A stretch of 58,719 bases of DNA. It comes from Bacteroidaceae bacterium. Lineage in GTDB: Bacteria > Bacteroidota > Bacteroidia > Bacteroidales > Bacteroidaceae. Position numbers and translations under genes: made by a program. Under the pieces are notes generated by a model. It worked only from the letters and a program-made list of their open reading frames with translations, was not told where the DNA came from and did not search any database. Below, piece after piece: positions 1 to 58,719 of the stretch. How positions within the stretch are numbered: position 1 is the stretch's first letter; every line of letters begins with the position of its first letter. Location: the NCBI GenBank assembly GCA_017628845.1, contig JAGBYI010000098.1, positions 1-58,719 of the forward strand. The letters run 5' to 3'.

Positions 1-152
1 CGATACCCACTGGAGGAAAGATAGGCCTTGACAAGACTTTCCTGCGCTATGTCGTCAGCCTCATCGCGGTTACCCAGGCATAGGGCAAGCAGGAATCGCC
101 TCAGTTGCTCCTGCTCGCCCCGTATGTGTGCAATGAACTCCTCTCTGTTCAT
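1..152 (-). CDS. ECF-type RNA polymerase sigma factor, N-terminal part (runs off the left edge)
   Basis: The minus strand opens at ATG (152-150) and stays open to the window edge, giving about 50 residues. They start MNREEFIAHIRGEQEQLRRF and continue with a DEADDIAQESLVKAY stretch, the typical sigma-70 region 2.1-2.2 core-binding helix of ECF sigma factors. The rest of region 2 and region 4 lie outside the window. It follows the membrane-protein gene 177-632 by 24 bp on the same strand, so the two are probably cotranscribed. The family role is promoter recognition by core RNA polymerase; the regulon cannot be inferred. Confidence 0.8.
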   Translation of the reverse strand, partial: MNREEFIAHIRGEQEQLRRFLLALCLGNRDEADDIAQESLVKAYLSSSGY

Positions 153-176
153 GTTTTTTTGCTTTGCGACAGACGG

Positions 177-632
177 TTATTTCTTGTTGGTCTCAGCCTC
201 CAGTTCCTTTGCCATCATCCTCTTGCTAATGAAGAAGACAAGCAGTATGGCCAGACCTATGAGCATGGTAATGCCACCGCAGAAGTAAGACCTTTCCATA
301 TCCTCTACAGACATGCCACCTACGAAGTCCATATATAGGGCATATCCCAGAAAACCAATACCGATAGCAGAGATAACACTGCCCCACATAAGTTTCTTCA
401 GCAATTTCTCCTTTAGAGTTGCACTCTTTGGCGTAATCTTCTGCATTAACTCCTCCAGGTCGATGTTTGGATTCTTCTCCAAGGCCGCCAGAATGATGTC
501 TGTACGGTTCTTGTCTGCCTGTTTCTTACTGCGAAGGTTCAGCCACACCATTGTGATGGGCATTATTACACAGATGCTGATAGGGATAAGGATTTCTTCC
601 AACATGCCACCAATTTCTTCCAATACTTCCAT
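177..632 (-). CDS. Small membrane protein, DUF6249-like
   Basis: This 151-aa protein has a hydrophobic segment near residues 14-32, a charged middle with a KKQADKNRTDIILAALEKNP helix, and two more hydrophobic segments near residues 85-105 and 117-135, ending in a lysine-rich tail. The layout and wording resemble Bacteroidota DUF6249 proteins, which often accompany ECF sigma genes; here the sigma gene lies immediately downstream. A regulatory membrane partner for the sigma factor is an inference from this pairing only. No enzymatic motif is visible. Confidence 0.7.
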   Translation of the reverse strand: MEVLEEIGGMLEEILIPISICVIMPITMVWLNLRSKKQADKNRTDIILAALEKNPNIDLEELMQKITPKSATLKEKLLKKLMWGSVISAIGIGFLGYALYMDFVGGMSVEDMERSYFCGGITMLIGLAILLVFFISKRMMAKELEAETNKK

Positions 633-683
633 AATCTTGTTTTGTTGTTATAGGTTTATAAATCGTTTTCTTGAGCTTGCTCA

Positions 684-691
684 CAAATATA
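684..691 (-). promoter_or_regulatory. Promoter -7 box for the DUF6249/sigma pair
   Basis: On the minus strand this reads TATATTTG, matching the Bacteroidota TAnnTTTG box about 55 bp upstream of the ATG at 632. No convincing -33 TTG was seen. Confidence 0.5.
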
Positions 692-844
692 ACGATTCTT
701 ACGAAGAAAAGGTGACACCCGTGCAGACATTTCGCATGGCAGGCATGCGTTCTTGTGCCAATTTACTGCCATTCTCGGCAGGAAAAGTGTATTGAACTTC
801 TTAAAAAAATGTTGGCGCGTCAAATTATTCGCTTGAAAAAAATG

Positions 845-852
845 TATTTTTG
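845..852 (+). promoter_or_regulatory. Promoter -7 box of the truncated ATPase gene
   Basis: TATTTTTG fits TAnnTTTG and sits about 17 bp upstream of the ATG at 869, so the relic gene keeps a recognisable promoter. Confidence 0.45.
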
Positions 853-868
853 CACTTGATCTAATACG

Positions 869-1043
869 ATGCAGAAAAGAAAAATTGAGTCAGTTTTGGT
901 TGAGTGGAAAACCTCTGAATCCAAGAAACCACTTGTGATAAAAGGTATTCGCCAATGCGGAAAGACATGCATCGTCCCCAAAAAGGCAAAGGAGAATTAT
1001 GAGAGTGTGGTTTACATGAACTTCATTCTTGAACCATATAAAA
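869..1043 (+). pseudogene. Truncated AAA_14/DUF4143-type ATPase remnant
   Basis: The first ~55 codons read as the N-terminus of an AAA_14 ATPase: MQKRKIESVLVEWK, then a P-loop GIRQCGKT, then YESVVYMNF, the usual strand before Walker B. Family members are around 380-450 aa. Here the similarity stops at about position 1040, where the reading frame enters the hairpin terminator belonging to the tRNA on the other strand, and the frame closes at 1087. Walker B, sensor and DUF4143 parts are absent. I call it a decayed gene cut off at the tRNA locus. Confidence 0.7.
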
Positions 1044-1080
1044 AATCAGGAAGAGGGCTATGGTGCCTTCTTCCTGATTG
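1039..1080 (-). terminator. Rho-independent terminator of tRNA-Arg
   Basis: On the minus strand an 11-bp perfect stem (AATCAGGAAGA with TCTTCCTGATT) is followed by a T tract, starting 8 nt after the tRNA 3' end. Confidence 0.75.
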
Positions 1081-1087
1081 CTTTTAG

Positions 1088-1161
1088 TGACCTCGCTGGG
1101 ACTCTAACCCAGGACCTTCGGAACCGGAATCCGACGCTCTATACAACTAAGCTACGAGGCC
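1088..1161 (-). tRNA. tRNA-Arg (anticodon CCG)
   Basis: The minus strand folds as a full 74-nt cloverleaf. The acceptor stem is GGCCTCG/CGAGGTC with discriminator A. The D arm is GCTTAGTTGTATAGAGC. The anticodon stem TCGGA/TCCGA encloses loop TTCCGGT, giving anticodon CCG, and the T arm is CTGGG/CCCAG. CCA is not encoded. It lies 14 bp downstream of the peptidase gene on the same strand and is followed by a hairpin terminator. Confidence 0.95.
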
Positions 1162-1175
1162 TTATCGTTTTCCGT

Positions 1176-3389
1176 TTACTTCATGCTTTCCTTAAAGTGA
1201 TTTACCAACTGGCGGAAGAGATGGTTGCGGGTGTTGCCACCGTAGATGGAGTGGTTGCGGTTGGTGTAGGTGAGCTGGCGGAAGTCCTTGTCGGCGTGTA
1301 CGAGGGCTTCGGTGTACTCTGCCACATTGCGGTAGTGCACATTGTCGTCGGCTGAACCGTGGATGATGAGCAGGCTTCCGCTCAGGTTCTTGGCACGAGA
1401 GATGGGACTGCAATCGTAACCCTCGGGGTTCTCCTTGGGGGTGCGCATGAAACGCTCGGTGTAAACCGTGTCGTAGTAGCGCCAAGAGGTGGGAGGTGCT
1501 ACCGCTACGCCGGCATAGAATACGGGGCGTCCCTCGGACATGCTCATCAGTGTGTTGAAACCGCCGAAACTCCATCCCCAGATGCCTATGTGCTTGGCAT
1601 CAACCCAGGGCAACTTGCTCAGGTAGATGGCTGTCTCCACCTGGTCGTGACTCTCAAGCTGGCCCAGTTTCAGGTAGGTCTGCTTCTCGAACTCTGCACC
1701 GCGGCCTCCAGTACCGCGACCGTCCACGATGACACTGACGAACCCTTCCTGAGCCATGTATCTCTCCAGGAGGGCGGCAGAGCAGTTACCCACGTACCAA
1801 GAATCCTGTACCTGCTGGGAACCAGGACCGCTATACTGGAAGAGGATGACGGGGTACTTCTTGCTGGCGTCGAAGTTGGCAGGCTTTACCATGACGCCGT
1901 TCAGGTCCACGCCGTCTTGTGTCTGGAACTGGAAAAACTCTATGCTTGCCAGGTTCATGCCGTCCACCTTCTGCTTCAGCGCAGCATTGTCCTGAAGGGT
2001 CTTTGTTACCTTGCCCTTGTCGTTGCGCAGGGTGTAGGTGGGAGGTGTGGCGGCAGAGTGGTGTGTGAGCATCAGGTGCTTGAAGTTGGTGGAGAAGATG
2101 GCCGAGTTCTGGCCTGCCTCGGTGCTGATGGGGGTTACCTTACCCTTGGCATCGCACTTGTAGACACCGGTGCGCAGAGGACCGCCGTCCTTGGCCTGAT
2201 AGTAGTATGTACCGGTCTTCTCGTCGTATCCGTAGAAGTCGGTAATGATGTCCTGTCCCTTGCCAATCTCGCGCTTCTGTGTGCCCAGAAGGTTGTACTG
2301 GTACAGGTGTGCATAGCCAGAGCGCTCGCTAAGCAGGATGAAACCGTCCTGTATGGTGGTGAAGAGGGTATAGGCATTGTCGGCCACGTAGGGCTTCACC
2401 TCGTCGGATACGATGCAGCGGCATTCGGTGGAGCGGGGGTTGGCTGCCCACACCTTCAGGTTGTCCTGATGACGGTTCTGCGTGAGAATGAGCAGCTTGT
2501 TGGGGTCGCTGCTGAACTTGATGCGAGGGATATAGCCCTCGGCCTCCAGGGGAACCTTCACCTCGCGTGTGGCACGACTCTTGATGTCGAAGGTGTGTAC
2601 CGTTACCTTGCTGTTGGGCTGTCCGGCAATGGGATATTTGTACTCGTAGGCACCGGGATATTCGGCATTCTCCTGCATCTCGGGCAGCATGCCCTTGTAC
2701 ATGGGGAAGGAGAACAGGGGCACCTGAGACTCGTCGTAGCGAATCCATGCCAGCATGGTGGCATCGGCATTGAAGTCGAAACTGCGATTGGTGACGAACT
2801 CCTCCTCGTACACCCAGTCGGCCTTGCCGTTGATGATGCTGTTGAACTTGCCGTCCTTGGTAACCTGCACCTCGGCATTGTCGAAGAGCAGTTTCACGAG
2901 GAAGAGATTGCCCTCGCGCACGAAGCCCACCATGTTGCCGTCGGGGCTCCAGAGGGGGCACTCCTGAGGACCGCCATCGGAAAGGGGAGCCAGGGTGCGG
3001 TTCTGTACATTATATATATAATATACGGCGGTGGTGCTATGACGGTAGATGCCGCGTGTCTGTGTGCGCAGAAGGATGTTCTTCTGGTTGGGTGAAAGAG
3101 TGTAGCCGTCTATGCGTGAAAGTTTCACCTTGCCCTTGGTGTTGTCCGCATCAAAGAGGACACCCGTCTGCTCGCCTGTTTTGAACGAACTTACCACAAT
3201 CCTCTTGCCGTCCACCAGTTGGCTGTAACTCTCGCCGTCGGGCAGGGGATTTACACCATATATGCCATGTGCACCAAACGAACCGTTGGTGATGGACTTG
3301 AGGGTGAGGGGACCTTCCTGTGCCTGAATGCTGCCTGAAATGAAGGCGGAAACAATCAGGGTCAGTGCAAGTAGAATCTTCTTTATCAT
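1176..3389 (-). CDS. Dipeptidyl peptidase IV-type serine peptidase (S9B)
   Basis: This 737-aa protein starts with a Sec signal peptide (MIKKILLALTLIVSAF...QAQ). An N-terminal beta-propeller (DPPIV_N) contains the DWVYEEEF double-Glu motif that binds the substrate amino terminus. The C-terminal alpha/beta hydrolase carries nucleophile Ser607 in GWSFGGF, Asp681 in SADDNVH and His713 in NRNHSIYG, so the triad is complete. The family releases N-terminal Xaa-Pro/Xaa-Ala dipeptides, in Bacteroidales usually in the periplasm for peptide nutrition. The start at 3389 gives a clean signal peptide. Confidence 0.93.
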   Translation of the reverse strand: MIKKILLALTLIVSAFISGSIQAQEGPLTLKSITNGSFGAHGIYGVNPLPDGESYSQLVDGKRIVVSSFKTGEQTGVLFDADNTKGKVKLSRIDGYTLSPNQKNILLRTQTRGIYRHSTTAVYYIYNVQNRTLAPLSDGGPQECPLWSPDGNMVGFVREGNLFLVKLLFDNAEVQVTKDGKFNSIINGKADWVYEEEFVTNRSFDFNADATMLAWIRYDESQVPLFSFPMYKGMLPEMQENAEYPGAYEYKYPIAGQPNSKVTVHTFDIKSRATREVKVPLEAEGYIPRIKFSSDPNKLLILTQNRHQDNLKVWAANPRSTECRCIVSDEVKPYVADNAYTLFTTIQDGFILLSERSGYAHLYQYNLLGTQKREIGKGQDIITDFYGYDEKTGTYYYQAKDGGPLRTGVYKCDAKGKVTPISTEAGQNSAIFSTNFKHLMLTHHSAATPPTYTLRNDKGKVTKTLQDNAALKQKVDGMNLASIEFFQFQTQDGVDLNGVMVKPANFDASKKYPVILFQYSGPGSQQVQDSWYVGNCSAALLERYMAQEGFVSVIVDGRGTGGRGAEFEKQTYLKLGQLESHDQVETAIYLSKLPWVDAKHIGIWGWSFGGFNTLMSMSEGRPVFYAGVAVAPPTSWRYYDTVYTERFMRTPKENPEGYDCSPISRAKNLSGSLLIIHGSADDNVHYRNVAEYTEALVHADKDFRQLTYTNRNHSIYGGNTRNHLFRQLVNHFKESMK

Positions 3390-3414
3390 CGTGCTTTTGA
3401 GTCTTAAAACTATG

Positions 3415-3422
3415 CAAAGGTA
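3415..3422 (-). promoter_or_regulatory. Promoter -7 box of the DPP IV gene
   Basis: The minus strand reads TACCTTTG, about 25 bp upstream of the start codon at 3389. Confidence 0.6.
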
Positions 3423-3517
3423 GTGCTTTATGTTAGAAAAACACCCCGTATTGATACACTTTTAGTATAATTTTGATAATTCTTTAGCATTTTTGCATTG
3501 TTTTGATGGCTTTTTGT

Positions 3518-3525
3518 TAACTTTG
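3518..3525 (+). promoter_or_regulatory. Promoter -7 box of the ABC ATPase gene
   Basis: TAACTTTG, with a TTTG at 3492-3495 about 22 bp upstream, matches the Bacteroidota -33/-7 layout. The start codon at 3548 follows 22 bp later. Confidence 0.65.
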
Positions 3526-3547
3526 CGCCCAAGTTTATACATGAAAA

Positions 3548-4258
3548 ATGCTCATAGGCACTCCAGCACTCTCCTTTGCAGACCTTTCCACGGGTTATAG
3601 CAACAGGGTGGTATCATCCGGTTTGACCGCCGGATTGTGTGCAGGCAAGGTGACTTGTCTCTTGGGCCCCAACGGAGTAGGCAAGAGCACCTTGCTCAGA
3701 ACTCTGGCAGGATACCAGAAACCTCTGGCAGGAGAGATGGACGACGTAAGTCCTGAAACCCTGGGCGTAGTGCTGACCGAACGCATGGATGCCATGGGCC
3801 TCAGTGTGAGGGAAGTCGTGGCGATGGGCAGACACCCATATACGGGCTACTTCGGGTGGCTGACGGCAGAGGATGAACAAACGGTGGACAAGGCTATGAG
3901 CCTGACGCACACCGAGGAGTTTGCAAACCGTGCCTTCCAGTCGCTGAGCGATGGAGAACGGCAGAAGGTGATGATAGCCAAGGCGTTGGCTCAGGAAACT
4001 CCGATAATATTGATGGACGAACCTTCGGCATTCCTGGATTTTCCGTCCAAGGTGGAACTGATGCTCTTGCTCAGGGACCTTGCGCACATGCAGGGAAAAG
4101 CCATACTCCTGTCCACCCACGATGTGGGCATAGCACTGAAGACGGCCGACGTGCTTTGGCTCATGCAGGACGGAGGCATGACAATAGGCACCCCGCAGGA
4201 ATTGCAAGAAGCGGGCGCCATAGATGCATTTTTGGGCGAAAGCCGCTCATATATTTAA
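3548..4258 (+). CDS. Iron-siderophore/cobalamin-type ABC transporter ATP-binding protein
   Basis: This 236-aa ABC ATPase of the FecE/BtuD type has Walker A GPNGVGKST (residues 40-48), signature LSDGERQ, Walker B IILMDEP followed by the D-loop SAFLD, and the H-loop STHD. Its cognate permease (4761-5813) and binding protein (5831-6871) lie just downstream but on the opposite strand, so the importer is encoded by two convergent units. The substrate is probably a metal chelate such as siderophore-iron, heme or cobalamin; the sequence does not decide. The nearby ATG at 3541 opens a frame that stops quickly and was not used. Confidence 0.9.
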   Translation: MLIGTPALSFADLSTGYSNRVVSSGLTAGLCAGKVTCLLGPNGVGKSTLLRTLAGYQKPLAGEMDDVSPETLGVVLTERMDAMGLSVREVVAMGRHPYTGYFGWLTAEDEQTVDKAMSLTHTEEFANRAFQSLSDGERQKVMIAKALAQETPIILMDEPSAFLDFPSKVELMLLLRDLAHMQGKAILLSTHDVGIALKTADVLWLMQDGGMTIGTPQELQEAGAIDAFLGESRSYI

Positions 4259-4325
4259 GGAAAACAAAAAGAACAATAACAACAATAACAACAAATTAAA
4301 TTAAACAAAACAAAATCAACAAACT

Positions 4326-4754
4326 ATGAAGAAGTTGTTTGTAGTACTGGCCGCTATGGTTATGACACTGAGCGCCAGCGCATTTGAATTTGACGGCATC
4401 AACTTGAATGCCAGTGTGAACAAGATCTCTGCCGAGATTGCAAAGCGTGGTTATTCCTACAACGAGGAAAAGGATGCATTCACTGGCATGTGCCGCGGCA
4501 CAGAGATTTCCCTGTCATTGAACTGGAAGAACGTGAAGGAGGCCGGCAAGCTGGGTCAGCTTATTGTTGAGGTTCCCATGGCAGAGAAGGACGCTTTCAA
4601 TGCGGTTTCAAAGATGTTCAACGTAATCTACCACGTAGCAAAGGGCGGTCAGACCAATACCTATTCAGTTTCTGAGGACGGCACCACTCTGGTTGTTAGC
4701 CCCACCGAAAACGGCGTACGTCTGGTTTACAACACTCCCTTCTACAAGAAGTAA
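4326..4754 (+). CDS. Secreted small protein of unknown function
   Basis: This 142-aa protein has a clear signal peptide, MKKLFVVLAAMVMTLSASA, cleaved before FEFDG. The mature ~123 aa alternate beta-strand-like stretches (GTEISLSLNWKN, KLGQLIVEVPM, GTTLVVSPTENGVRLVYN) without recognisable catalytic residues. It lies 67 bp after the ABC ATPase in an A-rich gap with no visible promoter, so cotranscription is likely. A role linked to the transporter is only suggested by position. Confidence 0.75.
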   Translation: MKKLFVVLAAMVMTLSASAFEFDGINLNASVNKISAEIAKRGYSYNEEKDAFTGMCRGTEISLSLNWKNVKEAGKLGQLIVEVPMAEKDAFNAVSKMFNVIYHVAKGGQTNTYSVSEDGTTLVVSPTENGVRLVYNTPFYKK

Positions 4755-4766
4755 TACAAATTACTT
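4749..4766. terminator. Short bidirectional hairpin between convergent genes
   Basis: AAGTAAT and ATTACTT pair around a 4-nt loop. The two stop codons (4752-4754 plus, 4763-4761 minus) are embedded in the hairpin arms, and a pyrimidine-rich tail follows on the plus strand. Confidence 0.4.
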
Positions 4767-5813
4767 TTCTTCGCCCCGTACCTTTCTTGAATTCAACGTC
4801 GGGGCAAGGATATGATAGACGATTACTGGCGCTCCTATTAGGGGCGTCAGTACGTTTATAGGCAGGACACTGCTTTCTGGGAGGTTACAAAGAAGGTTGC
4901 ATGCCAAGGCAATGCTTGCACCCAGGGCAATGGTGTGCGGCAAAAGAGAGCGGTGGGAACCCGATGAAGACAAGAAGCGTGCCATGTGCGGTGTGGCAAG
5001 GCCTATGAAACTGATAGGACCGCAGAAGGCTGTAGTGATGGCAGAGAGCAAGCCCGTGGCAAGCAGGAGCATGTGGCGCGTACGTGTGGTGTTCACACCC
5101 AGGTTCTGCGCATAGCGGTCGCCAAGGAGCAGGGCATCCAAAGACTTCATCATCAGCAGAGCCATGACAAGTCCCAATGACACCAAACCGATGAAGAAGG
5201 GTAGGCGTTCCATGCTGACACTGGAGAAATTGCCCATACCCCAGAGCACGTATGCCTGAAGGCCATCATGGCTTGCCCAGAACTGGAGCAGGGAAATCAG
5301 GCTTCCCGTGATATAGGAAATGATGACACCTGTGATGAGCAGCATCACCGTGCTCCTGAGCAGGGCATTGAGGGCGGAAAGCAGAATCATTATAGCCATG
5401 GCACCAGCCAGTGCCGCCATGATGCTGAGCATGTAACCGCCAAGAGACAGTCCCCCCATTGCCATGCTACCACCGAAGAGCATCATCGCCACCGCCACAC
5501 CAAGGCTGGCACCGCTATCTATGCCAAGTATGGACGGACCTGCCAAGGGATTGCGGAAGGCCGTTTGTAGGAGCAAGCCGCAGGTGGCAAGTGCCGCACC
5601 GCAGAAGGTGGCGGTAAGCATCTGGGGCACACGGCTATGCCACACGATGTACGACCACGAGGGGTGTCCCTCTATCTCCCTGCCCAGGAGTATGTCGGGC
5701 ATGGCGCTAAGTGGTATGTCCAGCGAACCCCACAGGATGTTTGCCACCATCAATAGGAGGGGTAGGGCAATGAGAAGTATTGTACGGGCTTTGGCAATGT
5801 ATTGTGTTGTCAT
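4761..5813 (-). CDS. FecCD-family ABC transporter permease
   Basis: This 350-aa hydrophobic protein has about ten predicted membrane segments. It shows the FecCD family marks: RVPQMLTATFCGAALATCGL near the N-terminus, NPLAGPSILGIDSGASLG in the middle, and CGPISFIGLATPHMARFL in the coupling region. It would form the inner-membrane channel of a BtuCD/FhuB-type importer. It starts 17 bp after the binding-protein gene and is therefore in its operon. The ATPase partner is probably the convergent gene 3548-4258. Confidence 0.92.
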   Translation of the reverse strand: MTTQYIAKARTILLIALPLLLMVANILWGSLDIPLSAMPDILLGREIEGHPSWSYIVWHSRVPQMLTATFCGAALATCGLLLQTAFRNPLAGPSILGIDSGASLGVAVAMMLFGGSMAMGGLSLGGYMLSIMAALAGAMAIMILLSALNALLRSTVMLLITGVIISYITGSLISLLQFWASHDGLQAYVLWGMGNFSSVSMERLPFFIGLVSLGLVMALLMMKSLDALLLGDRYAQNLGVNTTRTRHMLLLATGLLSAITTAFCGPISFIGLATPHMARFLSSSGSHRSLLPHTIALGASIALACNLLCNLPESSVLPINVLTPLIGAPVIVYHILAPTLNSRKVRGEEK

Positions 5814-5830
5814 ATTTTTTGGGGAGGGTC

Positions 5831-6871
5831 TTACCTAAAGTATTCGTGCTTTGCTTTCACTCCCAGTTCGGGGTGGAGTACGCTTATCAGGTTTTCCAAG
5901 AGATATTCGGGGTGGAAAGGTGTTTCCTCGAAGAAGGGCACCTCTTCTGTATTGCACACCAGCAGGCGTGCCGGGATGTGCTTGCATGCAGGTGTGTCGT
6001 CTATTATCTGCTCCTTGGTGAGAGGGCCGAAACTCTTTATGAGCCATAGGTCGGCATGCATGGCTCTGTTCAGCACCATCTCTATGCTTAGGGCACTGGC
6101 TCCGCTACCGGGGATGTCGGCAAAGAGATAGTCGGCACCAGCATCGCGGTAGAGTATGCCCGTGGTGCTCTCTCCGTTGGGCACATGCCATGTGCCGCTC
6201 AGCGGACGCTCGGTAAGCAGGCGAGGACGCTCCTTGCACGTAGATGCCAAGTTTTTCAACCCGTTGTATCTTTGCTCTATTTCATTGAAAAGACAGTCTG
6301 CCCGCTGCTCCACACCGAAGAGCATGCCATACACCCTTATCCACTCGGCACGTGCCAGGGGCGACACCTCCATGTAGTCGGCACACTCCATGATGGGGAT
6401 GCCCATCTGCTCCAGTCGTCCGTAACCGCCCTGACTCTCGTAGGGCGAGGGCATGAGCAGGTCGGGCTGTAGATCCATCACCTGCTCTATGTTCACGGCA
6501 TTGCTCGTGCCCAGGTCGCGTATATTACCCTTGGCGATGTCCTCCCTTAGATGGGAGTTCCTGAGATACTTGGTGTCGAAGATTCCCCCGATGTGCTCAC
6601 TTACCCCCAGTTCCTCCAGCAATGCTGCATGCGTGGCTGTGTATATGGCGGCACACTTTACGGGAACCTTCACCTGGATGCTTCTCAGCAGGGCGGTGGT
6701 ATCCCACGGATTGCGTATGTCTATGCTCACGATATCTGCGCACTTTACGGCACACACATGCCGTGCATGGCGCAAGGACAGGGTGTCTCCCTCTGTGGCC
6801 TCGCCCGTCCTGCCGTTTGTGCACGAACAGAGGAGCATGCACGCAAGGATTATCGTCCAAAGGTGTTTCAT
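5831..6871 (-). CDS. ABC transporter substrate-binding lipoprotein (BtuF/FepB type)
   Basis: This 346-aa protein starts at the ATG giving MKHLWTIILACMLLCSC, a lipoprotein signal with lipobox LLCSC. A start 42 nt upstream exists but would bury that signal. The class III periplasmic binding fold is visible in VKVPVKCAAIYTATHAALLE, QPDLLMPSPYE and LARAEWIRVYGMLFG. It delivers a metal chelate or corrinoid to the FecCD permease encoded just downstream. No cobalamin riboswitch is visible in the ~36-nt leader, so a B12 assignment is not favoured over siderophore-iron. Confidence 0.87.
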   Translation of the reverse strand: MKHLWTIILACMLLCSCTNGRTGEATEGDTLSLRHARHVCAVKCADIVSIDIRNPWDTTALLRSIQVKVPVKCAAIYTATHAALLEELGVSEHIGGIFDTKYLRNSHLREDIAKGNIRDLGTSNAVNIEQVMDLQPDLLMPSPYESQGGYGRLEQMGIPIMECADYMEVSPLARAEWIRVYGMLFGVEQRADCLFNEIEQRYNGLKNLASTCKERPRLLTERPLSGTWHVPNGESTTGILYRDAGADYLFADIPGSGASALSIEMVLNRAMHADLWLIKSFGPLTKEQIIDDTPACKHIPARLLVCNTEEVPFFEETPFHPEYLLENLISVLHPELGVKAKHEYFR

Positions 6872-6912
6872 ATTGCTTTTGCTAATCATCTCTGGCCAGT
6901 TGTTTCTGTCCA

Positions 6913-6920
6913 CAAAGGTA
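6913..6920 (-). promoter_or_regulatory. Promoter -7 box of the importer operon
   Basis: The minus strand reads TACCTTTG, about 40 bp upstream of the lipoprotein start at 6871. This supports the shorter start, because the upstream ATG at 6913 overlaps the box. Confidence 0.6.
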
Positions 6921-6976
6921 CAATTTTAATGTGAAGATGAAAAATAATCATATAATTCTTTGTGGTTTTGATATAT

Positions 6977-6994
6977 GTTCGTAACTTTGCGAAC
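6977..6994 (+). promoter_or_regulatory. Operator-promoter of the arsenic operon (ArsR site 1)
   Basis: GTTCG-TAACTTTG-CGAAC: a perfect 5-bp inverted repeat encloses the -7 box TAACTTTG (6982-6989). A dimeric ArsR bound here would cover the promoter. Related copies lie at 7364 and 8526. Confidence 0.6.
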
Positions 6995-7012
6995 AAGAAA
7001 CGTGATTAGAGT

Positions 7013-7339
7013 ATGACAAATAAGGATTATACCGTTAGGCAAGAGCAAGTTGCTCGTTTTGCAAAGGCCATGGGACACCCTGCACGCATTGCGATATTAC
7101 AATTCCTTGCCAAGCAGACAACTTGCTATTTTGGCGATATTCACGAGGAATTGCCTATTGCCAAGGCAACAGTATCGCAACACCTTAAGGAATTGAAGGA
7201 TGCAGGCCTGATACAGGGAGAGGTGGAAACACCAAAGGTAAAGTATTGCATCAACCGGGATAATTGGCAGATTGCCAAGGCGCTTTTCTGCGAGTTCTTT
7301 GACAGTTGTGCCTGCAAGAAGGAGAGTTGCTGCAAATGA
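7013..7339 (+). CDS. arsR: ArsR-family metalloregulatory repressor
   Basis: This 108-aa winged-helix protein reads AKAMGHPARIAILQFLA (helix 1-2), then TTCYFGDI where classical ArsR has its metal-binding ELCVCDL segment, then recognition helix ATVSQHLKELKDAGLI and a wing EGEVETPKVKYCIN. The tail DSCACKKESCCK adds five cysteines, so the sensing site could combine Cys from the helix and the tail. It heads the operon to 10913 and probably represses it through the palindrome over its own promoter. Confidence 0.9.
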   Translation: MTNKDYTVRQEQVARFAKAMGHPARIAILQFLAKQTTCYFGDIHEELPIAKATVSQHLKELKDAGLIQGEVETPKVKYCINRDNWQIAKALFCEFFDSCACKKESCCK

Positions 7340-7363
7340 CAACCTCTTTTTTTTATCAATTAT

Positions 7364-7381
7364 GTTCGTTGTTTTACGAAA
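7364..7381 (+). promoter_or_regulatory. ArsR-like site 2, before the ferredoxin gene
   Basis: GTTCG-TTGTTTTA-CGAAA has the same spacing as site 1 with one arm mismatch. It lies 19 bp upstream of the ATG at 7400. No canonical TAnnTTTG box overlaps it. Confidence 0.4.
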
Positions 7382-7399
7382 GATTAAACATTAAACTAT

Positions 7400-8026
7400 A
7401 TGTTCTGGATTTTATTCTTGTATCTAATTGTGGCATATTTGGTGCCAGAAGTGGGAGTGATTGCCATCATCTGCATGGTAGGACCAGTAGCGATGTCTGT
7501 TGGTAAGGGTAGATATTGGTGTGGGCACTTTTGTCCTCGCGGCAGTCTGTATGACAGGGTAATCAGTCGTTTTTCTCCACACAAATCCATTCCAGGGTTT
7601 GTGCGTAACAAAGGGTTCCGTATTTTCATGCTGGTGTTTATTTTCAGTATGTTTGGAGTGCAGTTGTATCTCAACGGACTTACCCTGGCAGGTATAGGTC
7701 GCACATTTTGGAATATTATTTTAGTTACCACTTTGGTTGGAATTGTGCTTGGGTTCATCTATGCACCTCGTACCTGGTGCAGTTTCTGTCCTATGGGCAC
7801 ACTCTCGGCATGGGTATCACCACGGAAGCAGAAGGCAGGATTCCCTCGAGTGCATGTTTCTGCGCCATGCCAGATGAAGTGCAAGCGATGTGCCAAAGTC
7901 TGTCCGATGCAGCTCGCTCCCTATGAATCAAGAGGAAACGATTCGGACTATTTGCACGCGGATTGTATAAAGTGCGGACGTTGTATCAAGGCCTGCCCTA
8001 CAAAAGTTATGAAGATGTGTAATTAA
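7400..8026 (+). CDS. Membrane-bound 4Fe-4S protein (NapH/CcoG-like)
   Basis: This 208-aa protein has about four membrane helices. Two membrane-proximal motifs, CGHFCPRG and CSFCPMG, are of the NapH/NosR/CcoG type. Two C-terminal ferredoxin clusters follow: CQMKCKRCAKVCP and CIKCGRCIKACP. It could pass electrons from a quinol or cytoplasmic donor to a redox partner. Inside this operon the likely sink is reduction of an arsenical, perhaps through ArsF or ArsC, but that is inference. Confidence 0.82.
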   Translation: MFWILFLYLIVAYLVPEVGVIAIICMVGPVAMSVGKGRYWCGHFCPRGSLYDRVISRFSPHKSIPGFVRNKGFRIFMLVFIFSMFGVQLYLNGLTLAGIGRTFWNIILVTTLVGIVLGFIYAPRTWCSFCPMGTLSAWVSPRKQKAGFPRVHVSAPCQMKCKRCAKVCPMQLAPYESRGNDSDYLHADCIKCGRCIKACPTKVMKMCN

Positions 8027-8039
8027 TATATATGTAAGT

Positions 8040-8495
8040 ATGAAAGTGTTGATTTTATGCACAGGCAACAGTTGCCGTAGTCAGATGGCACATGGATTCC
8101 TCCAATCGTTTGACAAAAGTCTGGAAGTACATTCGGCTGGTACTCAGCCCGCTTCACAAGTTAATCTGCGGGCCGTAGAAGTGATGAATGAGACTGGTAT
8201 TGACATTTCATTGCACACTCCTAAAAGCGTGAACATTTACCTTGACGAAGCGTGGGATTACGTGATTACCGTTTGTGGTGGTGCAAACGAAACCTGCCCG
8301 ATGTTTCAGGGCAAGGTAGGTAAGCGCATGCACATCGGTTTCGACGACCCATCCGAAGTACAAGGGTCAGAAGAGTTTGTGATGAATGAATTCCGTAGGG
8401 TTAGAGATGAAATAAGAAAGAGATTTGCAGAGTTCTATATCACCGAAATCCTAAAAAGGGAAATGTCCAAGTGCTCTTGCGGTGCTAAGTGTTAA
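8040..8495 (+). CDS. arsC: Arsenate reductase, low-molecular-weight phosphatase fold
   Basis: This 151-aa protein begins MKVLILCTGNSCRSQMAHG, containing the CX5R phosphate/arsenate-binding loop with nucleophile Cys7 and Arg13. VCGGANETCP supplies the further cysteines and DDPSEVQG holds the Asp-Pro loop, as in thioredoxin-coupled ArsC enzymes. It reduces As(V) to As(III). The C-terminus KCSCGAKC is unusually cysteine-rich and could bind arsenite or act as a redox relay. It starts 13 bp after the ferredoxin gene. Confidence 0.9.
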   Translation: MKVLILCTGNSCRSQMAHGFLQSFDKSLEVHSAGTQPASQVNLRAVEVMNETGIDISLHTPKSVNIYLDEAWDYVITVCGGANETCPMFQGKVGKRMHIGFDDPSEVQGSEEFVMNEFRRVRDEIRKRFAEFYITEILKREMSKCSCGAKC

Positions 8496-8525
8496 TTGTC
8501 AAAAGTCTCTTTTTTTATAAATAAT

Positions 8526-8543
8526 GTTTGTTGTTTTGCGAAT
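8526..8543 (+). promoter_or_regulatory. ArsR-like site 3, before arsF
   Basis: GTTTG-TTGTTTTG-CGAAT repeats the arm-N8-arm design of sites 1 and 2 in the 73-bp gap between arsC and arsF. The central TTGTTTTG is one base from the TAnnTTTG box, so it may be an internal operator-promoter. Confidence 0.4.
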
Positions 8544-8568
8544 AACAAATGGCAATAACGTTTAAGCA

Positions 8569-8994
8569 ATGAATAAAGTGTTATTGATTCTCGTCCTATC
8601 CATGGGCATGGTGGCTTGTTCAGGTGCCAAGGACAAGAGTGTAAGTGGGCAAACAAAGAAGGATGTTGTGGAGGTGCTTTATTTCCATAGGGCACAGCGT
8701 TGTGCCACTTGCATAGCTATTGAGAGGAATGCTATGGAGTTGGTCAATAAGACCTTTAGCGAGTCACTAAATAGTGGTAGGTTGGTATTTCGTTCTATGG
8801 ATATAGGTAAGGAGAAGGCGCTTGCCGAGAAATATGAGGTCAGTTGGTCATCGCTTGTCCTGGTGGATTTTGACAAGGGTGGAAAGGAAAGTTCGATAAA
8901 CTTGACCGAGTTTGCGTTCAAGAACGTCCGCAATGATCCTGACAGGTTCAAGTCGGTGTTGTTGGAACATATTGCAGAAATGCTCAGCAACTGA
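8569..8994 (+). CDS. arsF: ArsF-like thioredoxin-fold lipoprotein
   Basis: This 141-aa protein has lipoprotein signal MNKVLLILVLSMGMVAC and a thioredoxin-like body with VEVLYFHRAQRCATC, giving a CATC active-site motif. Its length and context match the ArsF family, annotated as a subunit of a nitroaromatic-arsenical reductase that works with ArsE and the exporter ArsG. No obvious ArsE lies beside it; the small thioredoxin at 9712 may play that part. The function is inferred from family and neighbours. Confidence 0.72.
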   Translation: MNKVLLILVLSMGMVACSGAKDKSVSGQTKKDVVEVLYFHRAQRCATCIAIERNAMELVNKTFSESLNSGRLVFRSMDIGKEKALAEKYEVSWSSLVLVDFDKGGKESSINLTEFAFKNVRNDPDRFKSVLLEHIAEMLSN

Positions 8995-8998
8995 TGCT

Positions 8999-9706
8999 AT
9001 GGAGTGGATACAGACATTACTGGAAAGTTCGGCAACACCGGCACTGACGGCATTTTTGCTTGGTGTGCTTACAGCTCTTTCGCCTTGTCCATTGGCAACC
9101 AACATTGCTGCCATTGGCTACATAAGCAGGAACATCGAGAGCAGGAGCGGAGTGTTTCTTCAAGGGATGCTTTATACCTTGGGCCGAACGATTGCCTACA
9201 CATTCCTTGGCATTGTTCTAATCGTTATCTTGAAAAGCGGTACGAGCATGTTCGGTATTCAGGAATTCATAGCAGACTCTAGCGAAATGATTTTGCCTCC
9301 AGCTTTACTGCTTGTTGGTGTGTTCATGCTTTTGGGCAACCGGCTAAGATTGCCATCAGCAGGTATCGGTAGAGGAGGCGAAGGGCTTGCCCGAAAGGGT
9401 GGACTTGGAGCCTTGATATTGGGAATGCTTTTTGCTATGGCATTCTGTCCGACAAGCGGAGTTTTCTACTTTGGTATGCTGATCCCCATGTCGGCAAGTG
9501 CAAGGTTGGGATATTTGTTGCCTGTTGTTTTTGCCATTTCTACGGCGCTTCCTGTGCTCATCGTGGCATGGATTTTAGCCTTTGGCGCAAGGCATATAGG
9601 GAATGTTTATGGCAAGATGAGGGTAATTCAGAAATGGCTCAATACAGCAGTAGCCATACTCTTTATGGCAATAGGAGTGTATTATTGTATAACAATTTAT
9701 ATTTAG
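8999..9706 (+). CDS. arsG: ArsG-like aromatic-arsenical exporter (CcdA/DsbD fold)
   Basis: This 235-aa protein has about six helices and the two CcdA-type Cys-Pro motifs, LSPCPLATN and AFCPTSGVF. Such proteins carry electrons across the membrane, but the ArsG subgroup next to ArsF is assigned as an efflux permease for trivalent aromatic arsenicals. I chose the ATG at 8999, four bases after the arsF stop, rather than the longer frame that overlaps arsF by 83 bp. Both electron transport to ArsF and export remain possible. Confidence 0.72.
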   Translation: MEWIQTLLESSATPALTAFLLGVLTALSPCPLATNIAAIGYISRNIESRSGVFLQGMLYTLGRTIAYTFLGIVLIVILKSGTSMFGIQEFIADSSEMILPPALLLVGVFMLLGNRLRLPSAGIGRGGEGLARKGGLGALILGMLFAMAFCPTSGVFYFGMLIPMSASARLGYLLPVVFAISTALPVLIVAWILAFGARHIGNVYGKMRVIQKWLNTAVAILFMAIGVYYCITIYI

Positions 9707-9711
9707 AGATT

Positions 9712-9945
9712 ATGGAAATAAAGATTTTAGGAACAGGTTGCGGCAAGTGCAAGACAACCTATGCCCTTATTGAAAAGGTCGTCAAGGATAACAACATCAC
9801 GGCAACAATTGCCAAGGTCGAGGATATTGTGGAGATAATGAATTACAATATCCTTGCAACACCTGCCGTGGTGGTAGATGGTGAGGTGAAGGTAAAGGGC
9901 TATGTGCCGAGTGAAAAACAGATTAAAGAGTTGCTTGGCTTATGA
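9712..9945 (+). CDS. Small thioredoxin-like protein (MTH895 type)
   Basis: This 77-aa protein, MEIKILGTGCGKCKTTYALI, has redox motif CGKC and the TPAVVVDGEVKVKG cis-Pro strand typical of MTH895/TM0996 glutaredoxin-like proteins. It starts 5 bp after arsG and overlaps the next gene by ATGA. In the operon it could reduce ArsC, or hand electrons to ArsF/ArsG in place of ArsE. The longer upstream frame starting at 9568 is rejected because it overlaps arsG. Confidence 0.85.
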   Translation: MEIKILGTGCGKCKTTYALIEKVVKDNNITATIAKVEDIVEIMNYNILATPAVVVDGEVKVKGYVPSEKQIKELLGL

Positions 9946-10913
9946 TACAGAGATTTGCAGATTGGCTGGTATATGGTATCTTCGGGCTGGATGCCGCCAC
10001 GCCATTGGGTATGTCTGTCAACTTCTTCTTTTACGACAGTATAAAGATAATGGTCTTGCTTTTCAGCATCAGTTTCCTTATGGGCGTTATCAATGCTTAC
10101 TTCCCGATAGAGCGGCTTCGCCAGTACCTTGCCTCTCACAAGCTGTATGGTCTGGACTACTTCCTGGCGGCTCTGTTTGGTGGCATAACACCCTTCTGTT
10201 CGTGCTCGTCCGTGCCGCTCTTTATAGGTTTTGTAAAGGGTGGAATACCCTTGGGCGTGACGCTGACCTTCCTCATCGCCTCGCCGTTGGTCAGCGAGGT
10301 GGCTGTGGCCATGTTTCTCGGTACGTTTGGAGTGAAGGTGACATTAGTCTACATAGTCAGCGGAACGCTCTTGTCTATGGTGGCAGGCTACATTCTGAGC
10401 CGTATGCACCTTGAACCATACCTGAGCGATTGGGTAAAAGCTACCCAGGTTCAATCTACGGAGCAAAGCGGGAAGTGGGAGGCAGAGAGCACACCTTTCA
10501 TCAAGCGTCTGCCTGTCATCATCCGTGAGTCGTGGGGCATTGTTCGCGGTGTGTTGCTTTATATCCTGGTGGGCATAGGCATGGGAGCAGCAATGCACGG
10601 ATATGTGCCTGAAGGCTTCTTCGAGCAGTATCTGTCGGCAGAGCATTGGTGGGGTGTCCCCCTTGCCGTGGTGCTTGCCGTACCCATGTATGCCAATGCT
10701 GCCGGCATAGTCCCCATTGTAGAGGTGTTTGTTGCAAAAGGCATCCCTCTGGGTACTGCCATTGCCTTCATGATGGCAATTATCGGACTCTCACTCCCTG
10801 AAGCCACCATGCTGAAAAAGGTAATGACCTGGCGATTGATAAGTATATTCTTTGGTGTGGTTACTTTGTTGATTATCATATCAGGATATTTGTTTAACTG
10901 GCTCTATATCTGA
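9942..10913 (+). CDS. arsP: ArsP-type permease (DUF318/PF03773)
   Basis: This 323-aa membrane protein carries the PF03773 signature GGITPFCSCSSVPLFIGFVK, followed by GIPLGVTLTFLIASPLVSEVA, and a second half-repeat with PLAVVLAVPMYANAAGI. The CSC cysteines are those implicated in organoarsenical binding by Campylobacter ArsP. It is translationally coupled to the thioredoxin gene (ATGA overlap) and ends the operon. Export of methyl- or aromatic As(III) is the likely job; other PF03773 members move other metals. Confidence 0.8.
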   Translation: MIQRFADWLVYGIFGLDAATPLGMSVNFFFYDSIKIMVLLFSISFLMGVINAYFPIERLRQYLASHKLYGLDYFLAALFGGITPFCSCSSVPLFIGFVKGGIPLGVTLTFLIASPLVSEVAVAMFLGTFGVKVTLVYIVSGTLLSMVAGYILSRMHLEPYLSDWVKATQVQSTEQSGKWEAESTPFIKRLPVIIRESWGIVRGVLLYILVGIGMGAAMHGYVPEGFFEQYLSAEHWWGVPLAVVLAVPMYANAAGIVPIVEVFVAKGIPLGTAIAFMMAIIGLSLPEATMLKKVMTWRLISIFFGVVTLLIIISGYLFNWLYI

Positions 10914-11019
10914 ATGGCGAAGAGTACTGCAAGCGTTGTTTTAGCTGCTTCTGTGAATGTATGTAGAGGCAATAGATACGATTATTCCGATTTCGGTTGA
11001 ATATTCCAAGGCTTTTTTG

Positions 11020-11027
11020 TAACTTTG
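11020..11027 (+). promoter_or_regulatory. Promoter -7 box of the DUF3472 gene
   Basis: TAACTTTG, with TTG at 10997-10999 exactly 20 bp upstream, is a good match to the Bacteroidota consensus. It shows that 11051 is not part of the arsenic operon. Confidence 0.65.
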
Positions 11028-11050
11028 CGAGGAAATAACATCAAATACTA

Positions 11051-12355
11051 ATGATTATGAAGAAAAGAATTTCTCTTTTGGCTTCAGCAATGTTGTTTGC
11101 ATTGCTGGCTATGAGTTGCTCGGGAACAGAATCATCTGCCGAACAGAGCGAAAGTATTGTTACCTTGTCGGGCAATGCGTACATAACGGCATCTGCCGAG
11201 AGCGAGCCCGCCTTCATCGACGAGGGCAGATGTGCAATCCGCAACTGGGACGACCAGGAAACGGTTGTAAGTTTCTACTTCAGAGCAATGAACAAGGGCA
11301 AGATGACCGTTTCGTTGCAGGCAATGGGACATTCTCTGGTGGAGGTTTCTCTGCTGGGCAAGACCGAGGAAGTGGAACTGGCAAGCGACACGCTGACCCT
11401 TGTGGAGGTTGGCACCTTCAAGGTAAAGGAACCCGGTTACGTCAAGGTGGACATCCGTGGCAAGAAGATTAACGCAGGCGACAGTTTCGGCAATGTGGAA
11501 TCTCTCGTAGTGAAGGGCAATGTGGGTCCCGTGGTTTGTGTAAACGGCGACTTTAGCACCCATTTCGGACGCCGCGGTCCCTCCACTCACATGAGCTACA
11601 CTCTGCCTGAGGGAGATGTGGAATGGTTCTACAACGAGGTTGTTGTACCCGAAGAGGGCGACATCCCCAGCAGCTATTACATGGCTTGCGGTTTTGGCGA
11701 GGGTTACTTCGGCATGCAGAACAACACTCCTTACCCCAGAAGAATCCTCTTCTCTGTATGGAGTCCCTTCGTAACCGACAATCCTGCCGAGATTCCCGAC
11801 TCAATGCGTGTACAGCTCGTTAGAAAGGGTGCCGAGACAACCATAAACGACTTCGGCAATGAGGGTTCTGGCGGCCAGAGCTACATGCACTACGACTGGA
11901 AGCCAGGCGAGCGTTGCCGCTTCCTGATGGGTGTGCGCCCCGACAAGAACAATACAACCGTCTACACCGCTTACTTCTACGACAACAACAAGAGCAAGTG
12001 GTCGCTCGTAGCATCATGGCGCCGTCCCCAGATAACCACATGGTACACCCATGCATACTCATTCCTGGAAAACTTCAACCCCGTCATGGGCCATATCACC
12101 AGAAAGGCTTACTACTGCAACCAGTGGGCACGTACCGCTGACGGCAAGTGGCTGCCTGTAACACAGGGCCGCTTCACATGCGATGCAACAGGCAACCAGA
12201 AGCAGCGTCTTGACTATAAGGGCGGTGTGGAGAACAATGACTTCTTCCTCACCATGGGCGGTTTCTTCAACGACTTCCTGGAGTCCGGCACACCGTTTAC
12301 ACGCGAGGGCAACGTAACAGAGGCTCCCGATGTGGACTTCTCTACACTGGAATAA
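11051..12355 (+). CDS. Lipoprotein with DUF5077 and DUF3472 domains
   Basis: This 434-aa protein has a lipoprotein signal ending in LLAMSC. Residues ~35-150 form a beta-rich DUF5077-like part (GNAYITASAESEPAF). Residues ~160-430 match DUF3472: DVEWFYNEV, MACGFGEGYFGMQ, FSVWSPF, GNEGSGGQSYM, SFLENFNPVMG and GGVENNDFF. These domains occur together in secreted Bacteroidetes proteins from glycan-related loci, with unproved function. Starts at 11051 and 11057 are both possible. A weak imperfect hairpin lies in the gap to the next gene. Confidence 0.85.
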   Translation: MIMKKRISLLASAMLFALLAMSCSGTESSAEQSESIVTLSGNAYITASAESEPAFIDEGRCAIRNWDDQETVVSFYFRAMNKGKMTVSLQAMGHSLVEVSLLGKTEEVELASDTLTLVEVGTFKVKEPGYVKVDIRGKKINAGDSFGNVESLVVKGNVGPVVCVNGDFSTHFGRRGPSTHMSYTLPEGDVEWFYNEVVVPEEGDIPSSYYMACGFGEGYFGMQNNTPYPRRILFSVWSPFVTDNPAEIPDSMRVQLVRKGAETTINDFGNEGSGGQSYMHYDWKPGERCRFLMGVRPDKNNTTVYTAYFYDNNKSKWSLVASWRRPQITTWYTHAYSFLENFNPVMGHITRKAYYCNQWARTADGKWLPVTQGRFTCDATGNQKQRLDYKGGVENNDFFLTMGGFFNDFLESGTPFTREGNVTEAPDVDFSTLE

Positions 12356-12420
12356 TTCCCTGTTGTCCTAATCGATGACACAATAGGAATATATCATTTG
12401 CAAGACTCCTTTGCTATATA

Positions 12421-14001
12421 ATGAAAAGACGTTTTTCAATATTTACAACCATCCAGAACCAGATCCGGCATCTGGTTCTGGTTCTTCTTTTATTGCCCCT
12501 CCTGTGCGGATGCAATTCCAAGCAGAAGCGTAGCATTGTCATCATCTACGAGAACGATGCACATTGCGTTGTGGACGGATATGCACGTCTGCGCGGTTTG
12601 GCAGATGCCGTCGAGGACACCTCGTGGGTGGGACTTACCAGTAGCGGCGACTTCCTGCATGGTGGTACCGCAGGTGCCATCTCAGGTGGCAGGTTCGTTG
12701 TGGACATAATGAAGGAGATGGGGTACGATGCCGTGGGACTGGGCAATCACGAGTTCGACTTCGGCACACCGCACCTCACCCAACTCGTGGCGGAGAGCCA
12801 ACTGCCCGTGGTGAACATGAACCTGCGCTCCCTGCATCAGGACTCCCTGTTCTTCACACCTTATATTATTAAGGACTTCGGCGGAACGAAGATAGCCTTC
12901 GTAGGTGTTGTCACTCCCGAAACGCTGATAAGCGAGGCATACTCCTTCTTCGACAAGCAAGGCACGCAGATGCTGGGACTTTGCGAGGACAACCTGGTGG
13001 AAGAGGTACAGAAAACCGTGGACGAGGCCCGCAAGGAAGGTGCCCATTATGTCATCCTCCTGTCTCATCTTGGCGAGGCTTCGGCAAAGAACTTCCTTAC
13101 CAGCCATCGCCTTGTGGGCAGTACGCGCGGCATAGATGTGGTGCTGGACGGACACACACATAGCACCATCCCATGCGATACCGTGTTCAATGCCGAGGGT
13201 GAACTGGTGCTCATCACGCAGACGGGTTCCAGATTCAAGAACGTTGGCAAACTCGTTATCCGCCCCGACGGACACATGCACACGGAACTCATCCCCATGG
13301 ACTCCCTGAAGCAAGAGAATGCCCACATCCGCCAGGTAACGGATAGCATAAAGGCCATGATGGAGGAGGTGACAACAAAAAAGATATGCCATAGCAACTA
13401 CCGCATGGACATCTTCGACGAGAACGGGCGCCAAATGGTGAGGACACGCGAGACGGCCATCGGCAACCTCGTAACGGATGCCTTCCGTGCCGTTACCGGG
13501 GCACAACTTGCCGTGAACAATGGTGGCGGCATACGTGCACCGCTTTCTGCAGGCGACTGGACGTATGGCAACATCGTGGATGCCTTGCCCTACAATAACT
13601 ATCTCACCGTGGTAAGGATAAAAGGTTCGAAACTTTTTGAACTCCTCGTTGCCACAACATCCAATTCGCCCATGGAGGACGGTCAGTTCCCGCAACTATC
13701 TGGCTTCCGCTTCAATCTCAACACGAAGGCCGTGGGCAAGGCTCGTATCTCCAAGGTGGAGGTACTTGACGACAAGACTGGTCGCTACTCCCCATTGAAG
13801 ATGGATGCCGAGTACACCCTTTGCACAACCGACTATTGCGTGACTGGCGGTGGCATGTACAATGTCCTTCGCGATGCCCACATCCTTCAGGAAAACATCA
13901 TGCTCTACAACCAGGCTTTCATCAATTATGTCTCCGAGCACCTCAAGGCCGAGATTCCAGAGCGATATGCCCAAACAGAAGGAAGGATACGCATAAAGTA
14001 A
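12421..14001 (+). CDS. 5'-nucleotidase/UshA-type metallophosphatase lipoprotein
   Basis: This 526-aa lipoprotein has signal ...LLLLPLLCGC. The N-terminal calcineurin-type metallophosphatase holds the metal ligands ENDAHC, SGDFLHG, GLGNHEFDFG, LLSHLG and DGHTHS. The C-terminal nucleotide-binding domain carries ETAIGNLVTDAFR, NNGGGIRAPL and VDALPYNNYL. Enzymes of this type hydrolyse nucleotides or related phosphate esters outside the cytoplasm. It follows the DUF3472 gene by 65 bp and may share its transcript. Codons 11-21 lie inside a perfect 12-bp inverted repeat. Confidence 0.92.
   Translation: MKRRFSIFTTIQNQIRHLVLVLLLLPLLCGCNSKQKRSIVIIYENDAHCVVDGYARLRGLADAVEDTSWVGLTSSGDFLHGGTAGAISGGRFVVDIMKEMGYDAVGLGNHEFDFGTPHLTQLVAESQLPVVNMNLRSLHQDSLFFTPYIIKDFGGTKIAFVGVVTPETLISEAYSFFDKQGTQMLGLCEDNLVEEVQKTVDEARKEGAHYVILLSHLGEASAKNFLTSHRLVGSTRGIDVVLDGHTHSTIPCDTVFNAEGELVLITQTGSRFKNVGKLVIRPDGHMHTELIPMDSLKQENAHIRQVTDSIKAMMEEVTTKKICHSNYRMDIFDENGRQMVRTRETAIGNLVTDAFRAVTGAQLAVNNGGGIRAPLSAGDWTYGNIVDALPYNNYLTVVRIKGSKLFELLVATTSNSPMEDGQFPQLSGFRFNLNTKAVGKARISKVEVLDDKTGRYSPLKMDAEYTLCTTDYCVTGGGMYNVLRDAHILQENIMLYNQAFINYVSEHLKAEIPERYAQTEGRIRIK
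12453..12481 (+). repeat. Perfect 12-bp inverted repeat inside the nucleotidase start region
   Basis: CCAGAACCAGAT, loop CCGGC, ATCTGGTTCTGG. In the mRNA this would be a very stable hairpin starting 33 nt after the start codon. Confidence 0.6.
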
Positions 14002-14059
14002 CGTGCCTCCAACAATCAGGCACTATTACTCTCGACATCGTCTCAATTTAACAAAAACT

Positions 14060-14098
14060 GTCATCGGGAAGGTCCGCAAGCCCTCTCGATGACTTTTT
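14060..14098 (+). terminator. Rho-independent terminator after the nucleotidase
   Basis: GTCATCG...CGATGAC, with the stem extended inward through wobble pairs, followed by TTTTT. It lies between convergent genes. Confidence 0.75.
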
Positions 14099-14159
14099 AT
14101 TACTCCGAAAAAACGAATGTATATTCCAGAAAACAGGGAGAAAACTCTACTGTCCTACC

Positions 14160-17100
14160 CTACCCCAACTTCTCCTTCAGGAAGCGACCTGTATAGCTTT
14201 GCTTGCACTGCACTATCTCCTCCGGTGTACCATATGCAACAAGGTAGCCACCCTTTTCACCGCCCTCAGGACCAATGTCCAGGACATGGTCGGCACACTT
14301 GACAACGTCCAGATTGTGCTCGATGATGACAAGCGTGTGACCCTTCTTCAAAAGGGCATCAAAAGAGGCAAGCAGTTTCTTTATGTCATGGAAATGCAAG
14401 CCTGTGGTGGGTTCGTCGAAGATGAACATCGTGGGTGCATGCTTGTCCATGCCCAGATAGTAGGCCAACTTCACGCGCTGGTTCTCACCTCCGGAAAGTG
14501 TGCTGCTTGACTGGCCAAGTTTGATGTAGCCAAGACCAACGTCCTGCAAGGGCTTGAGCAGTTTTACGATCTTCTTCTCGTTCCACTCCGTAAAGAACTC
14601 GATGGCCTGGTTTATGGTCATGTCCAGAATGTCATAGACGTTCTTTTCGTGGAATCGAACCTCCAGGATCTCCTGCTTGAAACGTTTGCCATGGCACGAC
14701 TCGCATTCAAGGACAAGGTCGGCCATGAATTGCATCTCCACGGTAACGGTTCCCTCTCCATTGCACTCCTCGCACCTGCCTCCAGAGGCATTGAAGCTGA
14801 AGTATGCCGCCGTGAAACCCATCTGTTGGGAAAGGGCCTGCTGGGCAAAGAGTTTACGTATTTCATCCCACGCCTTAACGTATGTGACAGGGTTGGAGCG
14901 CGAACTCTTGCCTATGGGGTTCTGGTCAACGAACTCTATCGCCTGAATGGCATTTGTATCGCCCTCCAAAGCGGCAAACTCACCAGGACGCTCTCCCACC
15001 TCATCAAGGTTGCGCTTGATGGCATTGAACAGGATATCGCGTACCAGGCTTGACTTGCCGGAACCACTGACACCAGTCACACAAGTCATCACATTCAGGG
15101 GGAAACGCACGTCTATTCCCTTGAGGTTGTTGGCACGGGCGCCACGCACTTCTATGTAGCGGTTCCATTTCCTGCGTCCTTCGGGTACAGGAATGCTGTC
15201 CTTGCCGGAGAGGAAATCAAGGGTATGGGAATGTATCTCGGTGAGAGGTGAGGAAGGAACGGTGAGCTGTGAACGGTCAGCGGTTTTATCCACCCCCTCC
15301 GCTTCGCTCGTCCACCCTGTCTCAGGGGGACAGTCTGCTGGCGCGGTATTTCCTGTTGTAACTGACTCTACCTCTGAGACAGGGGTAGTACCCCGAAGGG
15401 GGGAGGGGGTGGATAGTTTTCCGTTTTCCGTTTTCCGTTTTCCGTCCGCACAGTTTTCCGCTTTCACTTGGCCGTTAAAAACTATCCGTCCGCCCAGGCG
15501 CCCTGCCTCGGGACCAACGTCTATTATCCAATCGGCGGCACGCATGATGTCCTCGTCGTGCTCTACCACTATGACGGTATTGCCCAAGTCGCGAAGTTGA
15601 AGCAACACCTTTATTAGTCTTTCCGTATCGCGAGAGTGCAGACCTATGGAAGGTTCGTCCAAGATATAAAGGCTGCCCACAAGAGCCGAACCCAGCGATG
15701 TGGCAAGATTGATGCGCTGGCTCTCGCCACCCGACAGGGAGTTGGACAGGCGGTTCAGAGTAAGGTATGGCAACCCCACGTCCATCAGGAACTGGAGCCT
15801 GGACCTTATCTCTACGAGCAGACGCATGGCTATCTTCTGCTCGTTCTCCGTCAGGTCATTGGTCAGGTCCTTGGCAAACCATTCTGCCAGCTTGGAGATA
15901 GGCCATTCCACCAATTCGGATATCGTACGGCCAGCCACACGGACATAGTTCGCCTCGGGCTTCAGACGACGGCCAAGGCATTTGGGGCACGTGGTCTTGC
16001 CTCTGTATCGGGAAAGCATCACACGGTTCTGTATCTTGTACTGGCCAGCCTTGAGCATCTCGAAGAAAGCATCTATGGAGATAAGCCCCCACTCCTGCTC
16101 CTCGGGGAAAAGTGTCCACTCAGCAAGGGCCTTGTCACTGGGTTTGCCGTGCCAGAGCCAATCCTTCTCGGCTTGTGTGAGTTCGTAATATGGTTTGTGT
16201 ATGGGGAAGCCTCGCTCGGAGTTGAAACGGATGAACCATGTCTTCCATTCGCTCATTTTCTCGCCTCGCCAGCATTGCACGCAACCTTCATAGAGGGAGA
16301 GGGCGGAATTGGGTATCACCAGACGTTCGTCTATTCCCATAATCTTGCCGAAGCCCTCGCACTCGGGGCATGCTCCCAACGGGGAGTTGAAGGCAAAGAG
16401 TTGGTCGGTGGGTTCCTGAAAGACGATACCGTCTGCCTCGAAGCGTGAGTTGAACTTATGAAGTATGCCGGCAGGCAGGAACCTGAGCATCATCTCTCCC
16501 CCACCCTCGTAGAATGCCGTCTCCACGCTATCCGTAAGACGTGAGATGGAATCGTTGTCGTCGCGCACGGAAAGACGGTCGATTACCAGATACACTTCCG
16601 AGGGAAGATTTTTGCTCTCCGTGGCAAGATACTCGTCTATGTTAGTTATCTGTCCGTCCACCTCTATGCGCACGAAACCCTGTTGCTGGTATTTCTTCAA
16701 ACACTCGCGCACATCTGCCGTGCCATTTTCCTTACATAGATGCATGGGAGCAAGCACCACGAAGCGTGTACCCTGGGTGTACGATGCCGCGCACCTTATC
16801 ACGTCCTCCACGCCCTGCTTCTTCACCTCCTCGCCACTGACGGGACTATAGGTACGCCCCACTCGGGCAAAGAGCATGCGCATGTATTCGTATATCTCGG
16901 TACTCGTGCCAACGGTGGAACGAGGATTGCGGCTGCTTACCTTCTGCTCTATGGCTATGGCTGGTGGAATGCCCTTGATATAGTCACATTCTGGTTTGCC
17001 CATACGACCCAGGAACTGGCGGGCATAGCTGGAAAGACTTTCCACATAACGGCGCTGACCTTCGGCATACAGAGTGTCGAAGGCAAGGCTTGACTTGCCG

Positions 17101-17204
17101 GAACCGGATACACCCGTGACGACAATCAGCTTGTCGCGTGGTATCTCCACGTCTATGTTCTTCAGGTTATTGACCCTGGCGCCTTTTATCTTTATGCTTT
17201 CCAT
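14160..17204 (-). CDS. uvrA: Excinuclease ABC subunit A, with an in-frame repeat insertion
   Basis: This 1014-aa UvrA has two ABC ATPase halves: Walker [10 protein letters not shown] near residue 30 and again in the second half, signatures LSGGESQR and LSGGENQR, and zinc-binding cysteine clusters (CPKC, CEEC...CESC). It recognises DNA damage for nucleotide excision repair. Family length is near 940 aa. The excess is a low-complexity stretch at about residues 579-654, between GGRIVFNGQ and HTLDFLSG, rich in Pro, Thr, Ser and Glu. It is encoded by a family B repeat (15287-15415) plus simple repeat flanks. All core motifs remain, so the protein is probably functional. Confidence 0.96.
15287..15415 (-). 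mobile_element. Family B palindromic element inside uvrA (129 bp)
   Basis: Ends TATCCACCCCCTCC and GGAGGGGGTGGATA are 14-bp terminal inverted repeats. The interior carries two inverted GTCTCAGG/CCTGAGAC blocks. The length is 129 bp, exactly 43 codons, and no stop occurs in the uvrA frame. Short (GTTTTCCG)n and GGTGAGCTGTGAACGG-like flanks match those of other copies. No ORF of its own. Confidence 0.8.
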
Positions 17205-17230
17205 GACAATTATCTGATTAATGCCCCTAA

Positions 17231-17288
17231 ACCTTAGAGACCCTTAGAGACCTTAGAGACCTTAGAGACTTTAAGGACTTTAAGGACA
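17231..17288. repeat. Degenerate short tandem repeat between two minus-strand genes
   Basis: CCTTAGAGA occurs about four times with 9-10 bp period, then CTTTAAGGA twice, filling most of the gap between the GHL10 stop and the uvrA start. Confidence 0.7.
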
Positions 17289-17298
17289 CTTAAAAAAA

Positions 17299-18816
17299 CT
17301 ACAACTTCACCTTCACCCCCTTGCTCTCGTTCTGCATGTGGTCAAGGGCAGTTATCACGTAGACATGCCCAAGTGCATCTTCGGGCAGATTGTAGAACGT
17401 GTTGCGTGTGATATGCACCAGTTTGGTGGCATCGTCCAGATTCTGTTTCTCTCCCTTGCGGAAGCGGTATATGGCATACCATGCAGCCTGGTCCATGGGC
17501 GTCTTGGCCTTGGGTGCTGTCCAGAAGAGCGTAGGACCGTCCTTGGTGGCTATGATGGCTGGTTTGCGTACCTTCTTGGGTGCCTTGTTGTCTATCCAGG
17601 GCATCAAAGGAGCCAGGGCCAGATGGCGATGGTACGAATCCTTGAGCATAGTGGCATAATTACCGGGATTGTCCACTACGGCCTTGGCATACCACTGGCA
17701 ACTGCCCTCCACACCGGGCAGAGAGCGCTGCAGGTCGTACTTGGCACGCATCTGATGCTCATAGGGATTGCGCAGGTCGTTGTACTTTACGGTACGTTCC
17801 ACATCCTGACCGATATACAGGTGTCTGGCACCGGCATTCTCGCTCCACCATCTTATGAGGGTTTCATAGTCGGCGGTGGGATGTCCTATCTGCCAGTATA
17901 TCTGGGGAATGTTGTAGTCCACCCATCCCTGGCGCACCCATTCAAGTACGTCGGCGTACAGGTCGTCGTAGTTCTGCAAACCGTTGGTCTCGGAACCATT
18001 GGGGTCGTTCTTCTTGTTACGGTAAATGCCGAAAGGACTTACACCGAACTTGCACCAGGGTTTGACGCTCTTGACAGATTCGTTCAACTGCTTGATGAAC
18101 TTGTTCACGTTGTCGCGTCGCCAGTCGTCGCGCGACATGCCGTTGCCATACTTCCCGTACGAAGCATCGTCGGGTATGGGAAGTCCGTTGGCAGGGTATG
18201 GATAGAAGTAGTCGTCTATGTGCAAACCGTCCACGTCGTACCTCTCTACAATGTCCATTGCCACGCGGCAGATGTAGTCGCGGTTCTCCGGCTGTCCGGG
18301 ATCAAAGAGCATGAGGCCATCGTAATGGAAGAAGCGCTCGGGGTTCTTGAAATACGGATGACTGGCAGCCAATGCCGTCGTGCCCTTCGTCTTGGCACGA
18401 TAGGGATTTATCCATGCATGGCACTCCATACCGCGACGGTGGCACTCCTCCACCATCCACGCCAAGGGGTCCCAATAGGGTTGGGGCACACGTCCTTGCT
18501 CTGCCGTCAGGTAGCGGCTCCATGGTTCCATCTTACTCTCGTACAGGGCATCAGCCTCGGCACGCACCTGAAACATGATGGCATTGATGCCGCAACGTTT
18601 CAGTTCGTCCAATTGCATGGTCAGTGTCTGCTGCATCCGCTCACGGCCGATGCCCGTCCACTGGTTGTTGACACACTGTATCCAAGCGCCGCGAAATTCG
18701 CGCTTGGGATTTAGCACCGCTTCCTTGTGCACATTCTTCTCTTTGGGGGACAGACTGCCCTCTGCCTTGCAGATTGCCGACACAAACAGTGCCGCTAATA
18801 TAATAATGTATTTCAT
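17299..18816 (-). CDS. GHL10-family glycosyl hydrolase (COG1649/YngK-like)
   Basis: This 505-aa protein has signal peptide MKYIIILAALFVSAICKA. A TIM-barrel GHL10 domain (PF02638) begins REFRGAWIQCVNNQW and continues through DELKRCGINAIMFQVRAEADALY, RGMECHAWINPYRAK, YDVDGLHIDDYFYPYP and WCKFGVSPFGIYRN. Asp/Glu residues in these strands are the likely catalytic set. A C-terminal fibronectin III-like module spans about residues 410-505. The family acts on cell-wall or polysaccharide substrates, mostly uncharacterised. It is followed by uvrA 94 bp downstream on the same strand. Confidence 0.85.
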   Translation of the reverse strand: MKYIIILAALFVSAICKAEGSLSPKEKNVHKEAVLNPKREFRGAWIQCVNNQWTGIGRERMQQTLTMQLDELKRCGINAIMFQVRAEADALYESKMEPWSRYLTAEQGRVPQPYWDPLAWMVEECHRRGMECHAWINPYRAKTKGTTALAASHPYFKNPERFFHYDGLMLFDPGQPENRDYICRVAMDIVERYDVDGLHIDDYFYPYPANGLPIPDDASYGKYGNGMSRDDWRRDNVNKFIKQLNESVKSVKPWCKFGVSPFGIYRNKKNDPNGSETNGLQNYDDLYADVLEWVRQGWVDYNIPQIYWQIGHPTADYETLIRWWSENAGARHLYIGQDVERTVKYNDLRNPYEHQMRAKYDLQRSLPGVEGSCQWYAKAVVDNPGNYATMLKDSYHRHLALAPLMPWIDNKAPKKVRKPAIIATKDGPTLFWTAPKAKTPMDQAAWYAIYRFRKGEKQNLDDATKLVHITRNTFYNLPEDALGHVYVITALDHMQNESKGVKVKL

Positions 18817-18823
18817 CAGTGTA

Positions 18824-18831
18824 CAAAGATA
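18824..18831 (-). promoter_or_regulatory. Promoter -7 box very close to the GHL10 start codon
   Basis: The minus strand reads TATCTTTG, only 7 bp from the ATG at 18816, which would give a leaderless or nearly leaderless mRNA. Confidence 0.4.
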
Positions 18832-18937
18832 GCGAAAAAAGGCCTAAGACGTATGCCACACGTAGCATTTTCCCGTCAAAAAGACTTCACCACGGCATTT
18901 TCAAGGCAAGCGAGAACCTTATTCATGATATTTTTCG

Positions 18938-18945
18938 TACATTTG
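18938..18945 (+). promoter_or_regulatory. Promoter -7 box of slyD
   Basis: TACATTTG fits TAnnTTTG, 32 bp upstream of the ATG at 18978. This supports that start over the longer open frame. Confidence 0.6.
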
Positions 18946-18977
18946 CAAAGGATTGTATAACAAAGAAACACGTATTT

Positions 18978-19544
18978 ATGGAAAATCGCAACATTAAAGT
19001 TCAGTACAAGCTCTACGCTCCCATGGGCGAGGAGAAAAAGATAGAAATGATCGAGGAAACACGCCCCGACATGCCCTTCCAGTTCATCAGCGGCATGGGC
19101 ATGGTGCTGGAGGCTCTGGAGAACAAGCTCTACCCCATGCAGGAGGGCGAAGCATTCAAGATTACCCTCAGCGAGGAAGAGGCATACGGTCCCTTCATCC
19201 CCGAGGGTGTGCAGGAAGTGCCCGTGGAGGCTTTCTTTATCGAGGGCAAGCTGGACACCGAGCATATCTATGAAGGCGCCGTTGTTCCCCTGATGAATGC
19301 CGATGGCGAGCGCTTCAACGGTACCATTGCCGAGATAAAGGAAAAGGTTGTTGTCGTTGACCTCAACCATCCCTTGGCAGGCAAGGAACTGACCTTCGAA
19401 GGCACCGTAGTAGAGAACCGCGTTGCCACCAACCAGGAAATCCAGGACTACCTCAACAGCCAGGGCGGTTGCGGTGGATGTGGCGGTTGCGGAGGCGGCG
19501 ATTGTGGCGGTTCCTGCGGCGAAGGAGGATGCTGTTGTAATTAA
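18978..19544 (+). CDS. slyD: SlyD-type FKBP peptidyl-prolyl isomerase
   Basis: This 188-aa protein reads FQFISGMGMVLEALENKLYPM and SEEEAYGPFIPEGVQEVP, the FKBP fold of SlyD split by an insert-in-flap domain (residues ~70-125), followed by DLNHPLAGKELTFEGTVV. The C-terminus is an unusual Gly-Cys tail with nine cysteines. This corresponds to the metal-binding tail of SlyD, which in E. coli is His/Cys-rich and binds nickel. It combines proline isomerisation, chaperone activity and metal handling. A family B element follows immediately. Confidence 0.9.
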   Translation: MENRNIKVQYKLYAPMGEEKKIEMIEETRPDMPFQFISGMGMVLEALENKLYPMQEGEAFKITLSEEEAYGPFIPEGVQEVPVEAFFIEGKLDTEHIYEGAVVPLMNADGERFNGTIAEIKEKVVVVDLNHPLAGKELTFEGTVVENRVATNQEIQDYLNSQGGCGGCGGCGGGDCGGSCGEGGCCCN

Positions 19545-19565
19545 AGGTGAGCGGGTGAGCGTTTT

Positions 19566-19699
19566 TATCCACCCCCTCCCCCCCTTCGGGGTACTCCCCC
19601 TGTCTCAGGGGTAGAGTCAGTTACAATAGAAACACCGCGCTAGCCAATTGTCCCTCTGAGACAGGGGGACGAGGAGCGAAGCGACGGAGGGGGTGGATA
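19566..19699 (+). mobile_element. Family B palindromic element (134 bp) between slyD and aroC
   Basis: Starts TATCCACCCCCTCC and ends GGAGGGGGTGGATA. The interior matches the minus-strand reading of the uvrA copy almost base for base, including CTTCGGGGTAC, AGAGTCAGTTACAA and CCGCGC. It ends 50 bp upstream of the aroC start. Confidence 0.75.
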
Positions 19700-19748
19700 A
19701 AATCGTCTTAGTCGTGAACGGTTAGTTTTCACATTTTCGTTTAATAAA

Positions 19749-20831
19749 GTGAACACATTTGGCAATATATTCCGCCTTACCACCTTTGGCGAAAGCCATG
19801 GCGAAGCCGTAGGCGGCGTTATTGACGGCATGCCTGCCGGCATAGAGGTGGACCTTGACTTCATCCAAGGCGAACTGGCACGCCGTCGCCCGGGACAGAG
19901 CCGTCTTACCACGGCACGCAAGGAGGAGGACCGGGTGGAACTGCTCAGCGGAGTTTTTGAGGGTCGCACCACCGGTTGCCCCATAGGCTTCATGGTAAGG
20001 AACACCAACCCACATAGTTCCGACTACGAGAACATGCGCCATGTGTTCCGTCCCTCGCATGCCGACTACACCTATGCCACCAAATACGGCATACGCGACC
20101 ATCGGGGCGGAGGACGTTCCTCGGCACGCGAAACCGTAAGCCGTGTCGTGGGCGGTGCCTTTGCCACATTGGCATTGCGCCAACTTGGCATCAGCGTCTG
20201 TGCCTATACCTCTCAGGTGGGAGACATTGCCCTGCCTGGCACATACAAGGACTATGACCTTGGGCGCATAGAGGAAAATCCAGTGCGATGCCCCGACCCC
20301 ATCACCGCCCAACGCATGGCGGACCTCATCATGGAGGTGAAGGGCAAGGGCGACACCATCGGGGGCATAATCACATGCGTGATAAAGGGGTGTCCCGTAG
20401 GACTTGGCGAACCATGCTTCGGCAAGTTGCATGCCGCCCTTGGACAGGCCATGCTCAGCATAAATGCCGTAAAGGGGTTTGAATACGGCATGGGCTTCTC
20501 CGGCATGGAGTTAAGGGGCAGTCAGCAGAACGACACCTTCATCCCCGACGGCAATGGAGGCATCACCACCCGAACCAACCGTAGCGGTGGCATACAGGGA
20601 GGCATCTCCAACGGACAGAACATCTATTTCCGCGTTGCTTTCAAACCCGTAGCCACCCTACTGATGGAACAACCTACCGTCACCGAGGACGGACAAGCCA
20701 CAACCCTGAAAGCCCGTGGACGCCACGATGCGTGCGTGCTACCACGTGCCGTTCCCGTGGTGGAGGCAATGACGGCAATGACCATACTGGACTATTATCT
20801 GCTGAATCAAGCACACACAAATAATACGTAA
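19749..20831 (+). CDS. aroC: Chorismate synthase
   Basis: This 360-aa protein begins at GTG ([18 protein letters not shown]), the invariant chorismate synthase start motif. [11 protein letters not shown], the FMN/EPSP-binding [16 protein letters not shown] and the terminal [18 protein letters not shown] are present. It eliminates phosphate from 5-enolpyruvylshikimate-3-phosphate to give chorismate for aromatic amino acids and folate, using reduced FMN. No clear promoter lies between the family B element and the GTG, so expression may read through from slyD or from the element. Confidence 0.97.
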
Positions 20832-20857
20832 AACAGCCCTCCCGAGGGCAAAGCCTT

Positions 20858-20922
20858 GTCCTCCCGAAGACCGACCTGAGAGTATCGGGAACTCTCGCCT
20901 CGGTCTTCGGGAGGACCTTTTT
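20858..20922 (+). terminator. aroC terminator, family E palindrome
   Basis: A perfect 17-bp stem (GTCCTCCCGAAGACCGA with its complement) encloses a 25-nt loop that itself has a GAGAGT/ACTCTC pairing, followed by CTTTTT. It shares an 18-bp core (20886-20903) with the palindrome at 36709-36769. Confidence 0.8.
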
Positions 20923-21219
20923 AATACTATTTGGGCACAAATCTCTGCCTTCGCAAAACGAATGTATCGTGTTCATGAAAACACATATATATATAATAAG
21001 GTATAGCACATCGTAGCAGACATTACACAAAAATACATGTGTCAAGACATAACGACATGCTTATTGGGGAGGATTGTATGCCGTATTGCCAAGATACCCA
21101 ACACCGAGTCCTTCTTGTCAAAAAGAAATCAAAAAGATAGTTTTGCTTGCATTTTCACGAAGTTTGTGGGCGAAGACAACTTTTTCTTTCATTTTGTTGC
21201 AAGAATACAAGATTTATGT

Positions 21220-21227
21220 TAACTTTG
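21220..21227 (+). promoter_or_regulatory. Promoter of gdhA
   Basis: TAACTTTG, with TTG at 21197-21199 20 bp upstream. The ~45-nt leader is A-rich. Confidence 0.7.
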
Positions 21228-21274
21228 CGCCAAATTAAAATTAACACTAACAAAAACAAATAAAAGCAAGCGAT

Positions 21275-22612
21275 ATGGACGCAATTAAGGTATTAGAAGA
21301 TTTGAAAAGACGTTTCCCCAACGAGCCCGAGTACCATCAGGCTGTGGAGGAAGTTCTTGCAACAATTGAAGAGGAGTACAACAAGCACCCCGAGTTTGAC
21401 AAGGCCAACCTGATAGAGCGCCTTTGCATCCCCGACAGAGTATATCAGTTCCGTGTTACATGGATGGACGACAAGGGCCAGATTCAGACCAACATGGGCT
21501 ACCGTGTTCAGCACAACAACGCCATCGGTCCCTACAAGGGCGGTATCCGTTTCCACAAGTCTGTGAACCTGGGCATCCTGAAGTTCCTGGCTTTCGAGCA
21601 GACTTTCAAGAACAGTCTCACCACCCTGCCCATGGGTGGCGGCAAGGGCGGTTCCGACTTCAGCCCCCGCGGCAAGTCAAACGCCGAGGTTATGCGCTTC
21701 TGCCAGGCCTTCATGCTGGAACTGACACGCCACATCGGTCCCGACGTGGACGTACCTGCAGGTGATATCGGCGTAGGCGGCCGCGAGGTTGGCTACATGT
21801 TTGGCATGTACAAGAAACTGACCCACGAGTTCACCGGCACATTCACCGGCAAGGGTCGCGAGTTCGGCGGTTCACTGGTTCGCCCCGAGGCAACAGGTTA
21901 TGGCAACGTGTACTTCCTGCAGGAAATGCTCAAGACCAAGGGCGATAGCGTAGCAGGCAAGAAGGTGCTCATCTCCGGTGCCGGCAACGTGGCCCAGTAC
22001 ACCGCAGAGAAGGTGCTCCAGCTGGGCGGCCAGGTTATGACCATGTCCGACTCCGACGGTTACATCTACGACCCCGAAGGCATCGACCGCGAGAAACTGG
22101 ACTTCATCATGGAACTGAAGAACGTGTACCGTGGACGTATCAAGGAATATGTTGACCGCTATCCCAATGCCAAGTATGTGGCTGGCGAGCGTCCCTGGGG
22201 CGAGAAGGGCGACATTGCTCTGCCCTCTGCTACACAGAACGAGCTGAACGAGGAGCAGGCACAGGCCCTGGTGGCAAACGGTGTCATCGCCGTGAGCGAG
22301 GGTGCCAACATGCCCTCAACACCCGGTGCTATCCGTGTGTTCCAGGAGGCCAAGATCCTGTACGCTCCCGGTAAGGCAAGCAACGCTGGCGGTGTATCTG
22401 TGAGCGGTCTGGAAATGTCTCAGAACTCTGGCCGTATCTCATGGTCAAGCGAGGAGGTGGACAACAAGCTGCACTGGATCATGGAGAACATCCACGAGAA
22501 CTGCGTGAAGTACGGCACCGAGGCCGACGGCTACGTGAACTACGTGAAGGGTGCCAACGTGGCTGGCTTCATGAAGGTTGCCAAGGCTATGATGGCTCAG
22601 GGCGTGGTGTAA
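21275..22612 (+). CDS. gdhA: NADP-specific glutamate dehydrogenase
   Basis: This 445-aa protein has the usual length of hexameric GDH. Substrate-binding residues appear in GYRVQHNNAIGPYKGGIRFH and the catalytic-lysine region PMGGGKGGSDF. The Rossmann domain starts KVLISGAGNVAQYTAEKV, and SEGANMPSTPGA is conserved. It interconverts 2-oxoglutarate plus ammonia with glutamate, the main ammonia-assimilation route in many Bacteroidales, and feeds the arginine and proline genes further along the window. Codon use is strongly biased to C/G endings, suggesting high expression. Confidence 0.96.
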   Translation: MDAIKVLEDLKRRFPNEPEYHQAVEEVLATIEEEYNKHPEFDKANLIERLCIPDRVYQFRVTWMDDKGQIQTNMGYRVQHNNAIGPYKGGIRFHKSVNLGILKFLAFEQTFKNSLTTLPMGGGKGGSDFSPRGKSNAEVMRFCQAFMLELTRHIGPDVDVPAGDIGVGGREVGYMFGMYKKLTHEFTGTFTGKGREFGGSLVRPEATGYGNVYFLQEMLKTKGDSVAGKKVLISGAGNVAQYTAEKVLQLGGQVMTMSDSDGYIYDPEGIDREKLDFIMELKNVYRGRIKEYVDRYPNAKYVAGERPWGEKGDIALPSATQNELNEEQAQALVANGVIAVSEGANMPSTPGAIRVFQEAKILYAPGKASNAGGVSVSGLEMSQNSGRISWSSEEVDNKLHWIMENIHENCVKYGTEADGYVNYVKGANVAGFMKVAKAMMAQGVV

Positions 22613-22615
22613 AGA

Positions 22616-22710
22616 TTAACGTTGAAAGTTGAAAGTTTAACGTTGACTTGCGTAGCTTGATGAGCATGCGAATAATGTTGAACGATTAACGTTGACTATA
22701 CGAAAGTTAA
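22616..22710. repeat. Degenerate AACGTTGA/AAGTT short repeats after gdhA
   Basis: Several imperfect copies of an AACGTTGAAAGTT-like unit lead directly into a family A element. The same motif flanks family A copies at 50954 and 54967. Confidence 0.5.
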
Positions 22711-22713
22711 CAG

Positions 22714-22789
22714 TAGGGACGCTGCGTGCAGCGTCCGAGCAAAAACAACAAATAATTGAGATAGGGACGCTGGCCGGCGTCCCTATCTC
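22714..22789. repeat. Family A palindromic element 1
   Basis: The left arm is TAGGGACGCTGCGTGCAGCG plus TCCG. The right arm is itself a 13-bp inverted repeat, GAGATAGGGACGC around TGGCCG. It sits between the convergent gdhA and pnuT ends. A separate GC-rich hairpin, CAGCCCCCG...CGGGGGCTG, is at 22855-22888. Nothing else was recognised in 22790-23068. Confidence 0.8.
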
Positions 22790-23068
22790 ATACCCTTCAA
22801 CCTTAGTCTCCACGATTGGGAGAACTGAGATAGGCCTGAACCCTTCAACAAATACAGCCCCCGGAAGCCTAATGACTTTCGGGGGCTGCTATTACATCAA
22901 CGCACATGATTCAAACTATACCATACAAAGGGGGAAGGACTACAGAACGAAGAGAATATGAGACGAGAGGCTTTGCGTCGTGAAGTGTAGGGTGTAGCGT
23001 CGTGAGATGTGAGGTGCGAGTGTTAACCCATCCTCCCCTGAATGGCGTCACGGTTCAATATTGACACA

Positions 23069-23662
23069 CTACAGTTCTGTTTCCTTCATCATCTTGCGCC
23101 AGCGGAGATAGCCGAGGACGGCAAAGACGGTATAGGCAACGTGGATGCCGGCCTTGAAGGGAAGTCCCTTGTAGGCGAGCAGGTAGACATCGATGATGTT
23201 CACCACGAACCATAGCCACCACTGCTGCAGATACTTCTTTGCCATGGCCCACATTGCCACTATGGAGATGGCATTGGTGAGGGCATCCTGCACCGGCACG
23301 GTGGAGTTGGTATACCTGTCCAAGAACCACCACGTACTGCCCCATATCAGCAGGAATGCCACGCCAAGCCACATAGCAACACGCAGGGGCATGGAGGTAA
23401 TGGCAAGGACCTCCTTGCCACTGGAGGTTTTCACTCGCTTGCCATAGCCGGGCATTGTCCATAGGAACAGACCATAGAAGGCTGCCAGCAGGTAGTAGAC
23501 GGAGATGGTCATGTCGCCATACAGACCTACCTCATAGTAAAGATACACGTCGATAGCCGGCATGATGATGCCTGCCACCCACACCATCCAGTGGGCACGA
23601 TACTCCCACCAGAGATAAAGGATTCCCAGAAGGGAAACAAAGAAATCAAGATATTGTACCAT
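23069..23662 (-). CDS. pnuT: PnuC-family transporter, probably thiamine (PnuT)
   Basis: This 197-aa protein has seven to eight membrane segments and the PnuC features WWEYRAHWMVWVAGII, the internal WxxW-type stretch QQWWLWFVVNIIDVYL and a basic C-terminus RWRKMMKET. PnuC proteins move nicotinamide riboside. The gene lies downstream of a TonB receptor that is under a TPP riboswitch, the arrangement described for Bacteroidetes PnuT thiamine transporters, so thiamine is the more likely substrate. The 275-bp gap to the receptor gene is occupied by a family C element. Confidence 0.87.
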   Translation of the reverse strand: MVQYLDFFVSLLGILYLWWEYRAHWMVWVAGIIMPAIDVYLYYEVGLYGDMTISVYYLLAAFYGLFLWTMPGYGKRVKTSSGKEVLAITSMPLRVAMWLGVAFLLIWGSTWWFLDRYTNSTVPVQDALTNAISIVAMWAMAKKYLQQWWLWFVVNIIDVYLLAYKGLPFKAGIHVAYTVFAVLGYLRWRKMMKETEL

Positions 23663-23700
23663 AGTTGACCAATCGAACCCAGCAGACCCAGCGGACCAGC

Positions 23701-23929
23701 GGACCCACCCCCTTGCCCCTCCCTATATGGAGGGGAGTAGGATGTACTGCTATTAGGAGAATTTGTTTAGTGAACACGGCATGACGTGTCCGTTTAATGT
23801 TTTACTATGTTATATGTTTCGGACTCTTCATGCCGAGTCCCTACGAGTATAGACAAATGCCAATCGAAACCACTCCCTCCCCTTGCGGGAGGGTTGGGGA
23901 GGGGTCCGTTGAGGGTTGGGGGAGGGTCC
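23701..23929. repeat. Family C palindromic element 1, with a family A-like pair nested inside
   Basis: Outer ends are GGACCCACCCCC and GGGGGAGGGTCC. Inner C arms are CCCCTCC...GGAGGGGAGTA and CACTCCCTCCCC...GGGAGGG. At about 23768-23850 lies a diverged A-type pair ending CGGACTC...GAGTCCCTA. It fills the gap between the receptor gene and pnuT. Confidence 0.65.
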
Positions 23930-23937
23930 GTTATGGT

Positions 23938-26304
23938 CTAAAATCTCAACGTCACATGCCCCATCATATTGAATCCTGCCGAGGGAGTGTAGCCAATCTG
24001 ATAGTAGCGGTTGTCTTCGGTGAAGCCATAATCGGGAACAACACTGCTGTACACCCAGCCGCTTTGTGCAAAGTGACTGTCGAATATATTGTTCAGGTCC
24101 AGACCGAAGACCACCTGCTTCAGGCGGGCATTGTTCTTCTTGGGATTGAGAGTATAGCTCAGGCGCACGGCAGTAGTGCTGTATTGAGGCAGGGAGCGGT
24201 CCAGGCATTGGGTGTTGTCCAGATACTGACGGCTGACAAAGTTGGTGTGCCATACTGCCTTCAGTCCCTGCCAACGGAAAGTTGCTATACCGTTGAGCAC
24301 CACGGAGGGCGAGAATGCCAGGGTGGAGTTGTCGTAGTGCTTCACCTGGAAGGACTCGTCCCAGTCGTAACTTACATGCTCGTCGAAGGAGAGTATGCGG
24401 TTGCGGCTGAAGGCACCGTTCACATCCAGCGATAGCCACTTCCATGGCGAATAGCCGGCACTCACCTCTATGCCCATGCGGTAGGAGTCCTCAATGTTTG
24501 TGGTCAGCGCCTCGCCTATGTCGCTCAGTTCGCCCGTCTGCACCAACTGGTCCTTGTAGCCCATATAGTACAGGCCAGCACTGACATACCAGTTCTTGGC
24601 ATCGTAGGAGTAGCCCACCTCCACATCGTGCAGACGCTCGGCACGCGGTGCACCGCTTTGGCCATTGTCGGTAAAGTTGTTGCGCTCTGGTTCTCTGGAA
24701 CTCATAGCATAGCTGGCATAGGCACGATGTCCGCCCTTGTGCCAGGCAAAGCCAGCCTTGGGATTCACGAAATTGTATGTCACATCCACATTGAGCGGCT
24801 GCGCCTGATACATGCCGTTGGCATCCTTCTGGAACTTGTCGTTGTAGCCATCGGTACGGAAGCCCACATGGCGGTACTGCACATCGGCAAAGGCATCCCA
24901 CTGGTCGGAGAGGTGATAGGTGGCCTTGGCAAAGACGGACAGGTCGGTCTTCCATGCATCACTGTCGTAATACTGATACTTGCCACCCGATGTGGGGATA
25001 TAGTGCTGACGAAGGTCCTCGTTGCTGATGTATGTCAGGTATCCGAAGTGGTTGCCCGTAAAGCCCTGTGCAGACAGGCCCATGATCACATCCCAACGCT
25101 TGTCCTTGTAGTTGGCATTCAGGTTCACGCCATAGGTGTGCTGGGCCAGTCCCTTCTGTCGCACGAAGTCGCTACGGCTGCTGCCGTCCTGCGGCACGTA
25201 GTTCAGACCGAACTTGCTTCCTGCCTTGTTCTGGTAGCGGAACTCGTCGTAATAGCCATAGCCATAGGTGTATCGCAGAGCAGCCGTGGTGCTCCAGTGG
25301 TCGTTTATGCGCCAAGCAGCAGACAGGATATTGTGGTTCTGCCAGAAGTTGTCCGTGGTACGGTCCCACAGGCTGCCGTCCACCTTGGCATAGCGCTCTG
25401 TCTTCCATGCCGTAGGGTCGTCCCAGTCCTCTATGAAACGCTCGTACAGACTATTGAACCGTCCCAGTCCCATGCGGTAGAGGTCTTCATAGGTCTTCAC
25501 CCCTCCATAGGCATTCAGGCTGTAGTCATCATTGCCTGCCGTGACACCGTTCCATGCCTGGCCGGTACTTTCAAAGTTGCCCAGGTTCCTGTATTTCAGC
25601 ACCAGGCGGCTGTCCTCGCTCAGCCATGCCACACCGGCCGTATAACTGCCACTCTTGCCATGTGTGCCGTGCAGGTAACCGTCGGTCTGTGTCTGATGAT
25701 AGGCGCCGTCCACCACCCAATGCTTGCCCAAAAGGCCCGTGGAGAACTGGCCACCGGCACGCCATGTATTGTAACTGCCGTAGCTGCCCGTCACCTCCAG
25801 CATGGGGTCCATCTGTGGCAACCGGGTCTGCATGGCAATGCTGCCTCCGAAGGCGCCGTCGCCATTGCTGCTGCTGCCCACACCGCGCTGTATCTGCACA
25901 CTGCCCAGCAGTGAGGCATAGGAATTCATGTTTGCCCAGAACACGCACTGGTCCTCGGGCGAATTGAGCGAAATGCCGTCTATAGTAACGTTCACACGGC
26001 TGCCGGCACTTCCTCGCATACGCATGTACACCGTGCCTGTGCCCAGTCCGTTCTCGCTCCATGCCACCACACCCGGGGTGCGTGCAAACAGATAGGGTAA
26101 CTCCTGACCGCTGGTGGAAAACTCCTGCAACTCCTTCTTGCTGATTCTGCTCACGGCAAAGGGCGCACCTTTGGGGGCACTTACCGCCTTCACCACTACC
26201 TCACTCAACTCTGCCACACGTGCAGAATCTCTCTCACTCTCCTGGGCACTGCTCATGCCCGCCACACCTGCCAAGGCAAGTACGGCAAGAAACTTTCCTT
26301 TCAT
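23938..26304 (-). CDS. TonB-dependent outer-membrane receptor, probably for thiamine
   Basis: This 788-aa protein has signal peptide MKGKFLAVLALAGVAGMSSA. A plug domain follows (residues ~30-150: LSEVVVKAV, ELPYLFARTPGVVAWSENG, VYMRMRGSAGSRVNVTIDGI, VQIQRGVGSSSNGDGAFGGS). A 22-strand barrel ends at a terminal Phe (MGHVTLRF). It would capture a ligand at the outer membrane using TonB energy. The TPP riboswitch upstream and PnuT downstream point to thiamine or a thiamine phosphate. No carboxypeptidase-like domain precedes the plug. Confidence 0.93.
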   Translation of the reverse strand: MKGKFLAVLALAGVAGMSSAQESERDSARVAELSEVVVKAVSAPKGAPFAVSRISKKELQEFSTSGQELPYLFARTPGVVAWSENGLGTGTVYMRMRGSAGSRVNVTIDGISLNSPEDQCVFWANMNSYASLLGSVQIQRGVGSSSNGDGAFGGSIAMQTRLPQMDPMLEVTGSYGSYNTWRAGGQFSTGLLGKHWVVDGAYHQTQTDGYLHGTHGKSGSYTAGVAWLSEDSRLVLKYRNLGNFESTGQAWNGVTAGNDDYSLNAYGGVKTYEDLYRMGLGRFNSLYERFIEDWDDPTAWKTERYAKVDGSLWDRTTDNFWQNHNILSAAWRINDHWSTTAALRYTYGYGYYDEFRYQNKAGSKFGLNYVPQDGSSRSDFVRQKGLAQHTYGVNLNANYKDKRWDVIMGLSAQGFTGNHFGYLTYISNEDLRQHYIPTSGGKYQYYDSDAWKTDLSVFAKATYHLSDQWDAFADVQYRHVGFRTDGYNDKFQKDANGMYQAQPLNVDVTYNFVNPKAGFAWHKGGHRAYASYAMSSREPERNNFTDNGQSGAPRAERLHDVEVGYSYDAKNWYVSAGLYYMGYKDQLVQTGELSDIGEALTTNIEDSYRMGIEVSAGYSPWKWLSLDVNGAFSRNRILSFDEHVSYDWDESFQVKHYDNSTLAFSPSVVLNGIATFRWQGLKAVWHTNFVSRQYLDNTQCLDRSLPQYSTTAVRLSYTLNPKKNNARLKQVVFGLDLNNIFDSHFAQSGWVYSSVVPDYGFTEDNRYYQIGYTPSAGFNMMGHVTLRF

Positions 26305-26406
26305 AGGAATCCTTTCTTCTCTTCGTTCGTAATCACCGTTACGAATTACTGGTTGGAAAATTGGCCCGTTCCCTATACCTTATTTATATATAAGGGAACC
26401 AACCGT

Positions 26407-26495
26407 TCATACTCTCTACGCCGGCACTACCCGGTTCAGATCATTTGAGGGTATATTCTCAGCAAGGCCAATATCGGCCATGCACCCCTGATGAC
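26407..26495 (-). promoter_or_regulatory. TPP (THI-box) riboswitch
   Basis: The minus strand reads CAGGGGTGC, then GCTGAGAATATACCC, then GATCTGAACCGGGTAGTGCC followed by GGCG. These are the conserved THI-box blocks in the right order and spacing. It begins at the predicted transcription start and lies ~100 nt upstream of the receptor ATG. The downstream GTTCCCT/AGGGAAC hairpin (near 26370-26400) and TTCGTAA/TTACGAA hairpin near the start codon may form the expression platform; no U-tract terminator is evident. Confidence 0.9.
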
Positions 26496-26500
26496 GCCGA

Positions 26501-26508
26501 CAAAGGTA
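26501..26508 (-). promoter_or_regulatory. Promoter -7 box of the thiamine operon
   Basis: The minus strand reads TACCTTTG, immediately before the riboswitch. Confidence 0.65.
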
Positions 26509-26669
26509 CGAATAAGTGAGAGATTTTCCAAATTTATTTGAGAAAATCCGAACCGACAACAAACCGAGAGCAATCAAACATGTTTGAATTGCCGAGGTGC
26601 GGAGGAGGAAGACCGAAGGTCAACGGCAGTACCTTCGACCATCTGTCAAGGGTACGAATAAGTGAGAGA
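26505..26669. repeat. 19-bp direct repeat, probably a duplicated promoter edge
   Basis: GGTACGAATAAGTGAGAGA occurs at 26505-26523 and again at 26651-26669. The second copy is preceded by AAG instead of AAA, giving a degenerate copy of the promoter box. The ~127 bp between hold a CGAAGGT/ACCTTCG hairpin and no gene. Confidence 0.7.
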
Positions 26670-26707
26670 ATTTCCGAAGAAACGATTAAGCAAGAGCAGA
26701 AACATGG

Positions 26708-26771
26708 TAGGGACGCTGCGTGCAGCGTCCGAGAACGACAAACAAAGCGGACGCTGCACGCAGCGTCCCTA
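26708..26771. repeat. Family A palindromic element 2
   Basis: TAGGGACGCTGCGTGCAGCG arm, short spacer, then CGGACGCTGCACGCAGCG arm ending TCCCTA. It lies in the gene-free stretch between the fimbrial operon end and the thiamine promoter. Confidence 0.85.
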
Positions 26772-26800
26772 CTCGCTAACTGTTAAGCGTTTTACGTTCT

Positions 26801-26985
26801 AATCCACCACCTCCGCGCTCCGCGCTCGTCCACCCTGTCTCAGGGAGAGAAAGCGGGTGATAGCGTTTTATTAGAACGGGAAAGGTGAATACGGAAAACT
26901 ATCCACCCCCTCCCCCCCCTGCGGGGGACTCGCCCCTGTCTCAGGGGGAGAGTCAGTTACTACAGAAAATACGGCGCCAGCGGTG
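26801..26985. repeat. Family B half-elements (copy 3)
   Basis: A right-type end (AATCCACCACCTCC...CTGTCTCAGGG) at 26801-26849 and a left-type half (TATCCACCCCCTCC...AGAGTCAGTTAC) from 26900 lie in tandem, separated by GGTGAATACGG-like filler. It ends 17 bp from the fimbrial operon stop codon. Confidence 0.65.
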
Positions 26986-27001
26986 ATAGTTTTCCGTTTC
27001 C

Positions 27002-30000
27002 CTAAGGATGCCAGTCCCTGACGTAGCGTACACGGTTTATGCTTTCGCCTACGCTACCCAAGGTGACACGGTCGCGATAGATGAACCATGAGTAGAAATG
27101 AGAGGTGCCGGAACGGTCGTACTGGTTTCCATAGTAACCGAATGAATAGTAGCTGCCCACCAACGTGCCGCTACTGCCCCACCAGTTGGTGTTGCTGCCA
27201 CAATACAACTGCATCACAACACCCTCGCGAATATTGGGGATACGATAACCTGCCTCGGGAGCATGCGAAATACCGTTCTCCAGATTCCCTTTCAAGGCTA
27301 TGTAGGGAGAGGAATTGCTGCCTATGGGGTAGTTGGTACTCAGCGGACCTGTCTCGAATCCATAGTATAGGCGGCTCATAATGGAATACTCGTCGCCAGG
27401 CACCAGTTCTCGCGTGGTATAGTAGCGCAAGGACTCCTCGTTCATGTTCATGAAATTGAAGCGATATACGGAATTGGCATTTATTGCACCGGTAGTTTCC
27501 TCCACAATGACCAGTTCATCTTCGGGGTAGTTCTTTCCTGCCGACACTATGCTGGACGACGTGGGGAACGGCATACCGAGATTGCGCACGCAACGAACAG
27601 GAGAATATGCCGGCTTGTTGTAATGCGACTGGTATTCGCCAGTAGAGGCACCCTCCTCAGCCCACACTATGACGGGCATGTTTCCTGCCACCTGTCCGTT
27701 TGCAGTACTGCTTACGACATGCAGGCGCCATGGATACACACCATCGAAAGCACCGCCCGAAACCGTGGCATTAGGTTCCCTGCTTGTCTCAATGGGATAC
27801 AACTGGGCTTCCGAACTAAGTCCCTGGTCGCCCAGAAACAAGCCGCACAACTGGTCCAGCGAGGCTATGTACCAATGCAGTTCCTCGGGGTCTATAATGC
27901 CGTCACCATCCAAGTCCCTGTTGCGCAGAAGAACGGAGTACAGACCCGCCCTGTAATCCCCCTTCAACTGGGGCTCCATGCCGGAGTAGTCAATAAACGT
28001 GTCCCAGCGCAGATTGGTGTTCACCGTCTTGCCGCTGCCTGTCCCACGAACCAGATTCAGCAGGCAAGCCGTATTGTAGAGACCATCGGACTTGGATGTG
28101 TTGTCGGGGGTATAGGATGTTATCTTGTATGCAGAGCCTGAGTTCATCCTCTCGTCCGGATGATAGAACCAGGCAATGTTCTTTGTCTCATCCTCCGTTT
28201 CGCATCCCCACGCCTGCTTCAGGTCGGTTCTGGACATGTTTATGTTATACGGAGTCTGGATGGAGTGCTGTCTGATGGTAAGAATGCTTCCCGTGAGGGA
28301 ACTCTCCCCGTCCTTGCTTCGCTGGTTCTTGCACAGGATGTGCATCAAGCGGTTAGGCTGGTTGGCGAACTTCTTCCACAGGATGTCCGAGTCATCGGGA
28401 TTCATGGGATTGGCGTCGTAATAGAATTCGTCCACGAAGACGGTCAGTTTCATCTCTCCGTTGTTGTCGTACAGGCTTGGTTCGCCTGCCCTCCACTTCA
28501 AGGTTTCCGTCTTTATCGTCCCCAGCACGTCGATGACCGTCTTCAGTTTGCTTTTGTCCGCAGGGTATCTCTGGCATCCTTCACTATAGAGTCCGTCAGT
28601 CCCCATCTCGTTGAGCATAAACTCCACCCATTTGTAGTCCAGGTCGTTGTATATCTCCTGTCCGAAAGCATCCTTCATGGGCACACCCTCTCTGCCGAAA
28701 GGTGTTCGCACGTACCAGGTCATGTTCTCCACATCCACCTCACTGGCCTTGATGGTATAGACACGCTGGCCGTAGTGTGCATCGAAGGTATAGATATCCT
28801 CCTCTGCCTCGTAGAGGTGTCCCATGGCACCAGGCTGGTCCTCGTCAATACCTGGAGTATTGTCGTTGGATGTTTCCACCTCCACCTCTATCTTGTCCAC
28901 ACCCTTTATGTTGATGGTGTATTTGTAGTGAGTGTTTCGGCACACGTCGTAATTGTCCTTGTCCGCAGCAAAATCGCCCAGATGCACTACATAAGTGACG
29001 TCTGCTATCAAGTGTTGCTCCGTGGTCAGTCCTGGGTCCACAACCATCTTCAATTCGCCCTTTATGACAATGTACGTGGCCTGTTCCGGAGCATACTCCC
29101 ACATGCCGGCTTCCGTATTGTACGTGCCGTAATTATCCGCCTCAGGATCGTCGGTGTGCTTTATGCGCCTGTCGCGGTTATGGTAATTGCCACCCACGCT
29201 CTTCTTCCTGTATGCCGACTTAAGATTCTCCAACGTGTAGAACGAAAAGCCATACAGCACACCACCCGTAGGATTGCCATTCACCTCCTCGTTTTCCGTG
29301 GTTTCGAAGTTCATGGGCTGGGTATTGAAGAAAGCGTCCTCCGAAGGTTCGGCACCGTTCTGGCTGGGCATAAGCAGGCAACTCTTTGGCAAATTCATCA
29401 CCTGCCAAGATTCTGGAGTAAATGCCTCCACACGCTGGTTCTTGCTTTCCTCTGTGGGATTCACCCTGACGTTTACCTGTACCTTGGCATCCAGGCGCTC
29501 GAGCATAATCCTGCCACCTGCCACGCTGATGGTGCCGTCCTCGTGGATACTGACACCCGTTCTGCTGCCTGTCATCATGAAGTAGCCGGCATTTCGTTCG
29601 GGAAGGTCCTGGTTCAAGGACACCAGCAGAGCATTCAGTTCCTCTCGGCTTCGCACCAGTCCCAAGCGGTCCTCGGACATATTCATAAAGTCAAGGTCGA
29701 TATTTGCCACCAAGACTATCTCGGCACCGCCACCGGAGACCGTAGGAACACAAAGGTGCAGGGTTCCATTCGTTTGCGCCGAAGCACCTTCGGACGACAT
29801 ATTGTTCACCTCCCAATACTCCTTGTTTCCCGTCTGGTCCAAGTCATCGGCATTGAAATAGCGTCCATACACCTTCATGCCATCAGCAAACAGGAACACA
29901 TACATGTTTCGCACCATGGACTCGTAGTGAAGGTCATAGGTGCCACGGGTTGTAACACGAACCTCTTCATGTTCCTTAGAACTGAAGGGCAGTGCCACCC

Positions 30001-30112
30001 TAACCTCCTTATCACCCACATTGGTCAACGATGCAAGGTCGTCTTCGGTGCAAGCCACCGCAAACATGCATGCCAGAAGCAATATGCCAAATATACGTAT
30101 CCAGTCCTTCAT
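27002..30112 (-). CDS. Large DUF4906-type lipoprotein, candidate fimbrial tip protein
   Basis: This ~1036-aa lipoprotein has its signal at MKDWIRIFGILLLACMFAVAC; an upstream start at 30133 is less likely. The N-terminal third resembles Mfa-type fimbrillin repeats (VRVALPFSS, MYVFLFADG, LHLCVPTVSGGGAEIVLVAN). The C-terminal part matches DUF4906, with an EF-hand-like loop RDLDGDGIIDPEELHWYI and the terminal YRIPNIREG / RVRYVRDWHP motifs. Last gene of the six-gene operon, where large terminal genes usually encode tip or accessory subunits. Adhesive function is inference. Confidence 0.82.
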   Translation of the reverse strand: MKDWIRIFGILLLACMFAVACTEDDLASLTNVGDKEVRVALPFSSKEHEEVRVTTRGTYDLHYESMVRNMYVFLFADGMKVYGRYFNADDLDQTGNKEYWEVNNMSSEGASAQTNGTLHLCVPTVSGGGAEIVLVANIDLDFMNMSEDRLGLVRSREELNALLVSLNQDLPERNAGYFMMTGSRTGVSIHEDGTISVAGGRIMLERLDAKVQVNVRVNPTEESKNQRVEAFTPESWQVMNLPKSCLLMPSQNGAEPSEDAFFNTQPMNFETTENEEVNGNPTGGVLYGFSFYTLENLKSAYRKKSVGGNYHNRDRRIKHTDDPEADNYGTYNTEAGMWEYAPEQATYIVIKGELKMVVDPGLTTEQHLIADVTYVVHLGDFAADKDNYDVCRNTHYKYTINIKGVDKIEVEVETSNDNTPGIDEDQPGAMGHLYEAEEDIYTFDAHYGQRVYTIKASEVDVENMTWYVRTPFGREGVPMKDAFGQEIYNDLDYKWVEFMLNEMGTDGLYSEGCQRYPADKSKLKTVIDVLGTIKTETLKWRAGEPSLYDNNGEMKLTVFVDEFYYDANPMNPDDSDILWKKFANQPNRLMHILCKNQRSKDGESSLTGSILTIRQHSIQTPYNINMSRTDLKQAWGCETEDETKNIAWFYHPDERMNSGSAYKITSYTPDNTSKSDGLYNTACLLNLVRGTGSGKTVNTNLRWDTFIDYSGMEPQLKGDYRAGLYSVLLRNRDLDGDGIIDPEELHWYIASLDQLCGLFLGDQGLSSEAQLYPIETSREPNATVSGGAFDGVYPWRLHVVSSTANGQVAGNMPVIVWAEEGASTGEYQSHYNKPAYSPVRCVRNLGMPFPTSSSIVSAGKNYPEDELVIVEETTGAINANSVYRFNFMNMNEESLRYYTTRELVPGDEYSIMSRLYYGFETGPLSTNYPIGSNSSPYIALKGNLENGISHAPEAGYRIPNIREGVVMQLYCGSNTNWWGSSGTLVGSYYSFGYYGNQYDRSGTSHFYSWFIYRDRVTLGSVGESINRVRYVRDWHP

Positions 30113-30125
30113 AATGTAATCCGCA

Positions 30126-31652
30126 TCAATCAAACGTTACATCGCCCTCCACTTCATTCCAGTCCGATACCTCGAACTCTACATCTCCGCTCTTGTCGTT
30201 ATAGGAAACGTTTACAAGGATATTCACGAAGTCATTCCTGCTCAGTTTCTGCATTGGTACGCTCTCGCCGGTTTCCTTGTCTATGGTTGTTATAGGTATG
30301 GTAGCCTCTTGTGTAACATCACTGTTCACCGTAGTTGCATTTACCCTATAAAGACGGTATCTCCTGCTATTGCCTGTCGATGCACCAACCGGGCCATTGT
30401 TATTCACGGCAAGATAATAGTTGCTGGACGTTGACTTCATATACATGTAGGAACTGGATTGCGAAAGCGTGAAATAGTCATTCTCGCCCGCAGTGCTGGT
30501 CATGGGTACGGCATTGTTCTTCACTGCAGAACTCCTGATATAGTAGCCGCTTCTGCCCATGGACTCTATCCTGTAGTTGTTGCCACTTACCTTGATAAAT
30601 CGCCACACACAATTATGGTTCAGTTCGCCTCCTGTGGTTTGAGACGAAGTAGACGACAAGTTATTGGAACCATTGTCGTACAGATATTTTCTGGCATTGG
30701 TGTTGTATATGACATACAGGCCACCGTCCACCACGCTGCTGGGGTTGCTGATATAGTTGCTCTCCATCTCATAGACGGTTTCCGAAACTCCTCCATCATA
30801 CTTCAATCCCAAGGTGTACTGATACTGTCCGCCATTGCTTTCCAACATGTAGGCATCAAAGATGGTGGACTCAGTAACACTATTCCCCTCCCCTATTCCA
30901 GGAACCATCATGTTCTGCACGAATGGAGTGACGGCATCGCCGGATGTTACCGACGGTGTGGCATTGGCAGTACCGCCCTCGGCAAACAGCGGGGCAGTTC
31001 TCTGTGTGAACCTGTCGGCAAAACTCAGTTTGGTAATCTGTAAGTCCGCCTTGCTCTGGTTCCTTATATTTATACGTACGCGTGCGTAGGTCCTGACCAA
31101 TTCGCCGGACACTATGTTTGCACCGGGCTGCAGGGCAATTTCCTTCTTCAGCGTCAAGGGGTATGGCGTTGCCTTGGGACATAGGGCAGATGTTGCCGAC
31201 GATGCCACCTGCATGTTTCCTGTCACATCGGTAATAGCGGACAGATGCCCGCTTGTCTGGCTGTCATATTCGCCGTAGTTTGCAACGGCATATAGCTGGT
31301 AGGGCTTGCTATAGTCCAGGTTGCCAAAACTTACGGTCGCCTCGGCATTTCCCGCACCAAAACGAGGGTCATTGCCCTCAAGCACCTCGGATGCCACCAC
31401 AGTACCATCGCTCACAAGGTAAACCGCCAGACGGTACATGCGCCTGCCATCTACCACTTCCTCCAGTGGTGATACCTGACCATCATCGTCCAAATCCTGC
31501 ACTCCCCTTGTTTCCAGACGAGCCTCCCCATTCCTGAGCATCAGAGTCAGCGAAGTCCCCTGCCCCATGCCTGTTTCAGGGGCAAGTTCGGTACAGCCGC
31601 CCACAAGCAGCATGGCACACAAGACGTAAAGGAGCATGAATCCGTACTTCAT
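30126..31652 (-). CDS. Mfa2/FimB-like lipoprotein with an inserted ricin-like domain
   Basis: This 508-aa lipoprotein has signal MKYGFMLLYVLCAMLLVGGC. The fimbrial part is beta-rich, with DLDDDGQVSPLEE near the N-terminus (a calcium-loop-like stretch), and FVNILVNVSYN plus FEVSDWNEVEG at the end, typical of fimbrillin C-termini. Residues ~310-440 look foreign: GGLYVIYNTNARKYLYDNG, VWRFIKVSGNNYRIESMG and YYLAVNN resemble a ricin-type beta-trefoil lectin fold. It lies 13 bp before the DUF4906 gene. A sugar-binding minor pilin is plausible. Confidence 0.75.
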   Translation of the reverse strand: MKYGFMLLYVLCAMLLVGGCTELAPETGMGQGTSLTLMLRNGEARLETRGVQDLDDDGQVSPLEEVVDGRRMYRLAVYLVSDGTVVASEVLEGNDPRFGAGNAEATVSFGNLDYSKPYQLYAVANYGEYDSQTSGHLSAITDVTGNMQVASSATSALCPKATPYPLTLKKEIALQPGANIVSGELVRTYARVRINIRNQSKADLQITKLSFADRFTQRTAPLFAEGGTANATPSVTSGDAVTPFVQNMMVPGIGEGNSVTESTIFDAYMLESNGGQYQYTLGLKYDGGVSETVYEMESNYISNPSSVVDGGLYVIYNTNARKYLYDNGSNNLSSTSSQTTGGELNHNCVWRFIKVSGNNYRIESMGRSGYYIRSSAVKNNAVPMTSTAGENDYFTLSQSSSYMYMKSTSSNYYLAVNNNGPVGASTGNSRRYRLYRVNATTVNSDVTQEATIPITTIDKETGESVPMQKLSRNDFVNILVNVSYNDKSGDVEFEVSDWNEVEGDVTFD

Positions 31653-31668
31653 CCTTTCAGGTTTGTTT

Positions 31669-32775
31669 TTATAGAACTATATCGTAGACGGAATCCAACT
31701 GATTCCATTTGGCAATACTCAGTTTCAGTTCCACCCCTGCACCGCCAATTACCAGCACATAGGTGTAGCGCATACCGTACACATAGGTGATGGCAGGGAT
31801 ATTCACCCTGAACACCTGCCCGGGACTGCTTTTCAGCGTATAGCAGAATTGCAGTGTGCCCGACGCTATTGTTTGTGGCACGACCAACAGCCATCCTTCG
31901 TTGCCGGTATATTCCTTTCCGGCCTGGGTTCCGTTGGACGTGTATAATATTCCCTCCGTTTTGAAGGAGACACCATTGTTCTCCCATTTATACATGGGGG
32001 TAGACACCGATTCATAGGTGTACCATGTGATTTCCGGTTCCTTGTTGCCGGAATGTACCAGATATCCGGAAGGCGAAAACAGGTTCGTTCCCTCCCCGAT
32101 ATTCTGCAACCAGCAGGAGGTCACACCATCGCCGCTTGGCGGAACGTAACCTTCCTCTGCCCTGACCTTGAACCTAAGGGCCGAAAAGACATGCTGCATA
32201 TTCAGAGGCACAGGACCGGAAAGCACATCCGTCCGTGTGTCCACATGGGCAGCAGCCACAAGCAGGTCCGTCTGTATCACGGAGGTGTTCACTGGACCTC
32301 CCTGAATTATGGTGGCATCCATCTGTGTCATCAGGCTTGACATCAGGGCTTGCGGATAGCATGCTCTGAAGTCGTATCTGCCACCAATCTGCCACATGCG
32401 TGCCTCGCCAGGATAGTTCCACGCATTGTATGGATTGGAATCTACCTGCTTGGGCGCATAGGTCAATGGTGTTGCCACAAACTCGGGATATACATTCGTC
32501 TGTCCGCCCTCGTCTATGGCATATTGTCCCCAAACACCAATGCTTTCACTGTTGCCATGGGCATCGGGGGTACATGAGGTGCGCAGGACATCGTCGCTTA
32601 CCAATGCTCTGGTCACCTGAGCCTCGTCCGAGCAGACACTCCACCTGATGGCGGGTCCCTCTGGTTGTGGCACAGGAGTTTCTGCCCCCTCGCTGCATGC
32701 CTGCAACAAGACAGGGAGCACCGACAGGAATATCACCTTGCGTATGGTATTGCGCACTTGGGGAATCATGTACAC
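31669..32775 (-). CDS. Fimbrillin-family lipoprotein (minor subunit)
   Basis: This 368-aa protein has a lipobox LLQAC. The mature part reads like Mfa-like/fimbrillin (PF13149) proteins: IRWSVCSDEAQVTRALV, ESIGVWGQY, MWQIGGRYDFRACYP, VPLNMQHVFSALRFKVRA, GMRYTYVLVIGG and KLSIAKWNQLDS. The QHVFSALRF strand and the terminal KWN are shared with the larger neighbour 32866-34044. A strong hairpin separates it from that gene, suggesting lower expression. Start codons at 32775 and 32769 are both possible. Confidence 0.8.
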   Translation of the reverse strand: MYMIPQVRNTIRKVIFLSVLPVLLQACSEGAETPVPQPEGPAIRWSVCSDEAQVTRALVSDDVLRTSCTPDAHGNSESIGVWGQYAIDEGGQTNVYPEFVATPLTYAPKQVDSNPYNAWNYPGEARMWQIGGRYDFRACYPQALMSSLMTQMDATIIQGGPVNTSVIQTDLLVAAAHVDTRTDVLSGPVPLNMQHVFSALRFKVRAEEGYVPPSGDGVTSCWLQNIGEGTNLFSPSGYLVHSGNKEPEITWYTYESVSTPMYKWENNGVSFKTEGILYTSNGTQAGKEYTGNEGWLLVVPQTIASGTLQFCYTLKSSPGQVFRVNIPAITYVYGMRYTYVLVIGGAGVELKLSIAKWNQLDSVYDIVL

Positions 32776-32804
32776 TATAAACTAAACTTCCGACTCTCAG
32801 TCAT

Positions 32805-32838
32805 CCCCGGATGCAGGCTCTGGAACCCACATCCGGGG
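32805..32838 (-). terminator. Hairpin between two fimbrillin genes
   Basis: A perfect 9-bp GC-rich stem (CCCCGGATG with CATCCGGGG) lies after the major-subunit stop with no clear U tract. Likely an attenuator or RNA-stabilising structure. Confidence 0.5.
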
Positions 32839-32865
32839 AAAATGATATTCGTTTTACAAAATCTA

Positions 32866-34044
32866 TTACAACTCGATTACGACAATATCATGCTCCACCC
32901 ACTGGTCGGTGCTGGGAGAGAAGTAAATCTTGTCCTTATCGGCAGTACCCTGGCTATACACCAGACGGTAGGTGTAGCGTACACCCATCTGCCATTCGTC
33001 CACTTCGTTATCGGAGGTGTCCTTCCACTCATTGAACTTGGCCACCTTGCTGTGCTGATGACCATTAACGGTGTAGGTTACCTTCACGCGTGCAGCGTCG
33101 GTCAGCACCTGAGGCATCAGCAGCAACTGATGTGACTCCTCGTTCTCATCAGCCTCATCAGTGTCTGCTGCTGAAAGTGCAGCAACATACTGTGCAGAGA
33201 TGGGGAAACCTACACTACCGGTAAATCCTACATAGCCATCTGCCTCTTTTATGGTGTCGTTCTTCACGTCCCATGCAGGATTTACATTTTCGCCTCTTAC
33301 ATACTTAGAATAAGCGGTAGCGTCTTCATTCAGGTTCTCAGCGAAGTCGCCCTTGTACTTAACACCGTAAACCTTGATTTCCTTCAGGACAACGTCGGCA
33401 TCTGTGGTGTTCTGGATAGAGAAGCGAACAGAAGAGAGGGCATGCTGGAACTGGATGGGGATACCGCTGTAATAACTTGCACCCTGGAGCATGTCGGCAG
33501 AAGTCTTGTTGATTGTTCTGGTGCTGAACAACAGATCGTAGTGCTTGTCGGCAGTAGACTGAACTTCGAATCCGGTAATGGTCAAGCCATTTGCGCCGTA
33601 GGCTCTTGTAGCTACTCCGGGCAACTCCAGATCGGCAGGAGAAGTAGCGGCGAAAGACATCTTGCCAGAGGGCCAGTAATAGTAGTTGTCCTCTGAATTC
33701 TTAGGTGCCCAACCGTCCACACTCTGGTCGTACTTGACGGTGGTGTTGTTGATTTCGTGTGCCTGGGCAGCAGACCAACCTGCAAAATCTCCATCGTGCT
33801 GAACTGCATAAATGGTGAAGTCCTCCTCCTTGGGATAGGTGTAAACGGTGCTTGAACCATCGTAAGTATGGCTTCCCACCTCGCCGTAATAATTAGCTCT
33901 GGTGCCAGAGTTGTTCATCAGTACGGGAGAGTCGAAGGTCAGTTTCACGGGACCTGCAACACCTGCACCATTCTCCATCTGGTCAGATACACAGCTTGAC
34001 AAAGCCACGCTTGTCAAAGCCATAAACAAAACTCTTTTCTTCAT
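32866..34044 (-). CDS. Fimbrillin-family lipoprotein, candidate major subunit
   Basis: This 392-aa protein has signal MKKRVLFMALTSVALSSC. The mature chain carries the fimbrillin pattern: VKLTFDSPVLMNNSGTRANY, DFTIYAVQHDGDFAGW, YYYWPSGKMSFAATSP, IPIQFQHALSSVRFSIQNTT and GVRYTYRLVYSQG. The TRANY stretch near the N-terminus could offer an Arg cleavage site of the kind used to activate Mfa1/FimA subunits, but that is a guess. Placed directly after the DUF5119 gene, with codon use biased to common codons, it is the best candidate for the bulk subunit. Confidence 0.82.
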   Translation of the reverse strand: MKKRVLFMALTSVALSSCVSDQMENGAGVAGPVKLTFDSPVLMNNSGTRANYYGEVGSHTYDGSSTVYTYPKEEDFTIYAVQHDGDFAGWSAAQAHEINNTTVKYDQSVDGWAPKNSEDNYYYWPSGKMSFAATSPADLELPGVATRAYGANGLTITGFEVQSTADKHYDLLFSTRTINKTSADMLQGASYYSGIPIQFQHALSSVRFSIQNTTDADVVLKEIKVYGVKYKGDFAENLNEDATAYSKYVRGENVNPAWDVKNDTIKEADGYVGFTGSVGFPISAQYVAALSAADTDEADENEESHQLLLMPQVLTDAARVKVTYTVNGHQHSKVAKFNEWKDTSDNEVDEWQMGVRYTYRLVYSQGTADKDKIYFSPSTDQWVEHDIVVIEL

Positions 34045-34093
34045 AGTGAATGAAATGTTAAGTTAATAATTGGGTTTATTTTATTTGTTACTC

Positions 34094-35155
34094 TTATAAA
34101 TATATATCTGATTCTATGTCCGTCCAGTCGTCCACACCGGGAGTCATTCCTCCGCCTATGACGGAATCGTCCGGCGGAGCAATCTCCACCTCGTGTTCCA
34201 GCAGTATCCACTGGTTATCCCGCACCATGGGAGTGGCAAACATGTCCGTAATGTCCACCTGCTCCACCTGTGTGGTGCCGTCTACCTTGGAGAACTCAAA
34301 GGTTACGGTAAGCATATTTCTCTCCTCGGCCAGTTTGCCAAAGGTGCTGAATGTGGTATAGAGCACTGCCGTTGTGCTTTCTCCATCGGAGGAGCGGCTC
34401 CTGCTGGCCTGCTTCAGCGAGAAAAGCACATACGCCGGGTCCGAAGCAGCCATGCCGTCGTATCTGTGCATGTACGAAGAGCCTGCCATACCGCTGAGCA
34501 CCGAAACTGCCGAGCGTGCCCATTCAATGCCCTTAACCTTCAGTTGGATGTAGTAGCTCCGTACCATACTCCGTGCCGTAAAGTGCTCTCCTTTGGCATT
34601 GCGCAAGGTGTCCACGCCCTGATTTCTGACTATAACTATGTTCTCCATCATTTCGTGGAACATGTGGTCAGGCTGCTGGCGGATGGTACCGGCGTCTATT
34701 CTTTGCATCAGTTCCGGCATATACTTGTGGTAGTAGTCGCTCGCACGGTTGGTATAAGCCTGCATCGTATAATAGTCGTTCTCGTTACGTACCATAGTAT
34801 ATGGGGCGCCATAACTATATACCAGCAGGTTATATGTGCCGGGAGGGGCATTTATGTATCCTTCTATGTAATAGCCCTTCTCGTCAGTACCCTGGTTTTG
34901 CAGGTATCTCTCTGCCATCACCCTGCCGGTATGTGGGTCTGCCAGTACGGCACGCATAACTCTGGGAGTGGAATAATGTGGGCGCTCGTATTGCTGGTTA
35001 TAGAAACCAAAGGTCACGTTCCTGAGGTTCTCGTCCAGATAAACGCGCAGGTAGTGGGCATTGGCGGGGTCTTCCAGCGGACGATGCTCGCAGGAAAGCA
35101 GCAGGAAGGCCATAGCACACGCACACAGAAGCCGGCAGAGGAACCTCACGCTCAT
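34094..35155 (-). CDS. DUF5119-domain lipoprotein, fimbrial operon
   Basis: This 353-aa lipoprotein (lipobox LLLSC) is a near-archetypal DUF5119 protein: CEHRPLEDPANAHYLRVYL, NVTFGFYN, VMRAVLADPHTGRVMAERYL, NQGTDEKGYYIEGYI and APPGTYNLLVYSYG. The family is found beside DUF3575 proteins and fimbrillins and is thought to anchor or nucleate fimbriae in the way Mfa2/FimB do. The start overlaps the DUF3575 stop by ATGA, so translation is coupled. Confidence 0.87.
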   Translation of the reverse strand: MSVRFLCRLLCACAMAFLLLSCEHRPLEDPANAHYLRVYLDENLRNVTFGFYNQQYERPHYSTPRVMRAVLADPHTGRVMAERYLQNQGTDEKGYYIEGYINAPPGTYNLLVYSYGAPYTMVRNENDYYTMQAYTNRASDYYHKYMPELMQRIDAGTIRQQPDHMFHEMMENIVIVRNQGVDTLRNAKGEHFTARSMVRSYYIQLKVKGIEWARSAVSVLSGMAGSSYMHRYDGMAASDPAYVLFSLKQASRSRSSDGESTTAVLYTTFSTFGKLAEERNMLTVTFEFSKVDGTTQVEQVDITDMFATPMVRDNQWILLEHEVEIAPPDDSVIGGGMTPGVDDWTDIESDIYL

Positions 35156-36450
35156 TTGCTGCCTCCTTTCTTCTTGGTGGTAAGGAGAATGGGATATACC
35201 AGCGACACCTGCACCTTAGTGGGGCCAAAGTAGTGCCAACGGCCCTGCTTTGCCGGGTCGCGCCACAGAATCTCGTAGTCCTCGCTGGGTGTGTATCCAC
35301 GATAGGCAATGGAGGCATAGCCCAAAGACAGGGAGAACTCCATGTTCAGGCGTCTGCCCAAAGGCATGGAGTAACCGTAACTCAGGCCCACGCTCCAGTG
35401 CTCGCCTTGATGACAGATATCGCGCCCCCACTCAAAGTCCCATTTACCGGATTCTGCATATAGGCCCACAAAGTGCCCCATCAAGCGGTCGCGTTGCACG
35501 CTCTTGCCCATCTGTGGGCGCGGCATGGGCTTGAACCACCAGCGTCCCTCGCCTCCTATGCTCAGGAAGCGTATGCAATACTGGTTGTCGGCCTGTCCCC
35601 ATGTCCACCACGGAAACTGGTGGTACCATAGTGCAGAGAATCTCTCGCCAATAGGCACCTCTATGGAATAGTTCACCAGGCTAAGGGCATCGTACAGGAG
35701 ATTGGTCTTCAGAGCCAAAATGGTCTTCTTCTTGTATGAAACCTCGGTAACCGGCAAGGGTTCCAATTCTGGCAAGGTGGGCATCTCCACACTGATGTCG
35801 GGCATCGTATCCGGCACAAATTCCGGCATGGGCTGGTACACGCACAGCCATGTGGCCACACGCAGGGCAGGCATGTGATGGCGTATTATCCAGTTGTAGG
35901 TAAAGCCATTGTCCAATTGCTTCAGTCGCCACTTCTTTGTCTCGGTGGGTATGTCGGCACGCATGATTTTCATCACACGGTCCCTGTTCATCAGGTGGTA
36001 GTTGGCATCCAGTTCCTCGTACAGGCCCTCCCAGTTCTCGCCCATGGGATGCAGGATGATGTTCTGGGGCAGGAGCACACTGTCGTTGGGCAGATTGGCA
36101 AGGATGAAGTCGCGTGCCACCTCGGCACGACGCCTTGCAAGCCAATCGTTGCGATGAGGTGCACCCTCTGGCGAAGCATAGGCATAGATGGCTATGCTGT
36201 CTATGCGTGGCGAGCGGGCAAGGATGTCCCTGATACGTGCCATCTGCAGGGCATTGTCCAGATAGTCCTCCTGCAGATCTATGCGGTCGCAATAATAGTA
36301 AAGGGCATAGCGGTCGCTGTTCACACTATCCGTCACGCCATGGGCATGGCATGGATAGCATAAAACAATCATGGAAATCAAGAAAAGAAGCAACGACCTC
36401 ACCACAGCCAAGTCCTCAAAATCTATATTCTTCTTTACTGAAATATACAA
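35152..36450 (-). CDS. OmpA-like/DUF3575 outer-membrane protein, first gene of the fimbrial operon
   Basis: This 432-aa protein has a signal segment SLLLFLISMIVLCYPCHA. Residues ~45-130 look like an OmpA-type domain (YALYYYCDRIDL, YAYASPEGAPHRNDWLARRR). The C-terminal half is DUF3575, an eight-strand beta-barrel: ALKTNLLYDALSLVNYSIEV, WHYFGPTKVQVSLVYPI. It heads the operon behind a TACCTTTG promoter. Such proteins may tether fimbriae to the outer membrane or peptidoglycan. The exact ATG is uncertain between 36450 and an internal Met. Confidence 0.85.
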   Translation of the reverse strand: MYISVKKNIDFEDLAVVRSLLLFLISMIVLCYPCHAHGVTDSVNSDRYALYYYCDRIDLQEDYLDNALQMARIRDILARSPRIDSIAIYAYASPEGAPHRNDWLARRRAEVARDFILANLPNDSVLLPQNIILHPMGENWEGLYEELDANYHLMNRDRVMKIMRADIPTETKKWRLKQLDNGFTYNWIIRHHMPALRVATWLCVYQPMPEFVPDTMPDISVEMPTLPELEPLPVTEVSYKKKTILALKTNLLYDALSLVNYSIEVPIGERFSALWYHQFPWWTWGQADNQYCIRFLSIGGEGRWWFKPMPRPQMGKSVQRDRLMGHFVGLYAESGKWDFEWGRDICHQGEHWSVGLSYGYSMPLGRRLNMEFSLSLGYASIAYRGYTPSEDYEILWRDPAKQGRWHYFGPTKVQVSLVYPILLTTKKKGGSK

Positions 36451-36516
36451 TTGAAATATACAATCTCTGTCAAGATACTTTACACTGCCTCATGCACAGG
36501 AGGCTATATATGTGCG

Positions 36517-36524
36517 CAAAGGTA
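36517..36524 (-). promoter_or_regulatory. Promoter -7 box of the fimbrial operon
   Basis: The minus strand reads TACCTTTG, ~67 bp upstream of the first start codon. Confidence 0.65.
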
Positions 36525-36708
36525 CGCTTTTTTACCGAGAGATTTACTCCCGTTGGTCGTAATTACCCCCCCCGTTAACATTTGTTAACCTTTGAGATAA
36601 TCCCCGTCCTTAATACCGCCCATACCACGGACACTATGTGCAATGCAACGGAGCGTAATACAGATGCATCCCGGCAATACCTCCGGCTATTCCAGAACCC
36701 CGTAATTT

Positions 36709-36769
36709 GGTCCTCCCGAGGACCGAGGCGAGAGTTCCCGGTTCTTTCGGCTTGGTCCTCGGGAGGACC
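36709..36769. repeat. Family E palindrome, second copy
   Basis: GGTCCTCCCGAGGACC and GGTCCTCGGGAGGACC, each itself palindromic, enclose CGAGGCGAGAGTTCCCG. An 18-bp core is identical, in inverse orientation, to the aroC terminator at 20858-20922. No T tract follows. Confidence 0.7.
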
Positions 36770-36862
36770 GGCCTTTGACGTCCCGATGGCATTTTTCATG
36801 CTCCTCAGCGGGACATTGTTGCATAGATACGAATCCATATCCAAGGGGCACGAACAGAAAAC

Positions 36863-36900
36863 ATTTGGGTGGCCGGGGTTTTACTCCTGACCACCCAAAT
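36863..36900 (-). terminator. Possible terminator of the sialidase transcript
   Basis: A perfect 10-bp stem (ATTTGGGTGG with CCACCCAAAT) followed on the minus strand by GTTTTC. The U run is short. Confidence 0.35.
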
Positions 36901-36931
36901 GGGTTTGATGTATTGGCGTTGCCCCCCCCTG

Positions 36932-37003
36932 TAGGGACGCAGCGTGCTGCGTCCGAGAGGTCTGCCAAGGTCTTATTGGCGGACGCTGCACGCAGCGTCC
37001 CTA
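36932..37003. repeat. Family A palindromic element 3
   Basis: Left arm with core GCAGCGTGCTGC, right arm with core GCTGCACGCAGC. Near-identical to element 4, 130 bp away, including the spacer. Confidence 0.85.
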
Positions 37004-37061
37004 CTGCTTTCACTTAACTACGGCCATAACTGCGTCCAAATCGCTGGCGTTCAACTTTTTG

Positions 37062-37132
37062 TAGGGACGCAGCGTGCTGCGTCCGAGAGTGCTGTCAAGG
37101 TTTATTGGCGGACGCTGCACGCAGCGTCCCTA
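37062..37132. repeat. Family A palindromic element 4
   Basis: Tandem copy of element 3. The shared block continues past the element into ACTGCTTTCACTTAA, which is the sialidase stop region. Confidence 0.85.
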
Positions 37133-37138
37133 CTGCTT

Positions 37139-40100
37139 TCACTTAATTACAACCTTTTTGCCGTTCACGATGTTGACACCCTTTACAGGGGCAGAGAGAC
37201 GGCGGCCGCTCAGGTCATAGATTTCTGTTTCCACAATGCCGTTTTCCGTTTCCACAATGCCGGTGGCATTGTTCTGCTCCAACGTGAAAGCGAGAGAAGA
37301 ACCGCCGTCGGTGGCGGCCTGGGTTGTTACCCAATAGCCTAACTTGCTGTTGACATCGTTCAGGTAGCCAAGGCTATTGGCCGTGTTGCGCAACACCAGA
37401 ACGCCGCTGTTGTTCTCCAAGACAAATGTGGGGGCAGAGGCAAGGTCTACTGCCGAAACAAGGGCATTATTGGAAACTGCACCACCCACAGCCTTGCCCT
37501 CGCCAAGAGCAAGATTCTGGATCTTGTAGCCAACATAGGGGTTGCCCACGAAGGCAAACAGGGCCTTGTCGCCACTGGGCTTTGCGGTGGCACAGGGGAA
37601 CTGCTTTGCGGAGGCATCGTAACTGATGTACTTGTTGCCACGGATGGTGAGGGAGTACCACACACCTTCATCAAAAGATGCAGAAGGCAGGAAGGGTATG
37701 TCCTCGCTCAGCGTACATGTGATAACAAAGTTCTTGCCGGCATCTTCGGCACTTGCCTTACCCTCTGGAGCACCGCTGGTCTCTACGTAGGCAGGGGTCT
37801 GAACAGGAGGGAATGCTTCGCCCACATAGGCAACTTCCTTCTGCTCGTACCACACGTTGTTGCCGCACATATATGTATAGGTGATGTCCAATGGGGTGGC
37901 ATCGGTGGGCTGTGCATCGCCTACGATACGCACGTACTTGCCATTGGTTATTTCGGATATGCTCAGCGATACGTACACCATGGAGTAGCCGCCGGGGGTC
38001 TCCTCGTAGAAGAAACCAATGCGGCCGTCGTTCTGCAGGGTGAAGGTGCTGTAGGCAGAACCTGTCTGTGTGGTGCTCACCACCATGCCCTTCTGCCAGC
38101 CGTTGGCAAAGGTTGCCACGTCGTTCTTGCCAGCCTTCTGGTAACTGGTGGGGCTGGTGATGTCCTTGTAGTAGAAACCTACGTTGCGGCGCACGTCGCC
38201 AGAATATTCATTCAGACCGAGGGGCAGGGACTGAAGTACGATGTTGCAGAGGTTGCCGTCAGCATCCTCCACCTGATAGGTTGTAATCTCACCGTTGGTA
38301 CCGTTCCAGTCGCTGGGTGCAGGGATGTTGCTATTGGTGCCTGTGCCCCAAGAGCCTTGTCCCTTCTCTATGTCGGAATATGTGAAGATGTTGTAGTAAC
38401 GGCCATGGGGCTTGCGTGCAGACATGATGACGTCGCCGTTGGGCAGTTCCTCGCACTTGGGTTCGTTGGCATTGCCAAAGTCGGGGAAGGGCATATCCTG
38501 ACGGGTGCCCAGGATGTGCCATGTCATACCGAAGTCATCGGAGTATGCCACACGGTTGTGCATGTCCTTGCTCCACAGGGCTGCATAGATACGATAGTAC
38601 TCGCCCACCTTGATCTTGGAACTCTGGAAGATACGGCCAGAACCAATGAAGAAACTCTGTGCCGTGTACTGGTCGGTACTGGTCTTGTCGCCTGCCTTGT
38701 ATGCCTCGGTGTCCCAAAGGGAGTAGAACTCCTCGGTAATATCGTCATATATGGAGTCACGGCCTTCGGTCATACTGTGGTAAGTCTCGCCACCGTCCTC
38801 GCTGTAGAAGCGTGCCATACGGTTGGGGTTCTGGCGTGTGGCGCTGCCGCATACGGTATGACCCGTTACAGCCATAAGCAGCACACGACCTGTCTCGCGG
38901 TCGATACAGATGGCAGGATCGCCAAAGCCGTCATTGCCGTTCCATGAGTCTCTTTCGTTACCAGTAATGATGGTGGTGCCCTTCTCCCACTTTGTGCCGT
39001 CGGGAGAGCCGATGCGCTGAACCAGGTCCACACGACCGAAACCTATATCGCCACCACAGGGACGATAGTCGTTGATGGCCAGCAGTTTGCCGTCCTTGCG
39101 CTTGGCAATGGCGGGGATACGGTATGGGGGATTGTTGTGATACCAGAGGTACTGGTACTCGCTCTCCATATCACCGGCAAAGGTAACCGTGGTACCTTCC
39201 TCGGTCTCCTCCACGCTGCCCTTCCAACCATGATATGTCCATGTGCTCATGCTCACCTTCTGGCCATAGGGCAGGTACATTTTCTTCTTCTGTCCGTCCA
39301 GTTCCTTGGTAACGGTGGTGGTGGAGGTGGTACTGCCGTAGGTCATACGGAACTCGCCGATGCGGGTGTTTGTCTCGGGATACTTAGTCTCGCCGGTTAC
39401 GGCAAAGGCAATGTTCACGGGGTCGGGATTGATACGGCTGATGGTCCAGCGCGAACCGGCATCGGTGATGCCGTAGAACTTCAGGTCGCCACCATTGCCG
39501 CCATACATATTCAGCGACTGTCCGCTAGACACTTTGGTGGTAATACCTATGCCAGGCTTGCTCTCGGCCTGATTCTGGCTCATGTCCAAGAACCACTTGG
39601 CGGCTGTGCCGGTGGTCCATGAAGCCACGGTACCGTTGCCGGGAGAGGTGCTGGCGGTGAGTTTGTACTGCTCGCCCAGAGTCTTGCTATAGATAACGAA
39701 GCCATCGGTGTTGTTGCCCACAAAGCAGAACAGCTGGTTCTCCTGGCTCATGTCCATCTGTGCTGTACCTGCCTTGCTGGCAGAGGGTGCACTCCAGGCA
39801 TAGTTGGCATTGTTGCAGTTGCTCAGGCGCAGCCACTTCTCGCCATAGGTAGCAGAGAAGATGGGAGGCAGGGCGTTAGGGTCTGCCACGTTCACCTTGA
39901 AATAGGGCAGCCAAGTCTTCTCGCCACCACCGGCACCCACCCCAGGACCGTAGTTGCCACTTGCATTGGAAATGGCAATGCGCTGGCCGCAGGATGCTAC
40001 GCTGGTGTTAGAGGTGGAAAAGAACATGTAGTATGTCTTGCCTGCCTGCAGGGTGATATTCTCGAACTTGTACTCCACGAACTGGTTGTTCTGGGGTGCA

Positions 40101-40396
40101 GGCTTGTTGGTGGAAATGCCCACCTTGCCGCTGATGTCCTTTGTAGAGGAGATAACCATGTAGGCGGTCTTCTCGTTAGTACCGTTTGTGTTGGTGCACA
40201 GGTGGATGTTGTTCAGAGGAACCTCGGTCACAGCATCGCCTTCGTCGTTCACTTCGGGAACGGTGAAGCCAATCCATGTGATGTTGGCCTTGTCGTTTGC
40301 GCCGGTGCCAACGGACCACGAGGTGTTCACTTCCTGCGCCCAGGTCGCTACCACACCGCAAAGCATGGCAACGAGGAGGAGATAAAACTTCTTCAT
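37139..40396 (-). CDS. Exo-alpha-sialidase (GH33) with type IX-like C-terminus
   Basis: This 1085-aa protein has signal MKKFYLLLVAMLCGVVATWA. A ~400-residue N-terminal beta-rich region precedes the propeller. The sialidase core starts PPYRIPAIAKRKDGKLLAIN (first Arg of the triad, then Asp region GGDIGFG), with Asp-boxes YSEDGGETYHSM and YSDDFGMTWHIL, Glu region NEPKCEELPNGD and GFFYEE for the Tyr-Glu pair. After it lie further beta domains and a final IYDLSGRRLSAPVKG...KVVIK tail, like Prevotella type IX secretion C-termini. It would release terminal sialic acid from host glycans. GIVETEN is tandemly duplicated just before the tail. Confidence 0.9.
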   Translation of the reverse strand: MKKFYLLLVAMLCGVVATWAQEVNTSWSVGTGANDKANITWIGFTVPEVNDEGDAVTEVPLNNIHLCTNTNGTNEKTAYMVISSTKDISGKVGISTNKPAPQNNQFVEYKFENITLQAGKTYYMFFSTSNTSVASCGQRIAISNASGNYGPGVGAGGGEKTWLPYFKVNVADPNALPPIFSATYGEKWLRLSNCNNANYAWSAPSASKAGTAQMDMSQENQLFCFVGNNTDGFVIYSKTLGEQYKLTASTSPGNGTVASWTTGTAAKWFLDMSQNQAESKPGIGITTKVSSGQSLNMYGGNGGDLKFYGITDAGSRWTISRINPDPVNIAFAVTGETKYPETNTRIGEFRMTYGSTTSTTTVTKELDGQKKKMYLPYGQKVSMSTWTYHGWKGSVEETEEGTTVTFAGDMESEYQYLWYHNNPPYRIPAIAKRKDGKLLAINDYRPCGGDIGFGRVDLVQRIGSPDGTKWEKGTTIITGNERDSWNGNDGFGDPAICIDRETGRVLLMAVTGHTVCGSATRQNPNRMARFYSEDGGETYHSMTEGRDSIYDDITEEFYSLWDTEAYKAGDKTSTDQYTAQSFFIGSGRIFQSSKIKVGEYYRIYAALWSKDMHNRVAYSDDFGMTWHILGTRQDMPFPDFGNANEPKCEELPNGDVIMSARKPHGRYYNIFTYSDIEKGQGSWGTGTNSNIPAPSDWNGTNGEITTYQVEDADGNLCNIVLQSLPLGLNEYSGDVRRNVGFYYKDITSPTSYQKAGKNDVATFANGWQKGMVVSTTQTGSAYSTFTLQNDGRIGFFYEETPGGYSMVYVSLSISEITNGKYVRIVGDAQPTDATPLDITYTYMCGNNVWYEQKEVAYVGEAFPPVQTPAYVETSGAPEGKASAEDAGKNFVITCTLSEDIPFLPSASFDEGVWYSLTIRGNKYISYDASAKQFPCATAKPSGDKALFAFVGNPYVGYKIQNLALGEGKAVGGAVSNNALVSAVDLASAPTFVLENNSGVLVLRNTANSLGYLNDVNSKLGYWVTTQAATDGGSSLAFTLEQNNATGIVETENGIVETEIYDLSGRRLSAPVKGVNIVNGKKVVIK

Positions 40397-40452
40397 TCTG
40401 GTTGTTTGTTTTGGATTATTAATTATTGTATTGTTATCGCATTAACAGGGGA

Positions 40453-40460
40453 CAAAGTTA
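40453..40460 (-). promoter_or_regulatory. Promoter -7 box of the sialidase gene
   Basis: The minus strand reads TAACTTTG, ~57 bp upstream of the ATG at 40396. Confidence 0.65.
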
Positions 40461-40577
40461 TAAATAATATGCAAAGGCGCAAAGGAAAGCGTGCATATTA
40501 TTATAAAAACAAGGGGACGGGCAAGGTGTGTTATATATATTTAACGTCGTGCGCATTGCACTTTAGGCATTTATTCG

Positions 40578-40585
40578 TAACTTTG
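40578..40585 (+). promoter_or_regulatory. Plus-strand promoter facing the structured repeat region
   Basis: TAACTTTG with TTG at 40556-40558 exactly 19 bp upstream, a full consensus. The next plus-strand gene starts 859 bp further on, so the promoter drives either the sulfatase with a long leader or a noncoding transcript. Confidence 0.55.
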
Positions 40586-40635
40586 TCAAGCAAACACCGT
40601 TAGAGAACGGAAAACGAAACGAAAAGGAAGGCGAA

Positions 40636-40662
40636 GACGATGACGATGACGATGACGATGAC
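40636..40662. repeat. GATGAC hexanucleotide microsatellite
   Basis: About four and a half perfect GATGAC units abut the left end of the 287-bp family B element. Confidence 0.85.
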
Positions 40663-40703
40663 TATCCACCCCCTCCGCTTCGCTCGTCTCTTCGAGCCCC
40701 GAC

Positions 40704-40774
40704 GTTAAACTGGGGAGTTTAACCCTCATAAGGCACAAAATGACATTGAGTCATTTTTCTAAAGGCCTTATTCG
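40704..40774 (+). other. Structured module M1
   Basis: Order: hairpin GTTAAACT-GGGG-AGTTTAAC; linker CCTCA; stem TAAGGC; ACA; hairpin AAATGAC-ATTGA-GTCATTT; TTCTAAAG; closing stem GCCTTA; TTCG. Every stem is perfect. The linkers are identical to those of M2. Confidence 0.7.
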
Positions 40775-40830
40775 CCCTGTCTCAGGGGGACAGTCAGTTA
40801 CTACTGGCTAACGCTATCACCCTGCCCAGC

Positions 40831-40902
40831 GTCGCACTGAGAGAGTGCGACCCTCAGAGGGTACAGAAGCAGATTTACTGCTTCTTCTAAAGACCCTCTT
40901 CG
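40831..40902 (+). other. Structured module M2
   Basis: Order: hairpin GTCGCACT-GAGAG-AGTGCGAC; linker CCTCA; stem GAGGGT; ACA; hairpin GAAGCAG-ATTTA-CTGCTTC; TTCTAAAG; closing stem ACCCTC; TTCG. Stem lengths equal those of M1 (8, 6 and 7 bp) but the stem sequences are different. Confidence 0.7.
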
Positions 40903-41183
40903 CCCCCTGAGACAGGGGCGAGTACCCCGTAGGGGGGAGGGGGTGGATAAACCCTCTGCGCCCTCTTGTCGTAACGAAGTTTGCGACCCCTCCAGCGCCA
41001 GCGTGAAAAACGAAAGAGAATAAATCTCTGCGCTCTTTGCGGTCTCTGCGTGCAAAAATATCTCTCACGCAAAGGACGCAAAGGACGCAGAGTTACAAAG
41101 CAAACTGCGCTGCCGCTGAAGTAGTCGCTGGCTACGCGCGACAGAGAACGCAGAGACAAAACGATGAACGATTAACGATGAAC

Positions 41184-41230
41184 TATCCACCCCCTCCGCG
41201 CTTCGCGCTCGTCCCACCTGTCTCAGGGGG
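41184..41230. repeat. Family B half-element
   Basis: TATCCACCCCCTCC followed by a CGCGCTTCGCGCTCG palindrome and CTGTCTCAGGGGGAC, then the similarity stops. The surrounding 40950-41183 stretch has AAGGACGCAAAGGACGCAGAG-type short repeats and no gene. Confidence 0.65.
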
Positions 41231-41299
41231 ACAAAATAAACGAAAAGGTAAAAACGATGAGCGGATGAGCGGTGAGCGAAAAACGTAAACACCCAACAG

Positions 41300-41405
41300 T
41301 AGGGACGCATGCGTCCGCAAACAGCGTTTTAAGATAATCTGGATGCTGAACCTCCCCACTCGCGAAACACTCCATCTTTTGCCAATTCGGACGCATGCGT
41401 CCCTA
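41300..41405. repeat. Family A element 5, short-core variant
   Basis: Both arms have the minimal core GCATGC (TAGGGACGCATGCGTCCG and CGGACGCATGCGTCCCTA), separated by a ~70-bp spacer. It ends 38 bp upstream of the sulfatase start. Confidence 0.85.
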
Positions 41406-41443
41406 CATTTACGACTCTAACAATTAACACTTTACCCCCCCTT

Positions 41444-44041
41444 ATGAGAAACCTGAACAAAGCATTGCTTCCCCTTGCCACACTGCCTGGCGCTCTCTTT
41501 GCCCAGGAGGCAACACAAAATCCTGGCTATCAGCCCAACTCAAGCCAGGCACGTCCCAACGTGGTGATGATATATGCCGACGACCTGGGCTTTGGCGACC
41601 TTGGGTGCTATGGTGCCAAGGGGGTGAAGACACCCAACGTGGACAAACTGGCACAGAACGGCCTGCGCTTTACCAACGCTCATGCCGTGGCATCCACAAG
41701 TACTCCCTCGCGCTATGCGTTGCTTACCGGCCAGTACCCGTTCCGAAAACAGGGTACAGACGTGGCTGCCGGCGATGCTGCCATGATTATCTCGCCCGAC
41801 CAATATACCGTGGCGGATGTTTTCAAAGAGGCCGGATACACCACGGCTGCCTTTGGCAAATGGCACTTGGGACTGGGAGCACAGACGGGCAAGCAGGACT
41901 GGAACAAGCCCATCTCCCCTGCCCTGCCCAACATAGGGTTCGACTACTCGTACATCATGGCGGCCACAGCCGACCGTGTGCCTTGCGTGTTCATAGAGAA
42001 CAGCACCGTGGCAAACTACGACCCCACGGCACCTATATATGTGAACTACAACAAGAACTTCGAGGGCGAGCCTACGGGGCGCGACAACCCGGAGTTGCTC
42101 TACAACCTGAAGAGTTCGCACGGACACGACAACTCCATCGTAAACGGTATCGGGCGCATAGGCTATATGAAGGGTGGCGGCAAGGCTCTGTGGAAGGACG
42201 AGAACATTGCCGACAGCATCACCTCTCATGCCGTAGACTTCATAAAGGAGAACAGCAACGAGCCTTTCTTCATGTACTTTGCCACCAACGACGTACATGT
42301 GCCCCGTTTCCCACACCCCCGATTCCGTGGCAGCAGCGAGATGGGATTACGTGGCGATGCCATAGTGCAGTTCGACTGGAGCGTGGGCGAGATAGTGCGC
42401 ACCCTGGAGGAACAGGGGTTGCTGGAGAACACCATCATCATACTTACCAGCGACAACGGTCCCGTGCTGGACGACGGCTATCAGGACCAGGCAGAGGAAC
42501 TGGTGGGCGAGCACTCCCCCACAGGCGGCTTGCGCGGCGGCAAGTACAGTGCCTTCGAGGGCGGTACTCGTGTGCCCTTCATAGTTCACTGGCCTGCTGA
42601 AATCCGTGAGGCAGGAACAAGGGATGCCCTGCTCTCGCAGATTGACTTCCTTGATGTTATGGCAAGCGTTGTGGGCGTTGGCAAGGGCAAGGCTCTATCT
42701 CCTGACGGACAGCCCGGGCAGGAAGCAACATGGTTCGGTGCCGAGGGCGACGGACGCGACTATGCCATAGGCATGGCTCAGAACCATACCCTAACAATAC
42801 GCACTCCCAAATGGAAGTTCATTGAGCCAAAGGGTGGAGCCACAATGATACCTTGGGGGCCGAAGATAGAGACGGGCTATTCCACCTCGCCACAACTGTT
42901 CCAGAGAGTGAACGGCGAGTATGACGAGACCGTGAACAAGGCCACCGAATACAAGTCCGTGTGCGACAGCATCAGCATGGAACTGGAAAGAATACGCCTG
43001 TCCTCCTCAAGCAATTCCATATTTCATGGTGCCTACCATATAAAATACAACGGCAAACCCGTATTCATAGGCTACAACACCACTCACGACCGCCACGGTA
43101 GCGAGGGGTTCAAAATCATCTCCCCCGACCACTACACGAGCACATCTGCCGGCGACGAGGTGGTAATAGTACGTCCGTCCGGGCTGGGGAATACCATATC
43201 CATGCAGGGCAAGTTCCTGCGCGAACCCCGACTTTCGCAATGGGGGCATATCATGTTCTCCGACAATGAGTCCGAGGCTGGCAAATACCTGATTGAGGAG
43301 ACTTCTACGGAAGACGTATATAAGATACGAAGCACCAGCGAGGGCATAAACTATGTCAACATCTATACGGAGCATGGCGTGGCTGGCAATGACAAGGCGG
43401 AGAAAGCAGGACTTGCCTCGTACACCATCGAGGAACTGACCTCCTTTCCCGTCACTATTCCGGCAGGAAACATGGCTGGTATCTGCATGCCTTTCAACGT
43501 AATAGTACCGGAAGGAACCTGTGCCTATGACGCTACCGCCGAGGGCATGAAGTTCAATGCCGATAACGGCACATATACCTGCACACTGACACCGATAGCC
43601 GTTTCCGGCGAAACACTGAAAGGTGGTACTCCTGCCATCATAAACGGGGAGCAGGGGTATTACACCCTGACCATCACTATGAAGGACGATAATGCCAAGG
43701 GGGCGCACGAGCAGTCATTGCTCAAAGGCAACTACGTGACAGAGAAACTCAGCCAGAACGGAGATGCGACAAAATACCTGCTTGCCATGCAGGACGGCAC
43801 ACCGGCATTTGAAACCTTTAGCGGCACTACCGACATTGCCGCCAACCAGTGCTGGATGGAGTGCACCATGACGGATGCCGACAGATTCACTATCAGCCTG
43901 CCCATATCCACAGGCATACAGAACACCCTTGCAGGAACACAGGGCAAGGAACGCCACATCTACAACATTGCCGGCCAACGCCTGAACGCTCCCCAACAAG
44001 GCATCAACATAGTGGAGGGCAAGAAATTAGTCGTAGAATAA
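41444..44041 (+). CDS. Ser-type sulfatase (S1 family) with accessory domain and type IX-like tail
   Basis: This 865-aa protein has signal MRNLNKALLPLATLPGALFA. The sulfatase domain (residues ~38-500) begins RPNVVMIYADDLGFGDLGCY with metal-binding Asp residues. The maturation motif is S86-T-P-S-R90, so a serine rather than cysteine would be converted to formylglycine by an anSME-type enzyme, not seen here. GKWHLG and LTSDNGPV are conserved. Residues ~550-830 form beta-rich accessory domains, and the end HIYNIAGQRLNAPQQG...LVVE resembles the sialidase tail. Likely desulfates host or plant glycans. Confidence 0.9.
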   Translation: MRNLNKALLPLATLPGALFAQEATQNPGYQPNSSQARPNVVMIYADDLGFGDLGCYGAKGVKTPNVDKLAQNGLRFTNAHAVASTSTPSRYALLTGQYPFRKQGTDVAAGDAAMIISPDQYTVADVFKEAGYTTAAFGKWHLGLGAQTGKQDWNKPISPALPNIGFDYSYIMAATADRVPCVFIENSTVANYDPTAPIYVNYNKNFEGEPTGRDNPELLYNLKSSHGHDNSIVNGIGRIGYMKGGGKALWKDENIADSITSHAVDFIKENSNEPFFMYFATNDVHVPRFPHPRFRGSSEMGLRGDAIVQFDWSVGEIVRTLEEQGLLENTIIILTSDNGPVLDDGYQDQAEELVGEHSPTGGLRGGKYSAFEGGTRVPFIVHWPAEIREAGTRDALLSQIDFLDVMASVVGVGKGKALSPDGQPGQEATWFGAEGDGRDYAIGMAQNHTLTIRTPKWKFIEPKGGATMIPWGPKIETGYSTSPQLFQRVNGEYDETVNKATEYKSVCDSISMELERIRLSSSSNSIFHGAYHIKYNGKPVFIGYNTTHDRHGSEGFKIISPDHYTSTSAGDEVVIVRPSGLGNTISMQGKFLREPRLSQWGHIMFSDNESEAGKYLIEETSTEDVYKIRSTSEGINYVNIYTEHGVAGNDKAEKAGLASYTIEELTSFPVTIPAGNMAGICMPFNVIVPEGTCAYDATAEGMKFNADNGTYTCTLTPIAVSGETLKGGTPAIINGEQGYYTLTITMKDDNAKGAHEQSLLKGNYVTEKLSQNGDATKYLLAMQDGTPAFETFSGTTDIAANQCWMECTMTDADRFTISLPISTGIQNTLAGTQGKERHIYNIAGQRLNAPQQGINIVEGKKLVVE

Positions 44042-44090
44042 CTCCATAAGTTAGTCGTAGAACAAACGCAGAAACATTTACCGCCATAAA

Positions 44091-44132
44091 CAACTCAGGA
44101 GGCAGACACCACAGTGCTCGCCTCCTGAGTTG
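44091..44132. terminator. Strong hairpin after the sulfatase
   Basis: A perfect 13-bp stem (CAACTCAGGAGGC and its complement) with 16-nt loop between convergent genes. The U run is weak. Confidence 0.6.
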
Positions 44133-44162
44133 CTTATGCATTCATATACCCCGCTTTTATTG

Positions 44163-44225
44163 TAGGGACGCTGCGTGCAGCGTCCGCTTTATTTTCCCTC
44201 TCGGACGCTGCACGCAGCGTCCCTA
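44163..44225. repeat. Family A palindromic element 6
   Basis: Complete pair of arms with 19-nt spacer in the convergent gap between sulfatase and argF'. Confidence 0.85.
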
Positions 44226-44257
44226 CCACTTTATCGCTTAATCGCAGGTTTCCGTTT

Positions 44258-45232
44258 TCACCTTTCCGTTTCCAACATGCGCTTGAGCACCACGGTGGCG
44301 GAAATCTCGCGGTTGGCGGCTTCGGGGATGACGAGAGAGGTGGGAGCCTCGATTACCTCGTCGGTAACAATCATGCCACGGCGCACGGGCAGGCAGTGCA
44401 TGAAGCGTGCGTTGTTGGTAACCGCCATCTGTCGGTCGGACACGGTCCAATCCAACATCTCGTGATAGTCGGTCAGTATCTTGCCATAGTCCTCGGGACG
44501 GGTAACACCTGGGCATGACCAGTTCTTGGCATAGACGAAGTCGGCGCCCTCGAAAGCCTTCATCTGGTCGTACTCCACACGAGCATTGCCGGCAAAGGCT
44601 GGATCCAGTTCGTAGCCCTCGGGGTGGGTGATGACGAAGTCCACATCGGCAGCATTCATCCACTCGGCGAAACTGTTGGGCACAGCCTGTGGCAGAGCAC
44701 GGGGATGGGGAGCCCAGGTGAGCACCACCTTGGGACGTGCCGTCTGCTTGTGCTCCTCAATAGTGATGAGGTCGGCAAAGGCCTGCAGGGGATGCACGGT
44801 GGCGGTCTCCATGGCAAAGATGGGCTTGCCAGAGTACTTCACAAACTGGTTGTAGACGGTCTCGGCATAGTCGTACTCGCGGTCGGTGAGACCAGCAAAG
44901 GAACGTATGCCGATGATGTCGCAGTAACTGCTCATCACGGGAATGGCCTCCAGCAGGTGCTCGCTCTTGTCGCCATCCATGATGACGCCACGCTCGGTCT
45001 CCAGTTTCCATGCTCCGGCATTTACATCCAAGACGATGACATTCATGCCCAGGTTCTGTGCAGCCTTCTGTGTGGAGAGGCGTGTGCGCAAACTGTTGTT
45101 GAAGAATACAAGCAGGGCGGTCTTGTTGCGGCCAAGTTCCACATACTTGAAACGGTCCTGCTTGATTTCGCGTGCCTCGGCCAAAGCCTGCTTCAGGTCG
45201 CCAAGGTCTTGTACATTGAGAAAACTTTTCAT
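44258..45232 (-). CDS. argF': N-succinylornithine carbamoyltransferase
   Basis: This 324-aa protein has the carbamoyl-phosphate loop FFNNSLRTRLST, HPLQAFADL and FMHCLPVRRG, closely following the Bacteroides enzyme that uses N-succinyl-L-ornithine. At residue 90 (DGDKS) it has Ser where, from memory, the B. fragilis enzyme has Pro and acetylornithine enzymes have Glu; small residues here are reported to favour the succinyl substrate. It makes N-succinylcitrulline. It lies last in the minus-strand arginine/proline cluster, separated from proA by a family A element. Confidence 0.92.
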   Translation of the reverse strand: MKSFLNVQDLGDLKQALAEAREIKQDRFKYVELGRNKTALLVFFNNSLRTRLSTQKAAQNLGMNVIVLDVNAGAWKLETERGVIMDGDKSEHLLEAIPVMSSYCDIIGIRSFAGLTDREYDYAETVYNQFVKYSGKPIFAMETATVHPLQAFADLITIEEHKQTARPKVVLTWAPHPRALPQAVPNSFAEWMNAADVDFVITHPEGYELDPAFAGNARVEYDQMKAFEGADFVYAKNWSCPGVTRPEDYGKILTDYHEMLDWTVSDRQMAVTNNARFMHCLPVRRGMIVTDEVIEAPTSLVIPEAANREISATVVLKRMLETER

Positions 45233-45263
45233 ATGCTATGTTTTAACGGATAAGTGGGAAAGG

Positions 45264-45383
45264 TAGGGACGCTGCGTGCAGCGTCCGAATGGGCTAAAGG
45301 CAGAGTGTTTTGCTTGTAAGGAGGTTTAAGCGTCTGAATTATCTCTTCCTGTTGTCTTGCGGACGCAGCACGCTGCGTCCCTA
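45264..45383. repeat. Family A palindromic element 7, long spacer
   Basis: Left core GCTGCGTGCAGC, right core GCAGCACGCTGC, spacer ~70 bp. Followed by GCTCACCG and TTTCCGA short repeats up to the proA stop. Confidence 0.85.
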
Positions 45384-45456
45384 CTGTTGGGTGTTAACTT
45401 TTCCGCTCACCGCTCATCCGCTCCACGCTCACCGTTTTCCGATTTCCGATTTCCGA

Positions 45457-46623
45457 TTAATTTCTTGTCTGCCCGTTACCCCTGATTATATACTTGCTGG
45501 TGGTTATCTCTTCCAGTGCCATAGGTCCACGGGCGTGGAGTTTCTGGGTGGAGATGCCTATCTCGGCACCGAGTCCGAACTGTGCTCCGTCGGTAAAGGA
45601 GGTGGGAGCATTGTGGTAGACACAGGCGGCATCCACCTCGAGGAGGAAACGGTCGGCAGTACGCCAGTTCTCCGTAACTATACTCTCGCTATGCCCCGAA
45701 CCATGCTGGCGGATATGCGAGAGAGCCTCGTCCAGTCCGCTTACGATGCGTATGCTCAGGTCGTGCGAGAGCCATTCGCGGCCATATTCTCCATAGTGGA
45801 ACTGCACCTGTCCCTGCATGGGAGCAAGCAACTCAGCAAGGCGAGGTTCCATGTCCCGGTGCACCAACAGGCAGTCCAAGGCATTGCACACGCTGACACG
45901 GCGGCACTTGGCATTATAGACGATGCGCTTGGCCTTGTCCATGTCGGCATCCTTGTCCACATAGCAGTGCACCACACCGGCACCGGTCTCTATGACAGGC
46001 ACCTTGGAGTTCTCGCGCACATAGCGTATCAGTCCGGCAGAACCACGGGGAATAATCAGGTCCACCAGTCCCTCGGCAGAAAGGAGTTCGGCCGTTGCCT
46101 CGCGTGTGGCAGGCAGAAGAGTGACGGTAGCTGGGTCCAGTCCATGCTCGAACAGGACATTGTGTATCACGGCGCAGATGGCCTTGTTGCTTTCCTCGGC
46201 ATCAGAACCGCCCTTGAGGATAACGGCAGAACCTGCCTTCAGACAGAGGGCCGTAACATCGAGGGTAACATTGGGACGAGCCTCGTAGATAACGCCGATA
46301 ACACCAAAGGGCACGCTGACACGGCTGATGTCCAGTCCGTTCTCCAGCACCCTATGACTGAGCACACGGCCCAAGGGCGATGGCAGTGATGCCACATTGC
46401 GACAGTCCGATGCTATGCCTGCTATGCGCTCGGGGGTGAGGCGCAGGCGGTCGTAGCGTGGGTCGGCAGGATCCATGCGCTCCAGGTCATGGGCGTTGGC
46501 CACAAGGATGGCATCGGCACTTTGTTCCATGGCGTCTGCCATGTCCATGAGCAAGGCATTAACCGCCTCTGTGCTCAGTGCGGCAAGTTGGCGCGAGGCC
46601 AGTTTTATGTATTCTGATTCCAT
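45457..46623 (-). CDS. proA: Gamma-glutamyl phosphate reductase
   Basis: This 388-aa protein (start MESEYIKLASRQLAAL; an 11-residue extension is unlikely) has the ALDH-like fold with VSVPFGVIGVIYEARPNVT, LKGGSDAEESN, IIPRGSAGLI and the catalytic cysteine in KCRRVSVCNALDCLLVH. It reduces gamma-glutamyl phosphate to glutamate semialdehyde with NADPH, second step of proline synthesis. It follows proB by 75 bp of short GTTCACCG-type repeats, so it is in the same unit. Confidence 0.95.
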   Translation of the reverse strand: MESEYIKLASRQLAALSTEAVNALLMDMADAMEQSADAILVANAHDLERMDPADPRYDRLRLTPERIAGIASDCRNVASLPSPLGRVLSHRVLENGLDISRVSVPFGVIGVIYEARPNVTLDVTALCLKAGSAVILKGGSDAEESNKAICAVIHNVLFEHGLDPATVTLLPATREATAELLSAEGLVDLIIPRGSAGLIRYVRENSKVPVIETGAGVVHCYVDKDADMDKAKRIVYNAKCRRVSVCNALDCLLVHRDMEPRLAELLAPMQGQVQFHYGEYGREWLSHDLSIRIVSGLDEALSHIRQHGSGHSESIVTENWRTADRFLLEVDAACVYHNAPTSFTDGAQFGLGAEIGISTQKLHARGPMALEEITTSKYIIRGNGQTRN

Positions 46624-46698
46624 ATACATTATATTATATAGATGCAATAGATGCAATAGAAACTATAGAGTCTCCGCTAACCACTCACCTCTAACCGT

Positions 46699-47490
46699 TC
46701 ACCGTTCACTGTTCACCGCTCTAAAGCGTGTATGCGGCACCTCATCGGCATTGTCCATGAGGTCTACCAGTATGTTTTCTCTGGTTCCTCGGGCAAGGAG
46801 CACATCTATGCCAGAGGCAGCCACCTCGATGGCGGTCTTGCACTTGCTATGCATACCGCCACGGCCAGCGCCTGACTTCTCTGTCTGTATGTATTTGCTG
46901 ACATCACGACCGGTATCCACAACGGGGATGAGACTGACGCCTTCATCGCCGGGACGGCCGTTGTACAGTCCGTCCACATTGCTGAGCAGAATGAGGGTAT
47001 CGGTTCCCATCAAGCGTGCTATGAGGCCGGAGAGTTCATCGTTGTCGGTGAACATCAACTCGGTGATGCACACAGTGTCGTTTTCGTTAACCACGGGCAG
47101 AACGCCGTGCGAGAGCATCACCTCCATGCAACGGCGCATGTTCTCGCGGTGCTCGTCGGAGTCGAAGTCGGTCTTCTGCGTCAGCACCTGTCCCACGGGG
47201 ATGTGGTGCTCGCGAAGGAAGTCGTAGTAACGGTTGATGAGTTTTGCCTGACCCACGGCAGAGAACAACTGGCGCTGCTCCACGGAGTCCATCTCCAGGG
47301 TGCTCTGCTGACTGAGGTGCAGCTCTCCCCTACCCGATGCCACGGCACCGGAGGAGATGAGTATGACCTCAATGCCACGATGGCGCAACTCTGCCACCTG
47401 GTCTACCAGGGAGGACAGACGTGTCACGTCCAGTGTGCCGTCCTTGCGGGTAAGCACCGCACTGCCTATCTTTACTGCTACTCTCTTCAT
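46699..47490 (-). CDS. proB: Glutamate 5-kinase, short form without PUA domain
   Basis: This 263-aa amino-acid kinase reads KRVAVKIGSAVLTRKDG, ILISSGAVASGR, PVVNENDTV, DNDELSGLIARLMG and GAGRGGMHSKCKTAIEVAASG. The C-terminal PUA domain of ~370-aa homologues is absent, as in many Bacteroidota. It phosphorylates glutamate at the gamma position. Its start overlaps the proC stop by four bases, indicating translational coupling. Confidence 0.94.
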   Translation of the reverse strand: MKRVAVKIGSAVLTRKDGTLDVTRLSSLVDQVAELRHRGIEVILISSGAVASGRGELHLSQQSTLEMDSVEQRQLFSAVGQAKLINRYYDFLREHHIPVGQVLTQKTDFDSDEHRENMRRCMEVMLSHGVLPVVNENDTVCITELMFTDNDELSGLIARLMGTDTLILLSNVDGLYNGRPGDEGVSLIPVVDTGRDVSKYIQTEKSGAGRGGMHSKCKTAIEVAASGIDVLLARGTRENILVDLMDNADEVPHTRFRAVNSER

Positions 47491-48236
47491 TTCTCGTTTG
47501 CTTTCATTCCTGCCAGAACGGAGGCAGTGAAACCAGCATCCTCCATGGCATTAAGTCCGCGTATGGTGTATCCGCCAGGGGTGGTAACGGCATCGATGGC
47601 CTCCTCGGGATGACGGCCGCTTTCCTCGAGCAGTGCCACTGCTCCCTTCATGGTCTGGAGCACCGCCTGGCGAGCCTCATCGGGCCGGAAACCCAACTGC
47701 ACACCGCCTTCCATCATGGCACGCACATAACGCATAACGTATGCTATGCCGCAGCCTGACACCTGCATACCGGCATCCATCTGCTTGTGCGGCACGGTCT
47801 GCACCTTGCCCACAAGGGAGAAGAGGCGCACCACCTCGTCTATCAGCACGGAGGGACGGTCCAGTTCCTCGATGAAGGTCATGCCGGCACCATATTCCAC
47901 GGCAATATTGGGCATGGCATATACATTGATGCGGGCATTGCGCACACCGGCTGCAACACTGACCACAAGGGCATTGGAGGCTCGAAGGGGCAACTTGATC
48001 TGGTCCATGACCTCGTCAACAAGCCATGGCTTGACGGCGATGAAGACGATGTCGGCACCGGTGACGGCCTGAACATTGTCGGTAGTGGCGGTGAGTTGGG
48101 GATAGAGGCCAAGGAAGCGGTCAAGGGTGCACTGACTGCGTGCCGTGATGGTGAGCTGTGAGGCAAGTCCTGCCTTGCACCATCCGTGCACCAGGGCACC
48201 GCCCATGTTGCCAGAGCCTATTACTGCTATCTTCAT
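47487..48236 (-). CDS. proC: Pyrroline-5-carboxylate reductase
   Basis: This 249-aa protein has the Rossmann start MKIAVIGSGNMGGALVHGW, DIVFIAVKPWLVDEVM and the C-terminal TPGGYTIRGLNAMEDAGF signature. It reduces pyrroline-5-carboxylate to proline. It sits between argD (3 bp upstream) and proB (4-bp overlap), which fuses proline and arginine synthesis into one minus-strand operon; glutamate is the shared precursor. Confidence 0.95.
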   Translation of the reverse strand: MKIAVIGSGNMGGALVHGWCKAGLASQLTITARSQCTLDRFLGLYPQLTATTDNVQAVTGADIVFIAVKPWLVDEVMDQIKLPLRASNALVVSVAAGVRNARINVYAMPNIAVEYGAGMTFIEELDRPSVLIDEVVRLFSLVGKVQTVPHKQMDAGMQVSGCGIAYVMRYVRAMMEGGVQLGFRPDEARQAVLQTMKGAVALLEESGRHPEEAIDAVTTPGGYTIRGLNAMEDAGFTASVLAGMKANEK

Positions 48237-48239
48237 AAT

Positions 48240-49370
48240 TTACGACAATACTCGGCGGAATGCCTCAAGGAACTGGTCGGCCTCGCTGATGGTGAGGCAC
48301 AGGGGAGGAAGCAGACGGATAACGTTGGTACCGGAACAACCGGTGAAGATGTGCTCCTCCTTGATAAGGCGGGTGCGGGGTTCCTTGTAGGGGATGTCCA
48401 GTTCTATGCCTATCATCAGACCACGACCGCGCACGTCGACAACGTGGGGCAGGTTCATAGAGCGCAACTGCTCCATAATGTAGTCGCCTACACGGGAGGC
48501 ATTCTCCACCAGACCTTCGCTCTCTATAACATCCAGCACTGCCAAGGCTCCGGCACAGCCCAGGTGGTTACCTCCGAAGGTGGTGCCCAACTGTCCGTAG
48601 ATGGGAGTGAACTTGGGCGAAATGAGCACGCCTCCCATAGGGAAGCCGTTGCAGATGCCCTTGGCCACGGTAATCATATCGGGACGGATGCCAAGATGCT
48701 GGTGGGCAAAGAACTTGCCCGAACGACCGTAGCCACACTGGATCTCGTCGCAGATGAGTACGGTGTTGTGCGCCTCGCACAGAACCTGCAGTTCCTTCAG
48801 GAAGTCTGCCTCGACCATGCGTATGCCGCCAACGCCCTGTATGCACTCAATGATAACGGCACAGACATCGTCCTTCTCTATCTCGGCACGCCAGGGCTCT
48901 ATCTCGTTGAGGGGAAGATAGGTGACATGGCCATTGGCATTGATGGGTGCGATGATCTTGGGATTGGCAGTAGCCTCGACCGCCAGAGAGGTGCGGCCAT
49001 GGAAGGCCTTCTCGGCAGAGAGCACACGGGTGCGGCCATTGTGGAAAGAGGCAAGTTTCAAGGCGTTCTCGTTGGCCTCGGCACCGGAGTTGATGAGGAA
49101 CAACTGATAGTCCTCGTAACCAGACACCTTGCCCAAGGTGAGGGCAAGTTCCTTCTGCAAGGGGTTCTGCACGGAGTTGCTGTAGAAACCCAAGCGTGCT
49201 ACCTGCGAGGCAATGGTCTCGACATAGTGGGGATGTGCATGACCTATGCTTATGACGGCATGACCGCCATAGAGGTCGAGATATTCTGTTCCCTCTTCAT
49301 CCCATACGTGGCATCCCTCGCCACGGTCTATGGCAATGTCGAAAAGGGGATAAACGTCAAATAGTTCCAT
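48240..49370 (-). CDS. argD: Acylornithine aminotransferase (ArgD)
   Basis: This 376-aa class III PLP aminotransferase starts MELFDVYPLFDIAI. It has DLYGGHAVISIGHAHP, LINSGAEANENALKLA, ECIQGVGGI, ICDEIQCGYGRSGKFFAH and the PLP lysine region DMITVAKGICNGFPMGG. In this organism it probably acts on N-succinylglutamate semialdehyde. The longer frame to 49403 runs into a family C repeat whose end lies only 8 bp from the ATG, so the shorter start is used. Confidence 0.94.
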   Translation of the reverse strand: MELFDVYPLFDIAIDRGEGCHVWDEEGTEYLDLYGGHAVISIGHAHPHYVETIASQVARLGFYSNSVQNPLQKELALTLGKVSGYEDYQLFLINSGAEANENALKLASFHNGRTRVLSAEKAFHGRTSLAVEATANPKIIAPINANGHVTYLPLNEIEPWRAEIEKDDVCAVIIECIQGVGGIRMVEADFLKELQVLCEAHNTVLICDEIQCGYGRSGKFFAHQHLGIRPDMITVAKGICNGFPMGGVLISPKFTPIYGQLGTTFGGNHLGCAGALAVLDVIESEGLVENASRVGDYIMEQLRSMNLPHVVDVRGRGLMIGIELDIPYKEPRTRLIKEEHIFTGCSGTNVIRLLPPLCLTISEADQFLEAFRRVLS

Positions 49371-49378
49371 AGTATTAA

Positions 49379-49552
49379 GACCCTCCCCCTTACCCCTCCA
49401 CAAGGGAGGGGAGTATATAGAGTTATAAGGGTGCTTTGTTTTATTATTTATTTAAACAATGATACTAACCACACCTGCAACCGAGCATCATTCTTGCTCA
49501 TCAGCAGTACATTCCACTCCCCTCCATCCAGGGAGGGGTTGGGGGTGGGTCC
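49379..49552. repeat. Family C palindromic element 2 (argC-argD gap)
   Basis: Ends GACCCTCCCCC and GGGGGTGGGTCC, with inner arms CCCCTCC...GGGAGGGGAGTA and ACTCCCCTCC...GGGAGGGG. It spans from 2 bp after the argC stop to 8 bp before the argD start. Confidence 0.75.
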
Positions 49553-49553
49553 C

Positions 49554-50519
49554 CTAGAATGCTGATGCCTTCAGGTTCAGTCCTGCCTTCTCGTCAATGC
49601 CGAACATCAGGTTCATGTTCTGCACTGCCTGACCCACGGCGCCCTTCAGCAGGTTGTCTATGCAGCAGATCATGAGCAGCTGGTCCTCGTACTTCTCTAC
49701 ATAGACCACGGCCTTGTTGGTGTTCACCACCTGCTTCATGTCGGGCGACTTCACCACGAAATGCGTAAAGGCGGCATCCTGGTAGTAGTCGGCATACAGT
49801 TTCTGTACCTCCTCGAGGGGAGCATCGCACTTGGCATAGGCGGTAACGTATATGCCACGGGCAAAGCAACCGCGCTGGGGGATGAAGAGTACACGGCCGT
49901 CATAACCGGGATGCAGTTCCTGCACGGTCTGGTTTATCTCCAGAAGGTGCTGGTGATTGAAGGTCTTGTAAACGGAGATGTTGTCGTTGCGCCAACTGAA
50001 ATGTGTGGTTGCGCCGGGCTTCTGACCTGCACCGGTAGAACCAGTTATGCCGTTAACGTGGATATCTCCGCTGAGCAGTCCTGCCTTCAGTGCAGGAAGC
50101 AGAGCCAACTGTATGCAGGTGGCAAAGCAACCGGGATTGGCAAGGTGCATGCAGTTGCGGGTCTGCTCGCGATGTGTCTCTGGCAGGCCGTAGACATAGT
50201 CGTGGTCGCCGGCAATGCGGAAGTCCTGTGCCAGGTCTATGATGCGCACATGGGCAGGGATGTCATGCTCCTGCAGGAAGGCACGGCTCTTGCCATGACC
50301 AAAACAGAAGAACACCACGTCGACCTGCTCCCAGGGCATCTCGCTGGTAAAGCATAGGTCGGTCTCGCCATACAAGCCCTCGTGCACTTCGCACACAGGA
50401 TTGCCGGCATTGGATTCGCTATTGGCAAAGACAATCTCTGCCTCGGGATGATTGAGGAGCACGCGGATAAGTTCACCGCCGGTATAACCTGCTGCTCCAA
50501 GTATGCCTACTCTAACCAT
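49554..50519 (-). CDS. argC: N-acyl-gamma-glutamyl-phosphate reductase
   Basis: This 321-aa protein has the Rossmann start VRVGILGAAGYTGGELIRVL, the active-site cysteine in HLANPGCFATCIQLALLP, GSTGAGQKPGATTHF and the C-terminal CIDNLLKGAVGQAVQNMN. It reduces the acylated glutamyl phosphate to the semialdehyde, third step of the arginine route. No argB (acylglutamate kinase) or argH is in the window. It is followed by argD across a family C element. Confidence 0.95.
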   Translation of the reverse strand: MVRVGILGAAGYTGGELIRVLLNHPEAEIVFANSESNAGNPVCEVHEGLYGETDLCFTSEMPWEQVDVVFFCFGHGKSRAFLQEHDIPAHVRIIDLAQDFRIAGDHDYVYGLPETHREQTRNCMHLANPGCFATCIQLALLPALKAGLLSGDIHVNGITGSTGAGQKPGATTHFSWRNDNISVYKTFNHQHLLEINQTVQELHPGYDGRVLFIPQRGCFARGIYVTAYAKCDAPLEEVQKLYADYYQDAAFTHFVVKSPDMKQVVNTNKAVVYVEKYEDQLLMICCIDNLLKGAVGQAVQNMNLMFGIDEKAGLNLKASAF

Positions 50520-50555
50520 ATCTTAATTTGTCTTTGGCGTCCCCCACCCAACTTT

Positions 50556-50636
50556 GTCCCCCTGAGACAGGGTGGACGAGCGAAGCGGAGGGGGTGGAAA
50601 ACCTTTAACCTACGGACGCTGCACGCAGCGTCCCTA
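50556..50636. repeat. Family B half-element joined to a family A right arm
   Basis: GTCCCCCTGAGACAGGGTGG...GGAGGGGGTGGA (50556-50599) is followed by a lone A right arm CGGACGCTGCACGCAGCG...TCCCTA (50613-50636). Together they fill the pspC-argC gap. Confidence 0.7.
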
Positions 50637-50654
50637 CCCGCTCAACGTTAAACG

Positions 50655-50879
50655 TTATTCATTATTATTATTTATATTGAAGGTGCTCTTCGCCTCTGGT
50701 ATGACCAACATGAGGATGAAGTACACTATCAATCCGCTGAATGCGGTAAACAGGGTCAGCAACAGGTAAATGATACGCACAACTGTTGCATCCATATTGA
50801 CATAGTCTGCTATGGCTGCACATACTCCAGCCAACATGCGTCCGGTACGTGGACGCTCCATCTTCTTTGGTTCAGACAT
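50655..50879 (-). CDS. PspC-domain membrane protein
   Basis: This 74-aa protein reads RPRTGRMLAGVCAAIADYVN, then MDATVVRIIYLLLTLF and a second hydrophobic stretch LIVYFILMLVIPEA, the complete PspC domain. In other bacteria PspC senses envelope stress. Here it sits alone between argG and argC, bounded on both sides by family A/B repeats, with no other Psp genes. Its placement inside the arginine cluster is unexplained. Confidence 0.9.
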   Translation of the reverse strand: MSEPKKMERPRTGRMLAGVCAAIADYVNMDATVVRIIYLLLTLFTAFSGLIVYFILMLVIPEAKSTFNINNNNE

Positions 50880-50918
50880 GATAATATTTGTTTTATATGT
50901 ATTATCTGTATTTCGCTC

Positions 50919-50938
50919 AACGTTAAACGTTAAACGTT
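50919..50938. repeat. AACGTTA heptamer tandem repeat
   Basis: Nearly three AACGTTA units in a row, next to family A element 9. Similar arrays lie at 51029-51060 and 55043-55083. Confidence 0.7.
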
Positions 50939-50953
50939 CCTTTCGCTACATAG

Positions 50954-51026
50954 TAGGGACGCTGCGTGCAGCGTCCGCATATAACTCATTTAGGAACTGT
51001 TCTCGGACGCTGCAGCAACGTCCCTA
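50954..51026. repeat. Family A palindromic element 9
   Basis: Left arm intact; right arm CGGACGCTGCAGCAACGTCCC is imperfect. Flanked on both sides by AACGTTA heptamers between argG and pspC. Confidence 0.8.
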
Positions 51027-51061
51027 CTCGTTAAACGTTAAACCTTAAACGTTCAACGTTA

Positions 51062-52264
51062 CTATCGTTCCTCCTCAGGATGTGCCAGATAGTAGGCACG
51101 CAGGGCGGTTGAACTTACCTTGATGAAGCCCTTGGCATCGTCGCTGCTCCATGCCTTTGCGGTCTCGCCATACTCGCCAAGCTTGTTCTTGACAAGGTCG
51201 TTGGGAGAATCCACACCCATGGTCTGGAAACTGTAGGGACGGAGTTCCAGGGTTACCTCGCCGGTAACATTGCGCTGGCTGCTGATGAGCATAGCCTCGA
51301 TATCAGGCATAACGGGCTCCAGATACTGGCTCTCGTGCAGGAACATGCCATACCAGTTTGCCACCTGCTCCTTCCAGTACTGCTGCCACTTGCTCAGGGT
51401 GTACTTCTCCAGGAAACGGTGTGCACCGATGATGAGCATGGGGGCTGCTGCCTCGAAGCCTACACGGCCCTTGATGCCGATGATGGTGTCGCCCACATGG
51501 CAATCACGGCCGATAGCGTAGGATGCGCCTATCTCCTCAACTGCCTGGATGGCCTGAATCTTGTCCTCGTAGCGTGTGCCGTTGACAGAAACGAGTTCAC
51601 CCTTCTCGAAGCCAAGTTTCAGCAGTTCGGTACCTTCCTTGGTGGGGTGCTTCAGGTATGCACTCTCGGGCAGGCCCTGTGTGCTGTCGAGAATCTCACC
51701 GCCACAGATGCTGGTACCCCAGATACCTACGTTGTAAGAGTACTTCAACTTGGTAAAGTCAGCAAAGTAACCGTTCTGGTTCAGGTAGTCAACCTCCTCC
51801 TGACGGGTCAGGTTGCCATCGCGGGTCAAGGTAATGATCTCCACACCAGGTGCCATGACAAGGAAAGTCATGTCGAAACGAATCTGGTCGTTGCCGGCAC
51901 CAGTAGAACCGTGGGCAATGGCGCTGGCGCCAATCTCACGGGCATAGCGTGCAATGGCCATAGCCTGGAAGATGCGCTCGCTGGACACGCTGATGGGATA
52001 GCAGTTGTTGCGCAGCACATTGCCGAAGACCATGTACTTCAGCGACTTCTCGTAGTATTCCTGGGTAACGTCCAGGGTGACGTACTCCTTGGCGCCCAAC
52101 TTGTAGGCATTCTCCTCGTTGGCCTTCAGTTGCTCGGCACTGAAACCACCGGTATTGGCACATGCGGCATACACCTCATAGCCCTTCTCCTTAGCCAGGT
52201 ACATCACAGTGTAACTGGTATCAAGGCCGCCACTGAAGGCAACCACTACTTTCTTCTTTTCCAT
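51062..52264 (-). CDS. argG: Argininosuccinate synthase
   Basis: This 400-aa protein starts MEKKKVVVAFSGGLDTSYTV with the PP-loop ATP motif. AIAHGSTGAGNDQIRF and GIWGTSICGGEILDS are conserved active-site segments, and the length is standard for the family. It joins citrulline and aspartate. In the succinyl pathway N-succinylcitrulline must be deacylated first by a peptidase not seen here. It follows the GNAT gene across a family C element. Confidence 0.95.
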   Translation of the reverse strand: MEKKKVVVAFSGGLDTSYTVMYLAKEKGYEVYAACANTGGFSAEQLKANEENAYKLGAKEYVTLDVTQEYYEKSLKYMVFGNVLRNNCYPISVSSERIFQAMAIARYAREIGASAIAHGSTGAGNDQIRFDMTFLVMAPGVEIITLTRDGNLTRQEEVDYLNQNGYFADFTKLKYSYNVGIWGTSICGGEILDSTQGLPESAYLKHPTKEGTELLKLGFEKGELVSVNGTRYEDKIQAIQAVEEIGASYAIGRDCHVGDTIIGIKGRVGFEAAAPMLIIGAHRFLEKYTLSKWQQYWKEQVANWYGMFLHESQYLEPVMPDIEAMLISSQRNVTGEVTLELRPYSFQTMGVDSPNDLVKNKLGEYGETAKAWSSDDAKGFIKVSSTALRAYYLAHPEEER

Positions 52265-52278
52265 GTTGTATGTTGTTT

Positions 52279-52472
52279 GGACCCTCCCCCATCCCCTCCC
52301 TGTATGGATGGGAGTATATAGGATTTACGAGGGTTTTGTTAATAATTTCTTTTAAATTGACTCTTTTGCCATGAATACTCAGAATATCCGATTACTCCGA
52401 AAAACTCCAACCATTAATAGTTCATACGTTCCTTACTCCCCTCCATACAGGGAGGGGTTGGGGGGTGGGTCC
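52279..52472. repeat. Family C palindromic element 3 (GNAT-argG gap)
   Basis: Ends GGACCCTCCCCC and GGGGGGTGGGTCC; inner arms CCCCTCCCTGTATGGATGGG and TACTCCCCTCCATACAGGGA. It fills the gap from 8 bp after the GNAT stop to 14 bp before the argG start. Confidence 0.75.
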
Positions 52473-52480
52473 TTTCCCCT

Positions 52481-53119
52481 CTACTCAATCCCCCTCAGCA
52501 CCAGAGCCTTCATAACATCCTTGATAACCTCCAGGCTTGTAGGTTCGCCATGATGCTTCTCGGGGTCCCAGAGCATGCCGGTGCACACGCAGAACTTGCG
52601 CTGCTTCAGTTCCAGGATATCGTGGTTGATGCATCCCTGGCATCCGCGCCAGAAAGCCTCATCGTCGGTCAACTGGTTGAAACTTACGGGCACATAGCCC
52701 AGGGCAGTATTCATCTTCATCACGGCATCGCCGCTGGTCAGGGAGAATATCTTGGCGTGTGGCCAGCGCAGACGTGCCAGAGTGAAAGTATAGTCCTTGA
52801 TATGACGTGCCACACCCAGACCCTGGTAGTCGGGATGAACAATGAGACCCGAGGTGGTAACATAGTGCTTGTTGCCCCACGTCTCAATGTAACTGAAACC
52901 GGCAAAGCGGTCGCCGTCCAAAGCCAGAATGGCCTTGCTCTCCTTTATCTTGGTGGCAAGGTATTCGTGGGTACGCTCGGCAATACCGGTACCACGCTTG
53001 CGTGCAGCATCGCGGATTGTCTGGAGAATCTCGTCTACGTACTTCTCGTGACTGGCATCTGCAACGACTATCTTTATGTTGCTGTTCTCGAATGTGCGTA
53101 TATCTTTCTTTTCTTCCAT
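52481..53119 (-). CDS. GNAT acyltransferase, probable N-succinylglutamate synthase
   Basis: This 212-aa GNAT-fold protein has the acyl-CoA loop region TSGLIVHPDYQGLGVARHIK and a later strand FSLTSGDAVMKMNTALGYVPV. It also has a cysteine-containing segment GCQGCIN. It lies between argR and argG, the same position as the Bacteroides thetaiotaomicron gene assigned by high-throughput genetics to N-succinylglutamate synthesis. It would catalyse the first committed step with succinyl-CoA. Assignment rests on synteny and fold. Confidence 0.8.
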   Translation of the reverse strand: MEEKKDIRTFENSNIKIVVADASHEKYVDEILQTIRDAARKRGTGIAERTHEYLATKIKESKAILALDGDRFAGFSYIETWGNKHYVTTSGLIVHPDYQGLGVARHIKDYTFTLARLRWPHAKIFSLTSGDAVMKMNTALGYVPVSFNQLTDDEAFWRGCQGCINHDILELKQRKFCVCTGMLWDPEKHHGEPTSLEVIKDVMKALVLRGIE

Positions 53120-53135
53120 CTTGATTGTGTGTTCC

Positions 53136-53612
53136 TTACCTGCGTTTCTTCAATTGTGGTACTGCCTCCGTAAGCTGTTCGCTCACCAGTTCACGGTTTG
53201 CCTCCTCAGCCATCACTATCATCACGGTATCGTCTCCGGCTACCGTACCCAGGAGCAAGGGCGACTTCATCTCGTCTATCTCGTACGCCACCAGCGAGGC
53301 ATGCCCTGGCGGAGTGTGCAGCACCGCTATGTTGCCGCTGAACTGCAGGGACCACTTCGTGGCATTGAGTTCCTCACGTGTCTTTACGGGATCAAAGTAC
53401 ACCACACCGGGCAGGGCATACACGCTCTTGCCTGAACGGGTACGAACCTTGGAGATGCGCAACTGCTTCAGGTCGCGGCTCAGCATGGTCTGTGTAGTGG
53501 AGAATCCGGCCTTTTCCAGTTCCACCGCAAGTTCCTCCTGATTCTCTATGGGGCAATTGCCCACTATCGTGCGAATAACCTGCAGTCTGGCCTTTTTGTC
53601 TTGCTTTTCCAT
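53136..53612 (-). CDS. argR: Arginine repressor
   Basis: This ~158-aa protein has an N-terminal winged helix (ENQEELAVELEKAGFSTTQT, then MLSRDLKQLRISK) and a C-terminal hexamerisation/arginine-binding domain ending LLGTVAGDDTVMIVM. It would repress the downstream GNAT-argG-pspC-argC-argD-pro genes in response to arginine, and autoregulate. Starts at 53612 (MEKQDKK), 53624 (ATG) and 53627 (GTG) are possible; 53612 matches usual family lengths. Confidence 0.92.
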   Translation of the reverse strand: MEKQDKKARLQVIRTIVGNCPIENQEELAVELEKAGFSTTQTMLSRDLKQLRISKVRTRSGKSVYALPGVVYFDPVKTREELNATKWSLQFSGNIAVLHTPPGHASLVAYEIDEMKSPLLLGTVAGDDTVMIVMAEEANRELVSEQLTEAVPQLKKRR

Positions 53613-53656
53613 ATCATTGGGCATCACCTTTATGCCCTTTTATTCAAATATGCGTG

Positions 53657-53664
53657 CAAAGTTA
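53657..53664 (-). promoter_or_regulatory. Promoter -7 box of the arginine cluster
   Basis: The minus strand reads TAACTTTG, ~45 bp upstream of the argR start. Confidence 0.65.
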
Positions 53665-53714
53665 TAAAAAAATAGCAGCATCAGCGACATTATGACACCA
53701 CAAATACCACAACT

Positions 53715-53735
53715 TTATGCAAAATAGACGCATAA
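53715..53735. promoter_or_regulatory. Candidate ArgR operator
   Basis: TTATGC-N9-GCATAA is a palindrome about 50 bp upstream of the -7 box. TGCAAA/TGCATA-like half sites recur at 53754-53760 and 53841-53848. Arg boxes are AT-rich palindromes with TGnAT/ATnCA cores, so this is a reasonable but untested site. Confidence 0.35.
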
Positions 53736-53834
53736 ACAGCTTTCGTTGCAAGATTATGCAAAACAAGGAACTATTAATATGGTATAATGAAGCGATAAAT
53801 GCGCTCACATAACGTAAATACAAAATAAAAGCAG

Positions 53835-53842
53835 TATATTTG
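53835..53842 (+). promoter_or_regulatory. Promoter -7 box of the DUF3791/DUF3990 operon
   Basis: TATATTTG, 31 bp upstream of the ATG at 53874. Confidence 0.6.
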
Positions 53843-53873
53843 CATATGAAACCATACCTAATCCTTGTCTAAT

Positions 53874-54089
53874 ATGAATCCACAATCACTGAACTTTACA
53901 ATCTTCTGCATCGGAAGCATCGCAGACCATCTGAATATGAACGCTCGCGATGTTTACCACAAACTGCAGAATGCAGGCATCATATCAGACTATATCGTAC
54001 CATGCTATGATGTATTGCACACATTCTCCAAGGAATATATCATCGAAGACTTGGTGGGTTACATGAAAAAGAAAGGGGTTCTGGCATGA
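53874..54089 (+). CDS. DUF3791-type small protein, first of triad
   Basis: This 71-aa protein starts MNPQSLNFTIFCIGSIADHL; the TTG nine bases earlier is not needed. It continues NARDVYHKLQNAGIISDYI and YDVLHTFSKEYIIEDLVGYM, the helix-rich DUF3791 pattern. Its stop overlaps the DUF3990 start as ATGA. Proteins of this type accompany DUF3990 genes. An antitoxin or substrate-adaptor role is inference from the operon. Confidence 0.8.
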   Translation: MNPQSLNFTIFCIGSIADHLNMNARDVYHKLQNAGIISDYIVPCYDVLHTFSKEYIIEDLVGYMKKKGVLA

Positions 54090-54559
54090 AACGTTTATAC
54101 CATACGTCAAATATAGAGGTACGCACACCCGACTTAAGTCATTCTCGTGAACACCTTGACTTTGGCCGAGGTTTTTACCTGACTCCACTCCGAGAACAGG
54201 CGGTTAACTACGGGCAGCGTTTCTTGAGAAAAGGCGAGGAGGCTTTTCTCAATATTTACGAACTCGACGAAGATCTGCCGGAAGTTTCACATATAATCTT
54301 TGAGACTTACGATAGCAAATGGCTTGACTTTGTCACCGTCTGCCGTAAAGGGCAACCTCACGCCGTATATGATATTATAGAAGGAGGTATTGCCGATGAC
54401 CAGGTTTTCAATACTATCGACCTCTACTTCTCTGGTGTGTACACCTTTGAGCAAGCGCTTGACCAACTGCGTTTCAAACGTCCTAATCACCAAGTTTGCA
54501 TCACTAACCAACAGGTTTTAGACAAGCATCTTCATTTCGTGGAATCAATAAAACTCTGA
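54086..54559 (+). CDS. DUF3990 protein, ADP-ribosyltransferase-like candidate toxin
   Basis: This 157-aa protein reads LYHTSNIEVRTPDLSHSREH, then LDFGRGFYLTPLREQAVNYG. The H-x-T-S, D-F-G-x-G-F-Y-L-T and R/Q positions follow the DUF3990 family, which is related to NAD-using ADP-ribosyltransferase folds (His, Tyr and a late acidic residue). VYDIIEGGIADDQVFNTIDLY is the conserved downstream block. It is translationally coupled to the upstream DUF3791 gene and followed 3 bp later by another, a layout like a toxin between two antitoxins. Confidence 0.82.
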   Translation: MKRLYHTSNIEVRTPDLSHSREHLDFGRGFYLTPLREQAVNYGQRFLRKGEEAFLNIYELDEDLPEVSHIIFETYDSKWLDFVTVCRKGQPHAVYDIIEGGIADDQVFNTIDLYFSGVYTFEQALDQLRFKRPNHQVCITNQQVLDKHLHFVESIKL

Positions 54560-54562
54560 ACC

Positions 54563-54775
54563 ATGCAGGCCAATAAGATAATACTTCAACAAAAATATGC
54601 CCGTATAGTGAAGATGTTTGCCGACGAAACGGGATTCTCTTACGAAAAAGCATTGGGAATGTTTTATGACTCTAAAACATACGAACTCATCAGCGAAGGT
54701 ATTGCCGACATGCACTGCATGAGCGATGAGTATCTTGTAGACGAACTTAAGGCTGAGTTCAAAATTACGTCATAG
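54563..54775 (+). CDS. DUF3791-type small protein, third of triad
   Basis: This 70-aa protein contains KYARIVKMFADETGFSYEKA, LGMFYDSKTYELISEGIADM and a terminal DEYLVDELKAEF. It resembles DUF3791 but differs from the first triad member in most positions, so the two are not recent duplicates. It starts 3 bp after the DUF3990 stop. No terminator is obvious after it. Confidence 0.78.
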   Translation: MQANKIILQQKYARIVKMFADETGFSYEKALGMFYDSKTYELISEGIADMHCMSDEYLVDELKAEFKITS

Positions 54776-54966
54776 CATTATTTCCTATAGTCACAAAGAC
54801 TCACTTCGCTATTTAAGAACGAATAGACATAACCCGGACTTTGATAATACAATCCTGTCCTGGCATCCTGCAATCGGGCAAAGAATACAAATCATTTCTG
54901 AAATACCCATACGGTTACAAGACCTTTTACCTACAACTATACTACTTTGTCTCCACCGCTCGCTTG

Positions 54967-55039
54967 TAGGGACGCAGCGGCTGCGTCCGCTCACATAGAA
55001 CAAGGAGACCGTTATCGGACGCTGCACGCAGTGTCCCTA
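54967..55039. repeat. Family A palindromic element 10
   Basis: Left arm core GCAGCGGCTGC, right arm core GCTGCACGCAGT (one mismatch). Followed by AACGTTA/AACTTTC heptamers at 55043-55083. The rest of the 54776-55125 gap holds no gene I can support. Confidence 0.8.
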
Positions 55040-55125
55040 CTCGTTAAACTTTCAACTTTCAACGTTAAACCTTAAACATTCAAATACCTTTTTAGACATA
55101 ACAGCTTTCTTGGCTTATCGTTTAT

Positions 55126-55356
55126 TCAAGGTGTAACTAGCACCACTCCCGGTGGGAAGGTTTCCTCCAAATACTCCTTGGCTGCAAGTATCTGCAAAGA
55201 ATCATTCACATTGGTCACATAGAGCCTCAGCGTTCCTGCCTCTGCATCAAATTCCGAGGACACATTAAAGTTGGTCTTAATGTACTCACATGCCTCCATA
55301 ACACGCTGGTCATAGTTCACTATAAGATCAGCAAATCTTCTTTCATTTTCTGTCAT
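55126..55356 (-). CDS. Small protein of unknown function
   Basis: This 76-aa protein (MTENERRFADLIVNYDQRVM...) is predicted helix-strand-helix: EACEYIKTNFNVSSEF, AGTLRLYVTNVNDSLQILAA and KEYLEETFPPGVVLV. No signal peptide or membrane segment. It follows the 110-aa gene by 21 bp in the same direction. No family recognised. Confidence 0.6.
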   Translation of the reverse strand: MTENERRFADLIVNYDQRVMEACEYIKTNFNVSSEFDAEAGTLRLYVTNVNDSLQILAAKEYLEETFPPGVVLVTP

Positions 55357-55377
55357 AACGGTATCTCGTATAAATCC

Positions 55378-55671
55378 TTATATATTCTTGTCAAGTGCCA
55401 ATTCTCCAATATCTATTCTCATTGCCGACAACAGTTCCAGCATGTGTTCCAATGATTCCGGTGTCCCCTGGTAACTGCAGTTAGCATGGCAGATTTTAAG
55501 GTGATTTCGCACAGGAAAATATTCGATGCTGAACACTGTCCTGTCGTTGTTCTCCACCTTGTAATAGGTCCAATACCTGTCATTGCCCCAAGCACCGCTC
55601 CCGTTCTCGTGAAACAAAAAACCTCTGTCGCGGCAAAATTCTTCTATGTTTATTCTATGCGTATCAAACAT
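55378..55671 (-). CDS. Small protein of unknown function
   Basis: About 97 aa from MFDTHRINIEEFCRDRGFLF; an upstream ATG at 55707 is also possible. The middle contains GSGAWGNDRYWTYYKVENND and FSIEYFPVRNHLKICHANCS, strand-rich with several aromatics and two Cys, then a helix SLEHMLELLSAMRIDIGEL. It belongs to a minus-strand run of small genes (56098 to 55126), probably one transcript. No family recognised. Confidence 0.55.
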   Translation of the reverse strand: MFDTHRINIEEFCRDRGFLFHENGSGAWGNDRYWTYYKVENNDRTVFSIEYFPVRNHLKICHANCSYQGTPESLEHMLELLSAMRIDIGELALDKNI

Positions 55672-55732
55672 TCCTCTACATTCAGTTCTGATTAACACTG
55701 CTGGCATCAATTCTTTTACAGAAATTACGAAA

Positions 55733-56098
55733 TCACTTCTTCCAGAGTTTCTTCACCGTTTCGTAGAGTTCGGCATCCACCTGCTTGATGTACTCCACGC
55801 AGAACTCTTCCATTTCCGGAGTCAGCCTTTCCTCTGCCGCAAAGTCTATCTCATAGTCCATCATGTCGGAGTATTCAAAACCATTGTTGGACAAACTCTC
55901 ATATCCATACCTCTTGACACAAACGCAGAAGGATGTCGGTGCCGTATCCTCATCATTAGTGCAACAAGACATAGTCAGGCCACGAGGGCACAAACGAAAC
56001 CTTGCAGTAAAAGCATCCCTGAACCTGCCCGTATAGAAAATACGGTTCAATGCAATGTCGTAATTGCTGGAGAGCGTGTGACAACTGTAGTACTTCAT
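55733..56098 (-). CDS. Protein of unknown function, first of a small-gene run
   Basis: This 121-aa protein starts MKYYSCHTLSSNYDIALNRI. Cysteines appear in RLCPRGLTMSCCTND and FCVCVKRYG, and the C-terminus EMEEFCVEYIKQVDAELYET is helical. The gene is preceded by a 23-bp leader shared almost exactly with the nucleotidase gene at 56852. No family recognised. Confidence 0.6.
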   Translation of the reverse strand: MKYYSCHTLSSNYDIALNRIFYTGRFRDAFTARFRLCPRGLTMSCCTNDEDTAPTSFCVCVKRYGYESLSNNGFEYSDMMDYEIDFAAEERLTPEMEEFCVEYIKQVDAELYETVKKLWKK

Positions 56099-56114
56099 AT
56101 TACCTATTTCTTAT

Positions 56115-56136
56115 ATTACCTTATATAATATAGTCA
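56115..56136 (-). promoter_or_regulatory. Shared leader motif, copy 1
   Basis: ATTACCTTATATAATATA followed by GTCAC, 16 bp upstream of the ATG at 56098. The same sequence with one change occurs at 56869-56891. Confidence 0.45.
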
Positions 56137-56192
56137 CCAGAACACATTGATCAATATGTTGTGCAAGAAAATCTCGTATCCGCAGGCCCTTA

Positions 56193-56852
56193 TCAGTCAA
56201 TGTAATATGCCGACTCGTCTTCCTCGCCCAATACTTTCAGCCATTTATTGGTAAGCTTAGCCGCAGCGAGTATCTCTTTAGTGTCTATCTCTCCAACTTT
56301 TGCATTAAGGACATCCGTATATGCGTCAAGCATCTTGATAGTCTTCTCCACCATTGCATAGTTTACCAGTCGCCTGTTCAGTTTCTCGTCATCATCGTCG
56401 TGAAGCAGGGTCTCGCTGATGAGGTAGCGAGTCACTTCCTCCCAGTCGGGGTAACGCTTAGAGCCAAACTGCACCCACTCGCCTGGGAACTCGCTGGCGC
56501 CGTTCTTGGCCCTATCGTCGACGAGGTAGTCACCATCGCACAGGTTCTTGCAGTGGGTTATGATCACACGCTTCTTGAACAGGTCGCCAAAGTGCTTCGT
56601 CAGCCACGCCAACTTATCACTATATGCTGTAGTGTTCTTCCAGGGGGCCGTAGAGAGGATATACATATCATAATACTCGCTCAACGTATTCACTGCTTCT
56701 ATGGCTCCCGGCATAGGATCCATCAGTGAGAATATGCCGGGCACCTCGTCGAGCCGTCCCTCATACTCCTTTTTCACTTCATCACTCAACTTGTCGATAC
56801 CGCTCTGGAAATCGACCAACACACCATCCATATCAAAAAACAGTTTCTTCAT
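56193..56852 (-). CDS. 5'(3')-deoxyribonucleotidase-type HAD phosphatase (NT5C)
   Basis: This 219-aa protein begins MKKLFFDMDGVLVDFQSGID, giving HAD motif I DMDGV. Motif II is YILSTAPW. Motif III/IV lie near KKRVIITHCKNL and DYLVDDRAKN. This is the NT5C family (PF06941), which dephosphorylates nucleoside monophosphates. The ~70 residues after the usual end (KLNRRLVNYAMVEKTIKMLD to the C-terminus) are an unusual extension. It carries the shared leader motif upstream. Confidence 0.85.
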   Translation of the reverse strand: MKKLFFDMDGVLVDFQSGIDKLSDEVKKEYEGRLDEVPGIFSLMDPMPGAIEAVNTLSEYYDMYILSTAPWKNTTAYSDKLAWLTKHFGDLFKKRVIITHCKNLCDGDYLVDDRAKNGASEFPGEWVQFGSKRYPDWEEVTRYLISETLLHDDDDEKLNRRLVNYAMVEKTIKMLDAYTDVLNAKVGEIDTKEILAAAKLTNKWLKVLGEEDESAYYID

Positions 56853-56868
56853 AAGCTACGTTTTTATA

Positions 56869-56891
56869 ATTACCTTATATAATATAATCAC
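56869..56891 (-). promoter_or_regulatory. Shared leader motif, copy 2
   Basis: ATTACCTTATATAATATA followed by ATCAC, 16 bp upstream of the nucleotidase ATG. One base differs from copy 1. Confidence 0.45.
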
Positions 56892-56905
56892 AAAAGGCGA
56901 AAAAT

Positions 56906-57019
56906 TCAATATTTGGGGCAACTTTTTTCTTTCATCCCTAAATTTGTGTTATCCATGAAACCGAAGATGGTGGTGGAAAGGCCCTTGGCTTCGGCATAAA
57001 TATTGAGGTTGCTTATCAT
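56906..57019 (-). pseudogene. Possible remnant of a nitroreductase-like gene
   Basis: A 37-codon open stretch reads MISNLNIYAEAKGLSTTIFG followed by FMDNTNLG, resembling the QNxxLxAxAxGLxTxxxG segment of Bacteroidota nitroreductases, then closes. Too short and isolated to be a gene; the assignment is tentative. Confidence 0.25.
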
Positions 57020-57128
57020 TCGTTGTTAGGGCAAGTGCTTCAATAGGCAATTATAGCAGAATTCTCCATAAGCTGCCATAATATTTATGTTTTATGTCTA
57101 TTTTATGTATCGTATCCTGGTATATGTC

Positions 57129-57163
57129 ACCAAATCTCCCGGTTCTGTTCCGGGAGATTTGGT
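57129..57163. terminator. Perfect 14-bp hairpin downstream of the LRR fragment
   Basis: ACCAAATCTCCCGG pairs with CCGGGAGATTTGGT across a 7-nt loop. It lies 17 bp after the fragment stop on the minus strand; the U run is weak. Confidence 0.55.
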
Positions 57164-57179
57164 TTCACCATGAGCTTCA

Positions 57180-57401
57180 TTACTTTTTCTTTGCCTTCTT
57201 CACAGGTGCTATCTCCACGATGAACTGGTGGAGCTCCTCGGGCAGGCGCTGCTTGTAGTAGTCGGCCTTCTTGGCGGGCACATAAATAGTCTTCAAGCTT
57301 TCACTGTTAGAAAAAGCCCAATAGTCAATCTTGACACTCCTGCAGGCAATGATGTTTATGTTTTTAAGTTTGTTATCTATTATTCTATTCAGATAAAGTT
57401 T
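57180..57401 (-). pseudogene. C-terminal fragment of an LRR_5 (BspA-like) protein
   Basis: A 73-codon open stretch without a start codon reads LKNINIIACRSVKIDYWAFS, SLKTIYVPAKKADYYKQRLP and a Lys-rich end VKKAKKK. It aligns position for position with the last LRR unit of the neighbouring gene (LKRLVILSENVTFSPDAFKQ, SLEEIHVPEAVIGKYT). An in-frame TGA lies just upstream. It is the tail of a paralogue whose front is missing. Confidence 0.7.
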
Positions 57402-57432
57402 TCACTCAGAGATGTGTAGATTAGGATGCTGT

Positions 57433-58719
57433 TTACATTGCAATTTCTTCCACAAAGAATTCTTCTTCAAGTTCATCATCTCCCCACCAGAAATAGCCGC
57501 CTACGCCATATATCGCTTCTTCACACTCTTCGCCCTCTTGCTCAGCAAGGAACTTATGAGCGGCCTTTACAAACGCTTCGGGATACTGCATAAGGATTTC
57601 CATACCGGCGTTCTCATCATCTACATCTATGAGGGAATCTCTTTCCAGTTCTCCATCATAGTCGACCATTGTCCAGAGCACTTCGTTGGGGAAGTCGCAC
57701 TCGTCAGCAAGGATGTCAAAGAAACGGTCCATCTCATCGCCATCCAATTGCGAGAAATCCAACTGAGCGCAGAGGTAGTTCTCATCGTTCACATCATACT
57801 CTTGCTCATCGTAATAATCGTAAGACATTCTTACGTTAGTGATAAATTCGTAGAAGTTCATTTTTGGCTTTCCCGATGTGTTATTGCATTGAGTAGACTC
57901 ATCTTGTGGATCAGAATATTCTTCATCAATGGTTTCTTCCTCTTCCTGTTGGTTAAGAGAAATAACATCAGAGTTAAAGGTGTGAGCTAATATTTCAGTA
58001 AAACATTTTTCAATATCAGAGGTTTCAAATTTTTCTAATAAAGCATCTACACTCAGACTCTCGTAGTATTCTAACACCTCTTCTTCACCTTCGTTGTACT
58101 CCTTGACTTCCTGCAGATCAATCAACAAATCATCTCCATCGACTTTAATTTTGCGAGGAGCGATGAATGTTCTTTCTTCGCCATTAAAGGTTTCGTGCAA
58201 GTCGAAATATAGATTAAGTGAAACAGCCGAATCTAACGATTCAAAATCCTCGTTCCATTCCAAGTCACCACAATAGTCATACGTATACAAAACAAATTCA
58301 TCCATGCCCAATTCGTGCAAATGACCTTTTATTTTATTGGCACATTCATCTATTTTATTCGTGGCAGCAGTGGTGTTTCCCGTGCTTTCTTCTACGATTG
58401 CTTCTTGCTCTTGCTCTTCCTCTTGCTCTGCTTTGATTTCGGTGAGTGGAGCAGTGATTCCCATTGCCAAAAACAGCACTGTATATTTACCTATAACCGC
58501 TTCGGGCACATGAATCTCTTCAAGAGATTTTGCCTGTTTGAATGCATCAGGAGAAAAAGTAACATTTTCTGAAAGGATTACCAGACGTTTCAACCCGGGA
58601 CCGAAGGCACGGGCACCAACCTCAAGAAGTGTTGAGGGCAATGTAAGTTCTGCCAGCGACTCGCAATCACGGAAAGCAGTTTCTTTGATAACCTCCAAAC
58701 CTTCGGGAAGAGCAATGCC
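57433..58719 (-). CDS. LRR_5 protein with long acidic C-terminal region (N-terminus beyond window)
   Basis: The frame is open to the right edge, where it reads GIALPEGLEVIKETAFRDCE, so the true start lies outside. The visible N-terminal ~95 residues are LRR_5/BspA-like repeats. After an EEQEQE linker comes ~320 aa with very high Asp/Glu content and aromatic residues (LHELGMDEFVLYTYDYCGDL, YYDEQEYDVNDENYLCAQLD, YGVGGYFWWGDDELEEEFF), unlike LRR proteins. No signal can be judged. The acidic part has no recognised family; a partner-binding or metal-binding role is a guess. Confidence 0.75.
   Translation of the reverse strand, partial: GIALPEGLEVIKETAFRDCESLAELTLPSTLLEVGARAFGPGLKRLVILSENVTFSPDAFKQAKSLEEIHVPEAVIGKYTVLFLAMGITAPLTEIKAEQEEEQEQEAIVEESTGNTTAATNKIDECANKIKGHLHELGMDEFVLYTYDYCGDLEWNEDFESLDSAVSLNLYFDLHETFNGEERTFIAPRKIKVDGDDLLIDLQEVKEYNEGEEEVLEYYESLSVDALLEKFETSDIEKCFTEILAHTFNSDVISLNQQEEEETIDEEYSDPQDESTQCNNTSGKPKMNFYEFITNVRMSYDYYDEQEYDVNDENYLCAQLDFSQLDGDEMDRFFDILADECDFPNEVLWTMVDYDGELERDSLIDVDDENAGMEILMQYPEAFVKAAHKFLAEQEGEECEEAIYGVGGYFWWGDDELEEEFFVEEIAM

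Follow-up and report, generated by a model that had tools for sequence, protein, structure and literature searches.

A three-helix module dispersed in Bacteroidales, probably the structured core of non-autonomous palindromic DNA repeats

The locus and the fold of its two modules

The window, i.e., the whole stretch of 58,719 nucleotides of Bacteroidaceae DNA analyzed here, harbors a family B element between two divergent genes (37139-40396 on the minus strand and 41444-44041 on the plus strand), which give a BNR-repeat match (weak, below the cut-off) and a sulfatase. The element is bounded by terminal inverted repeats (TIRs) and holds two modules, M1 and M2 (Table 1). When positions 40662-40951 are folded as single-stranded DNA (ssDNA), one branched structure closed by the TIRs is obtained (z -9.75). 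As the preliminary description had proposed, with coordinates that proved right, M1 and M2 have a common three-helix fold, in which the linkers CCTCA, ACA, TTCTAAAG and TTCG are identical, while the stems differ and are nevertheless paired. The plus strands fold as ssDNA at -14.6 kcal/mol (M1, z -4.1) and -20.5 kcal/mol (M2, z -6.4), and none of 200 shuffles is equally good. The 8-bp first hairpin (P1) is correct for M1 and M2, but as a general feature of the module it did not hold and is a variant, because its second pair is unformed in 20 of 35 copies of one alignment (A1, see below) and in 60 of 75 copies of another (A4); these copies have about 5-6 bp paired, and GTC and TCC are left unpaired. 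CGTC precedes the first hairpin in most module copies. In a distant genus, which belongs to another family, the module has a longer P2 and, at the site of TCTAAAG in the window's form, an additional hairpin.

B elements of the window's genome measure 122-130 bp without a module (L206-L213), 199 bp (L216) or 211 bp (L217) with one, and 283 bp with two (L220, the element of the window), and otherwise similar B arms occur both with and without the module. Both M1 and M2 are followed immediately 3' by a CCCTG...CAGGG hairpin, yet on opposite arms of the element. The TA found outside most B copies could be either a part of the TIR or a target-site duplication (L213 and L214 deviate).

Table 1. Positions of the features in the window and of RAYT-like proteins at other loci
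Feature	Position	Strand	Remark
Family B element, 283 bp, holding M1 and M2	40665-40947	+	TIR pair TCCACCCCCTCC / GGAGGGGGTGGA; TA directly outside both ends
Left TIR, TCCACCCCCTCC	40665-40676	+	
Module M1	40704-40774	+	match to covariance model R1 at 40700-40779, 96.2 bits
M1 parts, 5' to 3'	P1 40704-40711/40716-40723; CCTCA; P2 40729-40734/40765-40770; ACA; P3 40738-40744/40750-40756; TTCTAAAG; TTCG	+	
C-rich hairpin CCCTGTCTCAGGG, directly 3' of M1	40775-40787	+	hairpins enriched at that position
Module M2	40831-40902	+	match to covariance model R1 at 40827-40907, 95.5 bits
M2 parts, 5' to 3'	P1 40831-40838/40844-40851; CCTCA; P2 40857-40862/40893-40898; ACA; P3 40866-40872/40878-40884; TTCTAAAG; TTCG	+	
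C-rich hairpin CCCCTGAGACAGGGG, directly 3' of M2	40904-40918	+	hairpins enriched at that position
Small hairpin CCCC-GTA-GGGG, right arm of the B element	40925-40935	+	read from sequence
Right TIR	40936-40947	-	
GTAGGGACG inverted pair	41299-41316 and 41389-41406		
Further GTAGGGACG pairs (starts)	26707/26764, 36931/36996, 37061/37125, 44162/44218, 45263/45376, 50953/51019		
RAYT-like Y1 proteins	L232:776-1777, L235:816-1832, L237:564-1769, L133:2977-4239		

Copies of the module and covariation of its stems

A pattern of the linkers, with the stems left free and up to three mismatches allowed, is found at 28 places in the window's genome, as against none for the reversed control pattern. The exact linker pattern occurs in 21 stretches from named metagenome-assembled genomes of ruminant-hindgut Bacteroidaceae and has no match in viral contigs; plasmids gave no module match and phages one short match, which is confined to the 5' flank and does not touch a module. 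With a covariance model built from 35 module copies, at least 41 matches were obtained in the window's genome (2.67 Mb, 84.6% complete) from the 150 of 944 candidates that were scored, 39 of them at E<1e-10 and two weak. In a sample of the family, 37 of 301 genomes match, the window's own included, and these fall into 7 of 30 genera; at least two copies are present in 26 of the 37, as counted from the best 15 matches per genome. A second model, applied to a sample of the order (copies counted from the best 11 matches per genome), retrieved the own genome and three of 392 others, all from one genus of another family, and in this distant family 6 of 8 genomes match, again in one genus, with 9-17 copies each. 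In a sample of the phylum, the own genome alone matches (1 of 395). The large genome searches were run with stricter filters, at which weak matches are lost. The distribution of the module is patchy and mostly multi-copy.

Compensated stem changes had been claimed from M1 and M2, and two copies alone are thin evidence, yet the claim holds across 75 distinct copies from many genomes. The two findings that had been set beforehand to count against it were a lack of other copies and stem changes without compensation; the search returned other copies, and their stem changes are compensated. In alignment A1, which comprises 35 copies found by their linkers and not by their stems, 89.1% of cells pair, two-sided changes occur at 16 of 23 pairs, and 130 cells are changed on both sides; these copies come from 39 pattern-found stretches, of which four with irregular stems are omitted (L038, L044 at 4684, L051 and L057). 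Alignment A4 contains 75 distinct copies from 71 loci and is biased towards structure, because the covariance model both chose and aligned the copies; 85.7% of its cells pair, two-sided changes occur at 22 of 23 pairs, and 393 cells are changed on both sides. The paired percentage of A4 is reached by none of 500 shuffles and falls to 35-45% when the partner is slid by 1-3 columns. Among its helices, P3 is paired in 95.5% of cells, P1 in 79.1% and P2 in 81.9%, the latter two being less distinct in divergent copies, and of the three helices RNAalifold recovers P1 and P3 but not P2. In 34 distinct cores found by their linkers, the 13 stem pairs of P2/P3 are formed in 92.5% of cases, compared with a mean of 72.1% when the 3' arms are swapped between cores (maximum of 500 swaps, 77.8%).

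When changes are counted by parsimony along a tree built from the 75 copies, those at 15 well-aligned pairs (column pair 39/94 being excluded as misaligned) comprise 75 that are two-sided, 7 via G.T, 5 via A.C and 13 others; for all 23 pairs the counts are 105, 19, 36 and 46, respectively. The module stems change in a nearly pure Watson-Crick, near strand-symmetric manner, while the unpaired linkers stay fixed.

Insertion contexts and candidate enzymes

The tie to family B that had been suggested for the module does not hold, because several kinds of palindromic repeat carry it. In the window's genome, its carriers include B elements (TCCACCCCCTCC...GGAGGGGGTGGA), which are mostly flanked by TA, as well as A elements (GGACCCTCCCC...GGGGAGGGGTCC), and copies also stand at the feet of GTAG-type repeats; others follow tRNA genes or lie within protein genes. 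A hairpin commonly occupies the first 3' position, where 74% of 105 distinct flanks fold at -5 kcal/mol or better, as against 20-31% in comparison windows further downstream and 26-36% upstream (computed with RNA energy parameters and with the distant genus left out; copies that are related do not count as independent). Around the module, locus-specific inverted arms are no longer than expected from the flanks of other sites (mean 6.27 vs 6.24; 5.45 after shuffling). In the distant genus, a tRNA gene precedes the module by at most about 300 bp in 5 of 20 loci scanned. Modules stand behind tRNA-Lys or tRNA-Arg genes at L177, L178, L188, L227 and L228, and at the three of these that were read (L177, L178 and L188) the 3' end of the local tRNA is repeated behind a module.

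An open reading frame of at least 80 aa, as called by a simple ORF caller, overlaps 30 of 136 module sites, and several of the 16 that were translated are long and open through the module, in either orientation (e.g., L078, L079, L109 and L122). In a protein alignment, 12 same-genus relatives of the L078 gene are without a comparable insert at a variable linker, and since this linker is too variable, ortholog comparison did not yield the exact junction. The same insert of about 33 bases is present in the P3 loop of two own-genome copies (L250 and L251), and a different one in the P3 loop of a copy from another genome (L166:10806-10916), so that the loop itself can be a target. Partial second copies, consisting of P2/P3 only, stand in tandem behind full modules at L135:1514-1554, L133:2747-2787, L158:8120-8160 and L164:8532-8572.

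Six neighboring genes are, by eye, what we take to be BT4734-type primase genes, and three of them (L109, L111 and L115) may share one old insertion. An association with such genes was rejected, as BT4734-like_N matches 4 of 117 neighboring proteins and the other families are mixed (among the first 25); the neighbor scan covers part of the sites, with the own genome and a near relative excluded, and its protein set (A6) comprises 117 of 120 proteins, three being omitted for their length. The Pfam family Y1_Tnp has no match in the window's genome, and a Y1 transposase partner sought via Pfam alone was likewise rejected, with matches in 14 of 39 chosen module-bearing genomes and in 8 of 18 that lack modules. 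Divergent RAYT-like Y1 proteins of about 335-400 aa do exist (Table 1); they contain HUH and Y---NP motifs plus, at the C-terminus, an extra domain that by eye we presume to be DprA-like, and none of the three that were scanned reaches the cut-off of REP_Tyr_transpos in NCBIfam.

RAYT-like proteins are present in 23 of 37 module-bearing family genomes and in 69 of 264 others (Fisher p 3e-5), one module lies 233 bp upstream of a RAYT-like gene (L133, the single adjacency seen), and a few sites have modules within or at the foot of GTAG repeats, all of which would suit a REPIN-type element that is moved by RAYT-like Y1 transposases with the C-terminal extra domain. We nevertheless regard this explanation as doubtful. 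A RAYT-like match at E<=1e-8 is missing in 14 of the 37 module genomes, the window's genome has only a weak one (7e-10), and within the window's genus the co-occurrence amounts to 12 of 15 vs 3 of 7 (p 0.14), so that kinship may account for it. Furthermore, none of the best 30 RAYT-like loci carries a module at E<=0.01, nor do 7 further RAYT-like stretches, which are partly the same genes. The window also contains GTAGGGACG repeats at 18 sites, 14 of which form seven inverted pairs (Table 1) that look like classical GTAG-tagged REPINs, and these GTAG repeats are a more natural partner of a RAYT-like enzyme than the module. An enzyme that mobilizes the module thus did not emerge from the Y1_Tnp and RAYT-like searches.

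The level of the covariation and the nature of the element

The covariation could, in principle, be a mutational by-product, with replication template switching perfecting imperfect palindromes and no selection on the fold. The changes are nearly strand-symmetric; moreover, one-sided intermediates are few, as could also result from arm-to-arm copying during replication, hence covariation need not mean selection. However, from one element family or genome to another the stems change but the unpaired linkers are kept, a pattern that arm copying alone would not produce, which makes this explanation unlikely.

RNA is expected to tolerate G.U, but not A.C. In the module helices, G.T is rare and hardly above A.C (7 and 5 of 1124 cells, or 20 vs 7 when the column pair regarded as misaligned is included). 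The helices of A1 have 5 G.T vs 12 A.C in 700 cells, and P2/P3 of the 34 distinct cores have 3 G.T and 24 A.C in 442 cells, most A.C being at one P2 position. As a control, 13 distinct tRNAs of the same loci have 19 G.T and no A.C in 273 cells; the p-values for module against tRNAs (0.005 for G.T against A.C, 3e-9 for G.T against Watson-Crick) are no more than indicative, given the small number of tRNAs and the lack of independence between cells. Where both neighboring genes run in the same direction, the module lies in sense 30 times and in antisense 22 times, a bias that is not significant (p 0.33). Of 100 non-overlapping sites, 66 have an upstream gene that points at the module, mainly owing to an excess of convergent gaps (26, vs 8 divergent), a pattern that is also compatible with a 3'-end RNA element. 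No replication-strand bias is seen in 78 sites (44 on one side by local GC skew, a proxy on draft contigs), which counts against insertion of the IS200/IS605 type, as this predicts a lagging-strand bias.

The earlier statement that the module is not a recognized riboswitch or tRNA agrees with the Rfam searches, in which no family reaches its threshold at a module: at family thresholds, the sole match in the window is a tRNA; nothing falls on the modules within 40500-41300 at E<=5; and in the 20 of 29 divergent loci that were covered, no module is matched at threshold. The family whalefall-1 overlaps the modules of L093 on the opposite strand, at E 0.13 and 22.9 bits vs a threshold of 37. A FopS paralogous sRNA (RF04319) is located at L100:858-923, about 580 bp from a module.

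A structured RNA (sRNA, 3'-end cis-element or ribozyme) that is dispersed by repeats incidentally would be in line with the conserved unpaired linkers, the fold kept over 75 distinct copies, the plus-strand RNA folding (z -2.3 for M1 and -5.1 for M2) and the orientation of upstream genes, but it is quite improbable given that G.T hardly exceeds A.C, that sense and antisense sites are similar in number, that 11 of the 16 translated overlapping ORFs are antisense to the module, that Rfam has no match at threshold and that the minus strand folds about as well (z -2.6 and -4.4). The preliminary description had allowed for either a folded RNA or an ssDNA substrate of a transposase; the ssDNA half of this is now favored, and the RNA half is disfavored by the G.T and A.C counts and by the sense and antisense numbers. 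Near strand symmetry, the lack of a significant sense bias and insertions within open protein genes together argue for a DNA-level element over an RNA gene.

In the parts of the open-licence literature that were searched, no published description of the module was found. By description, it resembles REP/BIME, MITEs and Rickettsia palindromic elements. REP hairpins are reported to undergo compensatory changes (PMC3116915), and insertions of REP/BIME to keep the reading frame (PMC6006769). Judged by those accounts, REP/BIME/REPIN have dispersed palindromic units, compensatory hairpin changes, mosaics and frame-keeping insertions in common with the module, but the latter is about 70-80 nt long, has three helices and fixed internal linkers, and no RAYT flanks it (30 loci); the GTAG foot of REPIN/RAYT systems is absent from the module alignments, and only some sites adjoin a separate GTAG repeat. 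CGTC-tagged REPs, which are described as multi-copy and without a known transposase, are defined by CGTC, a stem of 8-9 bp beginning with A-T and a CCA tail (PMC3733652). The module shares with them, as so described, the CGTC before the first hairpin (in most copies) and the multi-copy state, but its first stem mostly has about 5-6 bp and does not start with A-T, a CCA tail is missing, and P2/P3 are additional. Rickettsia palindromic elements are repeats of about 150 bp that are reported in-frame inside unrelated genes (PMC10969869), and the ORFs that stay open through the module correspond to this, although the module belongs to another phylum and is likened by description. For Bacteroidetes, TnpA-REP subclass 2.6 is reported to have atypical secondary structures, with copies elsewhere in the genome (PMC6006769); both features, as given there, are in common with the module, again by description. 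The carriers A and B, finally, have TIRs and lack the length to encode a transposase, as is the case for MITEs, whereas the module itself is without TIR ends and occurs in several contexts, and a parent transposon was not found.

Taken together, the fold is real, conserved and dispersed, and it most likely belongs to a non-autonomous palindromic DNA element of the REP/BIME/MITE/Rickettsia palindromic element kind with an unusually complex core. We consider it probable that the module forms the structured core of a non-autonomous family of palindromic DNA repeats that are dispersed in Bacteroidales genomes. The working form of such a core would be DNA in a single-stranded or extruded state, whose three helices would expose the fixed linkers to a protein that acts by cutting, joining or copying it, as in REP/RAYT or attC-type hairpin recombination; the candidate enzyme would act in trans and may prefer the feet of hairpins as targets. 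More tentatively, the module could represent a previously undescribed class of ssDNA element, i.e., a branched DNA of three or four hairpins with fixed single-stranded motifs and its own putative processing enzyme, which would insert into other hairpins (of repeats or tRNA 3' ends), at the foot or in the loop, and thus ride on many palindromes.

A fold that is kept across genera by near Watson-Crick, near strand-symmetric change offers a clean test of covariation at the DNA vs the RNA level, and it is a warning for searches for RNA motifs, as dispersed DNA repeats can mimic structured RNAs. If it is true that an enzyme recognizes branched ssDNA, this would give ssDNA-processing transposases a target of a new format.
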